From: Anaerotignum sp. MB30-C6 | GTDB taxonomy: Bacteria; Bacillota; Clostridia; Lachnospirales; Anaerotignaceae | DNA: 64,000 bases | Direction: 5' to 3' | Assembly: GCF_030908465.1 (NCBI RefSeq) | Contig: NZ_CP133078.1 | Location: forward strand, 1-64,000 | Part shown: one piece after another, positions 1 through 64,000 of the stretch | Layout: the number at the start of each line of letters is the position of its first letter | How positions within the stretch are numbered: the stretch's first letter is position 1 | Notes under the pieces: generated by a model | The model's database searches: none | What the model saw: the letters and a program-made list of their open reading frames with translations, nothing else | What the model was told of the DNA's origin: nothing | Position numbers and translations under genes: made by a program

Positions 1-1329
1 ATGGAACACATAAACGAATTTTGGAACGAAGCATTGAAAATTATCGAAGAAGAAAGTTCTGCCGTTAGTTTTGAAACATGGTTTCGTCCCATTGTGCCCT
101 ATGGCGTACAGGATAATTGTTTTTATCTTCAAGTGGAAAATCCTTTGGCCAAAGATATGTTGGAAAAACGTTACTTTGACCTATTACGCAATACTGTAAA
201 ACAGGTAACCAAAAGAGATTTAGAAATCATTATTTTACTAGGAAATGAACGCCCTACTCGAATGGTTGAACAAAAAGATCCCCAAAAGCAAAATAATGAT
301 ATTCCAAGAAATTTGAACCCAAAATATGTATTTAGCTCTTTCGTGGTTGGTAATAGTAACCGTATGGCACACGCAGCTTCTTTGGCAGTTGCTGAGGCTC
401 CGGCAAAAAATTATAACCCCTTATTTTTGTATGGTAACTCAGGCCTTGGAAAGACCCACTTGATGCATTCCATTGCCCATTATATTCTCGACAATAATAA
501 TACGACAAAGGTTTTATATGTAACCAGTGAGACCTTTACCAACGAGCTGATTTTATCCATCCAAAACAATAAAAACGAAGCTTTTCGTAATAAATACAGA
601 AATATTGATGTTCTTCTGATTGACGATATTCAGTTTATTTCTAAAAAAGAAGGTACACAGGAGGAGTTTTTCCATACCTTTAATGCATTATATGAATCAA
701 CCAAACAAATTATTATATCCTCGGACCGTCCTCCAAAGGAAATTGAAACCTTGGAAGATCGATTACGTAGCCGCTTTGAAATGGGCCTAATTGCTGACAT
801 TCAGCCCCCCGATTACGAAACAAGAATCGCCATTCTTCGTACGAAAGCAGAACGTGATAATTTGCAAGTACCCGATGATGTTATGGCATATATCGCAAAA
901 AATATTGCATCCAATATCCGTGAGTTAGAGGGAGCATTGACTCGTATTGTTGCTTTTGCAACTCTAACAAATCAAAATATCTCCATTACGTTGGCCGAAA
1001 ACTCCTTAAAGGATATTTTCAGTGAAAATGCGTCAGCACCCATAACTCCTGACTTAATTCAGGAAATTGTATGCGAACATTTCAATATTCGTATTGAAGA
1101 TATACAAGGAAGCAAAAAACCCAAAAATATCGCCTTCCCTAGACAGGTTGCTATGTATTTATGTAGAAAATTATTAGATATTTCCTTGCCCAAAATTGGC
1201 GAAAGCTTTGGTGGGCGTGATCATACCACTGTAATTCACGCAATATCTAAAATAGAAAAACAACTGGAAAACGATACGGCATTGCAAAACACCATTTTGC
1301 AATTGGAAAAGGATATTAAGGGTCAATAA
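1..1329 (+). CDS. dnaA: Chromosomal replication initiator protein DnaA
   Basis: DnaA binds DnaA boxes at oriC, forms an ATP-dependent filament and opens the origin. The 442-residue product has normal family length: an N-terminal domain I starting with the NEFWNEAL helix, a short variable linker around residues 85-105, the AAA+ core with Walker A GNSGLGKT at residues 145-152 and Walker B LLIDDIQF, and a C-terminal domain IV with the box-binding signature GGRDHTTVIHA. The ATG is base 1 of the window, so its promoter and ribosome site are not visible. DnaA boxes lie directly downstream, as expected for a clostridial origin. Identification is secure from motifs and gene order. Confidence 0.98.
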   Translation: MEHINEFWNEALKIIEEESSAVSFETWFRPIVPYGVQDNCFYLQVENPLAKDMLEKRYFDLLRNTVKQVTKRDLEIIILLGNERPTRMVEQKDPQKQNNDIPRNLNPKYVFSSFVVGNSNRMAHAASLAVAEAPAKNYNPLFLYGNSGLGKTHLMHSIAHYILDNNNTTKVLYVTSETFTNELILSIQNNKNEAFRNKYRNIDVLLIDDIQFISKKEGTQEEFFHTFNALYESTKQIIISSDRPPKEIETLEDRLRSRFEMGLIADIQPPDYETRIAILRTKAERDNLQVPDDVMAYIAKNIASNIRELEGALTRIVAFATLTNQNISITLAENSLKDIFSENASAPITPDLIQEIVCEHFNIRIEDIQGSKKPKNIAFPRQVAMYLCRKLLDISLPKIGESFGGRDHTTVIHAISKIEKQLENDTALQNTILQLEKDIKGQ

Positions 1330-1330
1330 C

Positions 1331-1533
1331 CTTCCACAACGGCTTGTGGAACAGGGTAGGGATAACCTGTGGACAAGTATCAACCCCCACCCCTCTTTGT
1401 GAATACTGTGGATAAGCTATACTTCTACCCACACAGCTTCCACACTACTTACCAACAGGCAGAATTCCCTATTTTCTGGGGAAAAAGGGGTTTTCCACAA
1501 ACCCACAGCCTCTACTACTGCTACTGCGGATAA
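1331..1533. other. oriC: Probable oriC: DnaA-box cluster between dnaA and dnaN
   Basis: Close matches to the DnaA box TTATCCACA occur in both orientations: TGTGGAACA (1345-1353), TGTGGACAA (1368-1376), a perfect inverse copy TGTGGATAA (1407-1415), CTACCCACA (1425-1433), TTTTCCACA (1491-1499) and TGCGGATAA (1525-1533). The segment carries no gene and lies between dnaA and dnaN, the usual place for part of a Firmicute origin. The region upstream of dnaA, which may hold the rest of a bipartite origin, is outside the window. No strongly AT-rich unwinding element stands out apart from the TCTTATTTATTTCTTTATAG run just before dnaN. Confidence 0.8.
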
Positions 1534-1582
1534 ACTCTTATTTATTTCTTTATAGACTGTGTGAAAAGGAGTTGTGAACAAC

Positions 1583-2686
1583 TTGAAACTAATTTGTAAA
1601 AAAGATTTGCTGTTACAATACATTAACATTGTGAATAAAGCTGTTTCTAATCGAACTACCCTTCCAATTTTGGAATGTATTTTATTAACAGCGGATGATA
1701 AAGGTTTTGTTTTAACTGGAAATGACTTGGAATTGGGGATAAAAACTGCTTCCATAGATGCTGAAATTATAGAAATTGGGGAAATTGCCATAGAAGCCCG
1801 TATTTTTAACGAAATTATCCGTCGTTTGAATGGAGAAGAAGTATCCATTTCTACAGATGAAAAAAATGCAGTTACCATTGTTTGTGGTTCATCAGAATTT
1901 ACAATTATGGGCCAAGGCGGAGAGGACTTCCCTGCTTTGCCGGAAGTTGAACAGAATCAATCTTATACTTTAAAACAAAATGATCTAAGAAATATGATTC
2001 GCCAGACCATATTTTCTATTGCGCAAGACAATTCAAAACCTGTGCTAACCGGTGAATTATTCGAGTTTGGCGGGGATTTTTTAAATATTGTTTCGGTAGA
2101 TGGCTACCGAATTTCTTATCGTAAAAATAATTTGATTCTTAGTTGGGGAAATAATGAGGTGATTGTTCCTGGAAAAACATTAAGTGAATTAAATAAAATT
2201 TTATCTCAGGAAGACGAAGATTTGGTTTCCCTTTATGTAACAGATAAGCATATTTTATTTGATTTGGGAACGGCTGTTATGGTTTCTCGCCTAATCGCTG
2301 GTGATTTTATTCGATATGAACAAAGTTTTTCTGAAGATTATAAAACAGAAATTTTGATTGATAAAAGTGAGTTGATTCAATCCTTAGAACGTGCTTCTTT
2401 GGTATCTAGAGACAATAGAAAAACCCCAGTTCGCTTTAAGATTAAAACAAATTCCTTAGAAATTACAGCAAAAAGTGACATGGGAACGGCTTTTGAGGAA
2501 GTTGTGGCGGAAATTGAAGGTGAAGAAATTTCCATCGCTTTCAACCCTCGTTATTTCATTGAAGCATTGCGTTCCATTGATGAAGAAAGAGTAAGAATAC
2601 ATTTTACTGCTTCTTTGAGCCCTTGTACAATTTTACCTGTTGAGGGAGATTCTTTTAAATACTTAATTCTTCCATTAAGAATGTAA
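1583..2686 (+). CDS. dnaN: DNA polymerase III beta sliding clamp
   Basis: The ring-shaped clamp tethers the replicative polymerase to DNA. The product, about 368 residues, shows the three repeated clamp domains and begins (M)KLICKKDLL, matching the start of other beta clamps; the segment SNRTTLPILECILL is typical. A GTG at 1574 is in frame, but AAGGAG at 1566-1571 leaves only 2 bases before it and 11 bases before the TTG at 1583, and the TTG gives the conventional N terminus, so 1583 is preferred. The gene sits between oriC and the S4-domain gene, probably in one transcription unit with the latter. Confidence 0.95.
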   Translation: MKLICKKDLLLQYINIVNKAVSNRTTLPILECILLTADDKGFVLTGNDLELGIKTASIDAEIIEIGEIAIEARIFNEIIRRLNGEEVSISTDEKNAVTIVCGSSEFTIMGQGGEDFPALPEVEQNQSYTLKQNDLRNMIRQTIFSIAQDNSKPVLTGELFEFGGDFLNIVSVDGYRISYRKNNLILSWGNNEVIVPGKTLSELNKILSQEDEDLVSLYVTDKHILFDLGTAVMVSRLIAGDFIRYEQSFSEDYKTEILIDKSELIQSLERASLVSRDNRKTPVRFKIKTNSLEITAKSDMGTAFEEVVAEIEGEEISIAFNPRYFIEALRSIDEERVRIHFTASLSPCTILPVEGDSFKYLILPLRM

Positions 2687-2723
2687 ATATTATGTTAACT
2701 AATTTAGAAAGAGGGAATACTCT

Positions 2724-2942
2724 ATGCAGGAAGTTGTAATTCAAACAGAATTTATTAAATTGCAACAAGTTTTAAAGCTTGCAGGTCTCATTGGCCAAGG
2801 TTCAGATATTAAGATTTTAATTGCCGATGGTTTAGTTTATGTAAATGGCATACAAGCTTTGGAAAGAGGAAAAAAAATCCGCCCCAATGATGTGATTGAG
2901 GTAAAAGGATTTGGAACGATTAAAGTAGTGAGTGAATCATGA
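2724..2942 (+). CDS. yaaA: S4-domain RNA-binding protein (YaaA/RlbA family)
   Basis: A 72-residue protein made of a single S4 fold: the stretch FIKLQQVLKLAGLIGQGSDIK followed by LVYVNGIQALERGKKIRPND matches the S4 signature found in small YaaA-type proteins. Members lie almost invariably between dnaN and recF in Firmicutes and are thought to bind RNA or ribosome assembly intermediates; the precise role is unsettled. AGAGGG precedes the ATG. A terminator-like hairpin follows the stop, so it appears to be the last gene of the dnaA/dnaN unit here. Confidence 0.9.
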   Translation: MQEVVIQTEFIKLQQVLKLAGLIGQGSDIKILIADGLVYVNGIQALERGKKIRPNDVIEVKGFGTIKVVSES

Positions 2943-2978
2943 TGTTTTTTTAACAATTCGCTGGGAATATAGATGTGG

Positions 2979-3006
2979 AAAAAGGGGATAGTATATCCCT
3001 TTTTTC
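2979..3006 (+). terminator. Rho-independent terminator after the S4-domain gene
   Basis: A hairpin with stem GGGATA/TATCCC (2985-2990 and 2994-2999), extended by A-T pairs, is followed by a run of T. It separates the S4-domain gene from recF, so recF may be transcribed from its own promoter. Confidence 0.6.
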
Positions 3007-3123
3007 TGGTTAATAAAAGAAATTATCATATGTAATGACTATCGTTAAAATTATAACATTCTGTATGTAAATGGAAGTTTTTCTTTCGTACAGAAAAGAA
3101 GCTTGTATATTGGGTGGATATTT

Positions 3124-4209
3124 ATGCAAATAACAGAAGTGACTTTGCAAGGATTTCGTAATCTGGAAAAAATGCATATTCGGCCGTCCACAGGAATCAA
3201 TGTTTTTTACGGCAAAAATGCACAGGGGAAAACCAATTTTTTGGAATCCCTTTATTTTTGTGCTACGGGAAGATCCATGCGAACAAAGTACGATTGGCAA
3301 ATGATCGGCTTTGACGAAGAGGAAAGCCATATTCGTCTTTTGGTGAGCAAGAAAAATCGGAATGAGCGGATTGATGTTCATTTAAGACGGGATACAAAAA
3401 AAGGAATTGCAAAAAATGGCATACCAATTAAAAAGTTAGGTGATTTATTTGGTACATTGTATACAGTTGTATTTTCCCCTGAGGATCTTTCTTTGGTGAA
3501 GGATGGTCCTGCGGAGCGTCGGCGTTTTTTAGATATGGAACTTTGTCAGTTAAGTCGTATTTATTATTATGACTTGCAGCAATATTATCGTATTTTGAAG
3601 CAAAGAAATAATTTATTAAAAGAAATTCAGAAAAAACCTGCTTTGCAAGAGTCCTTATTTGTCTGGGACGAGCAGTTAATTGAATATGGTGAGCGTGTTA
3701 TGATGGCTAGAAGGGACTTTTTGCAAAGATTAGATATAATAGCTGCCCAAAAGCTAAATGCTCTCACAGGGGGATTAGATCAGCTTAAAATCATATATAA
3801 GCCAAATTGCGACTTAGGTCAGATGGCAGAACGGCTGGAACGTAATCTGCAAAGAGATCTTTATTTGGGTAGCACAAATTATGGCCCCCATAAAGACGAT
3901 ATTATTTTTTCTATTGATGGCAAGGAAGTTAAAAGTTTTGGTTCTCAAGGCCAGCAAAGGACAACGGCTTTAGCAACAAGATTGGCAGAAATTGATTTAA
4001 TTCGGGAGGAGACAGGGGAAAATCCTGTTTTATTACTGGATGATGTTCTTTCTGAGTTAGATGAGCAGCGACAGAAATATTTGATGGAAAGCATAGAAGG
4101 ATTACAAGCGTTTTTAACTTGCACAGGGATTGAAGATGCCATTAAAAAATATATCAGTAAAGATAACTTGTTTTATGTGGAAAATGGGCGAATAACCCCG
4201 GAAAATTAA
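3124..4209 (+). CDS. recF: DNA replication and repair protein RecF
   Basis: RecF is an SMC-like ATPase that helps load RecA at gapped DNA. The 361-residue product starts MQITEVTLQGFRNLE, with Walker A GKNAQGKTN near residue 36, and carries the C-terminal ABC-type signature (SQGQQRTTALA) and Walker B LLLDDVLSELD. An in-frame TTG at 3103 would add seven residues, but the ATG at 3124 follows GGTGG with normal spacing and gives the family N terminus. It lies in the standard dnaN-recF-gyrB order. The small DUF370/RemB gene that often follows recF was not found. Confidence 0.95.
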   Translation: MQITEVTLQGFRNLEKMHIRPSTGINVFYGKNAQGKTNFLESLYFCATGRSMRTKYDWQMIGFDEEESHIRLLVSKKNRNERIDVHLRRDTKKGIAKNGIPIKKLGDLFGTLYTVVFSPEDLSLVKDGPAERRRFLDMELCQLSRIYYYDLQQYYRILKQRNNLLKEIQKKPALQESLFVWDEQLIEYGERVMMARRDFLQRLDIIAAQKLNALTGGLDQLKIIYKPNCDLGQMAERLERNLQRDLYLGSTNYGPHKDDIIFSIDGKEVKSFGSQGQQRTTALATRLAEIDLIREETGENPVLLLDDVLSELDEQRQKYLMESIEGLQAFLTCTGIEDAIKKYISKDNLFYVENGRITPEN

Positions 4210-4398
4210 ATCTATTTCAAAGGGGTGTGGTGGCAAGGTGCTAGTACATCCCTTTCGTTTTTATCCATTCATTATGTAAATTTTCATAATGCAATTAAAA
4301 TATTTTTAAATGAATGGGTAACTAAATAATAAGGAAGGAAAAAAACTAATGTAATATTATTAAAATTACTGTTTTCCTTGAAAATATAAGGTTTTTCC

Positions 4399-4427
4399 TT
4401 GTAGAATGGATGAAAAAATGGTATAAT
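4399..4427 (+). promoter_or_regulatory. Probable gyrB promoter
   Basis: TTGTAG (4399-4404), a 17-base spacer and TATAAT (4422-4427) with an extended TGG in front of the -10. Transcription would start near 4434, leaving a leader of more than 200 bases before gyrB. Confidence 0.7.
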
Positions 4428-4564
4428 AGTTATGCAAGGTAAACTTTCTGAAATTTTAGAAAAAAACCCTGTTTTTTTAAGGTTTTTTTGAACGTGGATG
4501 ATTTATGATTGAAGCAATGCTTTGAGTTAAATAGAATATTTTTACCAAATAATATTTGATTCAA

Positions 4565-4595
4565 AATAGGTTTTATGAAATAAACCTATTTTTTC
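4565..4595 (+). terminator. Terminator-like hairpin in the gyrB leader
   Basis: AATAGGTTT (4565-4573) pairs with AAACCTATT (4582-4590) across an 8-base loop and is followed by TTTTTTC. It lies between the likely promoter and gyrB, so it could attenuate gyrB transcription. The rest of 4210-4651 holds no gene. Confidence 0.5.
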
Positions 4596-4651
4596 TTTGG
4601 CACAAAGAAAAGATGAGGAGCCCAAGAAGATTTAGTTGAAGGAGAGGTTTT

Positions 4652-6553
4652 ATGTCATCAGATTACAATGAAAGTCAAATCCAAGTGCTGGAAGGATTGG
4701 AGGCTGTTAGAAAGCGTCCCGGGATGTATATTGGTTCTACCAGTGCAAGAGGCTTGCATCACTTGGTTTACGAAATAGTGGATAATGCGGTGGATGAAGC
4801 CTTGGCAGGGTTTTGTAACGAAATAACGATAAAAATCCATGCCGACAATTCCATTTCTGTTGAGGATAATGGCCGTGGTATTCCCGTTGGGATTCAGCAG
4901 CAAAAGGGAATTCCAGCGGTTCAGGTTGTTTTTACAATCTTGCACGCCGGTGGTAAGTTTGGCGGCGGTGGATATAAGGTTTCTGGTGGTTTGCATGGTG
5001 TTGGTGCTTCCGTTGTAAATGCACTGTCAAGTTGGTTAACGGTGAACATTCATACTGACGGAAAAGTGTATGAGCAAAAATACTCCCGAGGAGATGTATT
5101 AACGCCTGTTACGGTGATTGGGGAATCTCAGAAGCATGGTACCTATGTTCATTTCTTGCCTGATCCTGAAATCTTTGAGGAAACAGTTTTTTCTTATGAT
5201 ATTTTAAAGCAGCGTTTGCGTGAAACTGCCTTTTTAACAAAAGGCTTGAAAATTAACTTAATTGATTTAAGAGAAGGTTTGGAACAGGAACGTACCTTCC
5301 ATTACGAAGGTGGTATTAAAGAGTTTGTTGCCTATATCAATAAAAGTCGTCAGCCTTTATATGAGGATATTTTCTATGCTTCTGGTGAAAAAGATGGCGT
5401 ATTGGTTGAGGTGGCGTTCCAATATAATGACGGATACACTGAAAATATTTTTAGCTTTGTAAATAATATCAATACTGCCGACGGTGGTACCCATTTGGTC
5501 GGCTTTAAAAGCGGCTTAACCAAAACCTTGAATGATTATGGCAAGAAGATTAATGCCATTAAGGATGCAGATAAAAAGCTTTCTGGCGACGATGTGAGGG
5601 AAGGTATTTCTGCTGTTATCAGCATTAAAGTAACAGATCCCCAGTTTGAAGGCCAAACAAAAGCTAAGTTAGGTAATAGCGAAGCTAAGAATGCTGTAGA
5701 AAGCGTTTTAAGCGAATATTTAACCTATTATCTGGAGGAAAATCCATCGGTAGCAAAAATTATAATTGAAAAGGGAATGACGGCTTCTAGAGCCCGTGAC
5801 GCAGCAAAAAAAGCAAGAGAATTGGTTCGTCGTAAAACTGGGCTGGAAAATACAAGACTCCCTGGTAAATTAACAGACTGTACCAGTAAAGATCCCTATG
5901 AGTGCGAAGTTTACATCGTAGAAGGTAACTCCGCGGGTGGTAGTGCAATTAAGGCCAGAGATCCTAAAACCCAGGCTATTTTGCCTTTGCGTGGTAAAAT
6001 TCTAAATGTGGAAAAAGCAAGGTTGGATCGTATTTTGAGTAGTGAAGAAATCAAAAATATGATTACTGCTTTTGGTACGGGAATTTCTGATGATTTTGAT
6101 ATTGAAAAATTACGTTATCATAAAATCGTTATCATGACCGATGCCGATGTGGATGGGGCTCATATTCGTACGTTGCTTTTAACCTTCTTTTATCGCTATA
6201 TGCCTCAATTGATTGAAGAAGGTAAGGTATTCATCGCCCAGCCACCTCTTTACCGTGTAGAGAAGAATAAGCAGCATTATTATGTGTATGACGATGCCCA
6301 GTTAGAAGCTCTATATAACGAAATTGGCAAAACAGGTATTAAAGATGTACAGCGTTATAAAGGTCTTGGTGAAATGGATTTTGACCAGCTAAGAGATACC
6401 ACAATGGCTGTGGAACATCGAATTTTGAAAAAAGTTGATATTAGTGATGCTTTTCTTGCGGATGAAATATTCAGTATGCTTATGGGTGACAGCGTAGAAC
6501 CAAGAAGGGAATTTATTTCTGAGAATGCCCAGTATGCAGTAATGGACTTCTAA
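4652..6553 (+). CDS. gyrB: DNA gyrase subunit B
   Basis: GyrB supplies the ATPase and TOPRIM parts of the gyrase A2B2 complex that introduces negative supercoils. The 633-residue protein has the GHKL ATPase domain ([36 protein letters not shown]), the transducer domain, and a TOPRIM/C-terminal domain with [16 protein letters not shown] and the ending YAVMDF. The TOPRIM motif usually written EGDSAGG reads EGNSAGG here. AAGGAGAGG precedes the ATG. It is followed by gyrA after a 241-base gap filled with a microhairpin array. Confidence 0.97.
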
Positions 6554-6563
6554 GCGTGAAACC

Positions 6564-6756
6564 TTAGGGACGCTGTCCCTAATACCCTGCAAGGGCTTTG
6601 CCCTTGACCCAATTTGGAAAACTACGTTTTCCTTGGAGAAGGCTTTAGGGTTGAGATAAAAATATCAGTATAACGTATATAGACCCTTCAAAACAACGTT
6701 TTGAAAAAATGGGTTAAGGGATGAAATCCCTTGCGGAGTTTGAGGCAGAGCCTCAA
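6564..6756 (+). repeat. Microhairpin array 1 (gyrB-gyrA gap)
   Basis: Six short perfect hairpins are strung along about 190 bases. Arms: TTAGGGA/TCCCTAA (6564-6582, 5-base loop); CAAGGGC/GCCCTTG (6590-6606, loop TTT); GGAAAAC/GTTTTCC (6616-6632, loop TAC); TTCAAAAC/GTTTTGAA (6687-6705, loop AAC); AAGGGAT/ATCCCTT (6716-6732, loop GAA); TTGAGGC/GCCTCAA (6740-6756, loop AGA). Five have 7-8 bp stems with a 3-base loop, and each stem has a different sequence. Two similar arrays lie in the arg operon. No T-run follows the individual stems, so they are not ordinary terminators. The family is not one I can name. Confidence 0.75.
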
Positions 6757-6794
6757 GGTCTTATAAGGTTTTTAAATAAAAATGAGGTGAAAAA

Positions 6795-9344
6795 ATGAGC
6801 GACGAAATCAGAGAAATAGATAAGGTCGTTTCCATAGATATTAACGAGGAAATGAAAAAATGCTATATCGATTATGCCATGAGCGTAATCGTTTCCCGTG
6901 CATTGCCTGATGTACGAGACGGCTTAAAGCCTGTACAAAGGCGTATTCTTTATTCTATGAGCGAAATGAACTTGGATCCGAATAAGGGCTACCGTAAATC
7001 AGCTCGTATTGTGGGTGATACCATGGGTAAATACCATCCTCATGGTGATGGTTCCATTTATCAGGCAATGGTTCGTATGGCGCAGAACTTTTCTATGCGT
7101 TATATGTTGGTTGATGGTCATGGTAACTTCGGCTCCATCGATGGGTACGGTGCCGCTGCAAGCCGTTATACCGAGGCAAGAATGTCTAAAATTACCGCAG
7201 AATTACTGGCGGATATTGAAAAAGATACCGTTGATTTTATACCAAACTATGATGAAAATGAAAAGGAACCTACGGTTTTACCTGCAAGGATTCCAAACCT
7301 CTTGATAAATGGTTCTTCAGGTATTGCCGTTGGTATGGCAACCAATATACCACCTCATAACTTAACAGAAGTCATTAACGGCGTGGTTTGTATGATTGAT
7401 AATACAATTAACGACGAAGACACGGATATCGAAGATTTGATGGAGCATATCCAAGGCCCTGACTTCCCTACGGGAGCAACAATTCTTGGTAAGAGTGGCG
7501 TTCGTGCAGCGTATCGCACGGGTAGAGGCAAGATTTTAGTACGTGCATTGGCTGAAATTCAGCCTATGGCAAATGGACGTGAAAGAATTGTTGTAACAGA
7601 GCTACCATATGTTGTAAATAAGCTCAGATTGATTGAAAAAATCGCTGATCTTGTCAAAGATAAGCGTATTGAGGGCATTAGTGACCTGTATGATGCTTCA
7701 TCTGGTGACGATATTCAAATTATCATTGAATTGAAAAAAGATGTAAATGCCAATGTTATTTTGAATCAGCTTTATAAATTTACCCAGTTGCAGGAAAGCT
7801 TCGGCGCTATTATGCTTGCCTTGGTAGATGGTAAGCCTGAAGTATTAAACCTGAAGCGTATTATTGAAGAATACTTGAAGCATCAAGAAAACGTTGTGAC
7901 AAGAAGAACACAGTTTAACCTGGATAAGGCAGAAAAGAGAGCTCATATTCTGGAAGGCTTGCGTATTGCAATCAATAATATCGATGAGGTTATACGTATT
8001 ATTCGTACTAGTTATGATAATGCAAAAGAACGCTTGATGGAGCGTTTTTCCCTGTCGGATTTGCAGGCACAGGCAATTTTGGAAATGCAGTTACGTCGTT
8101 TACAAGGCTTAGAGCATGAAAAGATTGATGCTGAATATAAGGATTTAATGGAAAAGATTGCTTATTTCAAGGCTTTATTGGCAGATAGAAAATTAATGTT
8201 GGGCGTCATCAAAGACGAATTATTACAAGTTAGAGATAAATTTGGCGATGAACGTCGTACTCAATTTGTGCAGAACCCTGGAGAAATTGATATTGAGGAT
8301 TTGATTGAGGAAGAAACTTGCGTAATGACCCTTTCTAATCTCAATTATATCAAACGTACACCATTAGATACTTATAAGAGCCAGAATAGAGGCGGTAGAG
8401 GTATTGTTGGTATGCAGACAAGGGAAGAAGACTTTGTAAAAGACATGTTCCTTTCCTCAACCCACGATACGATTTTGTTCTTTACGGATAAGGGACGGGT
8501 ATACCGCATGAAAGGTTACCAAATTCCTGAGGCAGGGAGAACTGCAAGGGGTATGGCCATTGTGAACTTATTGGAAATTGAATCAGGCGAAAATATTACC
8601 GCTATTATTCCAGTGAAAGAGTTTAAAGAAGACGAATATCTTGTTATGATTACTAAGCAGGGTGTGATCAAGAAAACGGAAATGACAAGCTTTGCAAACA
8701 TACGAAAAGGCGGCTTAATTGCCGTAAATTTAAGGGAAGATGACAGCTTAATTTCTGTTATGACAACAAATGGTGAAGATGAAATTTTTGTTGCTACAAG
8801 AAATGGTTTGGGTATCAAATTCTCTGAAAAAGATGTGCGTCCTATGGGGCGTACAGCGACGGGGGTAAAAGCCATTACGCTGCGTAAAGAAGATTATGTT
8901 GTTTCAGCCGTTAAAATCGTCGAAGGGGCGAAAATTCTTAACGTAACAGAAAACGGATTTGGAAAACGTACAGAAACAGATGCTTTTACCGTTCAGTATC
9001 GAGGCGGTAAGGGTATGAAAGTCCATCAATTGACGGATAAAACCGGTCTTTTGACAGGAGTTCTTTTGATTGAAGATAACGAAGAAATTATGTTAATGAC
9101 TTCCGAAGGTATTATTATTCGTTTAAGAGCAAGAGATATCTCAACCATTGGTCGTGTGTCTCAAGGTGTGAAGTTGATAAACCTGAACGATGATGTGACT
9201 GTTGTGGGGATTGCGAAAATCTCTGAGGAGGATATCAAAGACGACGATGAGGAATTGAACGAAGAATTAATAGCAGAAGCTGTAGAAACCGAAGGTGTGG
9301 AAACAGATGAAGTAGAAGTTGAAACACCAACCATAACGGAATAA
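6795..9344 (+). CDS. gyrA: DNA gyrase subunit A
   Basis: GyrA cuts and rejoins DNA in the gyrase tetramer. The 849-residue protein has the winged-helix breakage domain with catalytic Tyr125 in the motif [12 protein letters not shown], a coiled-coil gate region, and a C-terminal beta-pinwheel containing the GyrA-box-like [11 protein letters not shown], ending in an acidic Glu/Asp-rich tail. The quinolone-determining segment reads [17 protein letters not shown]: Gly86 and Gln90 occupy positions equivalent to E. coli Ser83 and Asp87, where Ser/Thr and an acid are usual. GAGGTG precedes the ATG, and a clear terminator follows. Confidence 0.97.
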
Positions 9345-9357
9345 ACCGTTTAAAAAT

Positions 9358-9390
9358 AAAACTGCACTAGTAAGGTGCAGTTTTATTTTA
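9358..9390 (+). terminator. Terminator of gyrA
   Basis: AAAACTGCAC (9358-9367) pairs perfectly with GTGCAGTTTT (9375-9384) across a 7-base loop; the 3' arm runs into ATTTTATT. Confidence 0.9.
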
Positions 9391-9453
9391 TTGGGCTCTA
9401 GCGTAGTAAAAAAAGCACCAGCTATGGTGGTAAGAGTAAGAGGAAGCATAACG

Positions 9454-9482
9454 GTAACACTTCAAAATTATGGGTATATAAT
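9454..9482 (+). promoter_or_regulatory. Likely promoter of the 9531 gene
   Basis: GTAACA (9454-9459), a 17-base spacer and TATAAT (9477-9482). Transcription would begin near 9489, downstream of the ATG at 9483, which argues for the later start at 9531. Confidence 0.55.
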
Positions 9483-9530
9483 ATGAGTAGATTATATCAT
9501 AGTTTTGATGATGACGAGGAGACAGTTTTT

Positions 9531-10076
9531 ATGTATAACCAGGGTTATAGGTACACTACAAAACAAACGGCACTACGGAACGAATTGCGTAAGCTCTGGG
9601 AGCAACATGTTATGTGGACGAGATCATTTATTATAAGCACAGCATCGGACTTAGGGGACTTACCCTTTGTAACAAACCGATTATTACAAAATCCAAGTGA
9701 TTTCGCTGACATTTTAAGAGTTTTTTATGGAAATGAAAAAGCGAATCAGTTCAAAGATTTATTCACACAACATATATTGATTGCTGCCGAATTAGTAAAT
9801 GCAGCAAAGCAGGGAGACACAAAGAAGGTGGAAACTGCTCGTAAAAACTGGTATGCAAATGCAGATGCGATTGCTCTATTTTTAGCAGATATAAATCCCA
9901 ACTGGAACCAAAAAGAGTGGCAATTACTCCTATATAGTCATTTAAAAATGACTGAAGCTGAAGCGATAACAAGACTGAGCGAAAAACATGAGGAAAATGT
10001 AAAGTTATATGATGCCATTGAGGATGAAGCATTAAAAATGGCTGATTATATGTATTATGGATTACACGGCAGATGA
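9531..10076 (+). CDS. Helical protein of unknown function (HVxWTR type)
   Basis: About 181 residues, apparently all alpha-helical, soluble and without a signal peptide. Conspicuous segments are LRKLWEQHVMWTR, LLQNPSDFADILRVFYG, KNWYANADAIALFLADINPNW and the closing MADYMYYGL. Paired helices rich in Trp/His/Glu suggest a bundle. I recall relatives in Clostridia carried under misapplied names such as acetylglutamate kinase, but no amino-acid-kinase motif is present, and the genuine argB is elsewhere in this window. The ATG at 9531 is chosen because GAGGAG (9516-9521) sits 9 bases before it; the ATG at 9483 has no ribosome site and overlaps a probable -10 box. Function unknown. Confidence 0.75.
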   Translation: MYNQGYRYTTKQTALRNELRKLWEQHVMWTRSFIISTASDLGDLPFVTNRLLQNPSDFADILRVFYGNEKANQFKDLFTQHILIAAELVNAAKQGDTKKVETARKNWYANADAIALFLADINPNWNQKEWQLLLYSHLKMTEAEAITRLSEKHEENVKLYDAIEDEALKMADYMYYGLHGR

Positions 10077-10260
10077 TAGCCATATGACGGCAGTTATTTG
10101 GGTATTCTTTTGGAATGTCTCGTGTACTGCTGTTTTTATTTATGGAGTTTTGGGAATATCACACCATTAAAGTGTTGGAAGAATATCAGTAGCTTATAGT
10201 AAACATCTCCTGTTTTTTTTGTGGATTTTATCTAATTAGATTAAAAACATCCTTGATTAT

Positions 10261-10289
10261 TTGACAAATATTACGGATACTGCTAGAAT
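10261..10289 (+). promoter_or_regulatory. Promoter of the small membrane protein gene
   Basis: TTGACA (10261-10266), 17-base spacer, TAGAAT (10284-10289) with an upstream TGC (extended -10). It is one of the best sigma-A-type promoters in the window. Confidence 0.8.
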
Positions 10290-10325
10290 CTCAGTATAGA
10301 CAGAAAGACCGAGGTGTAAAGGAAA

Positions 10326-10616
10326 ATGTGGGATATCGAATTTTTTTTAGCTGTTGGAAAAGTAATTTCACTGGTTCTTTGTATGGTTTTTATTGAAGGG
10401 GTTGTTGCCAGTAGACCGAATCCTAATTCTAAATGGACAGGGATGATACTTCCTATTGCAATGGTGGTACTTTCCGTTTGGGTATACATTACGTGGAATA
10501 ATTGGATTTATTTTATTTTGGTTTTTGGTCCTGCTTTGTTATGTTGGTTTATTTATTTTATTTGTCGCAGATCCATTAAAAATGGTACGGCTTTAAGTTT
10601 AAGAGAAGAAGAATAA
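10326..10616 (+). CDS. Small membrane protein, unknown function
   Basis: A 96-residue protein with three predicted membrane segments (about residues 6-26, 40-57 and 61-83), followed by a short basic then acidic tail. The first segment contains VVASRPNPNSKW at its end, a loop probably outside the membrane. No family recognised. It has its own strong promoter 37 bases upstream of the start and its own terminator downstream, so it is a single-gene unit. GAGGTG at 10311-10316 is a fair ribosome site. Confidence 0.65.
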   Translation: MWDIEFFLAVGKVISLVLCMVFIEGVVASRPNPNSKWTGMILPIAMVVLSVWVYITWNNWIYFILVFGPALLCWFIYFICRRSIKNGTALSLREEE

Positions 10617-10630
10617 CTAAACCTTGTGAA

Positions 10631-10662
10631 AAATAGACAAATATAATATTTGTCTATTTTTT
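10631..10662 (+). terminator. Terminator after the small membrane protein
   Basis: AAATAGACAAATA (10631-10643) pairs perfectly with TATTTGTCTATTT (10647-10659) over a 3-base loop and runs into further T residues. Confidence 0.85.
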
Positions 10663-10716
10663 GAATATAAAATTTTATGATTGTTTATAATGAAGAAACG
10701 AAATTGGGGGTGTCAA

Positions 10717-11892
10717 ATGAAGAAATTGTTACTTCTTTTATTAGGCTGTATTTTTCTTACCTCTTGTACCATAAAGGAGGAACAGAACTATTCTATTTCA
10801 GCAGGGGTTTCCCAGCCTATGATAAGACAGGCAACGTTAGCAGTCGTTGGAGATATTATGGTTCATGATTATCAGTATCAAGAAGCTTATGATTCTGCCA
10901 CAGACACATATAATTTCATGCATAACTTTCAAGATATGAAGAAATATTTTGATGGGTATGACTTAGTTTTGGGTAATCTAGAGTTAACCTTTGGTGGAAA
11001 AGAACGGGGATACGCATCATTTCCTTGTTTTAATACACCAGACTCCTTTTTAGATGCCGTTAAGGATGCAGGATTTGATGTTTTAACAACGGCAAATAAT
11101 CATAGTATGGATACTGGGAAAAAAGGGCTAATTCGAACCTTGGACAAGCTGGATGAATACGGAATAGAGCATATGGGAACTTACCGTTCCCAAGAGGAGC
11201 GGGATAAAATTCTCATCAAAGAAGTGAATGGGATTAAAATTGCCTTTTTATCCTATACCTATGGTACCAATGGTATTCCCGTACCAGATGCGTACTTGGT
11301 TAACCTCATTGATCATGAACAAATGACAGCAGATATTAAAAGAGCAAAGGGTAAAGCAGATGTTGTTGTGGTTATGCCCCATATGGGGAATGAATATGAG
11401 TCCTATACAAGGGATGTTTTTAAAGAATGGGCGGATTTAATGTTTATCTCAGGGGCTGACATTGTCCTTGCCAGCCATCCTCATGTATTACAACCCATGG
11501 AATATGTCAAGATTGACCACGGGGATGGGGTTCATGATGGTTTTATCATTTACTCCCTAGGGAATTTTATATCTTCCCAAACCACACCACCTAGAAATGC
11601 TTCTATTGTTTTGCATTTAACCATAGAACAAGTAGGAAGTGCGCCTCCTAATGTAAAAGAAGTTTCTTTTGTTCCCATTTGGACACAGTTTAGAAATGCT
11701 CAGGATAAAAATCATTTTGTTGTTCGCAGTGTATATGAAATGTTAACATTAGAACAAAGTGAGAAAGATAATTTGGTACGAAGAAAGGATCAAAAGCGTT
11801 TAGAAGAGGTTCATCAAGAAACAGCATCCTTCCTTTTAGATAAAGAAGTCCCTCTTTCACAAATACAAGAAGAATATGTTTTCGAAAAGTGA
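10717..11892 (+). CDS. CapA/PgsA-family lipoprotein (metallophosphatase-like)
   Basis: The 391-residue protein begins with a lipoprotein signal (MKKLLLLLLGCIFLTSC, lipobox LTSC), so it should be anchored outside the cytoplasmic membrane. The mature part shows the CapA series: VVGDIMVH, LGNLELTF, TTANNHSMD, MPHMGNEYES, LASHPHVLQP and YSLGNFI, which resemble calcineurin-type metal-binding motifs. The family is linked to poly-gamma-glutamate synthesis, but no capB/capC genes are nearby, so the substrate is unknown. The ATG at 10717 follows GGGGGTG with good spacing; an upstream in-frame TTG at 10681 would destroy the signal peptide. Confidence 0.85.
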   Translation: MKKLLLLLLGCIFLTSCTIKEEQNYSISAGVSQPMIRQATLAVVGDIMVHDYQYQEAYDSATDTYNFMHNFQDMKKYFDGYDLVLGNLELTFGGKERGYASFPCFNTPDSFLDAVKDAGFDVLTTANNHSMDTGKKGLIRTLDKLDEYGIEHMGTYRSQEERDKILIKEVNGIKIAFLSYTYGTNGIPVPDAYLVNLIDHEQMTADIKRAKGKADVVVVMPHMGNEYESYTRDVFKEWADLMFISGADIVLASHPHVLQPMEYVKIDHGDGVHDGFIIYSLGNFISSQTTPPRNASIVLHLTIEQVGSAPPNVKEVSFVPIWTQFRNAQDKNHFVVRSVYEMLTLEQSEKDNLVRRKDQKRLEEVHQETASFLLDKEVPLSQIQEEYVFEK

Positions 11893-11973
11893 TGAAACCT
11901 CTTGTCACGCAACAATAACAATGATAGAATAGAGTAACAAATTGTTAAAAAAGAAACATATGGGGGGAACGAG

Positions 11974-12702
11974 ATGGAAAGAGACTACCTTGCGGAGAAC
12001 GTGGCTTATTTAACCAATGATTTAGGCAAATGCAATATTTCGCAAAATTTGTTCCAGCGTTTCAAAGAGTTAATTATGGGTGGACAACTCCCCGCAGGAT
12101 ATATGTTGCCGAACGAAAACATTGTAAGTGATATGTTAAGCGTAGGCCGCAGTACATTAAGAGAAGCATATACAGCATTGGCGGTGTTTGGTTTTATTCG
12201 CCGTTCCAAGGCAGGTACGTTTGTAAATGAAATAGATAATATAGTAAACATCGCTCCTTTTAGTATTACTGTTGAAAATTCTGATTTGGGTGATCTTTTA
12301 GAGTTCAGATATATGTTAGAGGCGGAAACAGCTAGCTATGCGGCAAAAAGGGCAACGCCTGAAGACATTGCTGATTTGACATTTTGTTATGAAAAAATGA
12401 TCGAAAGTAAAAATGATGTGAATTTATTTGTAGATTACGATTCTATGTTTCATATGCAAGTGTCGGCGGCGACCCATAATAAACTTTTGATGAGTACCAT
12501 GATTGCTGCCAAAGAATCCTTTGAAAAAGGAATTCGGTTGGCTCTAAGGGAGTCTTTAACACAAAATCCCCGAGCCATTGATGTAACCATTGATCTGCAT
12601 GGGAAGTTATTAAATGCAATCAAAAGTGGGGATTATCAAACAGCATATGCAGTCATGAGAGAACATATTTCTTATGTAAATTTGACGGTGAAATACGGCT
12701 GA
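11974..12702 (+). CDS. GntR-family transcriptional regulator (FadR type)
   Basis: A 242-residue regulator with an N-terminal winged helix (LPNENIVSDMLSVGRSTLREAYTALAVFGFIRR, residues about 45-80) and a C-terminal FCD effector domain (LLEFRYMLEAETASYAAKRATPEDI, then YDSMFHMQVSAATHN and MREHISYVN). FCD regulators usually sense organic acids or sugar acids through a metal-containing pocket. The gene lies alone between the CapA-like gene and argS, so its target cannot be inferred from context. GGGGGG AAC GAG precedes the ATG. Confidence 0.88.
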   Translation: MERDYLAENVAYLTNDLGKCNISQNLFQRFKELIMGGQLPAGYMLPNENIVSDMLSVGRSTLREAYTALAVFGFIRRSKAGTFVNEIDNIVNIAPFSITVENSDLGDLLEFRYMLEAETASYAAKRATPEDIADLTFCYEKMIESKNDVNLFVDYDSMFHMQVSAATHNKLLMSTMIAAKESFEKGIRLALRESLTQNPRAIDVTIDLHGKLLNAIKSGDYQTAYAVMREHISYVNLTVKYG

Positions 12703-12720
12703 GATTTTTTAAAGCATAGA

Positions 12721-12776
12721 AAAAGGCATCTTCTAATGGAGCGTAATTTTATACCTCTGTTCGAGATGTCTTTTTT
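12721..12776 (+). terminator. Terminator after the GntR gene
   Basis: AAGGCATCT pairs with AGATGTCTT (one wobble pair) over a long loop and is followed by TTTTAATA. The rest of the gap to argS is AT-rich without a recognisable riboswitch or T-box. Confidence 0.6.
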
Positions 12777-12979
12777 AATACAGTTTAGGAAAAATTTCAT
12801 GACATGGTTTTATAAAAATATAGATTGGATAAGCTAGGTTATAGGAAAATCGCCTTGTTATAAATTGGGGTTTTTCTTGATTTTACTGGGGTTTTGTGAT
12901 AAAGTTTAAAGAAGTATGCACTGTTTTTTTATTGTATATTTACAGAATTTTTGTTTCATTCTGATTGGAGGATTTATAT

Positions 12980-14674
12980 ATGGATTTTAAACTGGAGGTA
13001 GCAAAGCTCCTAGCCACAGCAGCGGATATTTCTGTGGAGGATGCTTTGAGTGCTGTAGAAACACCTGGGAATAAGGCAATGGGCGATTTTGCATATCCTT
13101 GTTTTCGCTTAGCAAAGGTTTTTCGAAAAGCGCCCCCTATGATAGCTCAGGAAATTTATGAGAAATTGAACAAGCCTGCGTTTATAGAAAATATTCAAGT
13201 AGTAGGTGCTTATGTTAACTTTTTTATTGAAAAAGGAGTCTATGCACAAGAGGTGTTGTCTAAAGTTTTAGCAGAAAAAGAAAACTTTGGTACAAGTAAT
13301 ATGGGCAATGGCAAAACTGTTGTCATTGACTATTCTTCACCAAATATTGCAAAGCCTTTTCATGTTGGCCATTTACGTTCCACTGTAATTGGTAATGCTA
13401 TTTATAAAATTTATGAAAAATTGGGCTATCATTGTGAAGGTGTAAACCACCTAGGTGACTGGGGTACTCAATTTGGTAAATTAATTGTTGCATACCGTAA
13501 TTGGGGTAGCAAAGAAGGGGTAGAGTCAAACGGTATTCAGGAATTAATGCGTATTTATGTTAAATTTCATGATGAGGTTGAGAACAATCCAGCTTTAGAC
13601 GATGAGGCTAGGCTTTGGTTCGTAAAAATGCAAGAAGGGGACGAAGAAGCCCTTACCCTTTGGAAATGGTTCTATGATATTAGCATTAAAGAATTTGATC
13701 GTGTATATGACATGCTGGGTGTAAAATTTGATGCATATACAGGAGAAAGTTTTTATAATGATAAAATGGCACCCGTTGTGGAGGAGTTGAAGGAGAAGAA
13801 ACTCCTGAAGGAAAGCGAAGGTGCTATGATTGTTGACTTGGAAGACAAGAATATGCCTCCTTGTCTCATCATTCGAAAAGACGGTGGCACCCTTTATGCC
13901 ACAAGAGATATTACCGCAGCTTTGTATCGTAAAAAGACTTATAACTTTGAAAAATGTATTTATTTAACTGCCCTAGATCAAAATCTCCATTTTGCGCAGT
14001 GGTTTGAAGTGATTCATAAAATGGGATACGATTGGTACAAGGATTTAATTCATGTTCCTTTTGGTTTGGTAAGTCTAGACAGTGGTAAATTATCCACTCG
14101 TCATGGTAATGTTGTTTTGATGGAGGATTTGTTAAGTCAAGCCATTGGCGAAACAAGGAGAATCATTGAGGAAAAGAATCCTTCTTTGGAAAATAAAGAA
14201 GAGGTATCAAAGCAGGTTGGAATTGGTGCTGTTATTTTTAACGACTTATATAATGGTCGTATAAAAGACGTGGTCTTCTCATGGGAAAGAATGTTGAATT
14301 TTGATGGCGAGACAGGACCCTATGTTCAATATACCCATGCCAGAGCTTGTAGCATTTTGAAGCGAGCAGGGGAGGTTTCCTTGGAAAACATCAATTATGG
14401 AAAACTATCTGATGAGGCTTCTTTAGATATATGCAAATTATTAGAGGCTTATCCTGATAAAATTAAGGACGCAGCAAGCAAATTGGAGCCTTCAATTGTT
14501 ACAAGACATTTGGTTGCAATATCCCAAGCTTTTAATAAATTCTATCATGACAATCCTATTTTAAATAGCGAGGACGAGGTTCGTCAGGCTCGCTTAGCTG
14601 TTGTAGTAGCTGTAAAGACAGTGATGAAGGAAGGCTTACGTCTTTTAGGTATAGATGCACCTGAACAAATGTAA
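12980..14674 (+). CDS. argS: Arginyl-tRNA synthetase
   Basis: ArgRS charges tRNA-Arg. The 564-residue class I synthetase has an N-terminal Add1 tRNA-binding domain, the HIGH box as HVGH (residues 128-131, in PFHVGHLRSTVIGN), the KMSKS region as SGKLSTRHGNVV, and the C-terminal anticodon-binding DALR domain with TGPYVQYTHARACSIL. An in-frame TTG at 12965 is part of the ribosome site itself (TTGGAGG, 12966-12972), so the ATG at 12980 is the start. The lipid kinase gene follows 17 bases after the stop and is probably co-transcribed. Confidence 0.96.
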   Translation: MDFKLEVAKLLATAADISVEDALSAVETPGNKAMGDFAYPCFRLAKVFRKAPPMIAQEIYEKLNKPAFIENIQVVGAYVNFFIEKGVYAQEVLSKVLAEKENFGTSNMGNGKTVVIDYSSPNIAKPFHVGHLRSTVIGNAIYKIYEKLGYHCEGVNHLGDWGTQFGKLIVAYRNWGSKEGVESNGIQELMRIYVKFHDEVENNPALDDEARLWFVKMQEGDEEALTLWKWFYDISIKEFDRVYDMLGVKFDAYTGESFYNDKMAPVVEELKEKKLLKESEGAMIVDLEDKNMPPCLIIRKDGGTLYATRDITAALYRKKTYNFEKCIYLTALDQNLHFAQWFEVIHKMGYDWYKDLIHVPFGLVSLDSGKLSTRHGNVVLMEDLLSQAIGETRRIIEEKNPSLENKEEVSKQVGIGAVIFNDLYNGRIKDVVFSWERMLNFDGETGPYVQYTHARACSILKRAGEVSLENINYGKLSDEASLDICKLLEAYPDKIKDAASKLEPSIVTRHLVAISQAFNKFYHDNPILNSEDEVRQARLAVVVAVKTVMKEGLRLLGIDAPEQM

Positions 14675-14691
14675 AAAGAGAGGTGTTTTGC

Positions 14692-15603
14692 ATGAAAAAG
14701 CTAAAACTAATATATAATCCTTTTTCAGGCAATAAGAGTTTCAAGTTTGATTTGGACGTATGTATTGGAATATTTCAAAAGGGTGGATATGAAGTGCACC
14801 CTTTTCGTTCTATGAAAGAAGGGGATATTACCAAGCATATTGGGGATATGGCCAATGATTATGATGTGATGGTTGTATCCGGCGGAGATGGTACAATAAA
14901 TATTGTTGTAAATGCAATGATGAGTCGAAATATGAATATTCCTTTAGGTATTATTCCTTCAGGGACTGCAAACGACTTTGCAACTTATTTAGGATTTAAA
15001 AGTGGGCAGGTTGAGGAATGCTGTCAGGCAATTGTGAACACCAAGCCTATTCCTGTTGATTTAGGACTTGTAAACGGGAAAACCTATTTTATTAATGTTT
15101 GTGCAGGGGGACTTTTAACAAATGTTTCTCAAACTGTTGATAAGGATGTGAAAAATGCCCTAGGAAGTCTATCCTATTATTTAAAGGGTGTAGAGCAGCT
15201 TCCTAGTTTTGAAAAAATACCTTTTCGAATTACAACGAGTAAGGAAGTAATTGAGGAAAATTTATATCTTTATATGATTATGAATAGTGCAGGGACAGGT
15301 GGATTTTCAAAGTTATCTCCTCAATCGTCTATTCAAGATGGGATGTTTGAGTTTTTGGCGATTAGGGCTAGGCCTTTCATAGAACTACCACCTGTTTTTT
15401 TGAAAATGTTAACAGGTGAGCACATAAACGATAGCAAGAATATTCTCTATATAAGAGATAGCTACTTTAAAGTTGAGTGTTTAAAGGATGACTTTAAAAT
15501 TATGGAGTCAACGGTGGATGGTGAAATGGGGCCTAAGATGCCTTTTGAGCTAAAAGTCTTACCTAAGGCCATTGGAGTTTTTGCAAATCCTAAACGAGTA
15601 TAA
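14692..15603 (+). CDS. Diacylglycerol/lipid kinase family protein (YegS/DagK type)
   Basis: A 303-residue kinase of the DAGK catalytic family, which phosphorylates diacylglycerol or related lipids with ATP. The nucleotide-binding motif GGDGT is at residues 64-68, followed by PLGIIPSGTANDFATYLG and VDLGLVNGKTYFINVCAGG. A GTG at 14683 is in frame, but AGAGAGGTG ends there and serves the ATG at 14692. The gene ends 1 base before the first parS site, and its terminator contains the second parS site. The exact lipid substrate cannot be told from sequence. Confidence 0.88.
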   Translation: MKKLKLIYNPFSGNKSFKFDLDVCIGIFQKGGYEVHPFRSMKEGDITKHIGDMANDYDVMVVSGGDGTINIVVNAMMSRNMNIPLGIIPSGTANDFATYLGFKSGQVEECCQAIVNTKPIPVDLGLVNGKTYFINVCAGGLLTNVSQTVDKDVKNALGSLSYYLKGVEQLPSFEKIPFRITTSKEVIEENLYLYMIMNSAGTGGFSKLSPQSSIQDGMFEFLAIRARPFIELPPVFLKMLTGEHINDSKNILYIRDSYFKVECLKDDFKIMESTVDGEMGPKMPFELKVLPKAIGVFANPKRV

Positions 15604-15619
15604 TGTTTCACGTGAAACA
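15604..15619. promoter_or_regulatory. parS: parS site 1
   Basis: TGTTTCACGTGAAACA is a perfect 16-base palindrome and an exact match to the conserved ParB-binding site. It starts right after the stop of the lipid kinase gene and lies about 120 bases upstream of parA. Confidence 0.95.
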
Positions 15620-15642
15620 TATAATTTCTAACAAAAGTATTA

Positions 15643-15681
15643 AAACAGTAATGTTTCACGTGGAACATTACTGTTTTTCTT
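15643..15681 (+). terminator. Terminator of the argS-lipid kinase unit, containing parS 2
   Basis: AAACAGTAATGTT (15643-15655) pairs perfectly with AACATTACTGTTT (15664-15676), followed by TTTCTTTCC. The loop and inner stem are the core of a parS site. Confidence 0.85.
15652..15667. promoter_or_regulatory. parS: parS site 2
   Basis: TGTTTCACGTGGAACA matches the parS consensus in both half-sites. It is centred on the apex of the terminator hairpin at 15643-15676. Confidence 0.92.
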
Positions 15682-15743
15682 TCCAATCCATCAGGTATGT
15701 GCTATAATTTTTTCAGATATGGAAAATGAAAGGCGGGAAAACC

Positions 15744-16517
15744 ATGGGTAAAGTTAGAGTTATCGCAGTGACAAATCAGAAAGGTGGCGTAGGGAAAACA
15801 ACTACAGCAATCAACCTATCTGCAAGTCTAGCGGCTAGCGGAAAAAAAGTTCTTGTTATAGATGCAGATCAGCAGGGAAATACAACCAGTGGCCTTGGCC
15901 TTGATAAAAACAATATGGATATAACAATCTATAATATATTTTTAGGTGAGGCTACCGTTGTAGATGTAAAACAACCCACTTGTGTAGATGGGTTGGAAGT
16001 TATACCTGCAAATATCAGTTTAACAGGAGCGGAAATTGAGTTAATCGGAAAAGATGATAGAGAATTTATACTAAAAGAAGAGTTGGGTAAAATAAAGGAA
16101 GATTATGACTTTATAATTATTGACTGCCCACCTTCCTTAAACTTAATAACCATTAATGCCCTTACGGCGGCAGACACTGTTTTAGTACCAATTCAATGCG
16201 AATATTTTGCTTTGGAAGGGTTGGAGCAGCTGCTTTATACAATTAATTTAGTAAAGAAAAGGCTTAACCCCTATTTGGAAATAGAGGGTATTGTTTTTAC
16301 CATGTTTGATGCAAGAACAAATTTGTCATTGCAGGTAGTAGAAGAAGTAAAACGTAGTTTAGGAAGTAATGTTTATCGTAGTATTATTCCACGAAATGTT
16401 CGTTTAGGCGAGGCACCAAGCCATGGTTTACCAATTCACTTATATGATCCAAAGTCTAAAGGAGCAGAAAGCTATGCACTTTTAGCAGAAGAAGTTATAG
16501 AAAGGGAGTGGAACTAG
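15744..16517 (+). CDS. parA: Chromosome partitioning ATPase ParA (Soj)
   Basis: ParA is a DNA-binding ATPase whose dimerisation is controlled by ParB; with ParB it separates newly copied origins and in Firmicutes also tunes DnaA. The 257-residue protein starts MGKVRVIAVTNQKGGVGKTTT, with the deviant Walker A KGGVGKTT, Walker B FIIIDCPPSL and the switch motif DADQQGNTT. An ATG at 15726 is in frame, but the region AGGCGGG inside that extension is the ribosome site for the ATG at 15744. parB starts 4 bases after the stop. Confidence 0.96.
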   Translation: MGKVRVIAVTNQKGGVGKTTTAINLSASLAASGKKVLVIDADQQGNTTSGLGLDKNNMDITIYNIFLGEATVVDVKQPTCVDGLEVIPANISLTGAEIELIGKDDREFILKEELGKIKEDYDFIIIDCPPSLNLITINALTAADTVLVPIQCEYFALEGLEQLLYTINLVKKRLNPYLEIEGIVFTMFDARTNLSLQVVEEVKRSLGSNVYRSIIPRNVRLGEAPSHGLPIHLYDPKSKGAESYALLAEEVIEREWN

Positions 16518-16520
16518 TTT

Positions 16521-17420
16521 ATGGCGGCAAAAAAAAAGGGACTAGGCTCTAAAGGGATGGGAATAGAAGCCCTAATTAATAATAAATTAGAAGATTTCAA
16601 AGAAACTGGAAAAGAAGGAAATAAAACTGCAGTTTGGGAATTGGATATGAATATGATAGAGCCAAACCGTAAACAGCCAAGAAGGTACTTTGATGAAACA
16701 TCCTTGGAAGAATTGGCGGTATCAATAAAAACTTACGGCCTGATTCAGCCGGTGGTAGTAAGAAAAAATGGGGATTATTACGAAATTATTGCCGGCGAAA
16801 GAAGATGGAGAGCCGCTAAAATTGCAGGGCTTAAGAAAATCCCTGTAATTGAAAAAAAATGGAAGGATGCAGAAGCTTTTGAAGCAGCATTAGTGGAAAA
16901 TTTGCAAAGAGAAGACCTAAATCCTATTGAAGAAGCAGAAAGTTATCGTCGATTGCAAGAGGATTTCGGCTTTAGTCAGGAGCAAATCTCGTCAAAAGTA
17001 GGGAAAAGTCGTTCTACAATAACGAATTCTCTTCGCTTATTACAGTTAGATGCCCGTGTGCTAAACTTTGTTGTCGAAAATAAACTTTCTGGTGGGCACG
17101 CTAGAACGTTGCTGCCAATTACAGACGGAGAACGACAATTTGAATTGGCAGAGCATGTAATCGAAGAAGAACTAAGTGTTAGAGCTACGGAAACCTTGGT
17201 GAAAGAGGAGTTAAGTAATAAAGAAAATGGGAAAAAATCGAAGCCAGATAAAACTTTGGAAAGTGCAAACCAAAAAGCAGTAGAGAATGAATTAAAAACT
17301 ATTTTTTCTACAAAAGTTCGAATCAATCAAATGAAGAACAAAGGAAAAATAGAAATAACATACTATTCTCAGGAAGATTTGGATAGACTTATAACCATTA
17401 TGAAAAGAATGGAAGGATAA
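16521..17420 (+). CDS. parB: Chromosome partitioning protein ParB (Spo0J)
   Basis: ParB is a CTP-dependent clamp that loads at parS and spreads along DNA. The 299-residue protein has a short basic N terminus, the CTP-binding domain with IIAGERRWRAAKIAG, the segment LVENLQREDLNPIEEA, a helix-turn-helix (FSQEQISSKVGKSRSTITNSLRLLQL) that recognises parS, and a C-terminal dimerisation part ending LDRLITIMKRMEG. Two parS sites lie just upstream of parA. It is co-transcribed with parA and with the following DUF4446 gene, only 6 bases away. Confidence 0.96.
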   Translation: MAAKKKGLGSKGMGIEALINNKLEDFKETGKEGNKTAVWELDMNMIEPNRKQPRRYFDETSLEELAVSIKTYGLIQPVVVRKNGDYYEIIAGERRWRAAKIAGLKKIPVIEKKWKDAEAFEAALVENLQREDLNPIEEAESYRRLQEDFGFSQEQISSKVGKSRSTITNSLRLLQLDARVLNFVVENKLSGGHARTLLPITDGERQFELAEHVIEEELSVRATETLVKEELSNKENGKKSKPDKTLESANQKAVENELKTIFSTKVRINQMKNKGKIEITYYSQEDLDRLITIMKRMEG

Positions 17421-17426
17421 TTATAA

Positions 17427-18260
17427 ATGGAAATGTTACAAGATTATATCATATATATCCTTTTGGCGTTAGGAATTGCGGTCCTTGTACTTTTCATTCT
17501 GTGTATCATTTTATTTTTGAAATTAAATAAACAAAAGAAAAAGTACGATTTTTTTATGGGTGCAAATCGCAGACCAAGCCATAATTTAGAGATGAAAATT
17601 GAGAAATATTATGAAACATCAAAATCTATTGAAGAAAAGTATGGAAAGCTATTGGATATGGTTACAGATATGGATAAAACCATGAGGAGCAATATTCAAA
17701 AAGTAGGATTAATTCGTTATAACCCCTTTGATGAAATGGGGGGAAACTTGTGTTTTGCCTTGGCGCTTTTGGATGGTGAGGATAACGGCATTGTACTAAA
17801 TGGTATTCATAGCCGTACGGGTTCATTTACCTATGCGAAACCAATTCAGATGGGTGTAAGCATTTATATGCTATCGGAAGAAGAAATCAAAGCCGTTGAA
17901 ATGGCAAAGGAGCGCGCTTATCATCCAGAACATGAAAAGGTGGTTAAGGTTAAGTTTAAACCGACGTTTAGGAGAAAAGATAAGGATCCTATCATGGAAG
18001 AACAAATGCATTTAGAAGCAAAAGTAGAGGAAGAAGAGACGAAAAAAGAATATAATGCTGAGTTAGGCGATGTAACCTTAGCTGAAAAAGAGCAAATTTT
18101 TCAGGAAGAAATGATTGCCAGCCAAATTGCTCAAGTAGAGGTATTAAACGAAGAAACTGAAGTGGCAGAAAAGGATTTAGTAGAGGGTAATATTTTTCAA
18201 GAAGTACCAGTTTTTACAGAAAAACAAGTGGAAAACCAAGAGCAAGAGGAAAAAGAATAA
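17427..18260 (+). CDS. DUF4446 membrane-anchored protein
   Basis: The 277-residue protein has one N-terminal membrane helix (about residues 9-32), a basic coiled-coil stretch to about residue 85, then the DUF4446 core (VGLIRYNPFDEMGGNLCFALALLDGEDNGIVLNGIHSR, with SYAKPI-like YAKPI and ending LSEEE). After residue 185 comes a long, very acidic, low-complexity tail rich in Glu. DUF4446 genes usually sit beside parAB in Clostridia, and the position here fits; the function is unknown but a link with chromosome segregation or sporulation is plausible. A terminator follows. Confidence 0.88.
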   Translation: MEMLQDYIIYILLALGIAVLVLFILCIILFLKLNKQKKKYDFFMGANRRPSHNLEMKIEKYYETSKSIEEKYGKLLDMVTDMDKTMRSNIQKVGLIRYNPFDEMGGNLCFALALLDGEDNGIVLNGIHSRTGSFTYAKPIQMGVSIYMLSEEEIKAVEMAKERAYHPEHEKVVKVKFKPTFRRKDKDPIMEEQMHLEAKVEEEETKKEYNAELGDVTLAEKEQIFQEEMIASQIAQVEVLNEETEVAEKDLVEGNIFQEVPVFTEKQVENQEQEEKE

Positions 18261-18262
18261 GG

Positions 18263-18316
18263 AAAGGGTGGATGGAGGAACCCATGGTTTCTTCTAGTAA
18301 CCACCCTTTTTTATTT
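18263..18316 (+). terminator. Terminator of the parAB-DUF4446 operon
   Basis: AAAGGGTGG (18263-18271) pairs with CCACCCTTT (18301-18309), which runs into TTTATTT; the loop is 29 bases. Confidence 0.85.
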
Positions 18317-18322
18317 AAATAA

Positions 18323-18433
18323 TGTGGATATGTGTATAAATAATGTGGAAATTGTGGATAACAACTGGTTCTGGAGAAAAGTTAGCTGGGGATTTGCTAG
18401 TAAAAAAAGAAGTTATCCACAATGTGTTGATAA
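18323..18433. promoter_or_regulatory. DnaA-box cluster downstream of parAB
   Basis: Within 111 bases: TGTGGATAT (18323-18331), TGTGGAAA (18344-18351), perfect inverse box TGTGGATAA (18353-18361), perfect box TTATCCACA (18413-18421) and TGTTGATAA (18425-18433). The two perfect boxes are the cores of a 12-base inverted repeat, ATTGTGGATAAC (18351-18362) and GTTATCCACAAT (18412-18423). The cluster lies between the parAB terminator and the HAD gene, about 17 kb from oriC, and also covers the only space for that gene's promoter. Confidence 0.7.
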
Positions 18434-18455
18434 TTAAGTGTAAAAGGAGAAGTTT

Positions 18456-19259
18456 ATGAATTATAAGATGATATTTTCTGATATGGATGGAACATTATTA
18501 AAAAATGATACAGAAGTATCAGAAAAAAATAGACTGGCCATTGAAAAGGCTGTGAAAAAAGGCGTTCAGTTTGTAATCTGTACTGGCCGAGGTGTATTTG
18601 GTGTTGAACGATATCTGGAGCAGTTGAATTTAATCGGGCAAGAGGGATATGTAATTTGTCAGAATGGTGGGGCGGTTTATGACTTAAAGGATATGTCACT
18701 GGCCATTCGGGAAAGCTTTTCTCCTAAAACGTTTGCACCCATTGTTCAATATGCCCGAGAACTAGACCTGGAATTATATTACTACGACGATAGAACATTT
18801 ATAGCAGAAACTGAGTCGGATAGGGTAAAAAGGTATTGTGAGGTAATGGGAAGTGGTGTCAAAATTATGGAAGAACCCCTTGATCATAACGGGGAATTTA
18901 CAAAATGTTTGATTACTGGTGAGAAGGAGAAATTACTATCTGTGCAAAGAATGGTAAAAGAGACTGCAGGAGATGAACTGGATTGCTTTTTCTCCAGTAA
19001 AATTTTTATGGAAGTAGTAAAAAAAGGTGTAAGCAAAGGGAATATAATGGAAGAGACGGCACAAAAAGCAGGCATTCCCCTTGATCAAGTCATTGCAGTT
19101 GGCGATAGCGATAATGATATCTCTATGATTACAAAAGCAGGGTTGGGCATTGCCGTTGCAAACGCAGAGCCAGAAGTAAAAGAAATAGCGGATTTTATTA
19201 CGGAAAATAGATGTGAACATGATGCAATTGCAGAAATAATAGAAAAATTCATACTTTAA
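18456..19259 (+). CDS. Cof-type HAD-IIB family hydrolase
   Basis: A 267-residue phosphatase of the HAD superfamily, likely acting on small sugar phosphates or cofactors. Motif I is FSDMDGTLL (nucleophile Asp near residue 9), motif II is VICTGRG, motif III lies around SKGN (residues 191-194), and motif IV is AVGDSDNDISMI. The IIB cap occupies about residues 80-185. Substrate cannot be predicted. AAAGGAG precedes the ATG. The promoter region overlaps a DnaA-box cluster, so DnaA could influence its expression. Confidence 0.9.
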   Translation: MNYKMIFSDMDGTLLKNDTEVSEKNRLAIEKAVKKGVQFVICTGRGVFGVERYLEQLNLIGQEGYVICQNGGAVYDLKDMSLAIRESFSPKTFAPIVQYARELDLELYYYDDRTFIAETESDRVKRYCEVMGSGVKIMEEPLDHNGEFTKCLITGEKEKLLSVQRMVKETAGDELDCFFSSKIFMEVVKKGVSKGNIMEETAQKAGIPLDQVIAVGDSDNDISMITKAGLGIAVANAEPEVKEIADFITENRCEHDAIAEIIEKFIL

Positions 19260-19321
19260 GTTAACATAACACTAGGTTATTTGGGATTAATTGGTGAAAA
19301 AGAAAAGGTAAGAAAAAAGTA

Positions 19322-19350
19322 TTGAGTTTATTGGCATAATGGTATATAAT
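19322..19350 (+). promoter_or_regulatory. Promoter of the serS T-box transcript
   Basis: TTGAGT (19322-19327), 17-base spacer, TATAAT (19345-19350). It places the RNA start near 19357, just before the T-box stem I. Confidence 0.8.
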
Positions 19351-19356
19351 AGTGGG

Positions 19357-19605
19357 GCAAATAGCGTGGATGATTATTCGTCCGTAGGAAAGCTAAGTTT
19401 TCTGTATTTCTTCAGAGAGTCGGCATTTGGTGTGAGCCGATGAAAGAAAGAAAATGCTCCACTTTCCCAGCTGCCGATGAAAGTCGGAAGGGTAAGCCCT
19501 TTATCGCTGTTTAAAGAGGTTCGAAATAAATTTCGGGCAATCTGGGTGGCAACGCGGGAAATACTCTCGTCCCTGTTTTTTATGGGATCGGGGGTTTTTT
19601 TATTG
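19357..19605 (+). ncRNA. T-box riboswitch controlling serS
   Basis: The leader contains the T-box sequence TGGGTGGCAACGCGGG (19543-19558), an AGAGAG element near 19418, the GGTG apical element, and a terminator (about 19567-19605) whose stem ends in TTTTTTT. Stem I can be drawn with GGAAAG pairing to CTTTCC and TTTTCT to AGAAAA, leaving TGCTCCA in the specifier loop. The codon there is TCC (19458-19460) followed by A, a serine codon, which fits the downstream serS gene. The UGGC in the antiterminator bulge would pair with a tRNA ending GCCA, as tRNA-Ser does. Confidence 0.93.
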
Positions 19606-19655
19606 CTCCCATTTCCCAAATTCCGTATATATAAAGAATGAAGGAGGAAATAAAG

Positions 19656-20945
19656 ATGTTAGACATTAAATTTGTTAGAGAAAATCCCGATGTAGTAAAA
19701 GAAAATATGAGGAAAAAATTCCAGGATGGAAAACTACCTTTGGTAGATGAAGTAATTGCTTTAGACCTGGAAAATAGAGCAATTAAACAAGAGGTAGAGG
19801 TACTTCGTGCCGAAAGAAACAAACTTTCCAAAGAAATTGGTGGTTTGATGGCAAAAGGTTTGAAGGATGAGGCAGAGCAAGTTAAAGCAAAAATTGCGGC
19901 AGAAGCAAGAAGAGTTGATGAATTAACTGTGAAAGAAAAGGATGTAGAAGAGCAGATCAAGAAAATTATGATGACAATTCCCAATATTATTGATCCTTCT
20001 GTTCCCATTGGTAAAGATGATAGCGAAAACGTAGAAGTGCAGAGATACGGCGATCCAGTTGTACCTGAATTTGAAATTCCTTACCATACAGATATTATGG
20101 AAAGCTTCAATGGTATTGATTTAGAAGGAGCAAGACGTGTTGCTGGCAATGGATTCTATTATTTAATGGGTGATGTAGCTCGTCTGCATTCTGCTGTTTT
20201 GGCATATGCAAGAGACTTCATGATTGACCGTGGCTTCACATACTGCATCCCTCCCTTTATGATTCGTAGCAACGTAGTAACAGGGGTTATGAGCTTTGCA
20301 GAAATGGATGCGATGATGTATAAAATTGAAGGAGAAGATTTATACCTCATTGGTACCAGCGAGCACTCCATGATCGGTAAATTTATCGATACTATGAATA
20401 AAGAAGAAGAGTTGCCTCAAACTTTGACAAGCTATTCTCCTTGTTTCCGTAAAGAAAAAGGTGCCCATGGTATTGAAGAACGTGGTGTATACCGTATTCA
20501 TCAATTTGAAAAACAAGAAATGATTGTTGTTTGTAAACCTGAAGAAAGCCCTATGTGGTATGATAAACTTTGGGAAAATACAGTAGACTTGTTCCGTTCC
20601 ATGGATATTCCAGTACGAACTTTGGAATGCTGCTCCGGTGACTTGGCTGATTTGAAAGTAAAATCCGTAGACGTAGAGGCATGGTCCCCCAGACAGAAAA
20701 AATATTTTGAAATTGGTAGCTGCTCGAACTTGGGTGATGCACAGGCAAGAAGACTGGGCATCCGTGTTGCTGGGGCTGATGGTAAGAAATACTTTGCCCA
20801 TACATTAAACAACACGGTTGCTGCACCTCCTAGAATGTTGATTGCATTCTTGGAAAATAACTTGCAGGCAGATGGTACAGTTCGTATTCCTGAGGTATTG
20901 CGTCCTTATATGGGTGGCATTGAAAAAATGGTACCAAAGAAATAA
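19656..20945 (+). CDS. serS: Seryl-tRNA synthetase
   Basis: SerRS charges tRNA-Ser. The 429-residue class II enzyme begins MLDIKFVRENPDVVKENM, continues with the long N-terminal coiled-coil arm (about residues 30-105) that grips the tRNA-Ser variable arm, and has the catalytic motif 2 region FRKEKGAHGIEERGVYRIHQFEKQE plus motif 3 near AAPPRMLIAFLEN. An in-frame ATG at 19638 encodes the ribosome site AAGGAGG (19641-19647) in its first codons, so the ATG at 19656 is the start. It is governed by the T-box leader immediately upstream; tRNA-Ser(GCT) lies about 290 bases downstream. Confidence 0.97.
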   Translation: MLDIKFVRENPDVVKENMRKKFQDGKLPLVDEVIALDLENRAIKQEVEVLRAERNKLSKEIGGLMAKGLKDEAEQVKAKIAAEARRVDELTVKEKDVEEQIKKIMMTIPNIIDPSVPIGKDDSENVEVQRYGDPVVPEFEIPYHTDIMESFNGIDLEGARRVAGNGFYYLMGDVARLHSAVLAYARDFMIDRGFTYCIPPFMIRSNVVTGVMSFAEMDAMMYKIEGEDLYLIGTSEHSMIGKFIDTMNKEEELPQTLTSYSPCFRKEKGAHGIEERGVYRIHQFEKQEMIVVCKPEESPMWYDKLWENTVDLFRSMDIPVRTLECCSGDLADLKVKSVDVEAWSPRQKKYFEIGSCSNLGDAQARRLGIRVAGADGKKYFAHTLNNTVAAPPRMLIAFLENNLQADGTVRIPEVLRPYMGGIEKMVPKK

Positions 20946-21001
20946 TTTAACGGACAAAGGCGTTGTAAACGCCGTGCGTTATAAGTATTTGATTCAATTT
21001 A

Positions 21002-21043
21002 GGAAGTCCCCCACCTAATGGGTGGGGAGAAACTTCCCATTTT
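21002..21043 (+). terminator. Two-tier hairpin after serS
   Basis: Outer stem GGAAGT/ACTTCC (21002-21007, 21032-21037) encloses inner stem CCCCACC/GGTGGGG (21009-21015, 21021-21027); the sequence then reads CATTTTTCC. It probably ends the serS transcript. A smaller GGCGTT/AACGCC hairpin lies just upstream (about 20959-20972). Nothing else is seen before the tRNA promoter. Confidence 0.55.
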
Positions 21044-21190
21044 TCCATTAAAGAAATGTTTTTAAGATATTTTTTACAGAAAAATAGGTATAGTTTTTAT
21101 CTAATTATAAATGATAAAGTAGAAAAAGTTTTATAAAAGGTTGGGGTAATTAAATTTTTATGGAAACTTGGGTAAAATATAAGAATTTAA

Positions 21191-21219
21191 TTGACAAAGC
21201 CTAGGAAAAATGGTATGAT
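21191..21219 (+). promoter_or_regulatory. Promoter of tRNA-Ser
   Basis: TTGACA (21191-21196), 17-base spacer, TATGAT (21214-21219) preceded by TGG (extended -10). Confidence 0.88.
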
Positions 21220-21238
21220 GTTTTGGCAGTAAGCGTTT

Positions 21239-21326
21239 GGAGAAGTACTCAAGAGGCTGAAGAGGTGCCCCTGCTAAGGGTATAGGTCGTTAACGCGGCG
21301 CGAGGGTTCAAATCCCTCCTTCTCCG
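21239..21326 (+). tRNA. tRNA-Ser(GCT)
   Basis: The 88-base class II tRNA has acceptor arms GGAGAAG (21239-21245) and CTTCTCC (21319-21325), discriminator G21326, anticodon loop CTGCTAA with anticodon GCT (serine codons AGC/AGT), a long variable arm, and T-arm GGGTTCAAATCCC. CCA is not encoded. It has its own promoter and terminator. Confidence 0.96.
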
Positions 21327-21330
21327 TCAT

Positions 21331-21380
21331 AAAAAAAGCCATGTATAAGAATTTAAATTCTCATATATGGCTTTTTTTGT
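21331..21380 (+). terminator. Terminator of tRNA-Ser
   Basis: AAAAAAAGCCAT and the following bases pair with ATGGCTTTTTTT in a long hairpin starting five bases after the tRNA. Confidence 0.9.
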
Positions 21381-21483
21381 TCTTTTATGATAGACTAGGA
21401 TAAGGAGTGTTTATGTTCAGCACAGTACATAGGCAGAAAAAATAGAGTTTAGAAAATTAAAATTAGCAGAGGAATTTTAAGAG

Positions 21484-22047
21484 ATGAAGAGTCACAAACC
21501 AATTCATGCAATTATACCAGGCCTCGGGCAAAGAAGTTTAAAAACGGCTTTTGCGGCGGCAATACTTGCTCTTATTTACCATCCATTTGGAGGAGATCCC
21601 ACTTTTGCCTGTATTGGCGTTATATTTGGAATGGGCAACGGCATGGAGGATTCAAAAATTAGCGGCGGCAACAGACTTATCGGAACAATTATCGGCGGTC
21701 TTTTGGGTTTGGGCATATATTGGGTAGAGCACTGGGTTTTTCCGAGTGGGAATTATTATTTAAAAGTTGCCTTGATCTTTTTCGGGCTTATTCTTTTGGT
21801 TTGCTCGTCAGTTACGTTTAAGTGGCCGGGTGCCGTCCAGCCTGGCGGGGTGGTGCTTTGCATCATCTTGTTTAATACCCCTACAAACTATACTGCATAT
21901 GCTTTCGGCAGAATGTTTGACACAGCTATCGGTGTTATTTTTGCTATAGCAGTAAATGAACTTTTGAAAAGAAATAGGATTGATAGGTGGCTTAAAAGAG
22001 AAGTCAGGGAGGAAATGAGAGAGGAAACCAGAGAATTAGACGTTTAA
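21484..22047 (+). CDS. FUSC/aromatic acid exporter-like membrane protein
   Basis: A 187-residue integral membrane protein with about four hydrophobic segments (residues about 17-37, 60-80, 92-110 and 118-160) and a highly charged C-terminal tail (EVREEMREETRELDV). The N-terminal pattern GQRSLKTAFAAAILALI with GGNRLIGTIIGGLLGLG resembles the half-module of FUSC/ArAE_1 exporters, here without the long cytoplasmic domain, so it may be a short relative. Substrate unknown. The gene stands alone; a weak GGAA site precedes the ATG. Confidence 0.7.
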   Translation: MKSHKPIHAIIPGLGQRSLKTAFAAAILALIYHPFGGDPTFACIGVIFGMGNGMEDSKISGGNRLIGTIIGGLLGLGIYWVEHWVFPSGNYYLKVALIFFGLILLVCSSVTFKWPGAVQPGGVVLCIILFNTPTNYTAYAFGRMFDTAIGVIFAIAVNELLKRNRIDRWLKREVREEMREETRELDV

Positions 22048-22402
22048 AGATCAGGTGGATTGGCTTGGACTATGGATAAATGTGTCTGCCCAATTTTTGA
22101 TATTAAAAAATTGTTCAAGGGGTGCATGGTGGTAAGAGTATAAATGAAATTTATGCTCAAACAAGATTATGAGCACAAATAAAGACGTGTTAGTTCGAAT
22201 CCTATCTGAAATAGCATGATAATTAGAATTGATAGTATTCTCAATTAATAAAGTTATGTACGGGGAACTCATACATGGCTTTTTGTAATATTATCTTATA
22301 AAGATTATTTATATAATCCAAATAACAGAAAATAGGAATTTGGCAGAATGAATTGCTGCTTTTCTATCGTTTCTGTTCAATACATAATAATAAAAAATAA
22401 AA
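22048..22402. other. Gene-free AT-rich stretch before pnuC
   Basis: No coding frame with a ribosome site is seen. The segment around 22190-22206 (GTTAGTTCGAATCCTAT) resembles a tRNA T-arm, but no partner acceptor or anticodon arm can be folded, so it may be a decayed tRNA or coincidence. The end of the stretch is very A-rich and leads into the pnuC promoter. Confidence 0.4.
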
Positions 22403-22492
22403 TATAATCTGCCACCGGGTAGAGATGCAGAAAGCATTTGTTTGCACATCGTTAGGTCTATGAAGATGTGTCTGCAAATGCTTATTTTTTTT
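22403..22492 (+). promoter_or_regulatory. pnuC leader with -10 box and attenuator hairpin
   Basis: A TATAAT (22403-22408) is followed by an 85-base leader. AAGCATTTG (22432-22440) pairs with CAAATGCTT (22475-22483) and, further in, CACATC pairs with GATGTG; eight T residues follow immediately, overlapping the approach to the ribosome site GGAGG. Upstream, ATGC-AGAAA-GCAT (22425-22437) could form a competing hairpin. This is the architecture of a transcription attenuator or riboswitch, but it does not match a ligand class I can name; an NAD-precursor sensor is an inference from the gene. Confidence 0.55.
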
Positions 22493-22501
22493 GGAGGAAG
22501 T

Positions 22502-23197
22502 ATGAAAAAAATTAAAGTTCTATTTCACTATTTTTCTAAAGGAGAACTTATGCTTTGGTTTGGTTCTGTTTTTGCCATTGTTATCTCCTTTTGTATATTT
22601 GACCGAAATAACTACTTAACACTGTTGGCTTCGCTGATTGGCGTGACTTCGCTGATTTTTAATGCCAAGGGTAACCCACTTGGTCAGTTTCTTATGATTA
22701 TTTTCAGTTTGCTTTATGGCATCATATCCTTCACTTATTCCTATTACGGAGAAATGATTACTTACCTTGGGATGACCATGCCCATGGCAGTATTTGCCTT
22801 GATTTCTTGGATGAAAAATCCCTATAAAGGAAATAAGGCGGAGGTAAAAGTAAATCATCTATCTCCAAAAGAATGGTGGATTATGTGGATTTTAGCAACA
22901 CTGATTACCATTGGATTCTATTTTATTTTGGAGTATTTTCATACAGCAAACATTATTCCAAGCACCTTTTCTGTAATAACAAGTTTTGTTGCGGTGTATC
23001 TTACGTTCAGAAGAAGCCCCTATTACGCCATTGGATATGCCGCTAATGATATTGTATTGATTGTTTTGTGGCTTCTGGCCACCATTGAAGATGTTTCATA
23101 TATGTCCGTTGTGGTTTGCTTTATAGCATTCCTTGTCAATGATGTTTATGGATTTATCAATTGGAACAGGATGGCAAAAAGGCAAGCAGAAGATTGA
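22502..23197 (+). CDS. pnuC: PnuC-type nicotinamide riboside transporter
   Basis: The 231-residue protein has about seven membrane helices and the Pnu signature in its second half: SPYYAIGYAANDIVLIVLWLLA and CFIAFLVNDVYGFINW, with the conserved Trp and Asn-Asp positions of the pocket. PnuC proteins carry nicotinamide riboside by facilitated diffusion; close relatives carry riboflavin or thiamine, so the vitamin is likely but not certain. The ATG at 22502 follows GGAGG; an ATG at 22442 lies within the leader hairpin and is rejected. No NAD salvage gene is adjacent. Confidence 0.85.
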   Translation: MKKIKVLFHYFSKGELMLWFGSVFAIVISFCIFDRNNYLTLLASLIGVTSLIFNAKGNPLGQFLMIIFSLLYGIISFTYSYYGEMITYLGMTMPMAVFALISWMKNPYKGNKAEVKVNHLSPKEWWIMWILATLITIGFYFILEYFHTANIIPSTFSVITSFVAVYLTFRRSPYYAIGYAANDIVLIVLWLLATIEDVSYMSVVVCFIAFLVNDVYGFINWNRMAKRQAED

Positions 23198-23323
23198 TAA
23201 ACCAATATATATCAGATTATGAACATATCCTACAGTCATCAGGGTTTAAGCCAAACTAGGATGAAATTTCTATCTTACATAGATAATAAATTGGGGTTTA
23301 TGATTTCAAGAACTACAAGCATA

Positions 23324-23365
23324 AAAAAGGTTGACAAATTACTAATGTGGTTTGTCAACCTTTTT
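23324..23365 (+). terminator. Terminator of pnuC
   Basis: AAAAAGGTTGACAAA (23324-23338) pairs perfectly with TTTGTCAACCTTTTT (23351-23365) over a 12-base loop. Confidence 0.9.
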
Positions 23366-23378
23366 CTATTTATATACA

Positions 23379-23407
23379 TTGACAGGTGAGGTATAGTTAA
23401 TTATAAT
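23379..23407 (+). promoter_or_regulatory. Consensus promoter of the PadR-DUF4097 operon
   Basis: TTGACA (23379-23384), 17-base spacer, TATAAT (23402-23407): a full consensus. The start near 23414 is at the ribosome site AAGGAGGTGAG, so the mRNA has an extremely short leader. A strong promoter with a PadR gene first suggests tight repression. Confidence 0.9.
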
Positions 23408-23428
23408 ATATTTCAAGGAGGTGAGGGT

Positions 23429-23764
23429 ATGTTAGTAATTTCTGATGTAATTCGAGGATTTACAGACTCTATTATACTTGCTCAATTGAGTAAAGGCGAT
23501 AGTTATGGATATGAGATTAATAAAACAATACAAGCCATTACAGATGGTGAATTTGAGCTAAAAGAAGCCACATTATACACAGCATTTAGACGTTTAGAAG
23601 CAGATGGTTGCATCATTTCATATTGGGGAAATGAAAATACTGGTGCAAGGCGACGTTACTACACCATTACCGAAGAAGGAAGGGCAGTATTTAAAGAAAA
23701 TTTAACGGATTGGAACAGAGCAAAGGAAATGATAAATGATTTATTAAATAAGGAGGGATTATGA
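23429..23764 (+). CDS. PadR-family transcriptional regulator 1
   Basis: A 111-residue repressor-type protein with the PadR winged helix: ILAQLSKGDSYGYEINKTI, then ELKEATLYTAFRRLEADGCI and ARRRYYTITEEGRAVF, followed by a short dimerisation helix. Such short PadR proteins sit at the head of operons with HAAS/permease-prefix and DUF4097 genes and control them, often in response to envelope stress. Here its stop overlaps the next gene by 4 bases (ATGA), showing translational coupling. The start follows a near-perfect ribosome site. Confidence 0.92.
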   Translation: MLVISDVIRGFTDSIILAQLSKGDSYGYEINKTIQAITDGEFELKEATLYTAFRRLEADGCIISYWGNENTGARRRYYTITEEGRAVFKENLTDWNRAKEMINDLLNKEGL

Positions 23765-24435
23765 TGAATAGTAAGATTAAAAATTATGTTGATGTTTTAT
23801 TTTCTGATATTCCAAAGGGGAAAAAGGCAAATGAATTAAAAGAAGAGCTTTTATCGAATATGTCTGAGCGTTATAACGATTATATTGATGAAGGTAAGAC
23901 TGAAAATCAGGCCTATAGTCTTGTCATCAGTAATTTGGGGAATGTGGATGAATTGCTTGCAGACGTAATACCCGATGCCGAATTTAAGCAGGAAGCTCGG
24001 TTTTATAGGGTGAGAAATGCAAGAAATACAGCAATTAGTGTTGCCATGTACATTATAGGAACGGTTTTTGTAATTGGCCTTGGCGGGCTCAGTGAATCCT
24101 TTGGCGGTAGGGACTATAGTGTTTTGGGTGTGATTATTTTGCTTATATTCGTTGCAATTGCAACGGGCCTTTTGATATATACAAATCTGTCAACGCCTCC
24201 TGAATATAAAGACTATGACGAAAAAAAGGAAAGAGAATGCAGATTATATACAGGTAAGCAAGGCAGAGTTTTAAAAAGCTTATTATCTGTGTATTGGACT
24301 TTTATTACACTTGTATACCTTGCTGTAAGTTTCTTTACAATGCAGTGGCACGTCACATGGATGATTTGGTTGTTGGCTGTTGTATTTCAGGGTATCATAA
24401 AAACGATTTATGAAATGAGGCATGATGATGAATAG
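23761..24435 (+). CDS. HAAS/permease-prefix domain membrane protein
   Basis: The 224-residue protein starts with a helical domain (residues about 5-75: YVDVLFSDIPKGKKANELKEELLSNMSERYNDYI, then ENQAYSLVISNLGNVDELL), typical of the HAAS/DUF1700 and permease prefix domain family that works as a partner of PadR regulators. Four membrane segments follow (about residues 93-113, 121-141, 172-192 and 196-214). It is coupled by overlap to padR upstream and to the DUF4097 gene downstream. The likely role is signalling between membrane and regulator, inferred from family context. Confidence 0.85.
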   Translation: MMNSKIKNYVDVLFSDIPKGKKANELKEELLSNMSERYNDYIDEGKTENQAYSLVISNLGNVDELLADVIPDAEFKQEARFYRVRNARNTAISVAMYIIGTVFVIGLGGLSESFGGRDYSVLGVIILLIFVAIATGLLIYTNLSTPPEYKDYDEKKERECRLYTGKQGRVLKSLLSVYWTFITLVYLAVSFFTMQWHVTWMIWLLAVVFQGIIKTIYEMRHDDE

Positions 24436-25264
24436 AAAGTCCTGGTTATTCATAAAGCTTATGCTACTTATATGTATATTTTTCATTTTAATGTTTGCTT
24501 CAATGTTTTTTTTGAAAGATGGTATATCGAGGAGGTATCAAATCATGAGTTTTACATCGTCTGGCGAAGGGAAAACCGAGTCATTTTCTAATGTGGAAAA
24601 AATACAGGTGAGTTCAGTGTCCTTACCTGTTCATATTTATGAAAGTGATGTAGAACAGGTGACGGTTACGGACAATTCAAAACAGTATGGAATTGGAATT
24701 TCCAAAGACAATGAATTAAAACAGGAAGAGGGTACCCTTACGTTTAACGAGGGAAAAGGGTTTCATATTTTTAATTTTTCAAGGGGCGAAATTATCATTG
24801 AAGTGCCAAAAGGTCTTGTTTTAGAGTATGACATTGCTAATGTGAGCGGGTCTATCAAACATGATGCCCCTACCAAAAACCAGTTTAGATGCCAAAGTAT
24901 TAGTGGCTCTATTAGAGTTTATCAAGGAGGCGACAGCGGTTTTGTAGAATCGGTGAGTGGTTCCATACGTATCTATGCCTCCTTTGACGAACTTACGGCA
25001 AAATCAATCAGTGGTTCAGTTCGCACCGTAGCCAATGAGAATTCAAAACAACTACAATGTTCGAATATTAGTGGATCCATAAAGATTCAGCTTAAAAATG
25101 TGACAGGGTATGATATGGATTATTCTGTGATTTCAAGCCAGGTAAAGGATTTATATACAGACACGGAATATGAAAAATCCGGCAATGCTTCTTATGGGGA
25201 TAAGTCCCTCAAAATAGATGTTACGAATAACAGCGGCTCGATAAAACTTACGGACTGGGATTGA
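24422..25264 (+). CDS. DUF4097-family beta-repeat protein, membrane anchored
   Basis: A 280-residue protein with one N-terminal membrane helix (about residues 9-31), then a region of regular beta-strand repeats. Six copies of an (I/V/N)SGS(I/V)(K/R) motif occur, spaced 18-30 residues apart, the hallmark of DUF4097 adhesin-like beta-helices. The body is probably outside the membrane. It overlaps the end of the upstream gene by 14 bases; three consecutive ATGs at 24422, 24425 and 24428 make the exact start uncertain. It completes a PadR-HAAS-DUF4097 operon. Confidence 0.87.
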   Translation: MMMNRKSWLFIKLMLLICIFFILMFASMFFLKDGISRRYQIMSFTSSGEGKTESFSNVEKIQVSSVSLPVHIYESDVEQVTVTDNSKQYGIGISKDNELKQEEGTLTFNEGKGFHIFNFSRGEIIIEVPKGLVLEYDIANVSGSIKHDAPTKNQFRCQSISGSIRVYQGGDSGFVESVSGSIRIYASFDELTAKSISGSVRTVANENSKQLQCSNISGSIKIQLKNVTGYDMDYSVISSQVKDLYTDTEYEKSGNASYGDKSLKIDVTNNSGSIKLTDWD

Positions 25265-25391
25265 TAATTTTTTCATGGATATTTCATAGACATGTTTTAA
25301 ATTAACGAAACCATGATTCAGTAGAGAGGAATTTCCTTTTCTACTGAATTTTTATATTAGAACGAACATTAAAGATGTATTATTTTAATGA

Positions 25392-25421
25392 TTGACATAT
25401 ATCCAACATTAGATATATAAT
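25392..25421 (+). promoter_or_regulatory. PadR 2 promoter with operator in the spacer
   Basis: TTGACA (25392-25397) and TATAAT (25416-25421), spacer 18. The spacer is filled by TATCCAACATTAGATA (25400-25415), nearly identical to the palindrome in front of the next gene. An operator between -35 and -10 should block RNA polymerase when bound. Confidence 0.75.
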
Positions 25422-25457
25422 TTGATTAATTTTATTAGGATTCTAAAGGAGCAAATT

Positions 25458-26048
25458 ATGGTTCAACTACTCATTTTATATTTTTTTAATATAAAATCAA
25501 CCCACGGTTATGAAATACAAAAATTTATTCAACTGAACCAGATGGATCAGTGGAACAACATACAATCAGGCTCTATTTATTATGCCATTAGAAAGTTGGA
25601 ACGGGACGGTTTTATTTGTATGGTAGAAAAAGTAGGACAGGGTGAGAAGAAAAAACAAATTTATGAAATTACAGAAAAAGGTCGTGAAAAGCTACGGATG
25701 CTTGCCCTTGAGGAAGCACAAAAACCTTTACAAAATATTTCATGTGAAAAATTTTTATTTTATCCCATAGCAGCAAGCTTACCAAAAGAAGACTTGGTGG
25801 ATTGTATCAAACAACAGCAAAACAAACTAAATCAAAAGAGAGAGCAAATTCGTGAATGGTATCAGGGAAAAGAGAAAAGCAATTGTGCTGTTGAATTAGT
25901 AACACTAGAATATATGAAGACTGCCGTAGAAAATCAATTTTCTTGGCACCAAGCCTTGCTGGAGCATATAGATGAGACCATTGCTTCCGCTCAAAAGATA
26001 TCAGAAATGATTCTAAAAATTGATTATACGGAATATAAACCAGAATAA
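25458..26048 (+). CDS. PadR-family transcriptional regulator 2
   Basis: A 196-residue regulator with an N-terminal PadR winged helix (ILYFFNIKSTHGYEIQKFI, GSIYYAIRKLERDGFI, KKQIYEITEKGREKLRML) and a longer C-terminal helical domain of the Vir/AphA type (from about residue 95) for dimerisation and effector sensing. The ATG at 25458 follows AAAGGAG (25445-25451); an upstream in-frame start at 25422 overlaps the -10 box and is rejected. The same 16-base palindrome occurs in its own promoter and in front of the flavodoxin-fold gene downstream, which points to autoregulation and control of that gene. Confidence 0.87.
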   Translation: MVQLLILYFFNIKSTHGYEIQKFIQLNQMDQWNNIQSGSIYYAIRKLERDGFICMVEKVGQGEKKKQIYEITEKGREKLRMLALEEAQKPLQNISCEKFLFYPIAASLPKEDLVDCIKQQQNKLNQKREQIREWYQGKEKSNCAVELVTLEYMKTAVENQFSWHQALLEHIDETIASAQKISEMILKIDYTEYKPE

Positions 26049-26096
26049 TAAAAATATGTTCCCCATCGTGAAAGGTGGGGAATAAATATATTAAAC

Positions 26097-26112
26097 TATC
26101 CAACATTGGATA
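26097..26112. promoter_or_regulatory. Putative PadR 2 operator
   Basis: TATCCAACATTGGATA has perfect 7-base arms (TATCCAA/TTGGATA) around CA. It lies 16 bases before the ATG of the reductase-like gene and matches 15 of 16 bases of the element in the PadR 2 promoter. A GC-rich hairpin (about 26059-26082, TTCCCC/GGGGAA) precedes it and may terminate the PadR 2 transcript. Confidence 0.65.
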
Positions 26113-26128
26113 ATGAGAGGGTGTCAAT

Positions 26129-26938
26129 ATGAAAATTGCGGTAATCATGGGGAGTCCCCGAAAAAAAGATAGCTATCATATTTGTAAAGAAATTGAGCAA
26201 AGGCTAAACCTTTATGAAGCCAACGTAGAATTCGACTATATATTCCTAAGCGAACATGATATTTTAGACTGTAAAGGATGTTTTATTTGCTTTCAAAAAA
26301 GTGAAAAATTGTGCCCTTGTAAAAATGACTCCCTGGAATCTATAAAAGAAAGATTATTTTCTGCACAGGGCATTATTATAGCAAGCCCTGTTTATGCTTA
26401 CCAAGTAACAGGGCCGTTAAAATGTTTTATTGATAGAATGTCTTATTTATTTCATCGTCAGGAGCTTTTTGGTAAGCCTGCAATCATTGTAGTCACTACA
26501 GATGGCGGAGGCAGTAAACAAGTTTATCGTTATCTAAAAATGATTATTTCTGGTTGGGGAATGGAGGCAGTAGGAAATCTTCAAATCATATCTCCCCAAT
26601 ATTTTAAAAATCGTCTACCTAAAAGTGCTTTTGGTTATAATGAGAAATATTATGATAAAAAACGAAAAAGCTTGGTGATGCTTTCTAAAAAATTTGATAA
26701 ACGTCTATCTTCCACGGAACTTAGGAAACCAACTTTTTATGATATTTTTATGTTTCATTGTCTTCGTAGTAAAACCTATATTTCGGCTGCTGACCGAGCG
26801 TATTGGGAGGAGAAAGGGTGGATGAAGGCAAGTTACTTCTATCCCGTTAAAATGAACCCTGCTAAATGGTTTTTTGGTAATATTATGAGAGGGATAATAC
26901 ATATGGTCGGGAAAAGATTTTTGGAAAATAATAAGTGA
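26129..26938 (+). CDS. Flavodoxin-fold NAD(P)H-dependent oxidoreductase
   Basis: The 269-residue protein has the NADPH-dependent FMN reductase/IsfD-like fold: KIAVIMGSPRKKDSYH (phosphate loop), a Cys-bearing loop CKGCFICFQKSEKLCPC, and ASPVYAYQVTGPLKCFIDRMSYL for FMN. The four to five cysteines between residues 50 and 66 could hold an iron-sulphur cluster, as in iron-sulphur flavoproteins. A C-terminal extension of about 80 residues is basic. The gene is probably repressed by the neighbouring PadR protein through the palindrome upstream, suggesting a role in detoxifying a quinone- or nitro-type compound; that is inference. Confidence 0.82.
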   Translation: MKIAVIMGSPRKKDSYHICKEIEQRLNLYEANVEFDYIFLSEHDILDCKGCFICFQKSEKLCPCKNDSLESIKERLFSAQGIIIASPVYAYQVTGPLKCFIDRMSYLFHRQELFGKPAIIVVTTDGGGSKQVYRYLKMIISGWGMEAVGNLQIISPQYFKNRLPKSAFGYNEKYYDKKRKSLVMLSKKFDKRLSSTELRKPTFYDIFMFHCLRSKTYISAADRAYWEEKGWMKASYFYPVKMNPAKWFFGNIMRGIIHMVGKRFLENNK

Positions 26939-26968
26939 TTTTCTTTGAGCGTAGGACAAACGTAAATA

Positions 26969-27000
26969 AAAAGAATCCGTAAAAACGGATTCTTTTATTT
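26969..27000. terminator. Bidirectional terminator
   Basis: AAAAGAATCCGT (26969-26980) pairs with ACGGATTCTTTT (26985-26996); A- and T-runs on both sides serve the convergent reductase-like and SIMPL genes. Confidence 0.88.
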
Positions 27001-27012
27001 TAAGGCTATGAT

Positions 27013-27744
27013 TTAAATGTTGTAAGAAGCGGTAATATTTGCTGTAACCTGAATTTTATCGTATTTGATAACAGTGCCACTATCATCGCCATAGGCTGAG
27101 TCTGCAACTGCCTTTTCCATATAATTTCTTGTTTCTTGGAAAGAATCGTAGGATGCATGCTCTATCACAGTCTGAATTTGCCCCAAAGGTTTCCCATAGG
27201 CTGCCGCAATCACATTTGCAGAAGTAGATGCATTCTTCACAGCTGCTTGTAATGCTTGCCCATAATACTTCGTAGGGTCTTCTAATGAGAAGGTGACACT
27301 GTTAAACCCTGTGACACCTGCACTTAAAGCGGCATCAATATAAGTTCCCACATGATCAATGTCTTTAATGGTAACTTCTAAATTAGCATTAGCCTGATAA
27401 CTTTCAATGGTTCTTTTTCCTGTTTTCTCGTCGTATTGATAGGAAGGATAAACGGAAGCATATCCTGTAACAATCTTATCCTTTGGAATACCTATCTCTT
27501 CCAAAGTTCCAACCACTTTAGCGGAAATTTTATTGTTTTCTTTTTGTGCACCTGTTGCAGTTTTCCCACTGGTTTGAACTGAGAGAGAGATTTGGGCTGT
27601 ATCTGGTTCTACGTTTACGATTCCTGTGCCGTTGGTGGTAATGAGGCTACCCTCTGCGGCAAAAGCCGCTGTTGCAGAACCAAAAACAAGGGCAGTTGCT
27701 AAAGAAGTAGTAATTAATAAACGTTTCCAATTTTTCATTTTCAT
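27013..27744 (-). CDS. SIMPL-domain (DUF541) secreted protein
   Basis: A 243-residue protein with a classic Sec signal (KNWKRLLITTSLATALVFGSATAAFAAEG, cleavage likely after AFA at about residue 29). The mature part is a SIMPL/DUF541 domain: GTGIVNVEPDTAQISLSVQT, a region VTGYASVYPSYQYDEKTG, and a closing beta-strand VTANITASYNI. Family members form periplasmic or extracellular beta-rich oligomers with roles in stress protection or signalling that are poorly defined. Two ATGs six bases apart (27744 and 27738) follow a GGGG site; either could be used. Single-gene unit. Confidence 0.9.
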   Translation of the reverse strand: MKMKNWKRLLITTSLATALVFGSATAAFAAEGSLITTNGTGIVNVEPDTAQISLSVQTSGKTATGAQKENNKISAKVVGTLEEIGIPKDKIVTGYASVYPSYQYDEKTGKRTIESYQANANLEVTIKDIDHVGTYIDAALSAGVTGFNSVTFSLEDPTKYYGQALQAAVKNASTSANVIAAAYGKPLGQIQTVIEHASYDSFQETRNYMEKAVADSAYGDDSGTVIKYDKIQVTANITASYNI

Positions 27745-27830
27745 TTTCCCCTTTCTTATTTTACATTAGAATTATTTACCATTATCTTTGACGTAATTAT
27801 TTTTTTCCAGTTCCCAAAATAAAGAAAATA

Positions 27831-27859
27831 TTCGATTTTTATTTGGTTTATGTTATACT
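27831..27859 (+). promoter_or_regulatory. Promoter of the PfkB-family kinase gene
   Basis: TTCGAT (27831-27836), 17-base spacer, TATACT (27854-27859) with TG two bases upstream (extended -10). Confidence 0.7.
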
Positions 27860-27894
27860 TGATAAAGTGATTTCGGATAGGAGAGAATAAGATT

Positions 27895-28833
27895 ATGAAA
27901 CAAACGTTGGTAATTGGTTCTTCTGTAGTGGATGTAATTGTAAATATTCCACATTTGCCTGTAACAGGGGAGGATATTCATATTTCAAAGCAAAGCCGCT
28001 CCCTAGGGGGATGTGCATATTTAACTTCAGATATATTACGTCACTTTTCTGCTCCATATAGCCTTTGTACTGCCGTTGGTGGGGGCATATATGGAAATTT
28101 TGTTTTAGAAAAATTGAAAGAAAGAGACGTTCAAGTTTACGTAAGACGTCCTGATGAGGAAAATGGCTGCTGCTACTGTATGGTTGAAGAGGGCGGGGAG
28201 CGCACTTTTATAGTAGATCACGGAGTAGAGTATACTTTTTATGAATCATACTTAGAAAATATCCAAACAGAAACCATCGATAGCGTTTATATCTGTGGTT
28301 TGGAAATCGAAGAATACACAGGGATGAATATAATAAAGTATTTAAAGAAGCATCCTGAGTATGAAATTTATTTTTCTCCAAGCCCAAGAATTATGAAAAT
28401 TGATTCTAATAGAATAGAAGAAGTGTTAAAGCTTCATCCAATTGTACACTTGAATGAGAAAGAGATTCTTGAGTTTACAGGGGCAAATTCCATTGTAGTT
28501 GGTGCGAGGCGGTTATTTGAAAAAACCCAACGGCCTGTAATTGTAACTTTAGGGGACAAGGGTTCTTATTGTTTTGATGGAGAACGGGATTTATACGCCA
28601 CACCAGTGAAAACAACGGTAGTGGATACCATCGGTGCAGGAGACTCCCACTTGGGGGCTGTCATTGCTGCAAGAAGATTTGGCTTAAGTTTTGGCCAAGC
28701 CATTGAAGCGGCAAACTATATTTCAGCCGCTGTGGTAGCCAAGGAAGGTGGCCTCCTTGAGGAAAAGGATTTTAAGAATGCCGTAAACAAAATGCCTGCA
28801 AAATTACAGGAAAAATTTATGGTACAAGTCTAA
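27895..28833 (+). CDS. PfkB-family carbohydrate/nucleoside kinase
   Basis: A 312-residue ribokinase-fold kinase. The N-terminal PfkB signature region reads GGCAYLTSDILRHFSAP and the C-terminal signature DTIGAGDSHLGAVIAA holds the catalytic Asp and the anion hole. The middle segment with FIVDHGVEYTF and VTLGDKGSYCFDG is typical of sugar kinases. Substrate (fructose-, ribose- or nucleoside-type) cannot be told; no sugar-binding gene is adjacent, though a PTS IIC gene lies convergent downstream. GGAGAG precedes the ATG. Confidence 0.88.
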   Translation: MKQTLVIGSSVVDVIVNIPHLPVTGEDIHISKQSRSLGGCAYLTSDILRHFSAPYSLCTAVGGGIYGNFVLEKLKERDVQVYVRRPDEENGCCYCMVEEGGERTFIVDHGVEYTFYESYLENIQTETIDSVYICGLEIEEYTGMNIIKYLKKHPEYEIYFSPSPRIMKIDSNRIEEVLKLHPIVHLNEKEILEFTGANSIVVGARRLFEKTQRPVIVTLGDKGSYCFDGERDLYATPVKTTVVDTIGAGDSHLGAVIAARRFGLSFGQAIEAANYISAAVVAKEGGLLEEKDFKNAVNKMPAKLQEKFMVQV

Positions 28834-28845
28834 ACATATAGGAGT

Positions 28846-28880
28846 AAAAAAGCGAAGTATAAAAAAACCTCGCTTTTTTT
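28846..28880 (+). terminator. Terminator of the PfkB-family gene
   Basis: AAAAAAGCGA pairs with TCGCTTTTTTT across an A-rich loop. The following 28881-29058 holds no gene. Confidence 0.75.
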
Positions 28881-29058
28881 ATCTTTTAGTGTACATCAAA
28901 AACTTCTGGCTATCCCCTTTGAGAATAAGGCTAAGGCTTCCATTTCACTTACAAAACAACTTTGAAGTGTTTATTGGGTAAAAGAAAGGCTGATTGTACC
29001 TGTGCGTAAGGAAGGCAAGGTTTGATGTTTTGCAGGCCTTTTTTAGGAAATGGGCATT

Positions 29059-30138
29059 TTATAGGTTTAATTTCAAATCATTTTCCCCAATCCACCCTAT
29101 TTTTCTAAGAATATATGCGAAAATTAGGGTAAAAATAGCAGGTAAAATGAAGCAGACCATCCCCATACCCAACCAGTCAAAGGCAGTAATGGCTTCCTTT
29201 GTTCCTGCGGAAATATCATTTACCCATCCTGTATACAACCCAATCTGTCCTACAAAGCCACAGGTACCCATGCCAGAGGCAACGGCTTCACCATTCATTT
29301 TCATTTGAAAAATGCAAGTTGCAATTGGCCCTGTGATTGCAGAAGCGAGGGTAGGTGCAATCCAAATTTTTGGGTTTCGAACAATGTTACCCATCTGCAA
29401 CATGGAAGTACCAATGCCTTGGGCAAATAAGCCACCCCATCTGTTTTCTGGAAAGCTCATTACGGCAAAGCCTATCATCTGGGCGCAACAACCGGCAACG
29501 GCGGCACCTCCAGCAAGCCCCGTAAGCCCTAATGTGGCACAAATGGCTGCACTACTAATGGGTAGGGTTAAAGCAACACCAACAATAACGGACACCAATA
29601 TACCCATTAAAAAGGGTTGTAGCTCTGTTGCCCACATAATGGTTGTCCCAACACCGTTGGCAGCGGCGCCCAAGGAGGGTGCCCACCACATAGATAATAA
29701 AACTCCCGCAGCAATGGTTACCGAGGGTGTAACTAAAATATCGATTTTTGTTTCTTTTGAAACAGCTTTTCCGAATTCTGCCGCAAAAATTGTTACTACA
29801 AAAACAGCTAGAGGACCACCTGCACCACCTAAGCTATTGGCAGCACCGCCTACAGCAATTAATGAAAAAAGAACCAAAGGCGGGCATTTTAATGCGTAAC
29901 CAATGGCAACAGCCATGGCAGAACCAGTTACGCTTTTTGCGAAGCCTCCTATTTCAACAAGTATAGGTATACCAAGCTGCTGACCTAACGTTGCGATAAT
30001 GGTACCGATAAGCAAAGAAGCAAACAATCCTTGTGCCATTGCGCCCAGAGCATCAATTCCATAGCGTTTTGCTGAAAACTCAATATCCTTACGCTTAAGA
30101 AAAGCACTGAACCCCTTTGATTCATTCTGATTTTCCAT
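29059..30138 (-). CDS. PTS-type IIC transporter (PTS_EIIC_2 family)
   Basis: A 359-residue integral membrane protein with about nine to ten hydrophobic segments, rich in Gly/Ala, matching the PTS_EIIC_2 family: AKRYGIDALGAMAQGLFASLLIGTIIATLG, GGAANSLGGAGGPLAVFVV, LPISSAAICATLGLTGLAGGAAVAGCCAQMIGFA and GQIGLYTGWV. No EIIA or EIIB domain is fused or adjacent, so phosphotransfer partners, if used, are elsewhere; members of this family may act as plain permeases. GGGGAGG precedes the ATG. It is divergent from spoIIID. Confidence 0.83.
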   Translation of the reverse strand: MENQNESKGFSAFLKRKDIEFSAKRYGIDALGAMAQGLFASLLIGTIIATLGQQLGIPILVEIGGFAKSVTGSAMAVAIGYALKCPPLVLFSLIAVGGAANSLGGAGGPLAVFVVTIFAAEFGKAVSKETKIDILVTPSVTIAAGVLLSMWWAPSLGAAANGVGTTIMWATELQPFLMGILVSVIVGVALTLPISSAAICATLGLTGLAGGAAVAGCCAQMIGFAVMSFPENRWGGLFAQGIGTSMLQMGNIVRNPKIWIAPTLASAITGPIATCIFQMKMNGEAVASGMGTCGFVGQIGLYTGWVNDISAGTKEAITAFDWLGMGMVCFILPAIFTLIFAYILRKIGWIGENDLKLNL

Positions 30139-30354
30139 AAAGACCTCCCCGTTAGCTTTTATTATTTTTTTTATGCTTTTTAAACACTATTATAAAACTT
30201 GTATAAATGGAAAACAATGTATTTTTTGAAAAAAGTATACTTTTTTTAGAGAAATACAATTCATAGTGTTGACGGAACTTTTTACAAGAGATGAGCAAAT
30301 TTAATTTTTCTCTAAATTTAACGGATACTTCTTTAAGAAATCCCCGAAAAAGTT

Positions 30355-30384
30355 CATATATGCCATTAGTGTTCGCATATAAAT
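30355..30384 (+). promoter_or_regulatory. Candidate sigma-E promoter of spoIIID
   Basis: CATATAT (30355-30361), a 14-base spacer and CATATAAAT (30376-30384) resemble the -35 and -10 elements of mother-cell sigma-E promoters, which drive spoIIID in known spore formers. Confidence 0.5.
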
Positions 30385-30416
30385 AATCCAAGATGATCTT
30401 TAGGGGAGTGCTACGG

Positions 30417-30674
30417 TTGAAAACATATATCGAAGAGAGGGCGATAGAGGTGGCAAAATTTATGATCCATACTAACGCCACTGTCAGAGAGACGGCAAAA
30501 AAATTCGGAATCAGTAAATCCACGGTACATAAGGATATTACAGATCGTGTAGAGCGTATTGATCCTGAATTGGCTCAATCGGTTCGTCGGGTGCTTGAAG
30601 TCAACAAAGCGGAACGCCATATTCGAGGCGGAATGGCCACCAAAGAAAAATATCTGCATAGGCTAAAAGGCTAA
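30417..30674 (+). CDS. spoIIID: Sporulation transcription factor SpoIIID
   Basis: SpoIIID is a small DNA-binding protein that reshapes mother-cell gene expression after sigma-E activation. The 86-residue product (M)KTYIEERAIEVAKFM contains the helix-turn-helix TVRETAKKFGISKSTVHKDITDRV and the C-terminal basic helix region VNKAERHIRGGMATKEKYLHRL, all closely matching the Bacillus protein. AGGGGAG (30402-30408) gives 8-base spacing to the TTG at 30417, whereas the ATG at 30393 is upstream of that site, so the TTG start is chosen. Its presence indicates a spore-forming lineage. Confidence 0.93.
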   Translation: MKTYIEERAIEVAKFMIHTNATVRETAKKFGISKSTVHKDITDRVERIDPELAQSVRRVLEVNKAERHIRGGMATKEKYLHRLKG

Positions 30675-30685
30675 TTTTGTATGAA

Positions 30686-30717
30686 AAAAAGCTGACACAG
30701 TTTTGTGTCAGCTTTTT
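30686..30717. terminator. Terminator between spoIIID and the Crp-family gene
   Basis: AAAAAGCTGACAC (30686-30698) pairs with GTGTCAGCTTTTT (30705-30717). It overlaps the last codons of the convergent Crp-type gene and can serve both directions. Confidence 0.88.
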
Positions 30718-31367
30718 GGCGTATAATTCAAAAAAATTCTTTTTCCGCTCACCTGTACCACGTCATCTTCTTTCATTTTTTTTAGCTCACGCATCATGGC
30801 GCTGCGGTCAATGCAAAGATAGTTGGCAAGGGCCAAGTAAGAAAAGGGTAAGTGAAAATAGTTTGTGGATTTTTTTGCTAACTGTACCCGAAAATAACAT
30901 AAAAGCTTTTCTCGTATGGTTCGATGACTTAAAATATCCACCTTCTCCGTTAGACTAGAAATTTTTTCAGACATAAACGAAAGAAGATTTTCAATGACAA
31001 TGGAGTGGTGGGCACAGGCATTTGAGCAACGCTTTGTTATGTGGGTTTTATCCACAAAAAGAATGGTGCAATTTTTTTCACAAATCACAATAAACTCGTC
31101 CTCATGTTGATAAAAGGAAAAGGCAGCACCAAAAATTCCTGAATTTTCGATATATTCTAACATATCCAAAGAACCGTCGGCATTAATCCGATTAATAGAA
31201 ACGCATCCATGATACAATAGACCCACTTTTTGGCAGCCAACGTCATAAACAGAAACAGTTTCCTTTTCTCGGAAAAACTTCTTTTCAGCCTCGAAGCAAA
31301 CCACCATTTTTTCAATTTCATCTATGGAGACACCAGTAAAAATTGGATTTTTTATCAAATTTTCCAT
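30708..31367 (-). CDS. Crp/Fnr-family transcriptional regulator
   Basis: A 219-residue regulator with a cyclic-nucleotide-binding-like N-terminal beta-roll (residues about 15-115, including SVYDVGCQKVGLLYHGCVSINRINADG), a long dimer helix and a C-terminal winged helix (FSYLALANYLCIDRSAMMRELKKMKEDDVV). Several cysteines (residues about 24, 45, 55, 97, 101) occur, but no clear N-terminal Fnr-type four-Cys cluster, so sensing of oxygen, NO or haem is open. It is divergent from the superoxide reductase gene, with which it shares 160 bases of promoter space, and likely controls the oxygen/NO defence genes. Confidence 0.88.
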   Translation of the reverse strand: MENLIKNPIFTGVSIDEIEKMVVCFEAEKKFFREKETVSVYDVGCQKVGLLYHGCVSINRINADGSLDMLEYIENSGIFGAAFSFYQHEDEFIVICEKNCTILFVDKTHITKRCSNACAHHSIVIENLLSFMSEKISSLTEKVDILSHRTIREKLLCYFRVQLAKKSTNYFHLPFSYLALANYLCIDRSAMMRELKKMKEDDVVQVSGKRIFLNYTPKS

Positions 31368-31527
31368 AAATACCCCCTATTTGTTGCAAATGCAACAGCA
31401 ATATCTTTGAGGATATGCTATCATATATGTATAGAAAAGTCAAAGTTGATTTTCTTTAAGTATGAAAGAGGGAAAAAAGGAAAAAGTAAAGTTGAATATA
31501 AATTAAGGAACTAAAGGAGGAAAAGTG

Positions 31528-31908
31528 ATGAAAACAAGATTTTTTAAATGTGACCACTGTAATAACATTATCCTTATGGTAGAAGACAAAGGTGTTCCCG
31601 TTGTTTGTTGTGGCGAAAAGATGAAAGAAATGATTGCAAACACAACTGATGCGGCAACAGAAAAACATGTTCCTGTTGTAACAGCAGAAGGTAACAAAGT
31701 TAAAGTTTTTGTTGGCGAAGTTACTCATCCTATGCTGGAAGAACATCACATTGCTTGGATTTTTGTAGAAACCACAAAGGGTGGTCAGATTAAGTATTTG
31801 GATCATACTGGTGCACCTGAAGCTGAATTCCTTTTGGCAGATGACGAAAAATTAGTTGCTGCTTATGAGTACTGTAATTTACATGGTCTTTGGAAGCACG
31901 AGGCATAA
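31528..31908 (+). CDS. dfx: Desulfoferrodoxin (superoxide reductase, 2Fe type)
   Basis: The enzyme reduces superoxide to hydrogen peroxide without making oxygen, the usual anaerobe strategy. The 126-residue protein has an N-terminal desulforedoxin-like iron site (Cys8, Cys11, Cys27, Cys28) and the catalytic iron centre with Glu45/His47 (EKHVP), His67 (THPM), His73, Cys116 and His119 (CNLHG). All ligands are present. AAAGGAGG favours the ATG at 31528 over the GTG three bases upstream. It is followed by the flavodiiron protein gene on the same strand but separated by a terminator. Confidence 0.95.
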   Translation: MKTRFFKCDHCNNIILMVEDKGVPVVCCGEKMKEMIANTTDAATEKHVPVVTAEGNKVKVFVGEVTHPMLEEHHIAWIFVETTKGGQIKYLDHTGAPEAEFLLADDEKLVAAYEYCNLHGLWKHEA

Positions 31909-31922
31909 TAAAGAACAACCCA

Positions 31923-31953
31923 AAAGACCGGTTTTATCCGGTCTTTGATTTTT
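31923..31953 (+). terminator. Terminator of the superoxide reductase gene
   Basis: AAAGACCGG (31923-31931) pairs with CCGGTCTTT (31938-31946), followed by GATTTTTAT. Confidence 0.88.
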
Positions 31954-31990
31954 ATAGATAATAATAGATGAGAATAGAGGGAGGAAGCGC

Positions 31991-34519
31991 ATGAAAACAT
32001 TGCAATTGAAAAAAGACCTTTATTGGGCAGGTATACTGGATAAAGATTTACGTGTATTTGACATCATTATGATGACCGAATTTGGAACAACTTATAACTC
32101 TTATATTTTGAAATGTGGAGATAAAAACGTCCTTTTTGAGACAGCAAAAGCGAAGTTTAGTGATGAGTACCAGGCTGCTTTGGCGGAAAAGATGGATGTT
32201 GAGAAAATTGACTACATTGTGGTGGATCATACAGAGCCAGATCATGCAGGAAGCATTCGAGATATTATTGAAAGATGTCCTCGTGCAAAAATCATTGCAA
32301 CTCCGACAGCCATTGGCTTTTTAAAGCAGATTGTAAACCGTGATTTTTACAGCATTCCTGTAAAAGATAGAGATGAATTGCGTATTGGTGATAAGACATT
32401 GCGTTTTTACTCTTTACCCAACCTGCACTGGCCAGATAGTATGTATACCTATATCGTGGAGGATAAGGTATTAGTAACTTGTGACTCCTTTGGTTCTCAT
32501 TATGCCCACGATGGCATTTTAAGAAGCACGGTAACGGATGTTGAAGGTTATATGCGTGCCACAAAGTATTATTTCGATAATATTTTAGGGCCTTACAAAC
32601 AGCCATATATGACAGATGCTTTAGAAGTGGTTAAATCTTTGGAAATTGACATGATTTGCCCTGGCCATGGCCCTGTTTTGGATAGCCATATTGATGAGTT
32701 AATTAAAACTTATGATGAGTGGTGCAAAATTCCCACCAACGAGAAAACAACGGTTGTTATCCCTTATGTAAGTGCTTATGGTTATACTGGTGAATTGGCA
32801 GAAAAAATCGCAGAAGGTATCCGTGAGAGCGGGGATATTGAAGTGAAAATTTACGATATGGTCACAGCCGATGCTTCAGTTGTGTTAGGTGAAATTGCAG
32901 GTGCTGAAGGTCTTTTGCTTGGTACACCCACTATTTTAGGGGAAGCATTGAAACCTATTTGGGACTTGACAACCAGCCTATTTGCCCCTGTTCATGGTGG
33001 TAAGCTTGCTAGTGCTTTTGGTAGCTACGGTTGGAGCGGTGAAGGTGTGCCTCACCTGATTGAACGCTTGAAACAGCTTGATATGAGAGTTTTAGATGGT
33101 TTCCGTGTACAATTTAAACCTTCCAATAAAGAACTTTTAGAAGCGTTTGAGTACGGCTATCGCTTCGGTGAGAAGTTGCAGCAGAAGGATTTTGGAACGA
33201 AAACAAGTGCCAAGGGTACCCTTGTAAAATGCTTAGTGTGCGGTGAAATTTTTGATTCTTCTGTGGAACGTTGCCCTGTTTGTGGCGTAGGCCCTGAAAA
33301 CTTCGTGGCTGTTGACGTAGAAACAGTAACCTTCAGCAGAGAAAGCAACGAACGCTTCGTTATTTTGGGTGGCGGTACAGCGGCACTGAATGCGGCAAAG
33401 GCCATCAGGGAACGTGATAAGACAGCATCCATTACCATGATTTCTGAAGAAAATGAGCTGCCTTACGACAGGCCAATGCTGACAAAGAGCATGTTTGGTG
33501 CAGTCAGTGGCGATGCCATTGCCAGCGTAGATAGAATTTGGTATGAAGATAATAGAGTAACATTGAAATTAGGAATCAAAGTAGAAAAATTAGATACAGA
33601 GAAAAAACAGGTTAACCTTTCCGATGGAGAAGTGATTACCTATGATAAATGTATCTATGCTTTAGGTTCATATAGCTTTGTTCCTCCCATTAAGGGCAGA
33701 GATTTAGACCGTGTAACAGCCATAAGAACCATTACAGACGTAGAGAAAGTAAGTCATTGGGCTTACGAAGCAAAATCTGCTGTTGTGATTGGCGGTGGCG
33801 TATTGGGTCTGGAAGCTGCATGGGAATTGCGTAAGGAAAAACTGGAAGTAACTGTTTTGGAAGGCGCACCAGTCCTCATGGCAGGCAGAATGGATAGTGA
33901 AAGTGTAGAAATGCTCACCAAAATTGCAAGTGATCAGGGAGTCCGAATCGTAACAGGAGCGAAAATTTCCGAAATCAGTGGCGATGGTAAGGTTGATGGT
34001 GTTATGCTGGATGGCGGAGAAAAAATTCCTGCAGACTTAGTCATTATCTCCACTGGTGTTAGAGCAAACATTGCTTTGGCAACAGATGCAGGCATTACTT
34101 GTGACCGTGCTGTTGTAGTTGATGAGTTCATGCGTACCAGTGCACCTGATGTTTATGCTTGTGGCGACTGTGCCCAGTATGAAGGTATGAATATTGCGAT
34201 TTGGCCTGTTGCCACAGAAATGGGACGTATTGCAGGTGCAAATGCAGTAGGTGATAGCGTAACCTACGAAAGCAAAATTTATGGTGTCACCTTAGCGGCT
34301 ATGGGCACTATGTTGTTTGCAATGGGTGACCCTGGCACAAAAGAGGGCTTATCCTATAAGACAATGCAAGTGAAAGATGAAAGAAAGGATACTTTGGAGA
34401 AATACTATTTCCATAATAATATCCTTTGCGGTGCAATCCTTTTAGGGGACACATCAAACCTTGGAAAGGTAACCCAGGCAATCGAAGAAAAGCAAGGCTA
34501 TATGGAATTTTTTAAATAA
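31991..34519 (+). CDS. Flavodiiron protein fused to rubredoxin and NADH:rubredoxin reductase
   Basis: The 842-residue protein packs a whole oxygen/NO reduction chain into one chain. Order: metallo-beta-lactamase-like diiron domain (about 1-245) with ligands His80, Glu82, Asp84, His146, Asp165 and His226; flavodoxin domain (about 250-395); short-spaced rubredoxin with Cys414/417 and Cys428/431; and an FAD/NAD(P) reductase (about 450-842) with FAD loop GGGTAALNAA and NAD loop VIGGGVLGLEAA. This is the layout known as class F flavodiiron protein, described in Clostridioides difficile, which takes electrons directly from NADH. All metal ligands are intact. GAGGGAGGAAG precedes the ATG. Confidence 0.93.
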   Translation: MKTLQLKKDLYWAGILDKDLRVFDIIMMTEFGTTYNSYILKCGDKNVLFETAKAKFSDEYQAALAEKMDVEKIDYIVVDHTEPDHAGSIRDIIERCPRAKIIATPTAIGFLKQIVNRDFYSIPVKDRDELRIGDKTLRFYSLPNLHWPDSMYTYIVEDKVLVTCDSFGSHYAHDGILRSTVTDVEGYMRATKYYFDNILGPYKQPYMTDALEVVKSLEIDMICPGHGPVLDSHIDELIKTYDEWCKIPTNEKTTVVIPYVSAYGYTGELAEKIAEGIRESGDIEVKIYDMVTADASVVLGEIAGAEGLLLGTPTILGEALKPIWDLTTSLFAPVHGGKLASAFGSYGWSGEGVPHLIERLKQLDMRVLDGFRVQFKPSNKELLEAFEYGYRFGEKLQQKDFGTKTSAKGTLVKCLVCGEIFDSSVERCPVCGVGPENFVAVDVETVTFSRESNERFVILGGGTAALNAAKAIRERDKTASITMISEENELPYDRPMLTKSMFGAVSGDAIASVDRIWYEDNRVTLKLGIKVEKLDTEKKQVNLSDGEVITYDKCIYALGSYSFVPPIKGRDLDRVTAIRTITDVEKVSHWAYEAKSAVVIGGGVLGLEAAWELRKEKLEVTVLEGAPVLMAGRMDSESVEMLTKIASDQGVRIVTGAKISEISGDGKVDGVMLDGGEKIPADLVIISTGVRANIALATDAGITCDRAVVVDEFMRTSAPDVYACGDCAQYEGMNIAIWPVATEMGRIAGANAVGDSVTYESKIYGVTLAAMGTMLFAMGDPGTKEGLSYKTMQVKDERKDTLEKYYFHNNILCGAILLGDTSNLGKVTQAIEEKQGYMEFFK

Positions 34520-34543
34520 GGTTCATTAAAAAATAATCTAAGA

Positions 34544-34580
34544 AAAGGGCTTCAGTACATTTAGTACTGGAGCCCTTTAT
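34544..34580. terminator. Terminator between the flavodiiron gene and the DUF3267 gene
   Basis: AAAGGGCTTCAGTAC (34544-34558) pairs with GTACTGGAGCCCTTT (34564-34578) with one wobble pair; it overlaps the 3' end of the convergent gene. Confidence 0.85.
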
Positions 34581-35209
34581 TCGTTATATTCTTTTGTTGG
34601 ACTAAAGTATGTCTCGAAACCATTATTGATAATACTGTGTTTCCTCTTAACTTGAAATCCGATTAAAAACATATTCAAAAAGTCAACGCAGGAACCCGTG
34701 GCGTTTATAAAACATAAGCCAACGATGTACCAATTGAGAAGACCCAATAAATCAAGTAAAAATAAGGGTATGATGGATAACAGAATAAACGGCATAACTG
34801 AAATTACTAGAAATCTACCCTTTTTGATAGGTTCTGTTGTAAAAACAAAGCCAAATAGTCCATTTATACCAAAAAAAGTTCTGTCAGACTGATAGAAGTT
34901 CGGTATAAATAGGGCGTGTATCAACTCATGGAGGAACATATACCCATAAATGGATAGCACAAACAACAATGATTGTAAGTTGAATTTCAAAGTGATTTCC
35001 AGTGAGTTTGTTGCAAAAACACCAAATAGCGATGGTCTCAGGATGTAAGCCAGCCATAAAACCAAACCCCCGAACAAAAGAGCCAAGGGAAAGGAAAGCA
35101 GGATGGCTAAGCCTAAACTTCGGGGTTCTCTTATCTTTTTCCAACCTTCAGACAAGAGTTTTTCCCTTAGTTTCTCATCTGTTTTGGGTAAGTTTTTCAT
35201 ATATCTCAT
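34577..35209 (-). CDS. DUF3267 putative zincin membrane protease
   Basis: A 210-residue membrane protein with four or five hydrophobic segments. The second is followed by FLHELIHALFIPNF, an HExxH motif (HELIH) that marks the DUF3267 family as likely zinc metallopeptidases within or at the membrane. A short soluble N-terminal part (first 30 residues) precedes the membrane region. The third ligand is not obvious. GGGGGTG precedes the ATG at 35209. It stands alone; substrate unknown. Confidence 0.82.
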   Translation of the reverse strand: MRYMKNLPKTDEKLREKLLSEGWKKIREPRSLGLAILLSFPLALLFGGLVLWLAYILRPSLFGVFATNSLEITLKFNLQSLLFVLSIYGYMFLHELIHALFIPNFYQSDRTFFGINGLFGFVFTTEPIKKGRFLVISVMPFILLSIIPLFLLDLLGLLNWYIVGLCFINATGSCVDFLNMFLIGFQVKRKHSIINNGFETYFSPTKEYNE

Positions 35210-35383
35210 AGCACACCCCCTTTCAGTGAATAATGAACCATACTTAAAAGAAAAGCAGAAAATTTTTGCGAAATACCAAGAAGAAGGGATAGATTGACCC
35301 TTACATATCTTGAATCAATCGTAAATTTACTTTTTTGAAAATTGATATACTGGTAAGATGCTAGGACGAATACTAAAACAGAG

Positions 35384-35408
35384 AAAAAGGGATGGCTTCA
35401 CCCTTTTA
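35384..35408 (-). terminator. Terminator of the GNAT gene (minus strand)
   Basis: On the minus strand AAAAGGG pairs with CCCTTTT over a 9-base loop and runs into TTTCTC. The rest of 35210-35446 holds no supported gene. Confidence 0.6.
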
Positions 35409-35446
35409 ATCTCCTTTGAAAAAATCTTTTTTGCTCGTTTTTATAC

Positions 35447-35947
35447 TTACTCAAATGAATAGATATATCTATGATCGCAGACTTGCTTTCCGCTAACTTC
35501 CATTTTTAATTGATCCTGAGATGGGGTAAAGCCTAATTTTTCATAAAACAATGTGGCTCTTTCGTTTCCTTCTAAAACCCATAGAAAAATGTTTGAAAAA
35601 CCTTGGTTTTTCAGGTCATCCATGGCATGGAGCATGAGTTTTTTTCCGAACCCCTTTCTCCAATACTCAGGCAAAAGATAGACTGAAACGATTTCACCCC
35701 AATGGGATAGGGCAGCTTCTCTGGATTTACAGTAGGCAACGCAGCCCACTGGAACTTCTTTGTCATAAATAAGTTGTGCTGTTATATCTCCTTTGGATAG
35801 CCAGGTCGTAAATGGTGCCACCCAAAAATCATAAGCTAGGGCATCTAAATAATCTTGGGGCAGTAATGATTTGTAAGCGGACTTCCAGCAGGTTGCATGA
35901 ATTTCACTAATGATCATTGCATCTCTTGTTGTGGCCTGTCGAATCAT
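35447..35947 (-). CDS. GNAT-family N-acetyltransferase
   Basis: A 166-residue acetyl-CoA-dependent transferase. The GNAT core is visible: VSVYLLPEYWRKGFGKKLMLHAMDDL holds the pyrophosphate-binding RxxGxGxx motif (as WRKGFGKKL), followed by NIFLWVLEGNERATLFYEKLGF. The opening IRQATTRDAMIISEIHATCWKSAY is common to the group. Acceptor substrate unknown. Its own promoter region lies downstream of the rubrerythrin terminator. Confidence 0.88.
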   Translation of the reverse strand: MIRQATTRDAMIISEIHATCWKSAYKSLLPQDYLDALAYDFWVAPFTTWLSKGDITAQLIYDKEVPVGCVAYCKSREAALSHWGEIVSVYLLPEYWRKGFGKKLMLHAMDDLKNQGFSNIFLWVLEGNERATLFYEKLGFTPSQDQLKMEVSGKQVCDHRYIYSFE

Positions 35948-36020
35948 AAGTTTCAGCTCCCGTTCTATTTTATTTAAAACCAGTATAACCTATAATATAA
36001 ATTAAGGGAATACAAACAAA

Positions 36021-36051
36021 AAAAGAATTGATAGGGGATATCAATTCTTTT
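36021..36051 (-). terminator. Terminator of rubrerythrin (minus strand)
   Basis: AAAAGAATTGATA (36021-36033) pairs with TATCAATTCTTTT (36039-36051), with A-runs that read as T-runs on the minus strand. Confidence 0.85.
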
Positions 36052-36093
36052 TTTATATATTTATTTTAAACAATTACTGAGGAAGTCAAAACC

Positions 36094-36633
36094 TTAGTAA
36101 TTTTGGGAAGCCAAACGGAAGTAGGACTGAGGGTGATCGCATACTGGACATACCTTTGGTGCGTTTTTTCCCACATGTCTATGGCCACAGTTTTCACACT
36201 GCCATACACTTTCTTCATCCTTAGAAAATACCTTGCCTGTTTTCAAGTTTTCCAAAAGCTGGCGGTATCTTTCTTCATGTTCTTTTTCAATCTGGCCTAC
36301 TGCTTCAAACAAATAAGCAATCTGGTCAAAACCTTCTTCTTTTGCTTCTTTTGCGAAATTAGCGTACATGTCGGTCCATTCGTAATTTTCGCCTAAAGCA
36401 GCATCCAACAGGTTTTCTTCTGTGGAGGGAATTGCACCCTCGTGTAATAACTTAAACCAAATTTTAGCGTGTTCCTTTTCGTTGTTTGCTGTTTCTAAGA
36501 AAAGCGCTGCGATTTGTTCATAACCTTCTTTTTTTGCCTTACTTGCATAGTATGTATATTTATTTCTTGCTTGAGATTCACCGGCAAATGCAGACATTAA
36601 ATTTGCCTCTGTTTTAGATCCTTTTAAATTCAT
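36094..36633 (-). CDS. Rubrerythrin
   Basis: Rubrerythrin is a diiron peroxidase that removes hydrogen peroxide using electrons from rubredoxin-type donors. The 179-residue protein has the ferritin-like four-helix domain with the two iron-binding ExxH-type helices ([35 protein letters not shown], and [18 protein letters not shown]) and a C-terminal rubredoxin-like iron site (CENCGH and CPVCDHPQ). It complements the superoxide reductase at 31.5 kb by removing its product. It has a consensus promoter and its own terminator. Confidence 0.95.
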
Positions 36634-36682
36634 AACAACACCTCCGATAAATAATATTTTTAATACCTTCTCTCTTGTAGTT

Positions 36683-36711
36683 ATTATATATTAAATAATA
36701 ACAATTGTCAA
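36683..36711 (-). promoter_or_regulatory. Consensus promoter of rubrerythrin
   Basis: On the minus strand TTGACA (36711-36706), 17-base spacer, TATAAT (36688-36683). Confidence 0.9.
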
Positions 36712-36752
36712 CAAGTAAAAGTTAAAACTTTGTAAATATCTAGAAATATATA

Positions 36753-36783
36753 AAAGAGGTATCTTTTTATAAGATACCTCTTT
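36753..36783 (-). terminator. Terminator of the arg-car operon
   Basis: A perfect 13-bp stem AAAGAGGTATCTT/AAGATACCTCTTT (36753-36765, 36771-36783) with a 5-base loop, just after the carB-dapF stop on the minus strand. Confidence 0.88.
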
Positions 36784-36793
36784 CCTTTATCCT

Positions 36794-39700
36794 TTAAATT
36801 TCGATAAATCCTTCAAAATCCTTGCGGGCATCTCCTGTCATGGTAATCGTATTTTCATCACAATGGATAATTAAATCGCCACCACGCAACTTTACGGTGA
36901 TGTCTTGCTGATCAGGACAATGTCCCAGTGTAACAGCGGCAGCGGCAACGGCGCAAGCCCCAGTACCGCAAGCCCATGTTTCCCCAATGCCCCTTTCCCA
37001 AACACGCATACGCAATGTGGTACGGTCTTCTACGGAGGCAAAGGAGATATTTGCTCTTTCAGGAAAGAACATTGCTTTTTCTAGCAATGGCCCAACCTCT
37101 TCCAAAGGAATATGCTCCACATCCTCTGTAAAAATAACACAGTGGGGGTTGCCCATGGAAAGGCAAGTGATAAAATACTCTTTTCCCCCCAAAGTAACCG
37201 CCTTATGAATGACAGGGGCATCACCCAAAGTAACGGGTACTGACTTTGGTTCGAAATCAGCCTTACCCATGTGTACCAAAACGGAGTAAACTTCATTTTC
37301 ACGTATGAAAAGCTCTAGGTTTTTCACACCATTACCTGTTTCTATGGTTACGTTTTCAGAGGTAATCATTTTCTGATCATAGAGATATTTTGCAACGCAG
37401 CGGATGGGATTTCCTGCAACGGCAGACTCCGTACCATCGGCGTTAAACATCCGCATTTTTGCATGGGCAACGTTAGAAGGTTCAATGAGAACGATACCAT
37501 CACCACCGATACCATTTCGGCGGCTGGAAAGCCAAACGCTTAAAAATTCAGGGTTTTTAATGTCCTGTTCAAAGCAATCAAAGTAGATATAATCGTTGCC
37601 GCTACCCCGCATTTTTGTGAAGTGAAGCTTTTCTTTTTCTCTTGGGAGGTGGGCAATGTCAATCAGCTCCATATTATTGAGATGGAACCCACTAGATAAA
37701 GCATTTACCAAAGCGTTTGTGGTATCAATACTAGTTAGGCAGAAAATTCCACGCTCCGTTGCCTTTCTGCGGATTTTTACGCTGGCAAGCTGAGGCAAAG
37801 TGCTTTTATTGGAAGTGGAAACCATATATTGAATTTTACCGCTTTCCAATAATTCCATAATCGCATCAATACCATCTACCATAGTAGGTAGTTCGGTTAC
37901 AGGAATACCGTATTTTTTCAACTCAAAAGCAGTGCCTTCTGTTGCATACAGTTCAAAGCCCAATTGGTGGAGTTTCCTTGCTGGGTGAACCACTTCAACT
38001 TTATCTCGCTTTTTCACGGTGAGGAATACACCGCCACGCTGTTCCATATGATAGCCTGCCGCCGCCAAACCTTTGTACACAGCCTCATCTAAGGTACGGC
38101 CGATGCCCAAAACTTCTCCCGTAGACTTCATTTCAGGGCCCAGATGTGTGTCTACATCCGTCAATTTTTCAAAGGAGAATACGGGTACTTTTACGGCGGA
38201 GAATAAGGACTGGCGGTACAACCCTGTGCCATAAGGCATATCCTTAAGCTTTTTCCCTAGCATTACCTTTGTGGCAATGTCAACCACGGGCAAGCCTGTT
38301 ACCTTACTGATATAAGGTATGGTTCGGGATGCACGAGGGTTTGCCTCAATGATATAAATTTCGTTTTCAAAAATAACATACTGGATATTTATTAGGCCCT
38401 TTGTTTCCAAAGCCAAGGCAAGCTTTTCTGTGGCTTCAATCAAACGGCGAGTTAATGGCCCACTGAGATTCCAAGCAGGGTATACTGCAATGGAGTCACC
38501 GCTGTGGATACCTGCACGCTCCACATGTTCCATAATACCTGGAATCAGTACAGTTTCACCGTCGCAAATTGCGTCAACTTCCACCTCTGTACCCATCAGG
38601 TACTTATCCACTAAAATAGGGTTTTCAATGCCGCCTTCCAGAATAATATCCATATAACGCTCCACTTCTTCATCGGAAAAGGCGATAATCATATTCTGTC
38701 CACCTAAAACGTAAGAGGGACGCACCAAAACAGGATAGCCCAGTTGATTGGCAGCCTTAAGTGCCTCGGGTTTTGTCATAACACCAAAGCCTTTGGGCCT
38801 TGACATTTTCAACTCTTCAAGAATAGCGTCGAATTTCTCTCTATCCTCGGCGGCATCAATGCTTTCTGCTGATGTGCCTAGGATACGCACCTCCGCCTCA
38901 GATAAAGCTTTGGTGAGTTTGATGGCAGTCTGTCCACCAAAGGCAACCACAACGCCATAAGGCTGTTCTGTCGCAATAATATCCATCACATCCTCGGGGG
39001 TGAGGGGTTCGAAATAAAGGCGATCGGCGGTGTCAAAGTCCGTAGATACCGTTTCCGGATTATTATTCACCATAACCACGTCATAGCCTTCTTCTTTTAA
39101 CGTCCAAACACAGTGCACGGAAGCGTAGTCAAACTCAATTCCTTGGCCAATACGGATGGGGCCAGAGCCGAAAACAATCACCGTTTTCTTGCCATTATTA
39201 TGGGATTCAATGAATTCTGCGGCTTCGTTTTCTGTGTCGTAGGTTGCGTAGAAATAAGGGGTTTGTGCCGCAAATTCCGCAGCACAGGTGTCCACCATTT
39301 TATAAACTGCCCTACGGTGGGGATGAGTTTGTCCTGATAAGGCATAAATAGTCTGATCCAAAAAGCCTACATTTTTTGCCAAAAGATAAAGTTCTTCTGT
39401 TAGGGTTTCCTGTGCAAGGCGTTTCTCCGTTGCTAAAATATTTGTAAGCTTTCCCAAAAACCACTCATCAATCAGGGTAATATCGTGGATTTCTTCAATG
39501 GAAATGCCTCGTTTTAAGGCTTCATAAACCACAAAAAGTCTGCGATCCGTGGTTTCATAAAGCATATCTTTTACTTCCCCATCACTATGGTTAGCCAAAG
39601 TGGTTAAATTCAATGTATTCATGGAGATTTCTGCCCCACGAACGGCTTTTAATAATGCTTGTTCAAAGGTAGGGGCAATTGCCATAACTTCACCAGTGGC

Positions 39701-40831
39701 TTTCATCTGGGTACCAAGCATCCTTTTTGCATAAACAAATTTGTCAAAAGGCCATTTTGGCAGTTTCACTACCACATAGTCTAAGGTTGGCTCAAAGAAT
39801 GCACTTGCTTTCCCTGTGACAGCATTTTCAATTTCCCCAAGGGTAAGGCCAACGGCAATTTGTGCCGCAACTTTTGCAATGGGATAGCCCGTTGCCTTGG
39901 ATGCCAAGGCGGAGGAGCGGGACACACGAGGATTTACTTCAATGACCGCATAGCGGAAGCTTTCAGGGTCTAAGGCAAACTGTACGTTACATCCGCCTTC
40001 TACCTGTAATTCCGTAATAATATCCAAAGCGGCAGTACGGAGCATTTGATACTCCTTATCTGCCAAGGTAACGGCAGGGGCAATGACGATCGAATCCCCT
40101 GTATGCACACCAACGGGGTCAAAGTTTTCCATAGAGCATACGGCAATGACGTTGCCATCCCCATCACGCATCACTTCAAACTCGATTTCTTTCCAACCTG
40201 AAATACACTGTTCCACCAAAATTTGATGGATGGGGGATGCTTCTAAGCCGTTACGGGCAATTTCCAAAAGTTCTGTCTTTGTTTTAGCAATGCCGCCGCC
40301 GCTTCCCCCTAAAGTGAAGGCAGGGCGAACAATGACAGGATAACCGATTTCTTCTGCAAAGGTTAAAGCACTTTGAATATCTGTAACAACCTCCGAGGGG
40401 ATGCAAGGCTGATTTAACTTTTCCATGGTTTCTTTAAATAGCAAACGGTCTTCCGCCTTATCAATGGTTTCCAAACGGGAACCTAATAAAGCAACGGCTT
40501 CCTGTTCCAAAAAGCCTTCTTTGGCCAATTGCATGGACAAAGTTAGACCGTTTTGACCGCCTAACGTGGAAAGTAAGCCATGGGGCTTTTCTTTTTTTAT
40601 AATTCTTTTGATAACGTCAGTTTTCAGGGGTTCGATATAAATTTTATCTGCAATGGCGTTATCCGTCATGATGGTAGCGGGGTTTGGGTTAATCAAAACA
40701 ACTTCTAAACCAAGGGCTTTTAACGCACGGCAAGCTTGGGTGCCTGCGTAGTCGAATTCTGCCGCTTGACCGATTACAATAGGCCCAGAACCAATAATCA
40801 TAACACGTTTTAGATTTTTATTCAGGGGCAT
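36794..40831 (-). CDS. carB: Carbamoyl-phosphate synthase large subunit fused to a DapF-like domain
   Basis: Residues 1 to about 1065 are a complete CarB, which makes carbamoyl phosphate from bicarbonate, ammonia and two ATP for arginine and pyrimidines: two ATP-grasp halves (each starting with an IGSGPIVIGQ / FGSGPIRIGQ motif) and an MGS-like regulatory domain (about 935-1060). In frame, residues 1069-1345 form a diaminopimelate epimerase fold (MRGSGNDYIYFD, RRNGIGGDGIVLIE, SMGNPHCVIF, ETWACGTGACA). The second catalytic cysteine (Cys1288) is present, but the first, normally in MCGNG, is Ala1139 in AVAGNPIRC, so epimerase activity is doubtful. The gene overlaps carA by 14 bases. No stop or frameshift separates the parts. 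Confidence 0.93.
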   Translation of the reverse strand: MPLNKNLKRVMIIGSGPIVIGQAAEFDYAGTQACRALKALGLEVVLINPNPATIMTDNAIADKIYIEPLKTDVIKRIIKKEKPHGLLSTLGGQNGLTLSMQLAKEGFLEQEAVALLGSRLETIDKAEDRLLFKETMEKLNQPCIPSEVVTDIQSALTFAEEIGYPVIVRPAFTLGGSGGGIAKTKTELLEIARNGLEASPIHQILVEQCISGWKEIEFEVMRDGDGNVIAVCSMENFDPVGVHTGDSIVIAPAVTLADKEYQMLRTAALDIITELQVEGGCNVQFALDPESFRYAVIEVNPRVSRSSALASKATGYPIAKVAAQIAVGLTLGEIENAVTGKASAFFEPTLDYVVVKLPKWPFDKFVYAKRMLGTQMKATGEVMAIAPTFEQALLKAVRGAEISMNTLNLTTLANHSDGEVKDMLYETTDRRLFVVYEALKRGISIEEIHDITLIDEWFLGKLTNILATEKRLAQETLTEELYLLAKNVGFLDQTIYALSGQTHPHRRAVYKMVDTCAAEFAAQTPYFYATYDTENEAAEFIESHNNGKKTVIVFGSGPIRIGQGIEFDYASVHCVWTLKEEGYDVVMVNNNPETVSTDFDTADRLYFEPLTPEDVMDIIATEQPYGVVVAFGGQTAIKLTKALSEAEVRILGTSAESIDAAEDREKFDAILEELKMSRPKGFGVMTKPEALKAANQLGYPVLVRPSYVLGGQNMIIAFSDEEVERYMDIILEGGIENPILVDKYLMGTEVEVDAICDGETVLIPGIMEHVERAGIHSGDSIAVYPAWNLSGPLTRRLIEATEKLALALETKGLINIQYVIFENEIYIIEANPRASRTIPYISKVTGLPVVDIATKVMLGKKLKDMPYGTGLYRQSLFSAVKVPVFSFEKLTDVDTHLGPEMKSTGEVLGIGRTLDEAVYKGLAAAGYHMEQRGGVFLTVKKRDKVEVVHPARKLHQLGFELYATEGTAFELKKYGIPVTELPTMVDGIDAIMELLESGKIQYMVSTSNKSTLPQLASVKIRRKATERGIFCLTSIDTTNALVNALSSGFHLNNMELIDIAHLPREKEKLHFTKMRGSGNDYIYFDCFEQDIKNPEFLSVWLSSRRNGIGGDGIVLIEPSNVAHAKMRMFNADGTESAVAGNPIRCVAKYLYDQKMITSENVTIETGNGVKNLELFIRENEVYSVLVHMGKADFEPKSVPVTLGDAPVIHKAVTLGGKEYFITCLSMGNPHCVIFTEDVEHIPLEEVGPLLEKAMFFPERANISFASVEDRTTLRMRVWERGIGETWACGTGACAVAAAAVTLGHCPDQQDITVKLRGGDLIIHCDENTITMTGDARKDFEGFIEI

Positions 40832-41906
40832 TTTCGTTCCCTCCCATCAAAGACATAAATTGGTCAAACAGAAAGTTGGTATCAAGTGGTCCACCACAAG
40901 CTTCAGGGTGAAACTGTACAGAAAAAGCAGGGATATTTATATATTCAACGCCTTCACAAGTATTGTCGTTTACATGGGTAAAAGATAATACCGCGGAAGA
41001 GGGCAGTGTTTCGGAATTAATGGCATAGCCGTGATTTTGGCTTGTAATGTACAATCTGCCCGTAGGCGTGTATCTTACAGGTTGATTTCCGCCACGGTGA
41101 CCGTATTTTAGCTTTGTGCTGGTTGCCCCTTTCGCCAACGCCAAGAGCTGATGTCCAAGGCAAATACCAAAAATAGGAGTTTTGCTTTGGGCAACCTTGC
41201 CGATGTTTTCGATAATGCATTTGTTTTTAGAGGGGTCCCCAGGGCCGTTGGAAAGCAAAATTCCATCAGGGTTCAGCTTTAAAATTTCTTCAGCTGAAGT
41301 ATGGGCGGGAACAACGGTGAGCTTGCATCCTCTTTTAATGAGTTCATCGCCCATATTTTTCTTATAGCCAAAGTCCCAAAGAACCACGTGTTTTTTTCCA
41401 TCAGGATTTTGAACATATGCTTCTTTGCAGGTTACTTTATCCACGCTGCTACTTAAAGCTTGGTTGGCTAGATTTCTAGCAAAACTCTCCATATCCTCGG
41501 GGATCTCATCCACAATAGCGGCGTTCATCACCCCGAATTCACGGATAATCTTTGTTAATGCTCGGGTATCCAAATCACAAAGGCCGATTACTCCCTGTTC
41601 TTCCAAATACTCTGCCAAAGTTCCCTCGCTTCTAAAATTCGAGGGCAAATCACAAATATTTCTTACGATATATGCGGAAAGAGAGGGGCCTTTGCTTTCA
41701 AAATCATGGGGAATGACCCCATAATTTCCAATAAGCGGGAAGGTTTGCACAACAATTTGACCATGATAGCTGGGGTCTGTTACTGTTTCCAAATAGCCTT
41801 CCATTCCTGTTGTAAAAACTAACTCTGCCGTAATTTCTCCCTGTTTCCCAAAACGCTTTGCAGGAAAAACTTTACCGTTTTGCAGAACCAAATATGCTGT
41901 TTTCAT
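40818..41906 (-). CDS. carA: Carbamoyl-phosphate synthase small subunit
   Basis: CarA hydrolyses glutamine and passes ammonia to CarB. The 362-residue protein has the N-terminal CPSase domain (VFTTGMEGYLETVTDPSYHGQIVVQTFPLIGNYG) and a class I glutamine amidotransferase domain with nucleophile Cys in GICLGHQLLALA, the oxyanion motif ILLSNGPGDP and catalytic His/Glu in FHPEACGGP. Its end overlaps carB by 14 bases, and argF ends 16 bases upstream, so all are in one leftward operon. Confidence 0.96.
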   Translation of the reverse strand: MKTAYLVLQNGKVFPAKRFGKQGEITAELVFTTGMEGYLETVTDPSYHGQIVVQTFPLIGNYGVIPHDFESKGPSLSAYIVRNICDLPSNFRSEGTLAEYLEEQGVIGLCDLDTRALTKIIREFGVMNAAIVDEIPEDMESFARNLANQALSSSVDKVTCKEAYVQNPDGKKHVVLWDFGYKKNMGDELIKRGCKLTVVPAHTSAEEILKLNPDGILLSNGPGDPSKNKCIIENIGKVAQSKTPIFGICLGHQLLALAKGATSTKLKYGHRGGNQPVRYTPTGRLYITSQNHGYAINSETLPSSAVLSFTHVNDNTCEGVEYINIPAFSVQFHPEACGGPLDTNFLFDQFMSLMGGNENAPE

Positions 41907-41922
41907 CGGGTTTCACATCCTA

Positions 41923-42828
41923 TCAGCCCATTAAATTTACAAGAATTGCCTTCTGTGCATGGAGACGGTTTTCTGCCTCATCAAAAATTTCGTCGGCATG
42001 TGCTTCAAAAACTTCAGCGGTAATTTCTTCTCCTCTATGGGCAGGCAAGCAGTGCTGCACCATACAGCCTTTGTTAGTGAGTGCCATTAAATCATCATTA
42101 ATTTGATAGCCGTCAAAGGCTTTGGCACGAATTGCCTGTTCTTCTTCCTGTCCCATGGATGCCCAAACATCTGTTATGATTACATCCGCATTGTTTGCTG
42201 CAACTTTGGGGTCATCGGTAAGGATAAAGTCATCACCGTATTCTTTGGCAAAATCCAAAATTGTGGGATCAGGTCTGTATCCTTGGGGGCAAGCAACGCT
42301 TACCGTCATACCCACCTTTAAACCGCCAACGATTAAGGAGTTAGCCATATTATTCCCATCGCCGATGTAACACATTTTAAGGCCTTCTAATTTGCCCTTA
42401 TGCTCACGAATGGTTTGCAAATCTGCCATAACCTGACAAGGGTGGCAAAAGTCTGTTAAGCCGTTAATAATGGGAATAGAGCCGTACTTTGCAAGGATTT
42501 CCACTGTCTCTTGTTCAAAAGTACGAATCATAATTCCGTCCAGATAGCGGGAGAGAACACGAGCAGTGTCTTCGGTTGGCTCTCCACGGCCAATTTGTGC
42601 ATCCTTAGAGCTGATGAAAAGGGCATGGCCGCCCAACTGATACATTCCTGTTTCGAAGGATACACGGGTACGGGTTGAAGATTTTTCAAAAATCATGCCC
42701 AAGGTTTTTCCTTTGAGAAAATGATGTTCTTTGCCTTCTTTTACATATTTTTTTAACTGATCTGCCAAGTCTAAAAGTTCAATAATTTCTTCCTTTGTAT
42801 AATCTAACAGCTTTAAAAAATGCTTCAT
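41923..42828 (-). CDS. argF: Ornithine carbamoyltransferase
   Basis: OTCase joins carbamoyl phosphate and ornithine to give citrulline. The 301-residue protein has the carbamoyl-phosphate motif SSTRTRVSFE, a second phosphate-binding region with HPCQVMADL, the ornithine loop VWASMGQEEE and the HCLP motif (VQHCLPAHRGEE). Length is normal. GAGAGG precedes the ATG. It uses the product of the two genes immediately downstream, and a small pair of microhairpins separates it from argD. Confidence 0.96.
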   Translation of the reverse strand: MKHFLKLLDYTKEEIIELLDLADQLKKYVKEGKEHHFLKGKTLGMIFEKSSTRTRVSFETGMYQLGGHALFISSKDAQIGRGEPTEDTARVLSRYLDGIMIRTFEQETVEILAKYGSIPIINGLTDFCHPCQVMADLQTIREHKGKLEGLKMCYIGDGNNMANSLIVGGLKVGMTVSVACPQGYRPDPTILDFAKEYGDDFILTDDPKVAANNADVIITDVWASMGQEEEQAIRAKAFDGYQINDDLMALTNKGCMVQHCLPAHRGEEITAEVFEAHADEIFDEAENRLHAQKAILVNLMG

Positions 42829-42878
42829 TATTTGCCTCTCTTTCTTTCATTCAGGTTGGATAACCGTGTTTTAATACC

Positions 42879-42923
42879 TTGAGGGTTTCACCCTCAATCT
42901 CCCACAAGGGACATCGTCCCTTG
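42879..42923. repeat. Microhairpin array 2 (argD-argF gap)
   Basis: Two adjacent perfect hairpins, each 8 bp with a 3-base loop: TTGAGGGT/ACCCTCAA (42879-42897, loop TTC) and CAAGGGAC/GTCCCTTG (42905-42923, loop ATC). The second is followed by ACCCG, as its relative in array 1 is followed by ACCC. Confidence 0.75.
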
Positions 42924-42935
42924 ACCCGTTTATAT

Positions 42936-44120
42936 TTACATACTTTTCAGAACATCTGCCAGTATGGTAAGCCCTTTTTCCAACTCTTTTCTTGTAATGG
43001 TAAGAGGAGGTAAAAGTCTGACTTTAGTTTTTGCAGAAAGTATCATTAAGCCGTTATCTAAACATTTTCGAATAACCTCTTTTGCATCCACATCAAGGCT
43101 TACACCAAGCATCATGCCCATACCTGCCACATCTGTTACATGGGGCATAGAGGAGATTTCTTTTTTTAGAAAGTCACCTTTCTTTTTAATTTCAGCCAGA
43201 AAGTTTTCGTCCAAACGATTTAAAATTTCCAAAGAACCGGCACAAACAACGGGATTTCCGCCGAAGGTAGACCCATGATCCCCAGCACCTAGGCAGCCTT
43301 CTGTTTTTTCGCCAAACAATACGCCGCCAATGGGTAAACCGCCTCCAAGACCCTTTGCACAGGAAACCAAATCCGGTTGAATATCAAATTGCTGGTAGCT
43401 AAAGAAAGAACCTGTTCTGCCGATGCCTGTTTGTACTTCGTCTACAATAAAAAGGATATCCTTTTCCTTACAAGCTTCAAAAACAGCTTTTACATACTTT
43501 TTATCTAAAGGAAGAACGCCACCTTCCCCCTGAACCATTTCCATAAAAACGGCACAAACATCATCTGTTAATTTAGAAAGGGTGTCCTCCAAATTATTGG
43601 CTTTTGCAAATACGAAACCGTCTACAAAGGGGAAGAAATAGTTGTGGTAAGTCTCCTGACCAGTTGCAGATAGGGTAGCCATGGTTCTGCCGTGGAAGGA
43701 ATTTTCCAAAGCCACCATGGTGCTTCTACCTGTTCCGTACTTGGTAAAACTGTATTTTCTCGCCGCTTTGATCACACCTTCGTTTGCCTCGGCACCGCTA
43801 TTGGAAAAGAACATTTTTTTCATACCGCTTTTTTCACAAACTAGTTTTGCAACCTCTATGGAAGGAGTTGTGTAATATAGGTTTGAGGTGTGCTGTAATT
43901 TATGAAGTTGGGCGGTAATGGCATCAACCCAGCCCTTGTCGCAAAAACCTAGGGCATTTACACCAATACCGCTGGTCATATCGATATATTCTTTGCCGTC
44001 AGTATCATAGCAAGTGGCGTTTTTTCCGTGGTCTAAGACAACGGGGTAACGTCCGTAGGTATGCATGATATATTCATGGTCTTTTTGTTTGATTGTTTCA
44101 AAGCTCACTTGGCTCACCAT
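42936..44120 (-). CDS. argD: Acetylornithine aminotransferase
   Basis: A class III PLP-dependent transaminase that converts N-acetylglutamate semialdehyde to N-acetylornithine. The 394-residue protein shows MTSGIGVNALGFCDKGWV, FSNSGAEANEGVIKAARKY, SFHGRTMATLSATGQ, VDEVQTGIGRTGSFF and the PLP lysine in VSCAKGLGGGLPIG. The first ATG at 44120 lies almost on top of an AAAAGG site; a GTG at 44108 (giving MSFETIKQ) may be the real start. The gap to argB is 282 bases, unusually long within the operon, and filled by repeats. Confidence 0.95.
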   Translation of the reverse strand: MVSQVSFETIKQKDHEYIMHTYGRYPVVLDHGKNATCYDTDGKEYIDMTSGIGVNALGFCDKGWVDAITAQLHKLQHTSNLYYTTPSIEVAKLVCEKSGMKKMFFSNSGAEANEGVIKAARKYSFTKYGTGRSTMVALENSFHGRTMATLSATGQETYHNYFFPFVDGFVFAKANNLEDTLSKLTDDVCAVFMEMVQGEGGVLPLDKKYVKAVFEACKEKDILFIVDEVQTGIGRTGSFFSYQQFDIQPDLVSCAKGLGGGLPIGGVLFGEKTEGCLGAGDHGSTFGGNPVVCAGSLEILNRLDENFLAEIKKKGDFLKKEISSMPHVTDVAGMGMMLGVSLDVDAKEVIRKCLDNGLMILSAKTKVRLLPPLTITRKELEKGLTILADVLKSM

Positions 44121-44141
44121 CCTTTTGAAATTTTTTATTCT

Positions 44142-44221
44142 GAAAGTTAAGTTCTTGGGACGCTGTCCCCAACGAGAAAGTCAAGTTCTCGGGATGCTAT
44201 CCAAACCCGAAAGTCAAGTTC
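44142..44221. repeat. Degenerate 33-base tandem repeat in the argB-argD gap
   Basis: The segment GAAAGTTAAGTTC (44142-44154) recurs as GAAAGTCAAGTTC at 44176-44188 and 44209-44221, a period of 33-34 bases. Between copies are GGGACGCTGTCC-like and GGGATGCTATCC-like sequences, related to the first hairpin of array 1 but partly decayed. Confidence 0.7.
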
Positions 44222-44400
44222 CAAGCCTTTATAAAGGCTTGACCTAAACTTTGTTTTGCACGATTTTACAAATCGTGCAGGTTTTAATTGAAATTTAAAG
44301 ATAACCTTAAAACCGCATGAATATGCGGGTAAAAAAGTTTTTGGTCTTGCTTTTTTCAAAAAGCAAGTGGGTTTGGGCGAAGCCCAAGGTCTTGACCTTG
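44222..44400. repeat. Microhairpin array 3 (argB-argD gap)
   Basis: A run of short palindromes: CAAGCCTTTATAAAGGCTTG (44222-44241, perfect); TGCACGATTT/AAATCGTGCA (44257-44279, loop TAC); CCGCAT/ATGCGG (44313-44328); CTTGCTTTT/AAAAGCAAG (44346-44367); TTGGGC/GCCCAA (44373-44387, loop GAA); CAAGGTC/GACCTTG (44385-44400, loop TT). Stems differ in sequence but share size and tiny loops with arrays 1 and 2. Confidence 0.75.
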
Positions 44401-44402
44401 AT

Positions 44403-45260
44403 TTATTTAATAAACATGGTACCGATACCCTCGTCGGAAAACATCTCAATGAGAATGGAGTGCTCGATTCTCCCGTCAATCATAACTGCCTTTTCTACGC
44501 CTGAAAGAACGGATTTTTCCAGGCTTTTCACCTTTGGTATCATGCCTCCGCTTATGATTCCATGGCTGATTAATCGCTCCACTTCATCCATTTTTACAAC
44601 GGGAATCAAAGAGTCTTCGTCTTCTATATTTCCCATTAACCCTCGTATATCCGTCAGGGTTATAATATTTTCCGCTTTTAAGGCCGCCGCAATTTCCGCC
44701 GCCGCTGTATCCGCATTGATGTTGTAGGTCTGCCCCTTGCAGTCCGTTCCCACAGTGGCAATCACGGGGATATACCCACTTTCAATCGCTTGGGTAATGG
44801 GCTCAGTATTAATATTCGTAATTTCCCCTACAAAACCGTAGTTACCTTCAATTTTTTTGGCTTTAATCATGCCTCCGTCAATGCCACAAAGACCAATGGC
44901 TTTTCCCCCTAGTTGACCAATGAGGGAAACCAAATCTTTGTTGGTTTTACCTGCCAATACCATCTGCACCACCTGGGCTGTTTCTGCATCGGTATAGCGT
45001 AGGCCATCTACAAAATGAGAGGGGATATCTAATTTTTTAAGCATCCCGCTGATTTCAGGCCCTCCACCATGTACCAGTACCACATGAATGCCTACTAAGG
45101 AAAGCAAAATAATATCGCTCATCACTGCCTTTTTCAAATCAGGGTGAATCATGGCGTTCCCGCCGTATTTTACGACAACGGTCTTGCCTGTGTATTTCTG
45201 TATGTATGGTAAAGCAGCGGTCAATACGTTAGCCTTTATGGTGTTAGAATCTGTAATCAT
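44403..45260 (-). CDS. argB: Acetylglutamate kinase
   Basis: ArgB phosphorylates N-acetylglutamate. The 285-residue amino-acid kinase has the N-terminal VVKYGGNAM, LVHGGGPEISGML, the substrate-binding RYTDAETAQVVQMVLAGKTNKDLVSLI, INADTAAAEIAAALKAENIITLTDI and a closing region SDEGIGTMF. A few residues before Lys of the VVKYGGNAM motif, an N-terminal helix (LTAALPYIQKYTGK) may be the one that mediates hexamer formation and arginine inhibition in many bacteria. GGGAGG precedes the ATG; argJ is 16 bases upstream. Confidence 0.97.
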   Translation of the reverse strand: MITDSNTIKANVLTAALPYIQKYTGKTVVVKYGGNAMIHPDLKKAVMSDIILLSLVGIHVVLVHGGGPEISGMLKKLDIPSHFVDGLRYTDAETAQVVQMVLAGKTNKDLVSLIGQLGGKAIGLCGIDGGMIKAKKIEGNYGFVGEITNINTEPITQAIESGYIPVIATVGTDCKGQTYNINADTAAAEIAAALKAENIITLTDIRGLMGNIEDEDSLIPVVKMDEVERLISHGIISGGMIPKVKSLEKSVLSGVEKAVMIDGRIEHSILIEMFSDEGIGTMFIK

Positions 45261-45276
45261 TGTTTAAACCTCCCTA

Positions 45277-46491
45277 TCAGGTACGGTAGTCTCCGTTGAT
45301 TTTCACATAATCATAAGTCAAGTCGCATCCCCATGCTGTTGCCACAGCAGTGCCTTGGTTCATTTCCACTTGAACATGAACTTCCTCTTCTAAAAGAACA
45401 GCTTTTGCCACTTCCTCATCAAATGCTACACCAGCGCCCTTTTCGCAAACTTGAATGGTGCCCTTTGCCGAGGAAATATCTACGGAAATGGTGTCTACGG
45501 AAAAATCCCCCTCCGTATAGCCGATGGCACAAAGGATACGCCCCCAGTTAGCATCCGCACCAAACATAGCGGACTTTACCAAGCTTGAGGTGATGATGGA
45601 TTTTGCAATGGACTTTGCTAAAGGGGTGTTGGGTGCACCGCTTACGGTACACTCCAAAAGTTTTGTAGCCCCTTCGCCATCTCCTGCAATTTGCTTTGCC
45701 ATGGAAGTACAAATTTCTTTAACTACTGTCAGGAAAGCTTGGAATTCGGGGCCTTCTTGATTAATAACAGGATTTTCTGCCATGCCGTTTGCCATGATAG
45801 AAACCATATCGTTGGTAGAGGTGTCGCCGTCAACGCTAACCATATTGAAAGTATCATCCACTGCTAATTTTAAAGCTTTTTGTAGCATAGGTATGGTAAT
45901 TGCCGCATCAGTGGTTAAAAATCCAAGCATGGTTGCCATGTTGGGGTGAATCATGCCGCTACCTTTGGCCATTGCCCCAATGGTAACGGTTTTTCCACCA
46001 ATTTCAATGGTATAGGCTTCTTCCTTTGCCTTGGTGTCTGTGGTCATAATTGCCTCTGCCGCCAAAGATGAACCGCTTTCTGTCAGTTGTGGTGCTAGTT
46101 CCTTAATGCCCTTGGCAATGGGCTCTAAGAGTAATACTGCACCGATTACGCCAGTGGAAGCAATGATAATATCCTTAGGAGAAAGACCAAGGGCGTCCGC
46201 TGTCATTTGACACATTGCCTCTGCTTTTTCCACACCGTCGGCATTGCAAGTATTGGCATTACCGCTGTTGCAAATCATAGCCTGTGCCATACCATCTGCA
46301 ATATTTTCTTTTGTAACAGTAATGGGTGCTCCATAAACCTTGTTTTGTGTATAAACAGCAGCCGCGGTACAAGGGGTTTGACTATAAATCATGGCCAAGT
46401 CCTTTTTATCCTGATTTCCACGGATTCCACAGTGGATTCCGCCGGCTAGAAAGCCCTTTGGGGTGGTGACACCCCCTGAAATTTTCTGCAT
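45277..46491 (-). CDS. argJ: Glutamate N-acetyltransferase / ornithine acetyltransferase
   Basis: ArgJ recycles the acetyl group from acetylornithine to glutamate. The 404-residue precursor contains the autocleavage segment KGSGMIHPNMATMLGF, where the Thr after Ala becomes the nucleophile of the beta chain. Other typical segments are CNSGNANTCNADG, ASTGVIG and DGDTSTNDMV. Whether it is bifunctional (also using acetyl-CoA) cannot be told by sequence alone; no argA is in the operon. GGAGGA precedes the ATG; argC is 14 bases upstream. Confidence 0.97.
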   Translation of the reverse strand: MQKISGGVTTPKGFLAGGIHCGIRGNQDKKDLAMIYSQTPCTAAAVYTQNKVYGAPITVTKENIADGMAQAMICNSGNANTCNADGVEKAEAMCQMTADALGLSPKDIIIASTGVIGAVLLLEPIAKGIKELAPQLTESGSSLAAEAIMTTDTKAKEEAYTIEIGGKTVTIGAMAKGSGMIHPNMATMLGFLTTDAAITIPMLQKALKLAVDDTFNMVSVDGDTSTNDMVSIMANGMAENPVINQEGPEFQAFLTVVKEICTSMAKQIAGDGEGATKLLECTVSGAPNTPLAKSIAKSIITSSLVKSAMFGADANWGRILCAIGYTEGDFSVDTISVDISSAKGTIQVCEKGAGVAFDEEVAKAVLLEEEVHVQVEMNQGTAVATAWGCDLTYDYVKINGDYRT

Positions 46492-46505
46492 AAGATTTCC
46501 TCCTT

Positions 46506-47435
46506 TTATTCCAACCCTTGGGTCTCATTCAGACCTAGCACAATATTCATATTCTGTACAGCGGCACCAGAAGCACCTTTCCCCAAATTATCAAATACGC
46601 TGATGAGGGTCATTCGTTCATCATTGCCTTCTAAGTAAAGGGTAAGACCGTTGTTGTTTGCCATGGTATTTGATGCCAAAAAGCCTGTTTCTTCTTGGGC
46701 AAATGTGATGAAACTTGAATCTTTATAAAAATCTTTTAGTAATTCTGTTAGTTCCGCTTTTGTTACCTTTTTCAAAAAAAGGTTGCTATGTAGAGGAATG
46801 CAGGTTTCCATGCCACAATAAAAATCGCAAACAATCGGGGATAAAACGGGGGGAGCGGAAATTCCCGTCACATACTGCATTTCCGGTAAATGTTTATGGG
46901 TTTGGCTTAAGCCATATTGTCTGGGGCTTTCATATGCCAATGGTCTATGGGTTTCTTCATATTCTTGAATCATGCCCTTTCCGCCACCGCTATACCCCGT
47001 AATGCTATGGGCACTAAAAGGATAGTCGGGACTTATAATGCCCAGCTTTACCAAAGGATAGGCCCCCGCAATAAAGCCTGTGGCGTGACAGCCTGGGTTT
47101 GCAATTCGCTTGGAGACTGCAATTTCCTGTCTGTGTTCTTGGGAAAGTTCTGGAAAACCGTAAGTCCAAAGGGGATTGGTTCTATGGGCTGTGCTGGCAT
47201 CTATAATGCAGACATTAGGGTTTTCAACCAGTTTTACTGCCTCTTTAGCCGCCTCATCGGGTAAGCAAAGAAACACAACGTCAGAACGATTTATAAGTCT
47301 TTTTCTTTCAGCTTCATCTTTTCTTAGCTCTTCGCTGATTAATAATAATTCAATATTGGGATGATGCTCTAGCCGTTGGCGTAGTTGTAAGCCAGTGGTA
47401 CCAGCCTGACCATCTATGTAAACTTTATACTTCAT
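46506..47435 (-). CDS. argC: N-acetyl-gamma-glutamyl-phosphate reductase, type 2
   Basis: ArgC reduces acetylglutamyl phosphate to the semialdehyde with NADPH. At 309 residues, with IDGQAGTTGLQLRQRL at the N terminus, DASTAHRT and catalytic Cys in ANPGCHATGFIAGA, it belongs to the short type 2 branch, not the 345-residue type 1 common in Firmicutes arg operons. GYSGGGKGMIQEYEE and the closing VFDNLGKGASGAAVQNMNI are typical. It is the first gene of the leftward arginine operon, with its promoter 37-64 bases upstream of the ATG. Confidence 0.95.
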   Translation of the reverse strand: MKYKVYIDGQAGTTGLQLRQRLEHHPNIELLLISEELRKDEAERKRLINRSDVVFLCLPDEAAKEAVKLVENPNVCIIDASTAHRTNPLWTYGFPELSQEHRQEIAVSKRIANPGCHATGFIAGAYPLVKLGIISPDYPFSAHSITGYSGGGKGMIQEYEETHRPLAYESPRQYGLSQTHKHLPEMQYVTGISAPPVLSPIVCDFYCGMETCIPLHSNLFLKKVTKAELTELLKDFYKDSSFITFAQEETGFLASNTMANNNGLTLYLEGNDERMTLISVFDNLGKGASGAAVQNMNIVLGLNETQGLE

Positions 47436-47471
47436 AGGGTGTTCCCCCTCTCGAACAATTTATTTTTTTCT

Positions 47472-47499
47472 ATTATAAACCTTTAAAATAGAAAGTCAA
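47472..47499 (-). promoter_or_regulatory. Promoter of the argC-carB operon
   Basis: On the minus strand TTGACT (47499-47494), 16-base spacer, TATAAT (47477-47472). Just upstream lies ATGCATAATTATACA (about 47507-47521), an AT-rich partial palindrome loosely like an ArgR box; regulation by arginine is plausible but unproven. Confidence 0.75.
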
Positions 47500-47521
47500 T
47501 AAGAAAATGCATAATTATACA

Positions 47522-47854
47522 ACTTACTTACATTTGTCATAAAAATTCAATGTTCTCTTAGGTTAAAAAGACGAAGTATACAATTTAAATTACAAATTAT
47601 TTAGGGAGTTGTTGCATATGTCATGAAAATAATGTTTTTAATTCAATGCAATTGTGCGTGCTATATAATGAATAGAAAGTAAATATTGAATATTATGCGA
47701 ATATAGTGTGATTATAAGAGAATTATCTGTAATTTCATAAGTATTATACAGAATGTCCTGTCTATAAGAGGCAAGGAATTTTAGTTGTGGCTTATGACAA
47801 AGGGATATTTGCAGATGTGTCGAACAATAAGAATATAGCAAAGGGGGTATTTCA
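47522..47854. other. AT-rich gap between divergent argC and aldo/keto reductase
   Basis: No gene is seen. Several TGAAT/ATTCA-like half-sites (around 47546, 47640 and 47685) could be ArgR half-boxes, but spacing is irregular. The right end supplies AAAGGGGG as the ribosome site of the aldo/keto reductase gene. Confidence 0.4.
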
Positions 47855-48736
47855 ATGGAATATTTAGAAATAACGGAAAATCTATCATTTTCTCGTATTA
47901 TTCAGGGTTTTTGGCGTTTGACTGAATGGGATTGGGATATAAAAAGCCTGGAGGCGTTTATACAAGGCTGTATGGAACGGGGGGTAACCACCCTAGATAC
48001 GGCAGAAATTTACGGCTTCGGAGAGTGTGAAACCCAACTGGGTAGAGTATTTGCAAAAAATCCGTCCATGCGAAATAAAATTCAGTTGGTAAGTAAAACA
48101 GGAATTTTTAATAAAGATGGATTTAAATATTACGATACATCCTATGAGCGGATAAAGAAGTCCTGTAAAGAGAGCTTACAACGTCTTTCCTGTGATTATT
48201 TAGATTTATACTTAATCCATCGGGAAGATCCTTGCTTTGATCCTAGAGAAGCCGGAAGGGCTATGGTGGAGCTTAAAAAAGAGGGGCTTGTAAGGGAAAT
48301 TGGCGTTTCCAACTTTGATCCATTTAAATTTGAGGCACTAAATGAGTTTACAGAAAATCAGCTTTGCACCAACCAAATTGAGTGGAGCCCATGCTGTTTT
48401 GAACACATTGATTCAGGTATGATGGACATGCTTACCCAGAAGTCAATTCATCCTATGATTTGGTCGCCTTTATCAAGAGGGCGGATTTTTACTTCCCAAG
48501 AGGCACCTTTTGTGAACGTGAGACAAAAACTTGAAGAAATCGGCAACCGCCATGGGGTTGAGCCAGAGGTGATTGCCTTCGCATGGATACTGTATCATCC
48601 TGTAAAAGCAATGCCTATTGTGGGCAGTAGTAAGCTTTCCCGTTTGGATCATGCCATAAAGGCTTTGGATGTGAAGCTTGAGCGGTGGGAGTGGTATGAA
48701 ATATACACCGCAAGCGGAGAAAAGAGATTAAGATAA
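47855..48736 (+). CDS. Aldo/keto reductase
   Basis: A 293-residue NADPH-dependent reductase of the AKR (YdhF-like) group with a TIM-barrel. The catalytic tetrad is visible: Asp and Tyr in TLDTAEIYGFGECETQLG, Lys in LVSKTGIF, and His in LYLIHREDP. EIGVSNFDPFKFEAL and the cofactor loop MPIVGSSKLSRLDHAIKAL are typical. Substrate is unknown. Single gene with a strong ribosome site. Confidence 0.92.
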   Translation: MEYLEITENLSFSRIIQGFWRLTEWDWDIKSLEAFIQGCMERGVTTLDTAEIYGFGECETQLGRVFAKNPSMRNKIQLVSKTGIFNKDGFKYYDTSYERIKKSCKESLQRLSCDYLDLYLIHREDPCFDPREAGRAMVELKKEGLVREIGVSNFDPFKFEALNEFTENQLCTNQIEWSPCCFEHIDSGMMDMLTQKSIHPMIWSPLSRGRIFTSQEAPFVNVRQKLEEIGNRHGVEPEVIAFAWILYHPVKAMPIVGSSKLSRLDHAIKALDVKLERWEWYEIYTASGEKRLR

Positions 48737-49075
48737 ATTGAAAAAAGACAAATTTGAAAGCTTTTGTCATAGGAAGTTGCGTTAAAAATCCTAGGTGTTT
48801 CGCCAGTGGATTATAAAATAAGCTGATTTTATCTTGTAATTAAAAAGTGAATCTAATAAATTAAACTCACAGTCTAATAATTAGAACAGTACTTGCCATT
48901 TCAATATTATTTTCAGAGGGTTAATACTGTTTTGGACGTATAAATTGTAAGAAATACTTTTGTATAAGATAAAGGAAGGCAATAAGGTTTATCTCTAACA
49001 AAAGTGTCTAGTTTTAAGGTGACATAATGCTTATTTGGGGAGGACGAACGCACCACTAGAGTGTTGTGTTTTTGT
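48737..49075. other. Gene-free AT-rich stretch
   Basis: About 340 bases without a supported reading frame, tRNA or strong terminator. The sequence is AT-rich with scattered weak repeats (for example AGTCTAATAATTAGAAC). No known RNA motif was recognised. Confidence 0.4.
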
Positions 49076-49104
49076 TTGATTTCCCTATTTTCTTATGATA
49101 TGAT
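49076..49104 (+). promoter_or_regulatory. Promoter of the hydroxy-acid oxidase-like gene
   Basis: TTGATT (49076-49081), 17-base spacer, TATGAT (49099-49104), 24 bases before the ATG. Confidence 0.75.
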
Positions 49105-49127
49105 ATGCCTAAAAAGGGGGTAAAGAA

Positions 49128-50144
49128 ATGACATTTGAAGAAGTAGTAAAAATTGCAAGAGAGAGTATTGGAGATAAATGTTTTGCTTGTCCTGTTTGTA
49201 ACGGTAAGGCTTGTGGGAATAAGTTGCCGGGGCCTGGTGCAAAGGGCATTGGTGATACGGCGATTCGAAATTATGAGGCTTGGAGAAAAGTCTATCTTAA
49301 TATGGATACCATATGTGAAAATAAGCCTATAGACACATCTGTGGAACTGTTTGGAAAAAACTTTGCATACCCATTTTTTGCAGGGCCTGTGGGCGCTGTG
49401 CAGTTGCATTATAGTGATAAATTTAGTGATATCACATATAATGATACGCTGGTTTCGGCTTGCAGTCAGTGTGGCGTTGGAGCATTTACGGGAGATGGGG
49501 TGAACCCCGATGTTATGGCGGGTGCCACCAAGGCAATTAAGGCGGCAAAAGGTATGGGCATCCCCACCATTAAGCCATGGAACAAAGAAACCATAGAGGA
49601 AAAAATGGAGCTGATAGCCCAAAGCAATGCTTTTTCAGTTGCCATGGATATTGATGCGGCAGGGCTTCCTTTTTTGAAAAATCTGACACCTCCTGCGGGA
49701 AGTAAAACGGTTGCAGAGTTAAAAGAGATTATTTCCCTCACAAAAGCTCCTTTTATTATTAAAGGAATTATGAGTGTAAAGGGTGCATTAAAGGCAAAAG
49801 AAGCAGGTGCCCATGCCATTGTTGTTTCAAACCATGGCGGCAGGGTGTTGGATGGTTGTGCCGCAACGGCAGATGTTTTGGAAGAAATTGTAGCCGCAGT
49901 AGGCGACAGTATGAAGATATTTGTAGATGGTGGTATCCGTACAGGTGGCGATGTGTTTAAAGCCCTTGCCATGGGTGCTGACGGGGTGATTATCGCAAGA
50001 CCCTTCGTAACTGCTGTTTATGGCGGCGGTGCGGAGGGGGTAGAGGCCTACATCAATAAAATTGGCGAGGAACTGCGGGATACGATGTCTATGTGTGGTG
50101 CTACAAGCATAGAAGAAATTACACCAGACATGGTGAGGAGATAA
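49128..50144 (+). CDS. FMN-dependent alpha-hydroxy-acid oxidizing protein with Cys-rich N terminus
   Basis: A 338-residue TIM-barrel flavoprotein of the lactate oxidase/glycolate oxidase superfamily. The active-site motif SNHGGRVLDG (His base and Arg) and the FMN phosphate loops VDGGIRTGGDVFKALAMGADGV and IARPFVTAVYGGG are present. The N-terminal segment is unusual: Cys18, Cys21, Cys24 and Cys29 in DKCFACPVCNGKACGN, a CxxCxxC-x4-C pattern that could bind an iron-sulphur cluster or zinc. In a strict anaerobe the electron acceptor is probably not oxygen. A coiled-coil protein gene follows 37 bases downstream. Confidence 0.87.
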   Translation: MTFEEVVKIARESIGDKCFACPVCNGKACGNKLPGPGAKGIGDTAIRNYEAWRKVYLNMDTICENKPIDTSVELFGKNFAYPFFAGPVGAVQLHYSDKFSDITYNDTLVSACSQCGVGAFTGDGVNPDVMAGATKAIKAAKGMGIPTIKPWNKETIEEKMELIAQSNAFSVAMDIDAAGLPFLKNLTPPAGSKTVAELKEIISLTKAPFIIKGIMSVKGALKAKEAGAHAIVVSNHGGRVLDGCAATADVLEEIVAAVGDSMKIFVDGGIRTGGDVFKALAMGADGVIIARPFVTAVYGGGAEGVEAYINKIGEELRDTMSMCGATSIEEITPDMVRR

Positions 50145-50181
50145 CAAAGAACAATACAGCAAGGGTAGGAAGGAGACCACT

Positions 50182-51141
50182 ATGGCATATTATGACGGAC
50201 AATTACAGCTTCTTCAACAGCAAGTAGCCCAGAAAAAACGACAAGAGTCCAAGTTGAAAGAACTGTATGGACAGCATCAGGAACTGAGTACTAGAGTTTC
50301 CCAGCTTGAAAAGGTTAAATTGGACGAGCAGGCTGATGTTGACCGTCTGGAAGGCAATAGTTTAGCGGCTTTTTTCTATGGTGTTGTTGGCAAAAGGGAC
50401 GAAAAGTTGGACAATGAACGGGAGGAAGCCTACGCTGCTGCGGTGAAGTATGATGCCGCCGCCGGTGAACTTTCTAAGGTGGAAGAAGATATTCGCCGTT
50501 GCGAAGGAGAGCTGGATAGGTTACAGGGCTGTGAACAGCAGTATGAAAAAATGCTGAAGACGGTATCTGAGGCAGTGAAAGCCCTTGGTTCTGAACAGGC
50601 TGTAGCCATCTTACGGACTGAGGAGGCTATGGCTTGTATAGAAAGCCAAAAGAGAGAAATCCAAGAGTCTATTTCTGCTGGGCAGACAGCGCTTGAAACG
50701 ATCAAAGGTGTTTTATTTAGCCTTGAGAGTGCTGAGGGCTGGGGGGCATGGGATATGTTAGGCGGCGGTCTGCTTACCGATTTGGCAAAACACAGCCATT
50801 TGGATGAAGCCCAGAAAAAGATTGAGCAGTTACAGGAGGAGTTACGACGTTTTAAAACAGAGTTGGCCGATGTGACCATTCATATGGATTTGCAGGTCAA
50901 TATTGATGGCTTTCTGCTTTTTGCAGACTATTTCTTTGACGGACTTTTTGCAGATTGGGCGGTTATGGAACAAATCAATGAATCTCAGGCTCGTGTTCAG
51001 AGCACGAAGGAGCAGATAGAGAGCGTTTTGAGTCGCTTGAATGATATGGCATCCTCTGCGGATAAAGCCTTGGAAAATGAGAAAATTAAACGGGACGACT
51101 TGATTGTGAACGCATCCTTTGAAACCAAGGGGATATATTAA
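50182..51141 (+). CDS. Coiled-coil protein of unknown function
   Basis: A 319-residue soluble protein dominated by heptad repeats: residues about 1-65 (QLQLLQQQVAQKKRQES, LEKVKLDEQADVDRLEG), 85-175 and 200-235, with another at 270-310. Between them is a short nonpolar region (AEGWGAWDMLGGGLLTDLAKHSHL) and an aromatic patch (GFLLFADYFFDGLFADWAVM). No signal peptide or catalytic motif. It lies 37 bases after the hydroxy-acid oxidase gene, with GGAAGGAG as ribosome site, and probably shares its transcript. Family not recognised. Confidence 0.8.
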   Translation: MAYYDGQLQLLQQQVAQKKRQESKLKELYGQHQELSTRVSQLEKVKLDEQADVDRLEGNSLAAFFYGVVGKRDEKLDNEREEAYAAAVKYDAAAGELSKVEEDIRRCEGELDRLQGCEQQYEKMLKTVSEAVKALGSEQAVAILRTEEAMACIESQKREIQESISAGQTALETIKGVLFSLESAEGWGAWDMLGGGLLTDLAKHSHLDEAQKKIEQLQEELRRFKTELADVTIHMDLQVNIDGFLLFADYFFDGLFADWAVMEQINESQARVQSTKEQIESVLSRLNDMASSADKALENEKIKRDDLIVNASFETKGIY

Positions 51142-51155
51142 TCATACATAAAAAA

Positions 51156-51186
51156 CAGGGCGTCATCGGTGAACGATGATGCCCTG
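51156..51186. terminator. Hairpin between the coiled-coil gene and asnS
   Basis: CAGGGCGTCATCG pairs with CGATGATGCCCTG (one wobble), lying between convergent genes; A-run on the left serves the minus strand. Confidence 0.75.
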
Positions 51187-51201
51187 AATCGTTTATTTTT
51201 A

Positions 51202-52596
51202 TTAGAACTCTGCATTCTTTACAGTTCTGGGGAATGGCAATACATCACGGATGTTGCCCATGCCTGTCAAATACATGACAGCACGTTCGAAGCCTAAGCC
51301 GAAGCCTGCGTGTCTGGTTCCGCCGTATTTTCTAAGGTCAAGATACCACCAGTAGTCTTCTTTGTTTAAGCCCATCTCTTCCATGCGTTTTTCCAAGAGA
51401 TCAAGTCTTTCTTCTCTTTGGCTGCCGCCGATAATTTCACCAACGCCAGGAACCAAAAGGTCCATAGCGGCAACGGTTTTGTTATCATCATTCATACGCA
51501 TATAGAAGGCTTTGATATCCTTGGGATAGTTTGTAACAAAAACAGGTTTCTTGAAAATCTTTTCTGTCAAATAACGTTCATGCTCTGTCTGTAAGTCGAT
51601 ACCCCATTCTACGGGATATTCAAACTCCTGTCCGCTCTGAATTAACAAATCAACGGCCTCTGTATAGGATACTCGGCCAAAGTCGTTGTTCAATATATTC
51701 TGCAATCTTTCAAGGAGTGTTTTATCCACAAAACTGTTGAAAAACTCCATTTCTTCGGGAGAATTTTCCAGAACATAGCGGATGATGTATTTTAACATGT
51801 CTTCTGCCAACTCCATATTATCCTGCAAATCTGCAAAAGCCATTTCAGGTTCAATCATCCAAAATTCTGCAGCATGGCGAGGGGTGTTGGAGTTTTCCGC
51901 ACGGAATGTAGGGCCAAAGGTATATACGTTACGGAACGCCATAGCAAAGGTTTCTGCGGAAAGCTGACCGCTTACTGTTAGGTTTGTTTCTTTTCCGAAG
52001 AAGTCTTTGGAAAAGTCTATTTTTCCGTCTTCTGTTTTGGGTAAGTTATTTAAGTCCAAAGTGGTAACGCGGAACATTTCGCCGGCACCCTCACAGTCAC
52101 TGCCTGTGATGATGGGTGTATGGGCATAAACAAACCCTCTTTCCTGGAAGAAACTGTGGATTGCATAAGCAATTAAGCTTCTTACACGGAAAGTTGCGGA
52201 GAACATATTTGTTCTGGGGCGCAAATAAGAAATCTGGCGTAGAAATTCAACGCCATGACGTTTTTTCTGTAATGGATAATCGGGGGTAGAAGTACCTTCT
52301 ACTTCTACGGTCAATGCCTTTAATTCAAAAGGCTGTTTTGCATCGGGGGTTTCCAACACAATGCCCTTTACAATTAAAGCGGCACCCACGCCCTGCTTTG
52401 TAATTTCTGTATAATTAGATAAGGTTTCTGCTTCTAAAACAATTTGAATATGTTTGAAGAAAGAACCGTCATTCAGCTCAATAAAGCCAAAATTTTTGGA
52501 AACACGCATAGTACGAATCCAACCGCCAATGGTTACCTCTTTGTTTGTATAGGCAGCCGTATCACGGTAGATTGATTTTACTGTTGTCAAATCCAC
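51202..52596 (-). CDS. asnS: Asparaginyl-tRNA synthetase
   Basis: AsnRS charges tRNA-Asn. The 464-residue class IIb enzyme has the N-terminal OB-fold ([25 protein letters not shown]), motif 2 ([24 protein letters not shown]) and motif 3 ([27 protein letters not shown]). The final arginine motif and the Asn-type pocket distinguish it from AspRS. The start is a GTG at 52596 with AAGGAG about 9 bases before it. No T-box is visible in the short upstream gap. Confidence 0.97.
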
Positions 52597-52676
52597 GAGA
52601 GATCGCTCCTTTTCCTATTTCTGAATTCATATGTTTCTTATTGTAGCCTCCTAGGGTAAAAAAAACAACCATTTTC

Positions 52677-53648
52677 TTATAGAAAAGGTAAAAATTCGCC
52701 ATATCCTTCCTGTTCCATTTCTTTTTTGGGGATAAAACGCAAGGAAGCACTATTGATACAATAGCGTAAACCACCTAATTCTTTTGGGCCGTCGTCAAAT
52801 ACATGTCCCAGATGGGCATTTCCTGACCGACTGCGTACTTCTGTCCGAATCATATCAAGGGAAAGGTCGTCGTATTCCTCAACTGCATTGGGGTCTAGGG
52901 GCTTTGCAAAGGAAGGCCAACCGCAGGCAGACGGGAACTTATCCTTTGAGGTGAAAAGGGGTTCTCCCGTTGTAATATCCACATAAATTCCTTCATCTTC
53001 CGTTTCCCAATATTCATTCGCAAAAGGTGGTTCTGTTTCATTTTGTTGGGTAACGGCATACTGCAATGGGGTGAGCTTTTCTTTTAAGACTTCCCTTGCA
53101 GGCTTAGGATAAAGAACAGGATTTACAACACTTTGTTTCTTTTTTTCAATTTTTGCAAAGTTAATATGGCAATATCCGTTGGGGTTTTTGTTTAAGTATT
53201 TCTGATGGTATTCTTCTGCCTCAATAAACTGCAATAGGGGCAGATTTTCCACTACTACAGGTTCGCTGTATTCTTGTTGTAATTGCTCAAGAAATGCACT
53301 GATGATAGATTCTTGCTCCGCCTTTGTATAGTACACTCCTGTACGGTATTGGATACCAATATCCATGCCTTGTCTCCCGATGGAGGTGGGGTCTATGGTA
53401 TAGGCATACTCTTTCAGAATTTGAGTAAGGTGGATTTTTTCAGAGTCAAAGATAACTTCTACTGCCTCTGCATGGCCAATATGGCCGCAAACCTGTTCGT
53501 AGGTAACGGTTTCTGGCAGGGTATGGTCTTCTCCTTCTTTTTTCCCCAAAGCATATCCTACACGGGTAGATAGAACCCCTTCTATGGACTCCATATATTT
53601 TTCGGTGCCCCAAAAGCAGCCACCTGCTAAATAAATGATTTCTTTCAT
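52677..53648 (-). CDS. msrAB: Peptide methionine sulfoxide reductase MsrA-MsrB fusion
   Basis: A 323-residue two-domain repair enzyme that reduces both S- and R-methionine sulfoxide. The MsrA half (about 1-165) has its nucleophile in GGCFWGTE (Cys11), and EEYHQKYL is typical. The MsrB half (about 190-323) has the catalytic Cys297 in [13 protein letters not shown]; the usual two zinc-binding CxxC pairs are absent, as in many Firmicute MsrB domains. Single chain of normal fusion length. It adds to the oxidative-stress capacity seen elsewhere in the window. Confidence 0.95.
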
Positions 53649-53702
53649 GGTAAAAACTCCTTTTTAATAACACAAACTTATATTTATTTACTTTTTCTAA
53701 CT

Positions 53703-54542
53703 TTATCTTATGAGCTGAGAACCATTGGAAATATCAGACAAACGGTATAAATCCTTTCGGCGATGCTCCAAAAGAGGCAATTCTCTGCGTACTTTCTCCA
53801 ACTTTTCCATTTCCCATTCAACAAAAGCAATGCCTTCTTTTTCGTCCAACTGGGTCAAAACTCTACCCCATGGGTCGGTGGAGATGGTATGTCCCCAAGC
53901 GATATAAGAGGAATTGACGTCCCTTGCGGGGGCAACCCCTGCCATAAATACTTGGTTGTCCAATGCCCTTGCACGGAAGGAAAGCTCCCAGTGGGCAGGG
54001 CCTGTAGTCATATTAAAGGCGGCAGGGACAATAATTCCCTTTGCACCTTTCAGAGCCAAAAGACGGGCAAGCTCTGGAAAGCGAATGTCATAACAAATCA
54101 TAAGCCCTATTTTCCCCCAAGGGGTATCAAAGGTAGTAAAGTCTTCCCCTGGGGAAAGAACTTCAGATTCCATAAAATGTTGTCCTCCCTCCACATTTAT
54201 ATCAAAGAGGTGGACTTTGCGGTGTCTCTCGACTCTATGTCCTTTCGGATCAAAAACAAAAGAGGTGTTAAATATTTTATCTTTAAACTTTTCCGGAACA
54301 GACCCAGCTACAATGTAAATCCCGTATTCCAACGCTGCATTTCCAATTTCCGTAAGAAAAGGGTTGTCCTTTTCCATGGCAAAACGGGGAAAACAGCGAT
54401 TGTCATAAGGACAAGCAAACATTTCGGGGAATACTGCAATATCAATGTTTTCTTTTGCTGCCTTTGCCAGCATTTTTTTTGCTTCCATCAAGTTTTCTTC
54501 AGGTGTGTTTTTTACTTTCATTTGGATTAAGGCTAGTTTCAT
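53703..54542 (-). CDS. Carbon-nitrogen hydrolase (omega-amidase/Nit2-like)
   Basis: A 279-residue nitrilase-superfamily amidase. The catalytic triad is Glu40 (AVFPEMF), Lys in HRKVHLFDINVEGG and Cys in GLMICYDIRFPELARLLALKGA. These flanking sequences resemble Nit2/omega-amidase enzymes that hydrolyse alpha-ketoglutaramate or alpha-ketosuccinamate. The ATG at 54542 (MKLALIQMKV) follows GGTGGAG; an ATG at 54581 adds 13 residues containing the ribosome site and is rejected. Substrate assignment is by resemblance only. Confidence 0.9.
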   Translation of the reverse strand: MKLALIQMKVKNTPEENLMEAKKMLAKAAKENIDIAVFPEMFACPYDNRCFPRFAMEKDNPFLTEIGNAALEYGIYIVAGSVPEKFKDKIFNTSFVFDPKGHRVERHRKVHLFDINVEGGQHFMESEVLSPGEDFTTFDTPWGKIGLMICYDIRFPELARLLALKGAKGIIVPAAFNMTTGPAHWELSFRARALDNQVFMAGVAPARDVNSSYIAWGHTISTDPWGRVLTQLDEKEGIAFVEWEMEKLEKVRRELPLLEHRRKDLYRLSDISNGSQLIR

Positions 54543-54855
54543 AAAATATCTCCACCTTTCCTTTTTCTTTGAGTATAGCATGATTTATACAAAGAAAAAA
54601 GTATCATTCTTCTACAGCTTGCCTGAAAATAATACATTGGTTTTTATTCAAACAGGAGCCGCAGGTTCGTGTCTATTTTGAAATATAATGGATGGGTATT
54701 TTCTTAGAGAGAAACTAAGAAAGGGTGATTGCGGTGAAAATTCGTCAGTAAGGAGACTAAATCAGAGAGGTAAAGGGTGGAGATATTTCTTTAAGATACA
54801 AGTAAAATTATGGTGCAATTTAGGATTTTTCAGAGAAAGATGCGAGAAATAATTT
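54543..54855. other. Gene-free stretch upstream of the amidase and downstream of the CPBP gene
   Basis: About 310 bases with no supported gene; a purine-rich region with several weak ribosome-site-like motifs (AGAGAGG, GGAGAT) but no frame follows them. Confidence 0.4.
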
Positions 54856-54891
54856 CCTAAGGCTACGGAAAGTTTCGTGGATAGCCTTAGG
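54856..54891 (-). terminator. Hairpin after the CPBP protease gene
   Basis: CCTAAGGCTA (54856-54865) pairs perfectly with TAGCCTTAGG (54882-54891); an inner ACGGAAA/TTTCGT stem is nested. On the minus strand AAATTATTT follows, a weak T-run. Confidence 0.6.
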
Positions 54892-54913
54892 TGTGAGCTT
54901 GAGCAGAACTGTA

Positions 54914-55750
54914 TCAAGCCTCAATTTCTGTTTTTGGGTAAGTATATTTCCAGTTTGTTTTTATAAAACGAACCAGCCAAATTAACCCCATGGAGACTAG
55001 AATGACAACAGGCAGCAACTCCGCAGGGGAGAAGGATGTTGTTGTGCTCGAGGTGCTTTCCATAGATGATGTGTTTAGAACGGAGTATCTCACTAGAAAA
55101 ACCATTAAATTATGAAGAAAATGGACTGCCATACATGGAATTAAGCTATTATACTTTTTGTATAAAACGCAGAGAACAATGCTGACAATTGCTGGGGAAA
55201 CGCCACTTAATCCATGCATGATTCCGAAAACCAAAGAGGTGATTAAAATGGACTTTTTCATGGAATTTGTACCAAGCAATTTTTCGAACAAGAAACCCCG
55301 AAATATTATTTCTTCACAAAATGGCGCAAGGAGGCAAGAAAGGACAAAATATTGTACCCAATAATCCGTGCCCATTGTGGTGGATTTTAGCGTTTCTTCA
55401 GCGGGCAAGGAGCCAAAAGAAATAAATATGGTACTAGCTAAAAGTAATATACCTACGCCTAGCATTTCAGGAAAAATAACCCCAGCTAATGTTTCTAGAA
55501 TGCGAATTCGCACCGGTTTCAGCCACATTTTAATGCTTTGATTATTTTTGTGAAGGGTACGGTAGATCATGGTAAGTGGGGCAAAATAAAGCCCTAGGAT
55601 GCCGAGGGCTTTTGCAATCATACCGTTGTCAATGCCGAATACTTTTTCTAAACCGATTCCAATAAGCATTAAGAAAAAGATAGAAAAAAGGGAAATCAAA
55701 AACATACGCAAAAGACTTATTTGTTTGAGTGCTTCATTCAAGACCAGCAC
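54914..55750 (-). CDS. CPBP-family intramembrane glutamic endopeptidase
   Basis: A 278-residue membrane protein with about eight hydrophobic segments. The Abi/CPBP motifs are present: motif 1 EEIIFRGFLFEKLLG (two catalytic glutamates and Arg), motif 2 FGIMHG (His), motif 3 HFLHNLMVFL. The family includes CAAX-processing Rce1-like proteases and bacteriocin self-immunity proteins; no bacteriocin genes are nearby, so the role is unknown. A Ser/Thr-rich loop (LNTSSMESTSSTTTS) separates the last two segments. Confidence 0.9.
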   Translation of the reverse strand: MLVLNEALKQISLLRMFLISLFSIFFLMLIGIGLEKVFGIDNGMIAKALGILGLYFAPLTMIYRTLHKNNQSIKMWLKPVRIRILETLAGVIFPEMLGVGILLLASTIFISFGSLPAEETLKSTTMGTDYWVQYFVLSCLLAPFCEEIIFRGFLFEKLLGTNSMKKSILITSLVFGIMHGLSGVSPAIVSIVLCVLYKKYNSLIPCMAVHFLHNLMVFLVRYSVLNTSSMESTSSTTTSFSPAELLPVVILVSMGLIWLVRFIKTNWKYTYPKTEIEA

Positions 55751-55851
55751 CTCCTAAATTTAATCGAATAGATACCTATAAATTATAGCACGGTTTCAAC
55801 ATATTTCCAGTGGCACACAAATTCTTAAAGGATTCTTTCGAAATTAAAAAA

Positions 55852-55880
55852 GACCATCATCAGAGGTTTGATGACGGTCT
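55852..55880 (-). terminator. Terminator of the NSS transporter gene
   Basis: GACCATCATC and GATGACGGTC pair with one mismatch; on the minus strand the 3' arm is followed by TTTTTTA. Confidence 0.75.
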
Positions 55881-55887
55881 ACATTTT

Positions 55888-57264
55888 TTAGCTAAAGAAT
55901 AAGGACTTGTAACCCATTACAAATACAAATAAAACTATCACGGGCAGTATCCATTGAACATAGAAACGGATTGCCTTAGGGAACTTCAAGCCTACGCCGC
56001 TGTTGGCTTCAGCCATAAAGTTATCCCAGCCCCAGCCCATTTTCCAAGTACAAAACAATACGTAAACTACACTACCCAAAGGAAGGATGTTGTTGCTGAC
56101 AATAAAGTCCTCAAAATCCAAGATGGTAGAGCCTTCGCCCAAAAGTTGAACGCCGCTTAATACGTTAAATCCTAACACACAAGGGATGGAAAGGAGAATA
56201 ATTGCCACTAAGTTGAAAGCAATTACCTTTTTTCTGCTGGCATTTGTTAAGTCTGTACCGAAGGAAATAATGTTTTCGAAAACAGCAATTACTGTGGAAA
56301 ATGCAGCAAAGCACATAAATAAGAAGAATAAAGAACCCCACAACCGGCCGCCAGGCATTGCGTTAAAAACGTTTGGCAGTGTGATGAAAATCAAACTAGG
56401 GCCTGCGTCAGGGTTAATGCCATAAGCAAAGCAAGCAGGGAAAATAATTAAACCTGCCATTAAGGCAACCATGGTATCTAATATGGTAATATAAACAGCT
56501 TCCCCGGTTAAGGAACGGGAACGATCAATATAGCTGCCGAAAATTGCAATGGCACCCATACCGATACTTAGCGTAAAGAATGCCTGTCCCAAAGCGGCAA
56601 ATAAAACTTCTAACACACCGAATTCCTTTAAGGCGGAAAAGTTGGGTGTAAGATAGAAACGAAGACCTTCTTCGCCACCCTCTAAGAAAATGGAGCGTGT
56701 TGCCAAAACTACCATTAAGAGCAGTAATAACACCATCATCACTTTTGTAATCTTTTCTACACCTTTTTGCAACCCTCGACTACAAATGCCAAAGCTAACC
56801 AAAACAACAATTATCATATAACCTGTCATTAAAACAGGATTTGAAAGCATTGAGCCAAAAATGCTAGAAATGGCATCTTTGTCTAATCCTACGAAACCAC
56901 CGCTGGCCATTTTGAAGAAATAGTATATCATCCATCCTGCAACGGTAGTATAAAACATCATTAAAATGTAGTTACCTGCCATTGCGAAGTATTTGAAATA
57001 ATGCCACTTCGTTCCCTTTGGTTGCAGTACATCCATAGACATAGCCACACTTTTTTGGCTGGCACGGCCAACGGAAAGCTCGGCCACTAAAATCGGCAGA
57101 CCAAGTAAAATTAAAAACAGGATGTAAATTAATACGAAGGCAGCCCCTCCGAATTGCCCAGTAATATAAGGAAACTTCCAAACATTTCCCAAGCCGATGG
57201 CACAGCCGGCGGAAATGAGGATGAATCCTAGTCTGGATGAAAATTTCTCTCTTTGTTGATTCAT
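55888..57264 (-). CDS. Sodium-dependent transporter, NSS/SNF family
   Basis: A 458-residue, 11-12 helix symporter of the LeuT-like neurotransmitter:sodium family that usually imports amino acids. The first helix carries the family signature GCAIGLGNVWKFPYITGQFGGAAF, and ELSVGRASQKS and FGSYIDRSRSL follow. The ATG at 57264 (MNQQREKF) has AGGAGGG 9 bases before it; upstream in-frame starts are rejected. It is divergent from the cysteine desulfidase-like gene, so cysteine or another amino acid is a possible substrate (inference). Confidence 0.92.
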   Translation of the reverse strand: MNQQREKFSSRLGFILISAGCAIGLGNVWKFPYITGQFGGAAFVLIYILFLILLGLPILVAELSVGRASQKSVAMSMDVLQPKGTKWHYFKYFAMAGNYILMMFYTTVAGWMIYYFFKMASGGFVGLDKDAISSIFGSMLSNPVLMTGYMIIVVLVSFGICSRGLQKGVEKITKVMMVLLLLLMVVLATRSIFLEGGEEGLRFYLTPNFSALKEFGVLEVLFAALGQAFFTLSIGMGAIAIFGSYIDRSRSLTGEAVYITILDTMVALMAGLIIFPACFAYGINPDAGPSLIFITLPNVFNAMPGGRLWGSLFFLFMCFAAFSTVIAVFENIISFGTDLTNASRKKVIAFNLVAIILLSIPCVLGFNVLSGVQLLGEGSTILDFEDFIVSNNILPLGSVVYVLFCTWKMGWGWDNFMAEANSGVGLKFPKAIRFYVQWILPVIVLFVFVMGYKSLFFS

Positions 57265-57495
57265 TTCATAATACCCTCCTAAACATAACAGCAACTTGCT
57301 GTAAAAAATAATAGCTGTTTCATTATAAAGGAAGGAAACAACAAAAAACAAGTAAAATTAGGGAATTATGCTGTATACATATATAAAGTTGGTTGTTTTT
57401 TGAAATACAGCACAGAAAAAAGTGGTATTTTTATAGGGGAGACGGTATACTGAAAAAATGGGAAAACAAAAGATACAGCAGAAAGAGGTGGGTCT

Positions 57496-58755
57496 TTGAA
57501 GAACTTTACAGAGCTATTAAAATCTGAAATTCGTCCAGCACTAGGAGTAACGGAGGTCGGGGCAATTGCTCTGGCGGCGGCAAGAGCCTATGATGCCGTG
57601 GGGGGAACGATCGTACATATTGAAATGAACATGAACGGAGGAATGTATAAAAACGGATTCTCCTGTGGTATACCTGGAACAGAAGAGTTGGGCTGTGAAA
57701 TGGCGGCGGCATTAGGTGCCTTGGGCGGCCAGTGGCAGCTGGGGTTAGAGTGTTTAAAGGATATTACCGATGAGCACGTAAGAATAGCCAAGGATATCCC
57801 TGTTCAAATATTCTTACAAAAGGAGAAAGAGGATATCTATATATTGGCGGAAGTTACCACCACAAAGGGAGTGGGTATTACTCGAATTGAAGATGCCCAC
57901 GATAATATCGTCTTTGTGGCAAAGGACGACCAGATTATTTTTGCGAAGGAGCAAAAGGAAACAAAAGAGAGAAAAGAAGTGATAGATTTTGATTCCATCA
58001 CTTTCTCGGACATGGTGGAATATGTTTCCTCTGTTTCTTTAGAAGAAATAGATTTTATTAAGGATATGATTGCAATGAACTGCAGGCTTTCTGAAAAAGG
58101 TCAAAAGGGTGTTGGCTTGTCTATCGGAGCAACTTTAGACGCATTTCAAAAAAAGGGTGTCATAGGTATGGATATGATTTATCATGCTCAAAAACTTACC
58201 TGTGCCGCCATGGATGCTAGGCTTTCCGGCCTGCCCTATCCTGCCATGAGTATTGTTGGCAGTGGTTCTCATGGAATCGTATGCTCTTTGCCAGTGGTTT
58301 CCTATGGCAGAAGTGTAGAAGCACCAGAAGAAAAAGTGGTACGGGCAGTAGCTTTAAGTTGTTTGGTCACTATTTATAGCAAGCATTATACAGGAAGGCT
58401 CTCTGCCCTTTGTGGCTGTGTGATTGGGGGCGGAAGCGGTGCAGCAGCAGGGGTTATATATCTAATGGGCGGCGGTGCTTCGGAAGTTTCCCATGCAACG
58501 AATCACATGGCAGCAAACTTAACAGGTATGATTTGCGATGGCGGCAGTACAGGGTGTTCATTAAAGGCGTCGGCAGGAGTTTACTCTGCATTTTTATCTG
58601 CTATGCTTGCCATGACAGGTACGGTTATGCCCTATCACTTTGGTGTAATTGGTTCTTCCGCAGAACAAACGGTGAGGAACTTAGGAAGAATTTCTGACGA
58701 GGGAATGTCCCCTATGAACAGGACGATTATTGATATCATGCAGCAAAAGAAATAA
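57496..58755 (+). CDS. L-cysteine desulfidase-like protein (UPF0597/CyuA family)
   Basis: A 419-residue protein of the serine dehydratase alpha-chain-like/UPF0597 family, whose characterised members split cysteine to pyruvate, ammonia and sulfide with a [4Fe-4S] cluster. Conserved segments: MNMNGGMYKNGFSCGIPGT, VGSGSHGIVCSLP, LSALCGCVIGGGSGAAAG and GMICDGGSTGCSLKASAGV, with the cysteines expected for the cluster. The start is a TTG at 57496 with AGAGGTGGG 5 bases before it. An alanine-type symporter gene follows, and an NSS transporter is divergent, suggesting amino-acid catabolism. Confidence 0.88.
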   Translation: MKNFTELLKSEIRPALGVTEVGAIALAAARAYDAVGGTIVHIEMNMNGGMYKNGFSCGIPGTEELGCEMAAALGALGGQWQLGLECLKDITDEHVRIAKDIPVQIFLQKEKEDIYILAEVTTTKGVGITRIEDAHDNIVFVAKDDQIIFAKEQKETKERKEVIDFDSITFSDMVEYVSSVSLEEIDFIKDMIAMNCRLSEKGQKGVGLSIGATLDAFQKKGVIGMDMIYHAQKLTCAAMDARLSGLPYPAMSIVGSGSHGIVCSLPVVSYGRSVEAPEEKVVRAVALSCLVTIYSKHYTGRLSALCGCVIGGGSGAAAGVIYLMGGGASEVSHATNHMAANLTGMICDGGSTGCSLKASAGVYSAFLSAMLAMTGTVMPYHFGVIGSSAEQTVRNLGRISDEGMSPMNRTIIDIMQQKK

Positions 58756-58885
58756 TGTAGGCAGGGAATATGGTTTTGGGGCTGTTGTTACTAAGACTTC
58801 AAGCAAGCCTCATAAATAAGGTGAAATACGTAAGCATTCGTAAGTTTAGACGTTTAAATCAAAAACCTAGCTGGGAGGGGTTCCT

Positions 58886-60436
58886 TTGAAAGAAATATTT
58901 GATGCAATAAACGGGGTGTTTCAATTTGTTGTTCCCATAGCCGATTTTCTATGGGATTTTCCTACAAACTTTGAGTGGTATTCCTCCATTCCAGTTTTAG
59001 GAAGCCTAAGTTTTGCCGTTGTTTTATTAATAGGCTCGGGAATTTTCTTTACAATAAAGACTGGCTTTATTCAAGTAACGCACTTCAAAGAAGGTCTTCG
59101 TATTTTAACGAAACAAAGAGTGGCGGCAACTGGTATTTCCCCTTTGGCAGCGTTTTTTCTAAGCTCTGCCATGCGGGTTGGACCCGGAAATATTTTAGGG
59201 GTTACGGGTGCCATTTCAGTAGGTGGCCCCGGTGCTTTATTTTGGATGTGGGTAAGTGCGTTTTTTGGCATGGCCACAGCTTATATGGAGGCTACTCTGG
59301 CTCAAATTTTTAAAGAGAAAAAAGGCGATGAATTCGTTGGTGGTCTTCCATTTTACGGAAAGAAAGTCATGGGAAACCGAGGGTGGGTTGGTGTAGCTTT
59401 ATCTGCCATCTTTATCCTTTATGCCATGTTCTGCTTGCCAGCCCAAGCGTTTAATGTATTTTCATCCGTTGGTTCCATAGCTGAGGTGATTACAGGAAAC
59501 ACCTATGATAGAACGTCTATGTTATATTATATCATTGCCATTGTTCTGATTGCAGGCACAACCGTGTGTGCCTTTGGTGGTATTCGTAAAATAACAAAGG
59601 TTACAGACAAAACAGTGCCAATTATGGCTGTAATTTATTGTTTGACCGTGGTGGTTATTGCACTGTTAAATATTAAAACCATTCCGTTCTTCTTTGGTGC
59701 AGTATTTAAGGGAGCCTTTACACCAGAAGCGATTTTTGGTGGTTTCTTTGGTACGGCGTTGGTACAGGGAGTAAAACGTGGTTTGATGTCCAACGAGGCG
59801 GGGCAAGGTACCATTACCATGTCGGCGGCGGCTTCCAATGCGGAACATCCTTGTGAACAGGGATGCGTGCAGGCTTTGGGTGTATTTTTGGACACCATCA
59901 TAATCTGCACCCTTTCAGGGTTTATTGTTGTTATGGCACAACTTTGGAACGACCCTGGAGCTTGGGAAACCCTTCATGGTCAAAAGCTTCCTCTGTACTT
60001 AGCCTCCATTACTTCCTTAACACCAGGAACAGGGGCGGATAGTATGATTACTCTGTTAATCAGCTTGTGTTATGGTTTATTTGCCTATACTTGTGTTGTT
60101 GGGTTTATCATATTCGCAGAAATTGCAGCAAATCGTATTAGTAGGAAAAAAAGTTTCATTAATTTTATTCGTGTCTTAGGAGCCTTGGTATTTATTCCCT
60201 TTGGTGCTCTTTCTGTGTTAGCGGGGCTGGAGCTGGATAATTTATGGTATATTTCAGACTTAGGAAATATTATCATTGTTTATTGCAACTTACCCATTAT
60301 GTTTGTTGGTGCGAAATATGCATTTCGGGCAACAAAGCATTATAAAACAAAAAAAGGGGAACCATTTACCTCGGAGGTGGTGGGAATTACCTGCGAATAT
60401 TGGGATGAAAGGGCGAAAAGTTTAGACAACCAGTAG
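58886..60436 (+). CDS. Sodium:alanine/glycine symporter (AGCS family)
   Basis: A 516-residue membrane protein with about 10-11 helices. AGCS signatures: AAFFLSSAMRVGPGNILGVTGAISVGGPGALFWMW, EATLAQIFKEKKGDEFVGG, KRGLMSNEAGQGTITMSAAASNAEHPCEQG and GLFAYTCVVGFIIFAE. It should import alanine or glycine with sodium. The TTG start at 58886 follows GGGAGGGG. It lies 130 bases after the cysteine desulfidase-like gene, in the same direction. The tail beyond residue 490 is soluble and charged. Confidence 0.93.
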   Translation: MKEIFDAINGVFQFVVPIADFLWDFPTNFEWYSSIPVLGSLSFAVVLLIGSGIFFTIKTGFIQVTHFKEGLRILTKQRVAATGISPLAAFFLSSAMRVGPGNILGVTGAISVGGPGALFWMWVSAFFGMATAYMEATLAQIFKEKKGDEFVGGLPFYGKKVMGNRGWVGVALSAIFILYAMFCLPAQAFNVFSSVGSIAEVITGNTYDRTSMLYYIIAIVLIAGTTVCAFGGIRKITKVTDKTVPIMAVIYCLTVVVIALLNIKTIPFFFGAVFKGAFTPEAIFGGFFGTALVQGVKRGLMSNEAGQGTITMSAAASNAEHPCEQGCVQALGVFLDTIIICTLSGFIVVMAQLWNDPGAWETLHGQKLPLYLASITSLTPGTGADSMITLLISLCYGLFAYTCVVGFIIFAEIAANRISRKKSFINFIRVLGALVFIPFGALSVLAGLELDNLWYISDLGNIIIVYCNLPIMFVGAKYAFRATKHYKTKKGEPFTSEVVGITCEYWDERAKSLDNQ

Positions 60437-60445
60437 AAGGATTTA

Positions 60446-60468
60446 GCGGGTGGGCTTAGCCTGCCCGC
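60446..60468 (+). terminator. GC-rich hairpin after the AGCS gene
   Basis: GCGGGTGGGC pairs with GCCTGCCCGC (two wobble pairs) over a TTA loop. It is followed by an A-run instead of T, so termination efficiency is uncertain. Confidence 0.5.
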
Positions 60469-60488
60469 AAAAAAATACAAAATATAGG

Positions 60489-60517
60489 TTGACATTCTAT
60501 TTTTTTTTGGATATACT
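60489..60517 (+). promoter_or_regulatory. Promoter of tRNA-Phe
   Basis: TTGACA (60489-60494), 17-base spacer, TATACT (60512-60517). Confidence 0.88.
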
Positions 60518-60541
60518 AGTATGCATCGGTAAGAAAGATAC

Positions 60542-60614
<73 letters not shown>

Positions 60615-60646
60615 TTTGTTAGATTATTTTTATAAATCCTACTACA

Positions 60647-60678
60647 AAAAAAAGGAAGCTCAGGCTTCCTTTTTTTCC
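60647..60678 (+). terminator. Terminator of tRNA-Phe
   Basis: AAAAAAAGGAAGC (60647-60659) pairs with GCTTCCTTTTTTT (60664-60676) over a TCAG loop. Confidence 0.92.
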
Positions 60679-60709
60679 TATGTATTGGGAAGAAAGGTGG
60701 AAGAAGGGC

Positions 60710-61072
60710 GTGAAAAAAGCAGATAAAATTCTAATTTTGATCCTTCTTATTGCAGCAGTAGGTCTTGGGGCTTTTTTCTTTTTTTCTACGGAAAAAGGTG
60801 GGTTTGCAAGGGTTAGCGTTGACGGAGAAGTGAAGGTTGAGTTGCCTTTATCAGAGGATAGGGTGTTTACAGTTGAAACGGCGCAGGGGTATAATAAAAT
60901 AAAAATAGAACAAGGTTATGTTACTGTCTATGATGCAGATTGCCGAGATCAAATTTGTGTGGAGCATAAACGTATTCATTTGACAGGGGAATCCATTGTT
61001 TGCTTGCCCCATAAGCTAGTGGTAGAGATTGTGGGAGAAAAAGAAACCGAGTTTGATATGGTGGTGGGATGA
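60710..61072 (+). CDS. NusG domain II-containing membrane-anchored protein
   Basis: About 120 residues: a short basic start, one membrane helix (ILILILLIAAVGLGAFFFF) and an extracytoplasmic beta-rich NusG domain II-like domain with the conserved DADCRDQICVEHKRIHLTGESIVCLPHKLVVEI, where two to three cysteines are typical. Such genes accompany Gx transporter and FMN-linked lipoprotein systems. The GTG at 60710 has AAAGGTGG 9 bases before it; the ATG at 60680 lies at the tail of the tRNA terminator and is disfavoured. It overlaps the next gene by 4 bases. Confidence 0.85.
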   Translation: MKKADKILILILLIAAVGLGAFFFFSTEKGGFARVSVDGEVKVELPLSEDRVFTVETAQGYNKIKIEQGYVTVYDADCRDQICVEHKRIHLTGESIVCLPHKLVVEIVGEKETEFDMVVG

Positions 61073-61563
61073 TGCAGAGCAAAAGAATTGCATACTATGG
61101 TTTATTTGCATCTTTGGCAATTCTTATGGGCTATGTTGAAATGCTGATTCCTATGCCTCTATTGGTTCCGGGGATGAAATTAGGCCTTGCCAATGTAATC
61201 ATTGTAATTGTTCTATATTTTATGGATGCAAAGGCTGCATTTTTTATCTCTGTTGTGCGTGTGGTTCTTTCGGGACTCATGTTTGCTGGCTTTGCCGGAT
61301 TATTATATAGCTTAGCTGGGGCGATTTTGAGCTTTTCTATTATGGTTTTCATGAAGAAAACAAGTATGTTTAGCATTATCGGGGTGAGCGTTGCCGGTGG
61401 CGTTTTTCACAATGTAGGGCAGATTATAGTAGCCACTTTGGTTGTTGAAAACTTAAAACTGATGTATTATCTACCGTTTTTAATATTTTTTGGTGTTGCA
61501 ACAGGGACAATGATTGGCGTCGTTGCTAAAATGTCCTTGGGATATTTGAAAAGACGCCTTTGA
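61069..61563 (+). CDS. Gx transporter family protein
   Basis: A 164-residue protein with five or six membrane helices, similar to the Gx transporter/heptaprenyl diphosphate synthase component I family (ECF S-component-like fold): ARIAYYGLFA-type opening RIAYYGLFASLAILMGYVEMLIP, GMKLGLANVIIVIVLYFMDAKAAFFIS and GGVFHNVGQIIVATLVV. In many Clostridia a NusG-II gene and a polyprenyl synthase gene flank it; here NusG-II is upstream but no polyprenyl synthase follows. Start ATG at 61069 (or 61072) overlaps the upstream stop. Confidence 0.87.
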   Translation: MMQSKRIAYYGLFASLAILMGYVEMLIPMPLLVPGMKLGLANVIIVIVLYFMDAKAAFFISVVRVVLSGLMFAGFAGLLYSLAGAILSFSIMVFMKKTSMFSIIGVSVAGGVFHNVGQIIVATLVVENLKLMYYLPFLIFFGVATGTMIGVVAKMSLGYLKRRL

Positions 61564-61673
61564 TAAGGAAGAATGTATTCTGGGGGAGGACAGAGGTTGG
61601 CTTTTCGCAAAGGATTTTGTCAGAATACCATAGAAAAACCGACGAAATCAACAAAATCTTAAAAAATATAAAC

Positions 61674-61697
61674 TCCCCCTTGTATAGGGGGATTTTT
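61674..61697 (+). terminator. Terminator after the Gx transporter gene
   Basis: TCCCCCT (61674-61680) pairs with AGGGGGA (61686-61692) over a 5-base loop and runs into TTTTTA. Confidence 0.8.
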
Positions 61698-61708
61698 AGT
61701 GCTAAAAT
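61680..61708 (+). promoter_or_regulatory. Candidate guaB promoter nested in the terminator
   Basis: TTGTAT (61680-61685, at the terminator loop), 17-base spacer, TAAAAT (61703-61708) with TGC in front (extended -10). The start would be near 61715. Confidence 0.5.
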
Positions 61709-61738
61709 CTTATGAAAATAATAATGATTACAAAAGTT

Positions 61739-61770
61739 GGAGCGTACAAATCATACGCTCCCTATTTTTC
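61739..61770 (+). promoter_or_regulatory. Attenuator-like hairpin in the guaB leader
   Basis: GGAGCGTA (61739-61746) pairs perfectly with TACGCTCC (61754-61761), followed by CTATTTTTC, directly before the ribosome site AGGAGG at 61774. It looks like a terminator placed in the leader; no purine riboswitch core was recognised. Confidence 0.6.
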
Positions 61771-61789
61771 ATCAGGAGGAGAGAAAAAA

Positions 61790-63295
61790 ATGGCGCAATA
61801 CTTTACAGAACCATCCAGAACCTTTAGCGAATTTCTACTTGTACCAGGTTATTCTTCTAAGGAATGTACAGTTGAAAATGTGAGTTTGAAAACACCCGTT
61901 GTGAAGTTCAAAAAAGGTGAGAAACCAGCTTTACAGATGAATATACCGTTAACATCTGCAGTTATGCAGGCGGTTTCTGACGATAAAATGGCGGTGGCTC
62001 TGGCGAGAGAAGGCGGTATTTCCTTTATTTTCGGATCTCAGAGTGTAGAAAGTCAGGCGGCAATGGTTGCCCGTGCAAAGGCATATAAAGCAGGCTTTGT
62101 TATAAGCGATTCCAATATCAGCCCAGAAGACACTTTGCAGGATATTTTAAATTTAAAACATCGAACAGGCCATTCCACCGTAGCTGTAACCACGGACGGT
62201 ACAGCCCAGGGAAAATTGGTGGGCTTGGTAACAAGTAGGGATTACAGAATCAGCCGTATGGAAAGAGGTACAAAGGTTAGTGAGTTTATGACTCCTTTGA
62301 ATCACCTGATTACTGCCCCTGCAGGTACAAGCTTAAAGGAAGCAAACAACATCATTTGGGATAATAAGATTAACCAGCTTCCCATTGTGGATAATGAAGG
62401 TAGACTTCAGTATTTAGTTTTCCGTAAGGATTATGATAGCCATAAAGAAAATGCCTACGAGCTTTTAGATGGAGATAAGAGATATGTGGTTGGCGCTGGT
62501 ATTAACACCAGAGACTATATGGTTAGAATTCCCGCTTTGGTTGAAGCGGGTGTAGACATTCTTTGCATCGACTCCTCCGAGGGCTATTCCGAATGGCAGA
62601 AGGATACTTTGGATTGGGTACGCAAAAACTATGGCGATAGCGTAAAAATCGGCGCTGGTAACGTGGTAGACAAAGAAGGTTTCCGTTATTTAGCTGACTG
62701 TGGTGCGGACTTTGTAAAAATAGGTATCGGTGGCGGCTCCATCTGTATTACCAGAGAGCAAAAAGGGATCGGCCGTGGACAGGCGTCTGCAATCATTGAA
62801 GTTGCAGAAGCTAGAGATGAATATTTCAAAGAAACAGGTGTTTATATTCCTCTTTGCTCCGACGGTGGTATTGTTTATGACTATCACATGACTTTGGCAT
62901 TGGCTATGGGTGCAGATTTTATTATGTTAGGTAGATATTTTGCTCGTTTTGACGAAAGCCCTACAAATAAAGTAAACATCAACGGTAGCTATATGAAAGA
63001 GTATTGGGGTGAAGGTTCTGCCCGTGCAAGAAACTGGCAGAGATATGATATGGGCGGTGACTCTAAGCTTTCCTTCGAAGAAGGCGTAGACTCTTACGTG
63101 CCATATGCAGGCAGCTTGCGTGACAACGTGGGTCTTTCCTTGAAGAAAGTAAAATCTACCATGTGCAACTGCGGTGTTCTGTCTATTCCTGAGTTGCAGC
63201 AAAATGCGAAGATGACTGTAATTTCTACAACAAGCTTGGTAGAAGGCGGTGCTCACGACGTATTGCTTAAGGATAACAGCTTGAACTATAAATAA
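61790..63295 (+). CDS. guaB: IMP dehydrogenase
   Basis: IMPDH oxidises IMP to XMP, the first step to GMP. The 501-residue protein has the TIM-barrel catalytic domain interrupted by a CBS pair (about residues 95-220, including [11 protein letters not shown] and FMTPLNHLI). The catalytic Cys lies in [20 protein letters not shown], and [25 protein letters not shown] is the phosphate site; the flap contains the Arg-Tyr pair in NWQRYDMGG. It is a slightly divergent IMPDH branch. The ATG at 61790 follows AGGAGGAG; an upstream ATG at 61712 would translate the leader hairpin and is rejected. Confidence 0.93.
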
Positions 63296-63315
63296 TCATA
63301 TAAAAGAAATGAGAG

Positions 63316-63351
63316 AAGTGACATTTGTGTTTACAAGTGTCACTTTTTTGT
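63316..63351 (+). terminator. Terminator of guaB
   Basis: AAGTGACATTTGT (63316-63328) pairs with ACAAGTGTCACTT (63333-63345, one wobble) and continues into TTTTGTTTTT. Confidence 0.85.
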
Positions 63352-63356
63352 TTTTG

Positions 63357-63805
63357 GATAGAGTTTAGAATTAAAAAAATCACGATTGCTGTATAAACTC
63401 ATGTGTTTATTGGACTTTAATCTAAAGTATATAATATCAAGTTGATAAAGTTTGTGCCTATGTTTTGGGAATGCACGTTGCTTTATGTCTGAAACTTTAT
63501 GTAATGCTACTATTGTTATGTATATTACAAAATGTTATGATGAGAAAAAAATATAAAATGATGGGGGATTCATGTCCTATTACTTTTACTCTGAAAGTTT
63601 TCGAGCATCGCTACCATGTTCCAACGAAAAAAAGCTTTTATAGGGCTATGAGTGGAGTACCTGTGGTAGGGGTAAGCAGTGAAACCTATGCAACTATATG
63701 TTTCTTTTTACAGCCGGATTTTTCATATTATTTGCAGTTTATTACATAAAAGGGCACTAAGATAATTTCAATCTTGCAAAAAAGCGAAAGGGGTTCTTGG
63801 AATTT
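63357..63805. other. Gap with no supported gene
   Basis: An open frame of about 90 codons (63465-63749) exists but has no ribosome site, an odd composition and no recognisable domain. A TATAAT at 63430-63435 may be a promoter element. Nothing else is recognised. Confidence 0.4.
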
Positions 63806-64000
63806 ATGAAAAAGCTTTTATTTATTCTTGCAACCAGTCTGAATATGTTGACATTATCGTTAATCATCATGTTCTCCTATATGAGATATCATGTGGCTCA
63901 TCTTTCTGGAAGCTATCCTACTTATATGAAGAGCTATTGGCCTTATCAATTAATATTTTTGCTGGTCGTGTCATATTTTATCGAATTATATGTTATTTAT
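63806..64000 (+). CDS. Membrane protein, partial (cut by window end)
   Basis: The frame is open from the ATG at 63806 to the last base (65 codons, no stop). It begins MKKLLFILATSLNMLTLSLIIMF, a long hydrophobic segment, then a polar stretch (RYHVAHLSGSYPTYMKSYWPYQ) and a second hydrophobic segment entering the edge. GAAAGGGG lies about 14 bases before the ATG, a rather distant ribosome site; a closer GG pair is at 63799. Family cannot be named from the fragment. Confidence 0.6.
   Translation, partial: MKKLLFILATSLNMLTLSLIIMFSYMRYHVAHLSGSYPTYMKSYWPYQLIFLLVVSYFIELYVIY

Follow-up and report, generated by a model that had tools for sequence, protein, structure and literature searches.

The locus examined here raises the question of why CarB, which serves to make carbamoyl phosphate for arginine and pyrimidine synthesis, ends in the fold of diaminopimelate epimerase (DapF), an enzyme of lysine and cell-wall synthesis, and what that fold does there. 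The window, meaning the whole 64,000-nucleotide stretch of Anaerotignum sp. MB30-C6 DNA that was analysed, carries both parts in one gene at the end of an arginine operon.

The carB::dapF gene and its operon

The gene is a single frame running from 40831 to 36794 on the minus strand, from ATG to TAA, with 1345 codons for amino acids and no internal stop; frame 1 of the plus strand is stop-rich across 36794-40831. The CarB part matches TIGR01369 (CPSaseII_lrg, NCBIfam) over residues 4-1045 with 1403.7 bits (cut-off 1027), and the DapF part matches TIGR00652 (NCBIfam) over residues 1070-1343 with 249.5 bits (cut-off 114.65). The stop-free frame and the two profiles bear out the original prediction of one uninterrupted 1345-residue protein, and the gene order argC, argJ, argB, argD, argF, carA, carB::dapF agrees with its placing of the fusion last in an arginine operon. 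The adjoining carA matches TIGR01368 with 433.2 bits (cut-off 307.35). The features of the region are as follows.

36752..36784, minus strand: terminator-like hairpin directly 3' of carB::dapF (consensus match only)
36794..40831, minus strand: carB::dapF fusion gene, 1345 aa (open frame, translation, NCBIfam and Pfam domains)
37697..40831, minus strand: CarB part, residues 1 to about 1045-1047, with two ATP-grasp halves, an oligomerisation domain and an allosteric MGS-like domain at residues 947-1033 (Pfam, NCBIfam)
37622..37696, minus strand: end of CarB and linker, residues 1046-1070, containing LPREKEKLH (translation)
36797..37621, minus strand: DapF part, residues 1071-1345, complete fold (TIGR00652, AlphaFold2 model, PDB match)
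40818..41906, minus strand: carA, overlapping carB::dapF by 14 nt (open frame, NCBIfam)
41923..42828, minus strand: argF, ornithine carbamoyltransferase (open frame, NCBIfam)
42936..44120, minus strand: argD, acetylornithine aminotransferase (open frame, NCBIfam)
44403..45260, minus strand: argB, acetylglutamate kinase (open frame, NCBIfam)
45277..46491, minus strand: argJ (open frame, NCBIfam)
46506..47435, minus strand: argC, TIGR01851 type (open frame, NCBIfam)
47472..47499, minus strand: promoter-like site 5' of argC, 11/12 (consensus match only)

Promoter-like sites are not in excess in the region (22, against a shuffle mean of 23.5), and terminator-like sites number 17 against a shuffle mean of 14.1. 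At gathering thresholds, Rfam returned two tRNAs for the whole window and no RNA regulator 5' of the arg operon. Elsewhere in the genome there are a second, stand-alone DapF (G000:C1:577.6-578.4 kb) and a second CarB (C1:652 kb). The stand-alone gene rules out the fused copy as the sole cellular DapF in the organism of the window, a role that is plausible in other genomes. These two genes, the minus strand and the missing first catalytic cysteine described below had been overlooked in the first reading of the sequence.

The AlphaFold2 model of the DapF part has a mean pLDDT of 94.4, and its best PDB match is 9mro_A (Z 40.9, rmsd 1.4, 271 aligned); among the matches listed, solved DapF structures are 26-41% identical to it. 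A two-domain model of 798 residues reached a pLDDT of 86.1 and a pTM of 0.83, scores that carry no interface information. Four loci (L185, L206, L236, L217) were excluded from the modelling alignments.

Spread of the fusion

The fusion is present in all eight sampled genomes of the genus (G000-G007), that of G002 being interrupted by a contig end within CarB, and neither fission nor separate carB and dapF genes were seen among these eight. Separate neighbouring genes, which the original prediction had named as grounds for rejecting it if found in close relatives, occur only in more distant ones. A search for proteins with CarB and DapF domains beyond the window, proposed together with that prediction, recovered fusions in at least 31 of 392 genomes of the order sample, at least 57 of 391 of the class sample and at least 19 of 398 of the phylum sample, the three samples overlapping. 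Altogether, 104 in-frame fusions from 62 genera and 41 families were extracted (G433 and G653, with separate adjacent genes, are excluded from this set). Many anaerobic Clostridia carry the fusion; cultured carriers include Ruminococcus albus KH2T6, Ruminococcus sp. FC2018 and Sporobacter termitidis DSM 10068. Because it recurs in all eight genus members and in many other genera, the fusion is neither a product of chance nor a sequencing error, and a sequencing artefact is thereby ruled out.

The claim that no CarB-DapF protein had been described is matched by our search of mainly open-access literature, which likewise found none. A reconstruction of gut amino-acid metabolism makes no mention of such a fusion in its passages on DapF, CarB or fusion (PMC9026213).

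Catalytic cysteines and the DAP pocket

The residues that bear on catalysis, ligand binding and allostery map to the window as follows.

37415..37417, minus strand: residue 1139, Ala at the position of the first catalytic Cys, Cys73 of Haemophilus influenzae DapF (alignments)
36968..36970, minus strand: residue 1288, second catalytic Cys (Cys217), retained (alignments)
36992..37444, minus strand: stretch with the retained DAP contacts N1130, N1228, N1261, E1279 and R1280 (alignment)
37883..37885, minus strand: residue 983, Thr within the MGS domain (alignment of 104 fusions)

Alignment to 2otn_A places Ala1139 over the first catalytic cysteine of DapF. Alanine stands at this position in all eight genus members, and each of these also has an intact stand-alone DapF. 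The excerpts of PMC5296763 consulted describe the Corynebacterium glutamicum DapF variant C83A as almost inactive, which by analogy strongly implies that the window domain would have lost epimerase activity; with Ala1139 at the Cys73 equivalent, it is not classed as a DAP epimerase. The five retained contacts correspond to N64, N157, N190, E208 and R209 of DapF, residues to which excerpts of PMC8225329 and PMC5296763 assign DAP-contact roles.

Across the 104 fusions the first position is Cys in 47, Ala in 31, Gly in 17 and Ser in 9, so that the cysteine is lost in 57; it is present in 50 of 51 stand-alone DapF proteins. The second cysteine is retained in 94 of the 104, including 48 of the 57 that lack the first, and both are gone in nine. 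Among these 57, N64 is kept in all, N157 in 56, N190 in 52, E208 in 56 and R209 in 54; all five contacts are present in 51 and the pocket is damaged in six, with wider damage in a few fusions (G693, G730). On the tree of fusions, the first cysteine changes state 15 times, 13 of these changes being forced by supported branches.

At MGS position 983, lysine, which we take to be the equivalent of the UMP-site lysine, is found in 81 of 104 fusions, and threonine in the window and its genus. In raw counts that ignore kinship, 22 of 56 cysteine-lost fusions (one further has a gap) have another residue in place of the lysine, versus none of 47 cysteine-kept ones, the lysine being retained in 34 and 47, respectively; where it is gone, nucleotide control would seem to have been given up.

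Gene neighbourhood and origin of the fusion

DapL is the enzyme directly preceding DapF. Its gene lies downstream of 31 of 69 fusions with the first cysteine versus none of 30 without it, and within 400 nt in 14 of 69 versus none of 30, as raw counts that ignore kinship. Of 110 loci, 8 that were short of downstream sequence and 3 with an unread cysteine state were excluded from this count (L170 and L171, counted here as unread, were separately read as S and A); absence of dapL required 1.5 kb of downstream sequence, and some positives lie farther away. The original prediction held that no metabolic channel links CarB and DapF directly. They indeed share no reaction, but in this form the claim is not supported, given the gene clusters of other lineages, in which the fused gene is accompanied by dapL.

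Separate-gene clusters of the forms carA-carB-dapF-dapL and carA-carB-dapF-pyrG were also found. An unfused sister (G496) has carA-carB, a 47-nt spacer with AAGGAGG, dapF and pyrG. Since this sister survives and dapL follows many fusions, the fusion probably arose from neighbours in a carA-carB-dapF-(pyrG)-dapL cluster. On the CarB tree, built from 42 fused and 30 unfused rows, the fusion state has to change twice. On the DapF tree, with 31 fused and 51 stand-alone rows, it has to change five times, and supported branches force three of these changes, which counts against a single clean fusion event; refusions, fissions or exchange of DapF parts may have occurred.

Another DapF is encoded in the genome for 43 of the 57 fusions without the first cysteine versus 14 of the 47 with it. 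When Ddh (meso-DAP dehydrogenase) is counted as well, the figures are 54 of 57 and also 37 of 47, the Ddh data covering all genomes but G004 and G007; the three cysteine-lost fusions for which neither was found come from G487, G518 and G753 (65, 65 and 88% complete). In independent pairs, the association of cysteine loss with another DapF was not significant (6.3 pairs for, 1.1 against, median p 0.125), and Fisher tests relating cysteine state to whether the fused domain is the only route to meso-DAP gave p 0.07 for all genomes and 0.05 at 90% completeness or above. Several genomes yielded no DapF other than a fused domain with both cysteines intact; judging from sequence, that domain is most probably an active epimerase there rather than a regulator.

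Many other fusions have an in-frame ATG immediately 5' of the DapF core, in many cases preceded by an AGGAG-like motif. Such an ATG is found in 42 of 107 fusions with the first cysteine and 10 of 69 without (raw counts, kinship ignored; of 186 loci in overlapping sets, 180 could be parsed, and the cysteine state was unread in 4 of the 180). Internal translation may thus release a free DapF in other genomes. It is ruled out as an account of the window, which has no ATG in the six codons 5' of its DapF core.

What the fused domain may do

In our preferred explanation, which we hold with somewhat more confidence than doubt, CarB-DapF is a bifunctional enzyme in which the epimerase half has turned, time and again, into a pseudo-epimerase that persists to regulate carbamoyl-phosphate synthesis, by binding a ligand or through its structure. 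To judge from unfused relatives and the order of genes, neighbouring carB and dapF would have fused, perhaps once, on loss of the stop and spacer. Early fusions would have been bifunctional, and many may still be so, given their residues, gene order and the absence of other DapF genes. The first cysteine would then have been lost many times, as the sequences indicate, while the residues that hold DAP were preserved and purifying selection stayed strong. In the window, the domain would now be a pseudo-epimerase, a module of the synthetase that binds a ligand, regulates or stabilises. DAP or a related diamino acid is probably still bound by this domain, whose cleft closure may be relayed to the adjoining allosteric MGS domain.

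Selection in the window's genus is consistent with such a role. Over seven species (21 pairs), dN is 0.059 for the fused DapF, 0.035 for the CarB part and 0.111 for the intact stand-alone DapF, with dN/dS of 0.041, 0.039 and 0.080; change is thus slower in the disabled fused domain than in the stand-alone protein, which is intact. The E. coli DapF(C73&217A) variant, which excerpts of PMC4227774 describe as still binding and activating RppH, is a precedent. A domain that is disabled yet strongly conserved suggests a sensor or regulator, and we infer a regulatory role on the synthetase. The original suggestion of a module for regulation or assembly accordingly suits the window's genus, in which a residue needed for catalysis is missing from the DapF part, but does not extend to fusions with both cysteines and no other DapF. 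More specifically, and tentatively, the domain may be a DAP-binding pseudo-epimerase sensor, derived several times from bifunctional ancestors, that tunes arginine carbamoyl-phosphate synthesis to the cell-wall and lysine pool through MGS, as the replacement of the MGS lysine, seen only among cysteine-lost fusions, would suggest.

Pocket conservation and low dN could also stem from folding or dimerisation needs, and a purely structural or assembly role, in which the inactive domain, whose fold forms dimers in known DapF enzymes, stabilises or oligomerises the synthetase without a ligand, is the strongest rival, if an unlikely one. Strong constraint despite loss of the catalytic cysteine and the complete fold favour it, as do excerpts that describe C. 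glutamicum DapF as a dimer (PMC5296763) and Escherichia coli DapF as affecting RppH by contact, the DapF(C73&217A) variant still binding and activating RppH (PMC4227774). A scaffold, however, would have no need of the five DAP contacts that most cysteine-lost fusions keep. Rather improbable is catalysis of another reaction, by one-base chemistry (exchange, elimination or slow epimerisation) on a diamino acid: the second cysteine usually persists and DapF-fold relatives act on other substrates, e.g., the O-ureidoserine racemase 7vdy, but C83A is almost inactive in C. glutamicum, the replacements vary (A, G, S) in a way unlike a selected catalytic residue, and nine fusions have lost both cysteines. 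We give still less credence to a decaying remnant that is hard for the gene to shed. Repeated cysteine loss and the wider damage in G693 and G730 would fit decay, but dN is roughly half the value for intact stand-alone DapF in the same seven species, pocket residues are mostly retained, and no genus member among the eight has a truncated DapF part. Finally, an ordinary working epimerase joined by operon accident, likely for many other fusions from their residues and gene order, is very improbable in the window, given Ala1139 and an intact stand-alone DapF in all eight genus members.

Relation to known systems

The window protein resembles CarB (TIGR01369) in having all its domains, a score above cut-off and an adjoining carA, and departs from it in the added C-terminal DapF domain and, in the genus, the exchange of the MGS lysine for threonine. 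It shares with DapF (TIGR00652; EC 5.1.1.7) the full fold, the DAP contacts and the second cysteine, but has alanine for the first, is fused to CarB and lies in an arginine operon with no lysine genes adjoining. E. coli DapF as activator of RppH (PMC4227774, excerpts; PDB 6d13) offers a precedent, since a DapF fold there affects a different enzyme and can do so with its cysteines removed; there, DapF is separate, non-covalently bound and has a different partner, and an effect on CarB is hypothetical. The O-ureidoserine racemase (PDB 7vdy), whose substrate is presumably citrulline-like, has the same fold (Z 37.3, rmsd 1.8, 272 aligned) in a comparison by fold only, whereas the window domain keeps the residues for the distal carboxylate of DAP and lacks the first cysteine.

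Implications

The fusion gives a textbook allosteric enzyme a domain architecture that is widespread and of which no description was found in the literature searched. If all such domains are annotated as DapF, a functional DAP epimerase will be wrongly assigned to some genomes. With its many losses of one catalytic residue, the family supplies naturally occurring stages between a bifunctional enzyme and a pseudoenzyme, which makes the role of a fused inactive enzyme domain directly testable. If the DAP-sensing interpretation is true, the fusion would provide a direct allosteric link from peptidoglycan precursors to carbamoyl phosphate.

The carB::dapF gene and its surroundings

Profile matches divide the product of carB::dapF into a carbamoyl-phosphate synthetase large subunit (CarB, residues 1-1047) and a diaminopimelate epimerase (DapF, residues 1070-1343), each scoring above its curated cut-off. 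The gene is the last of argC-argJ-argB-argD-argF-carA-carB::dapF and overlaps carA by 14 nt. The same genome encodes one further CarB, a 1061-residue frame with 49% identity to the fused CarB, and one further DapF, which stands alone between genes for an M16 peptidase and an HflX-like GTPase.

Features of the fusion gene and the region downstream
40831 to 36794, minus strand: carB::dapF, a single frame of 1345 residues without internal stop
37883-37885: Thr983, in place of the lysine of the KIHE motif in MGS, the allosteric domain of CarB
36784-36752, minus strand: terminator-like hairpin directly after carB::dapF
36094-36711: rubrerythrin gene, next after the operon and hairpin
36711-36683, minus strand: promoter-like site of the rubrerythrin gene, 12/12 consensus match

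Distribution and origin of the fusion

Within the genus, the fusion is present in all eight genomes sampled; wider, overlapping samples have it in at least 31 of 392 genomes from the order, at least 57 of 391 from the class and at least 19 of 398 from the phylum. The 104 in-frame fusions extracted (31 from one set and 73 of the 75 fetched loci of another) span 62 genera and 41 families by group codes. In a scan of named genomes, the best 80 of 567 confirmed loci were all fused in one frame (80/80), and the named carriers among these 80 include Ruminococcus albus KH2T6 (locus L211), Ruminococcus sp. FC2018 (L193) and Sporobacter termitidis DSM 10068 (L246). Fusions were also seen on contigs labelled as Treponema or Spirochaetaceae MAGs (L206, L228, L249), reflecting either horizontal transfer or wrong binning.

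In a CarB tree of 72 proteins, 42 of 42 fused proteins fall in a single supported clade that also includes three unfused proteins, namely the CarB of genome G496, that of G443, and G127's second CarB. In G496, carA, carB, dapF and pyrG are separate genes; carB ends in ...VDINTL and a stop at the point where the fusion linker starts, and the 47-nt spacer between carB and dapF contains an AAGGAGG site. Fused genes are found in the order carA-carB::dapF-dapL (L193) or, after a glutamine-synthetase-like gene and one more gene, carA-carB::dapF-pyrG-dapL (L045). The product of dapL is LL-DAP, the substrate of DapF. Given the unfused G496 cluster, the position of fused genes beside dapL or pyrG, and this metabolic link, the simplest origin of carB::dapF is the fusion of operon neighbours. 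This may have taken one event or more: on the DapF tree, the split between fused and stand-alone proteins requires five changes, three of them forced by supported branches.

Separate carA-carB-dapF-dapL genes occur in G433 and G437, which belong to another CarB clade, and separate carB-dapF-dapL genes in G653, which could not be placed in the tree because its CarB piece is too short. At the loci concerned (L251, L252 and L262, from G433, G653 and G437), carB directly precedes separate dapF and dapL, and the carAB-dapF-dapL neighbourhood is thus not confined to the fusion.

Repeated loss of a catalytic cysteine

Catalysis by DapF employs two cysteines, Cys73 and Cys217 in the Haemophilus influenzae enzyme (cysteine 1 and cysteine 2). 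In the fused DapF of the window, cysteine 1 is replaced by Ala1139 and cysteine 2 is kept as Cys1288. According to PMC5296763, the same replacement of cysteine 1 by alanine leaves Corynebacterium glutamicum DapF almost inactive. Among the 104 fusions, the first position is C in 47, A in 31, G in 17 and S in 9, and the second is C in 94, S in 5, A in 4 and N in 1. On a tree of these fusions, built after removal of the two cysteine columns, the state of cysteine 1 changes 15 times, and well-supported branches force 13 of these changes.

Both cysteines are present in 50 of 51 stand-alone DapF proteins. The exception (L085; G217:C107, 2441-3268) has Asp and Asn at the two positions. Its genome encodes an intact DapF as well, and the 2 kb fetched for L085 showed no carB.

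Fusions with and without cysteine 1

A same-strand dapL follows the fusion at 31 of 69 loci with cysteine 1 versus 0 of 30 without it (p 1e-6, kinship ignored), and argF, in view at nine loci (six of the genus, L057, L170 and L171), accompanies fusions without cysteine 1 in all nine. Another DapF is encoded in 43 of 57 genomes whose fusion lacks cysteine 1 versus 14 of 47 that keep it, a trend that was not significant in an independent-pairs test; counting either another DapF or Ddh (meso-DAP dehydrogenase), the figures are 54 of 57 versus 37 of 47. Neither was found in seven genomes that are at least 90% complete; six of these keep both cysteines, so some fusions, such as that of G052, are probably the cell's only epimerase. 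The seventh, G730, keeps cysteine 1 and not cysteine 2, and its fused DapF has diverged. The KIHE lysine of MGS is a UMP-site residue in Escherichia coli. Fusions without cysteine 1 have another residue there in 22 of 56 cases, versus 0 of 47 for those with it.

In many fusion linkers (e.g., L101, L106, L108, L245), an in-frame ATG lies just upstream of the DapF core, often preceded by an AGGAG-like site. It is more common where cysteine 1 is kept, and may allow free DapF to be produced as well, by a start within the fusion gene. At L236, the contig that bears the fused gene has a second DapF-like frame further downstream (7250-8110), with pyrG after it, and contig G868:C62 (L158, L169) carries fused and stand-alone DapF about 8 kb apart, the latter with about 53% identity to that of the window.

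Ligand pocket, fold and constraint

The DAP-holding residues were taken from solved structures, as described in PMC8225329 and PMC5296763. By H. influenzae numbering, N64 is kept in 103 of the 104 fusions, N157 in 102, N190 in 98, E208 in 102 and R209 in 100, and all five are kept in 51 of the 57 fusions without cysteine 1. The DapF part of the window is predicted to adopt a complete DapF fold (pLDDT 94.4), and its top two matches among solved structures, 9mro (Z 40.9) and 3ejx (Z 39.2), are both crystal structures of DapF in complex with DAP analogues.

Constraint was compared over 21 pairs from seven species of the genus, with the more distant G006 excluded. Here, dN was lowest for the CarB part (0.035), intermediate for fused DapF (0.059) and highest for intact solo DapF (0.111), and median dN/dS was 0.039, 0.041 and 0.080, in the same order, dN being the safer figure because synonymous sites are close to saturation. 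As judged by these substitution rates, the fused DapF is not decaying in the genus.

Likely role

Ordinary epimerase activity is unlikely for the DapF part of the window. Since it is nonetheless conserved and its ligand pocket is kept, its most probable role is that of a ligand-binding or stabilising module within the synthetase, for which we infer the binding, the identity of the ligand and any effect on carbamoyl phosphate. Such a role has precedent, as DapF closes round DAP (PMC5296763) and E. coli DapF, even with both cysteines removed, activates a different enzyme, RppH (PMC4227774).

In the literature searched, no description of a CarB-DapF fusion, its spread or the repeated loss of cysteine 1 was found, and there was no NCBIfam model for the fused protein among the best 25 of 42 matches. 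Taken singly, CarB and DapF each belong to a known family.
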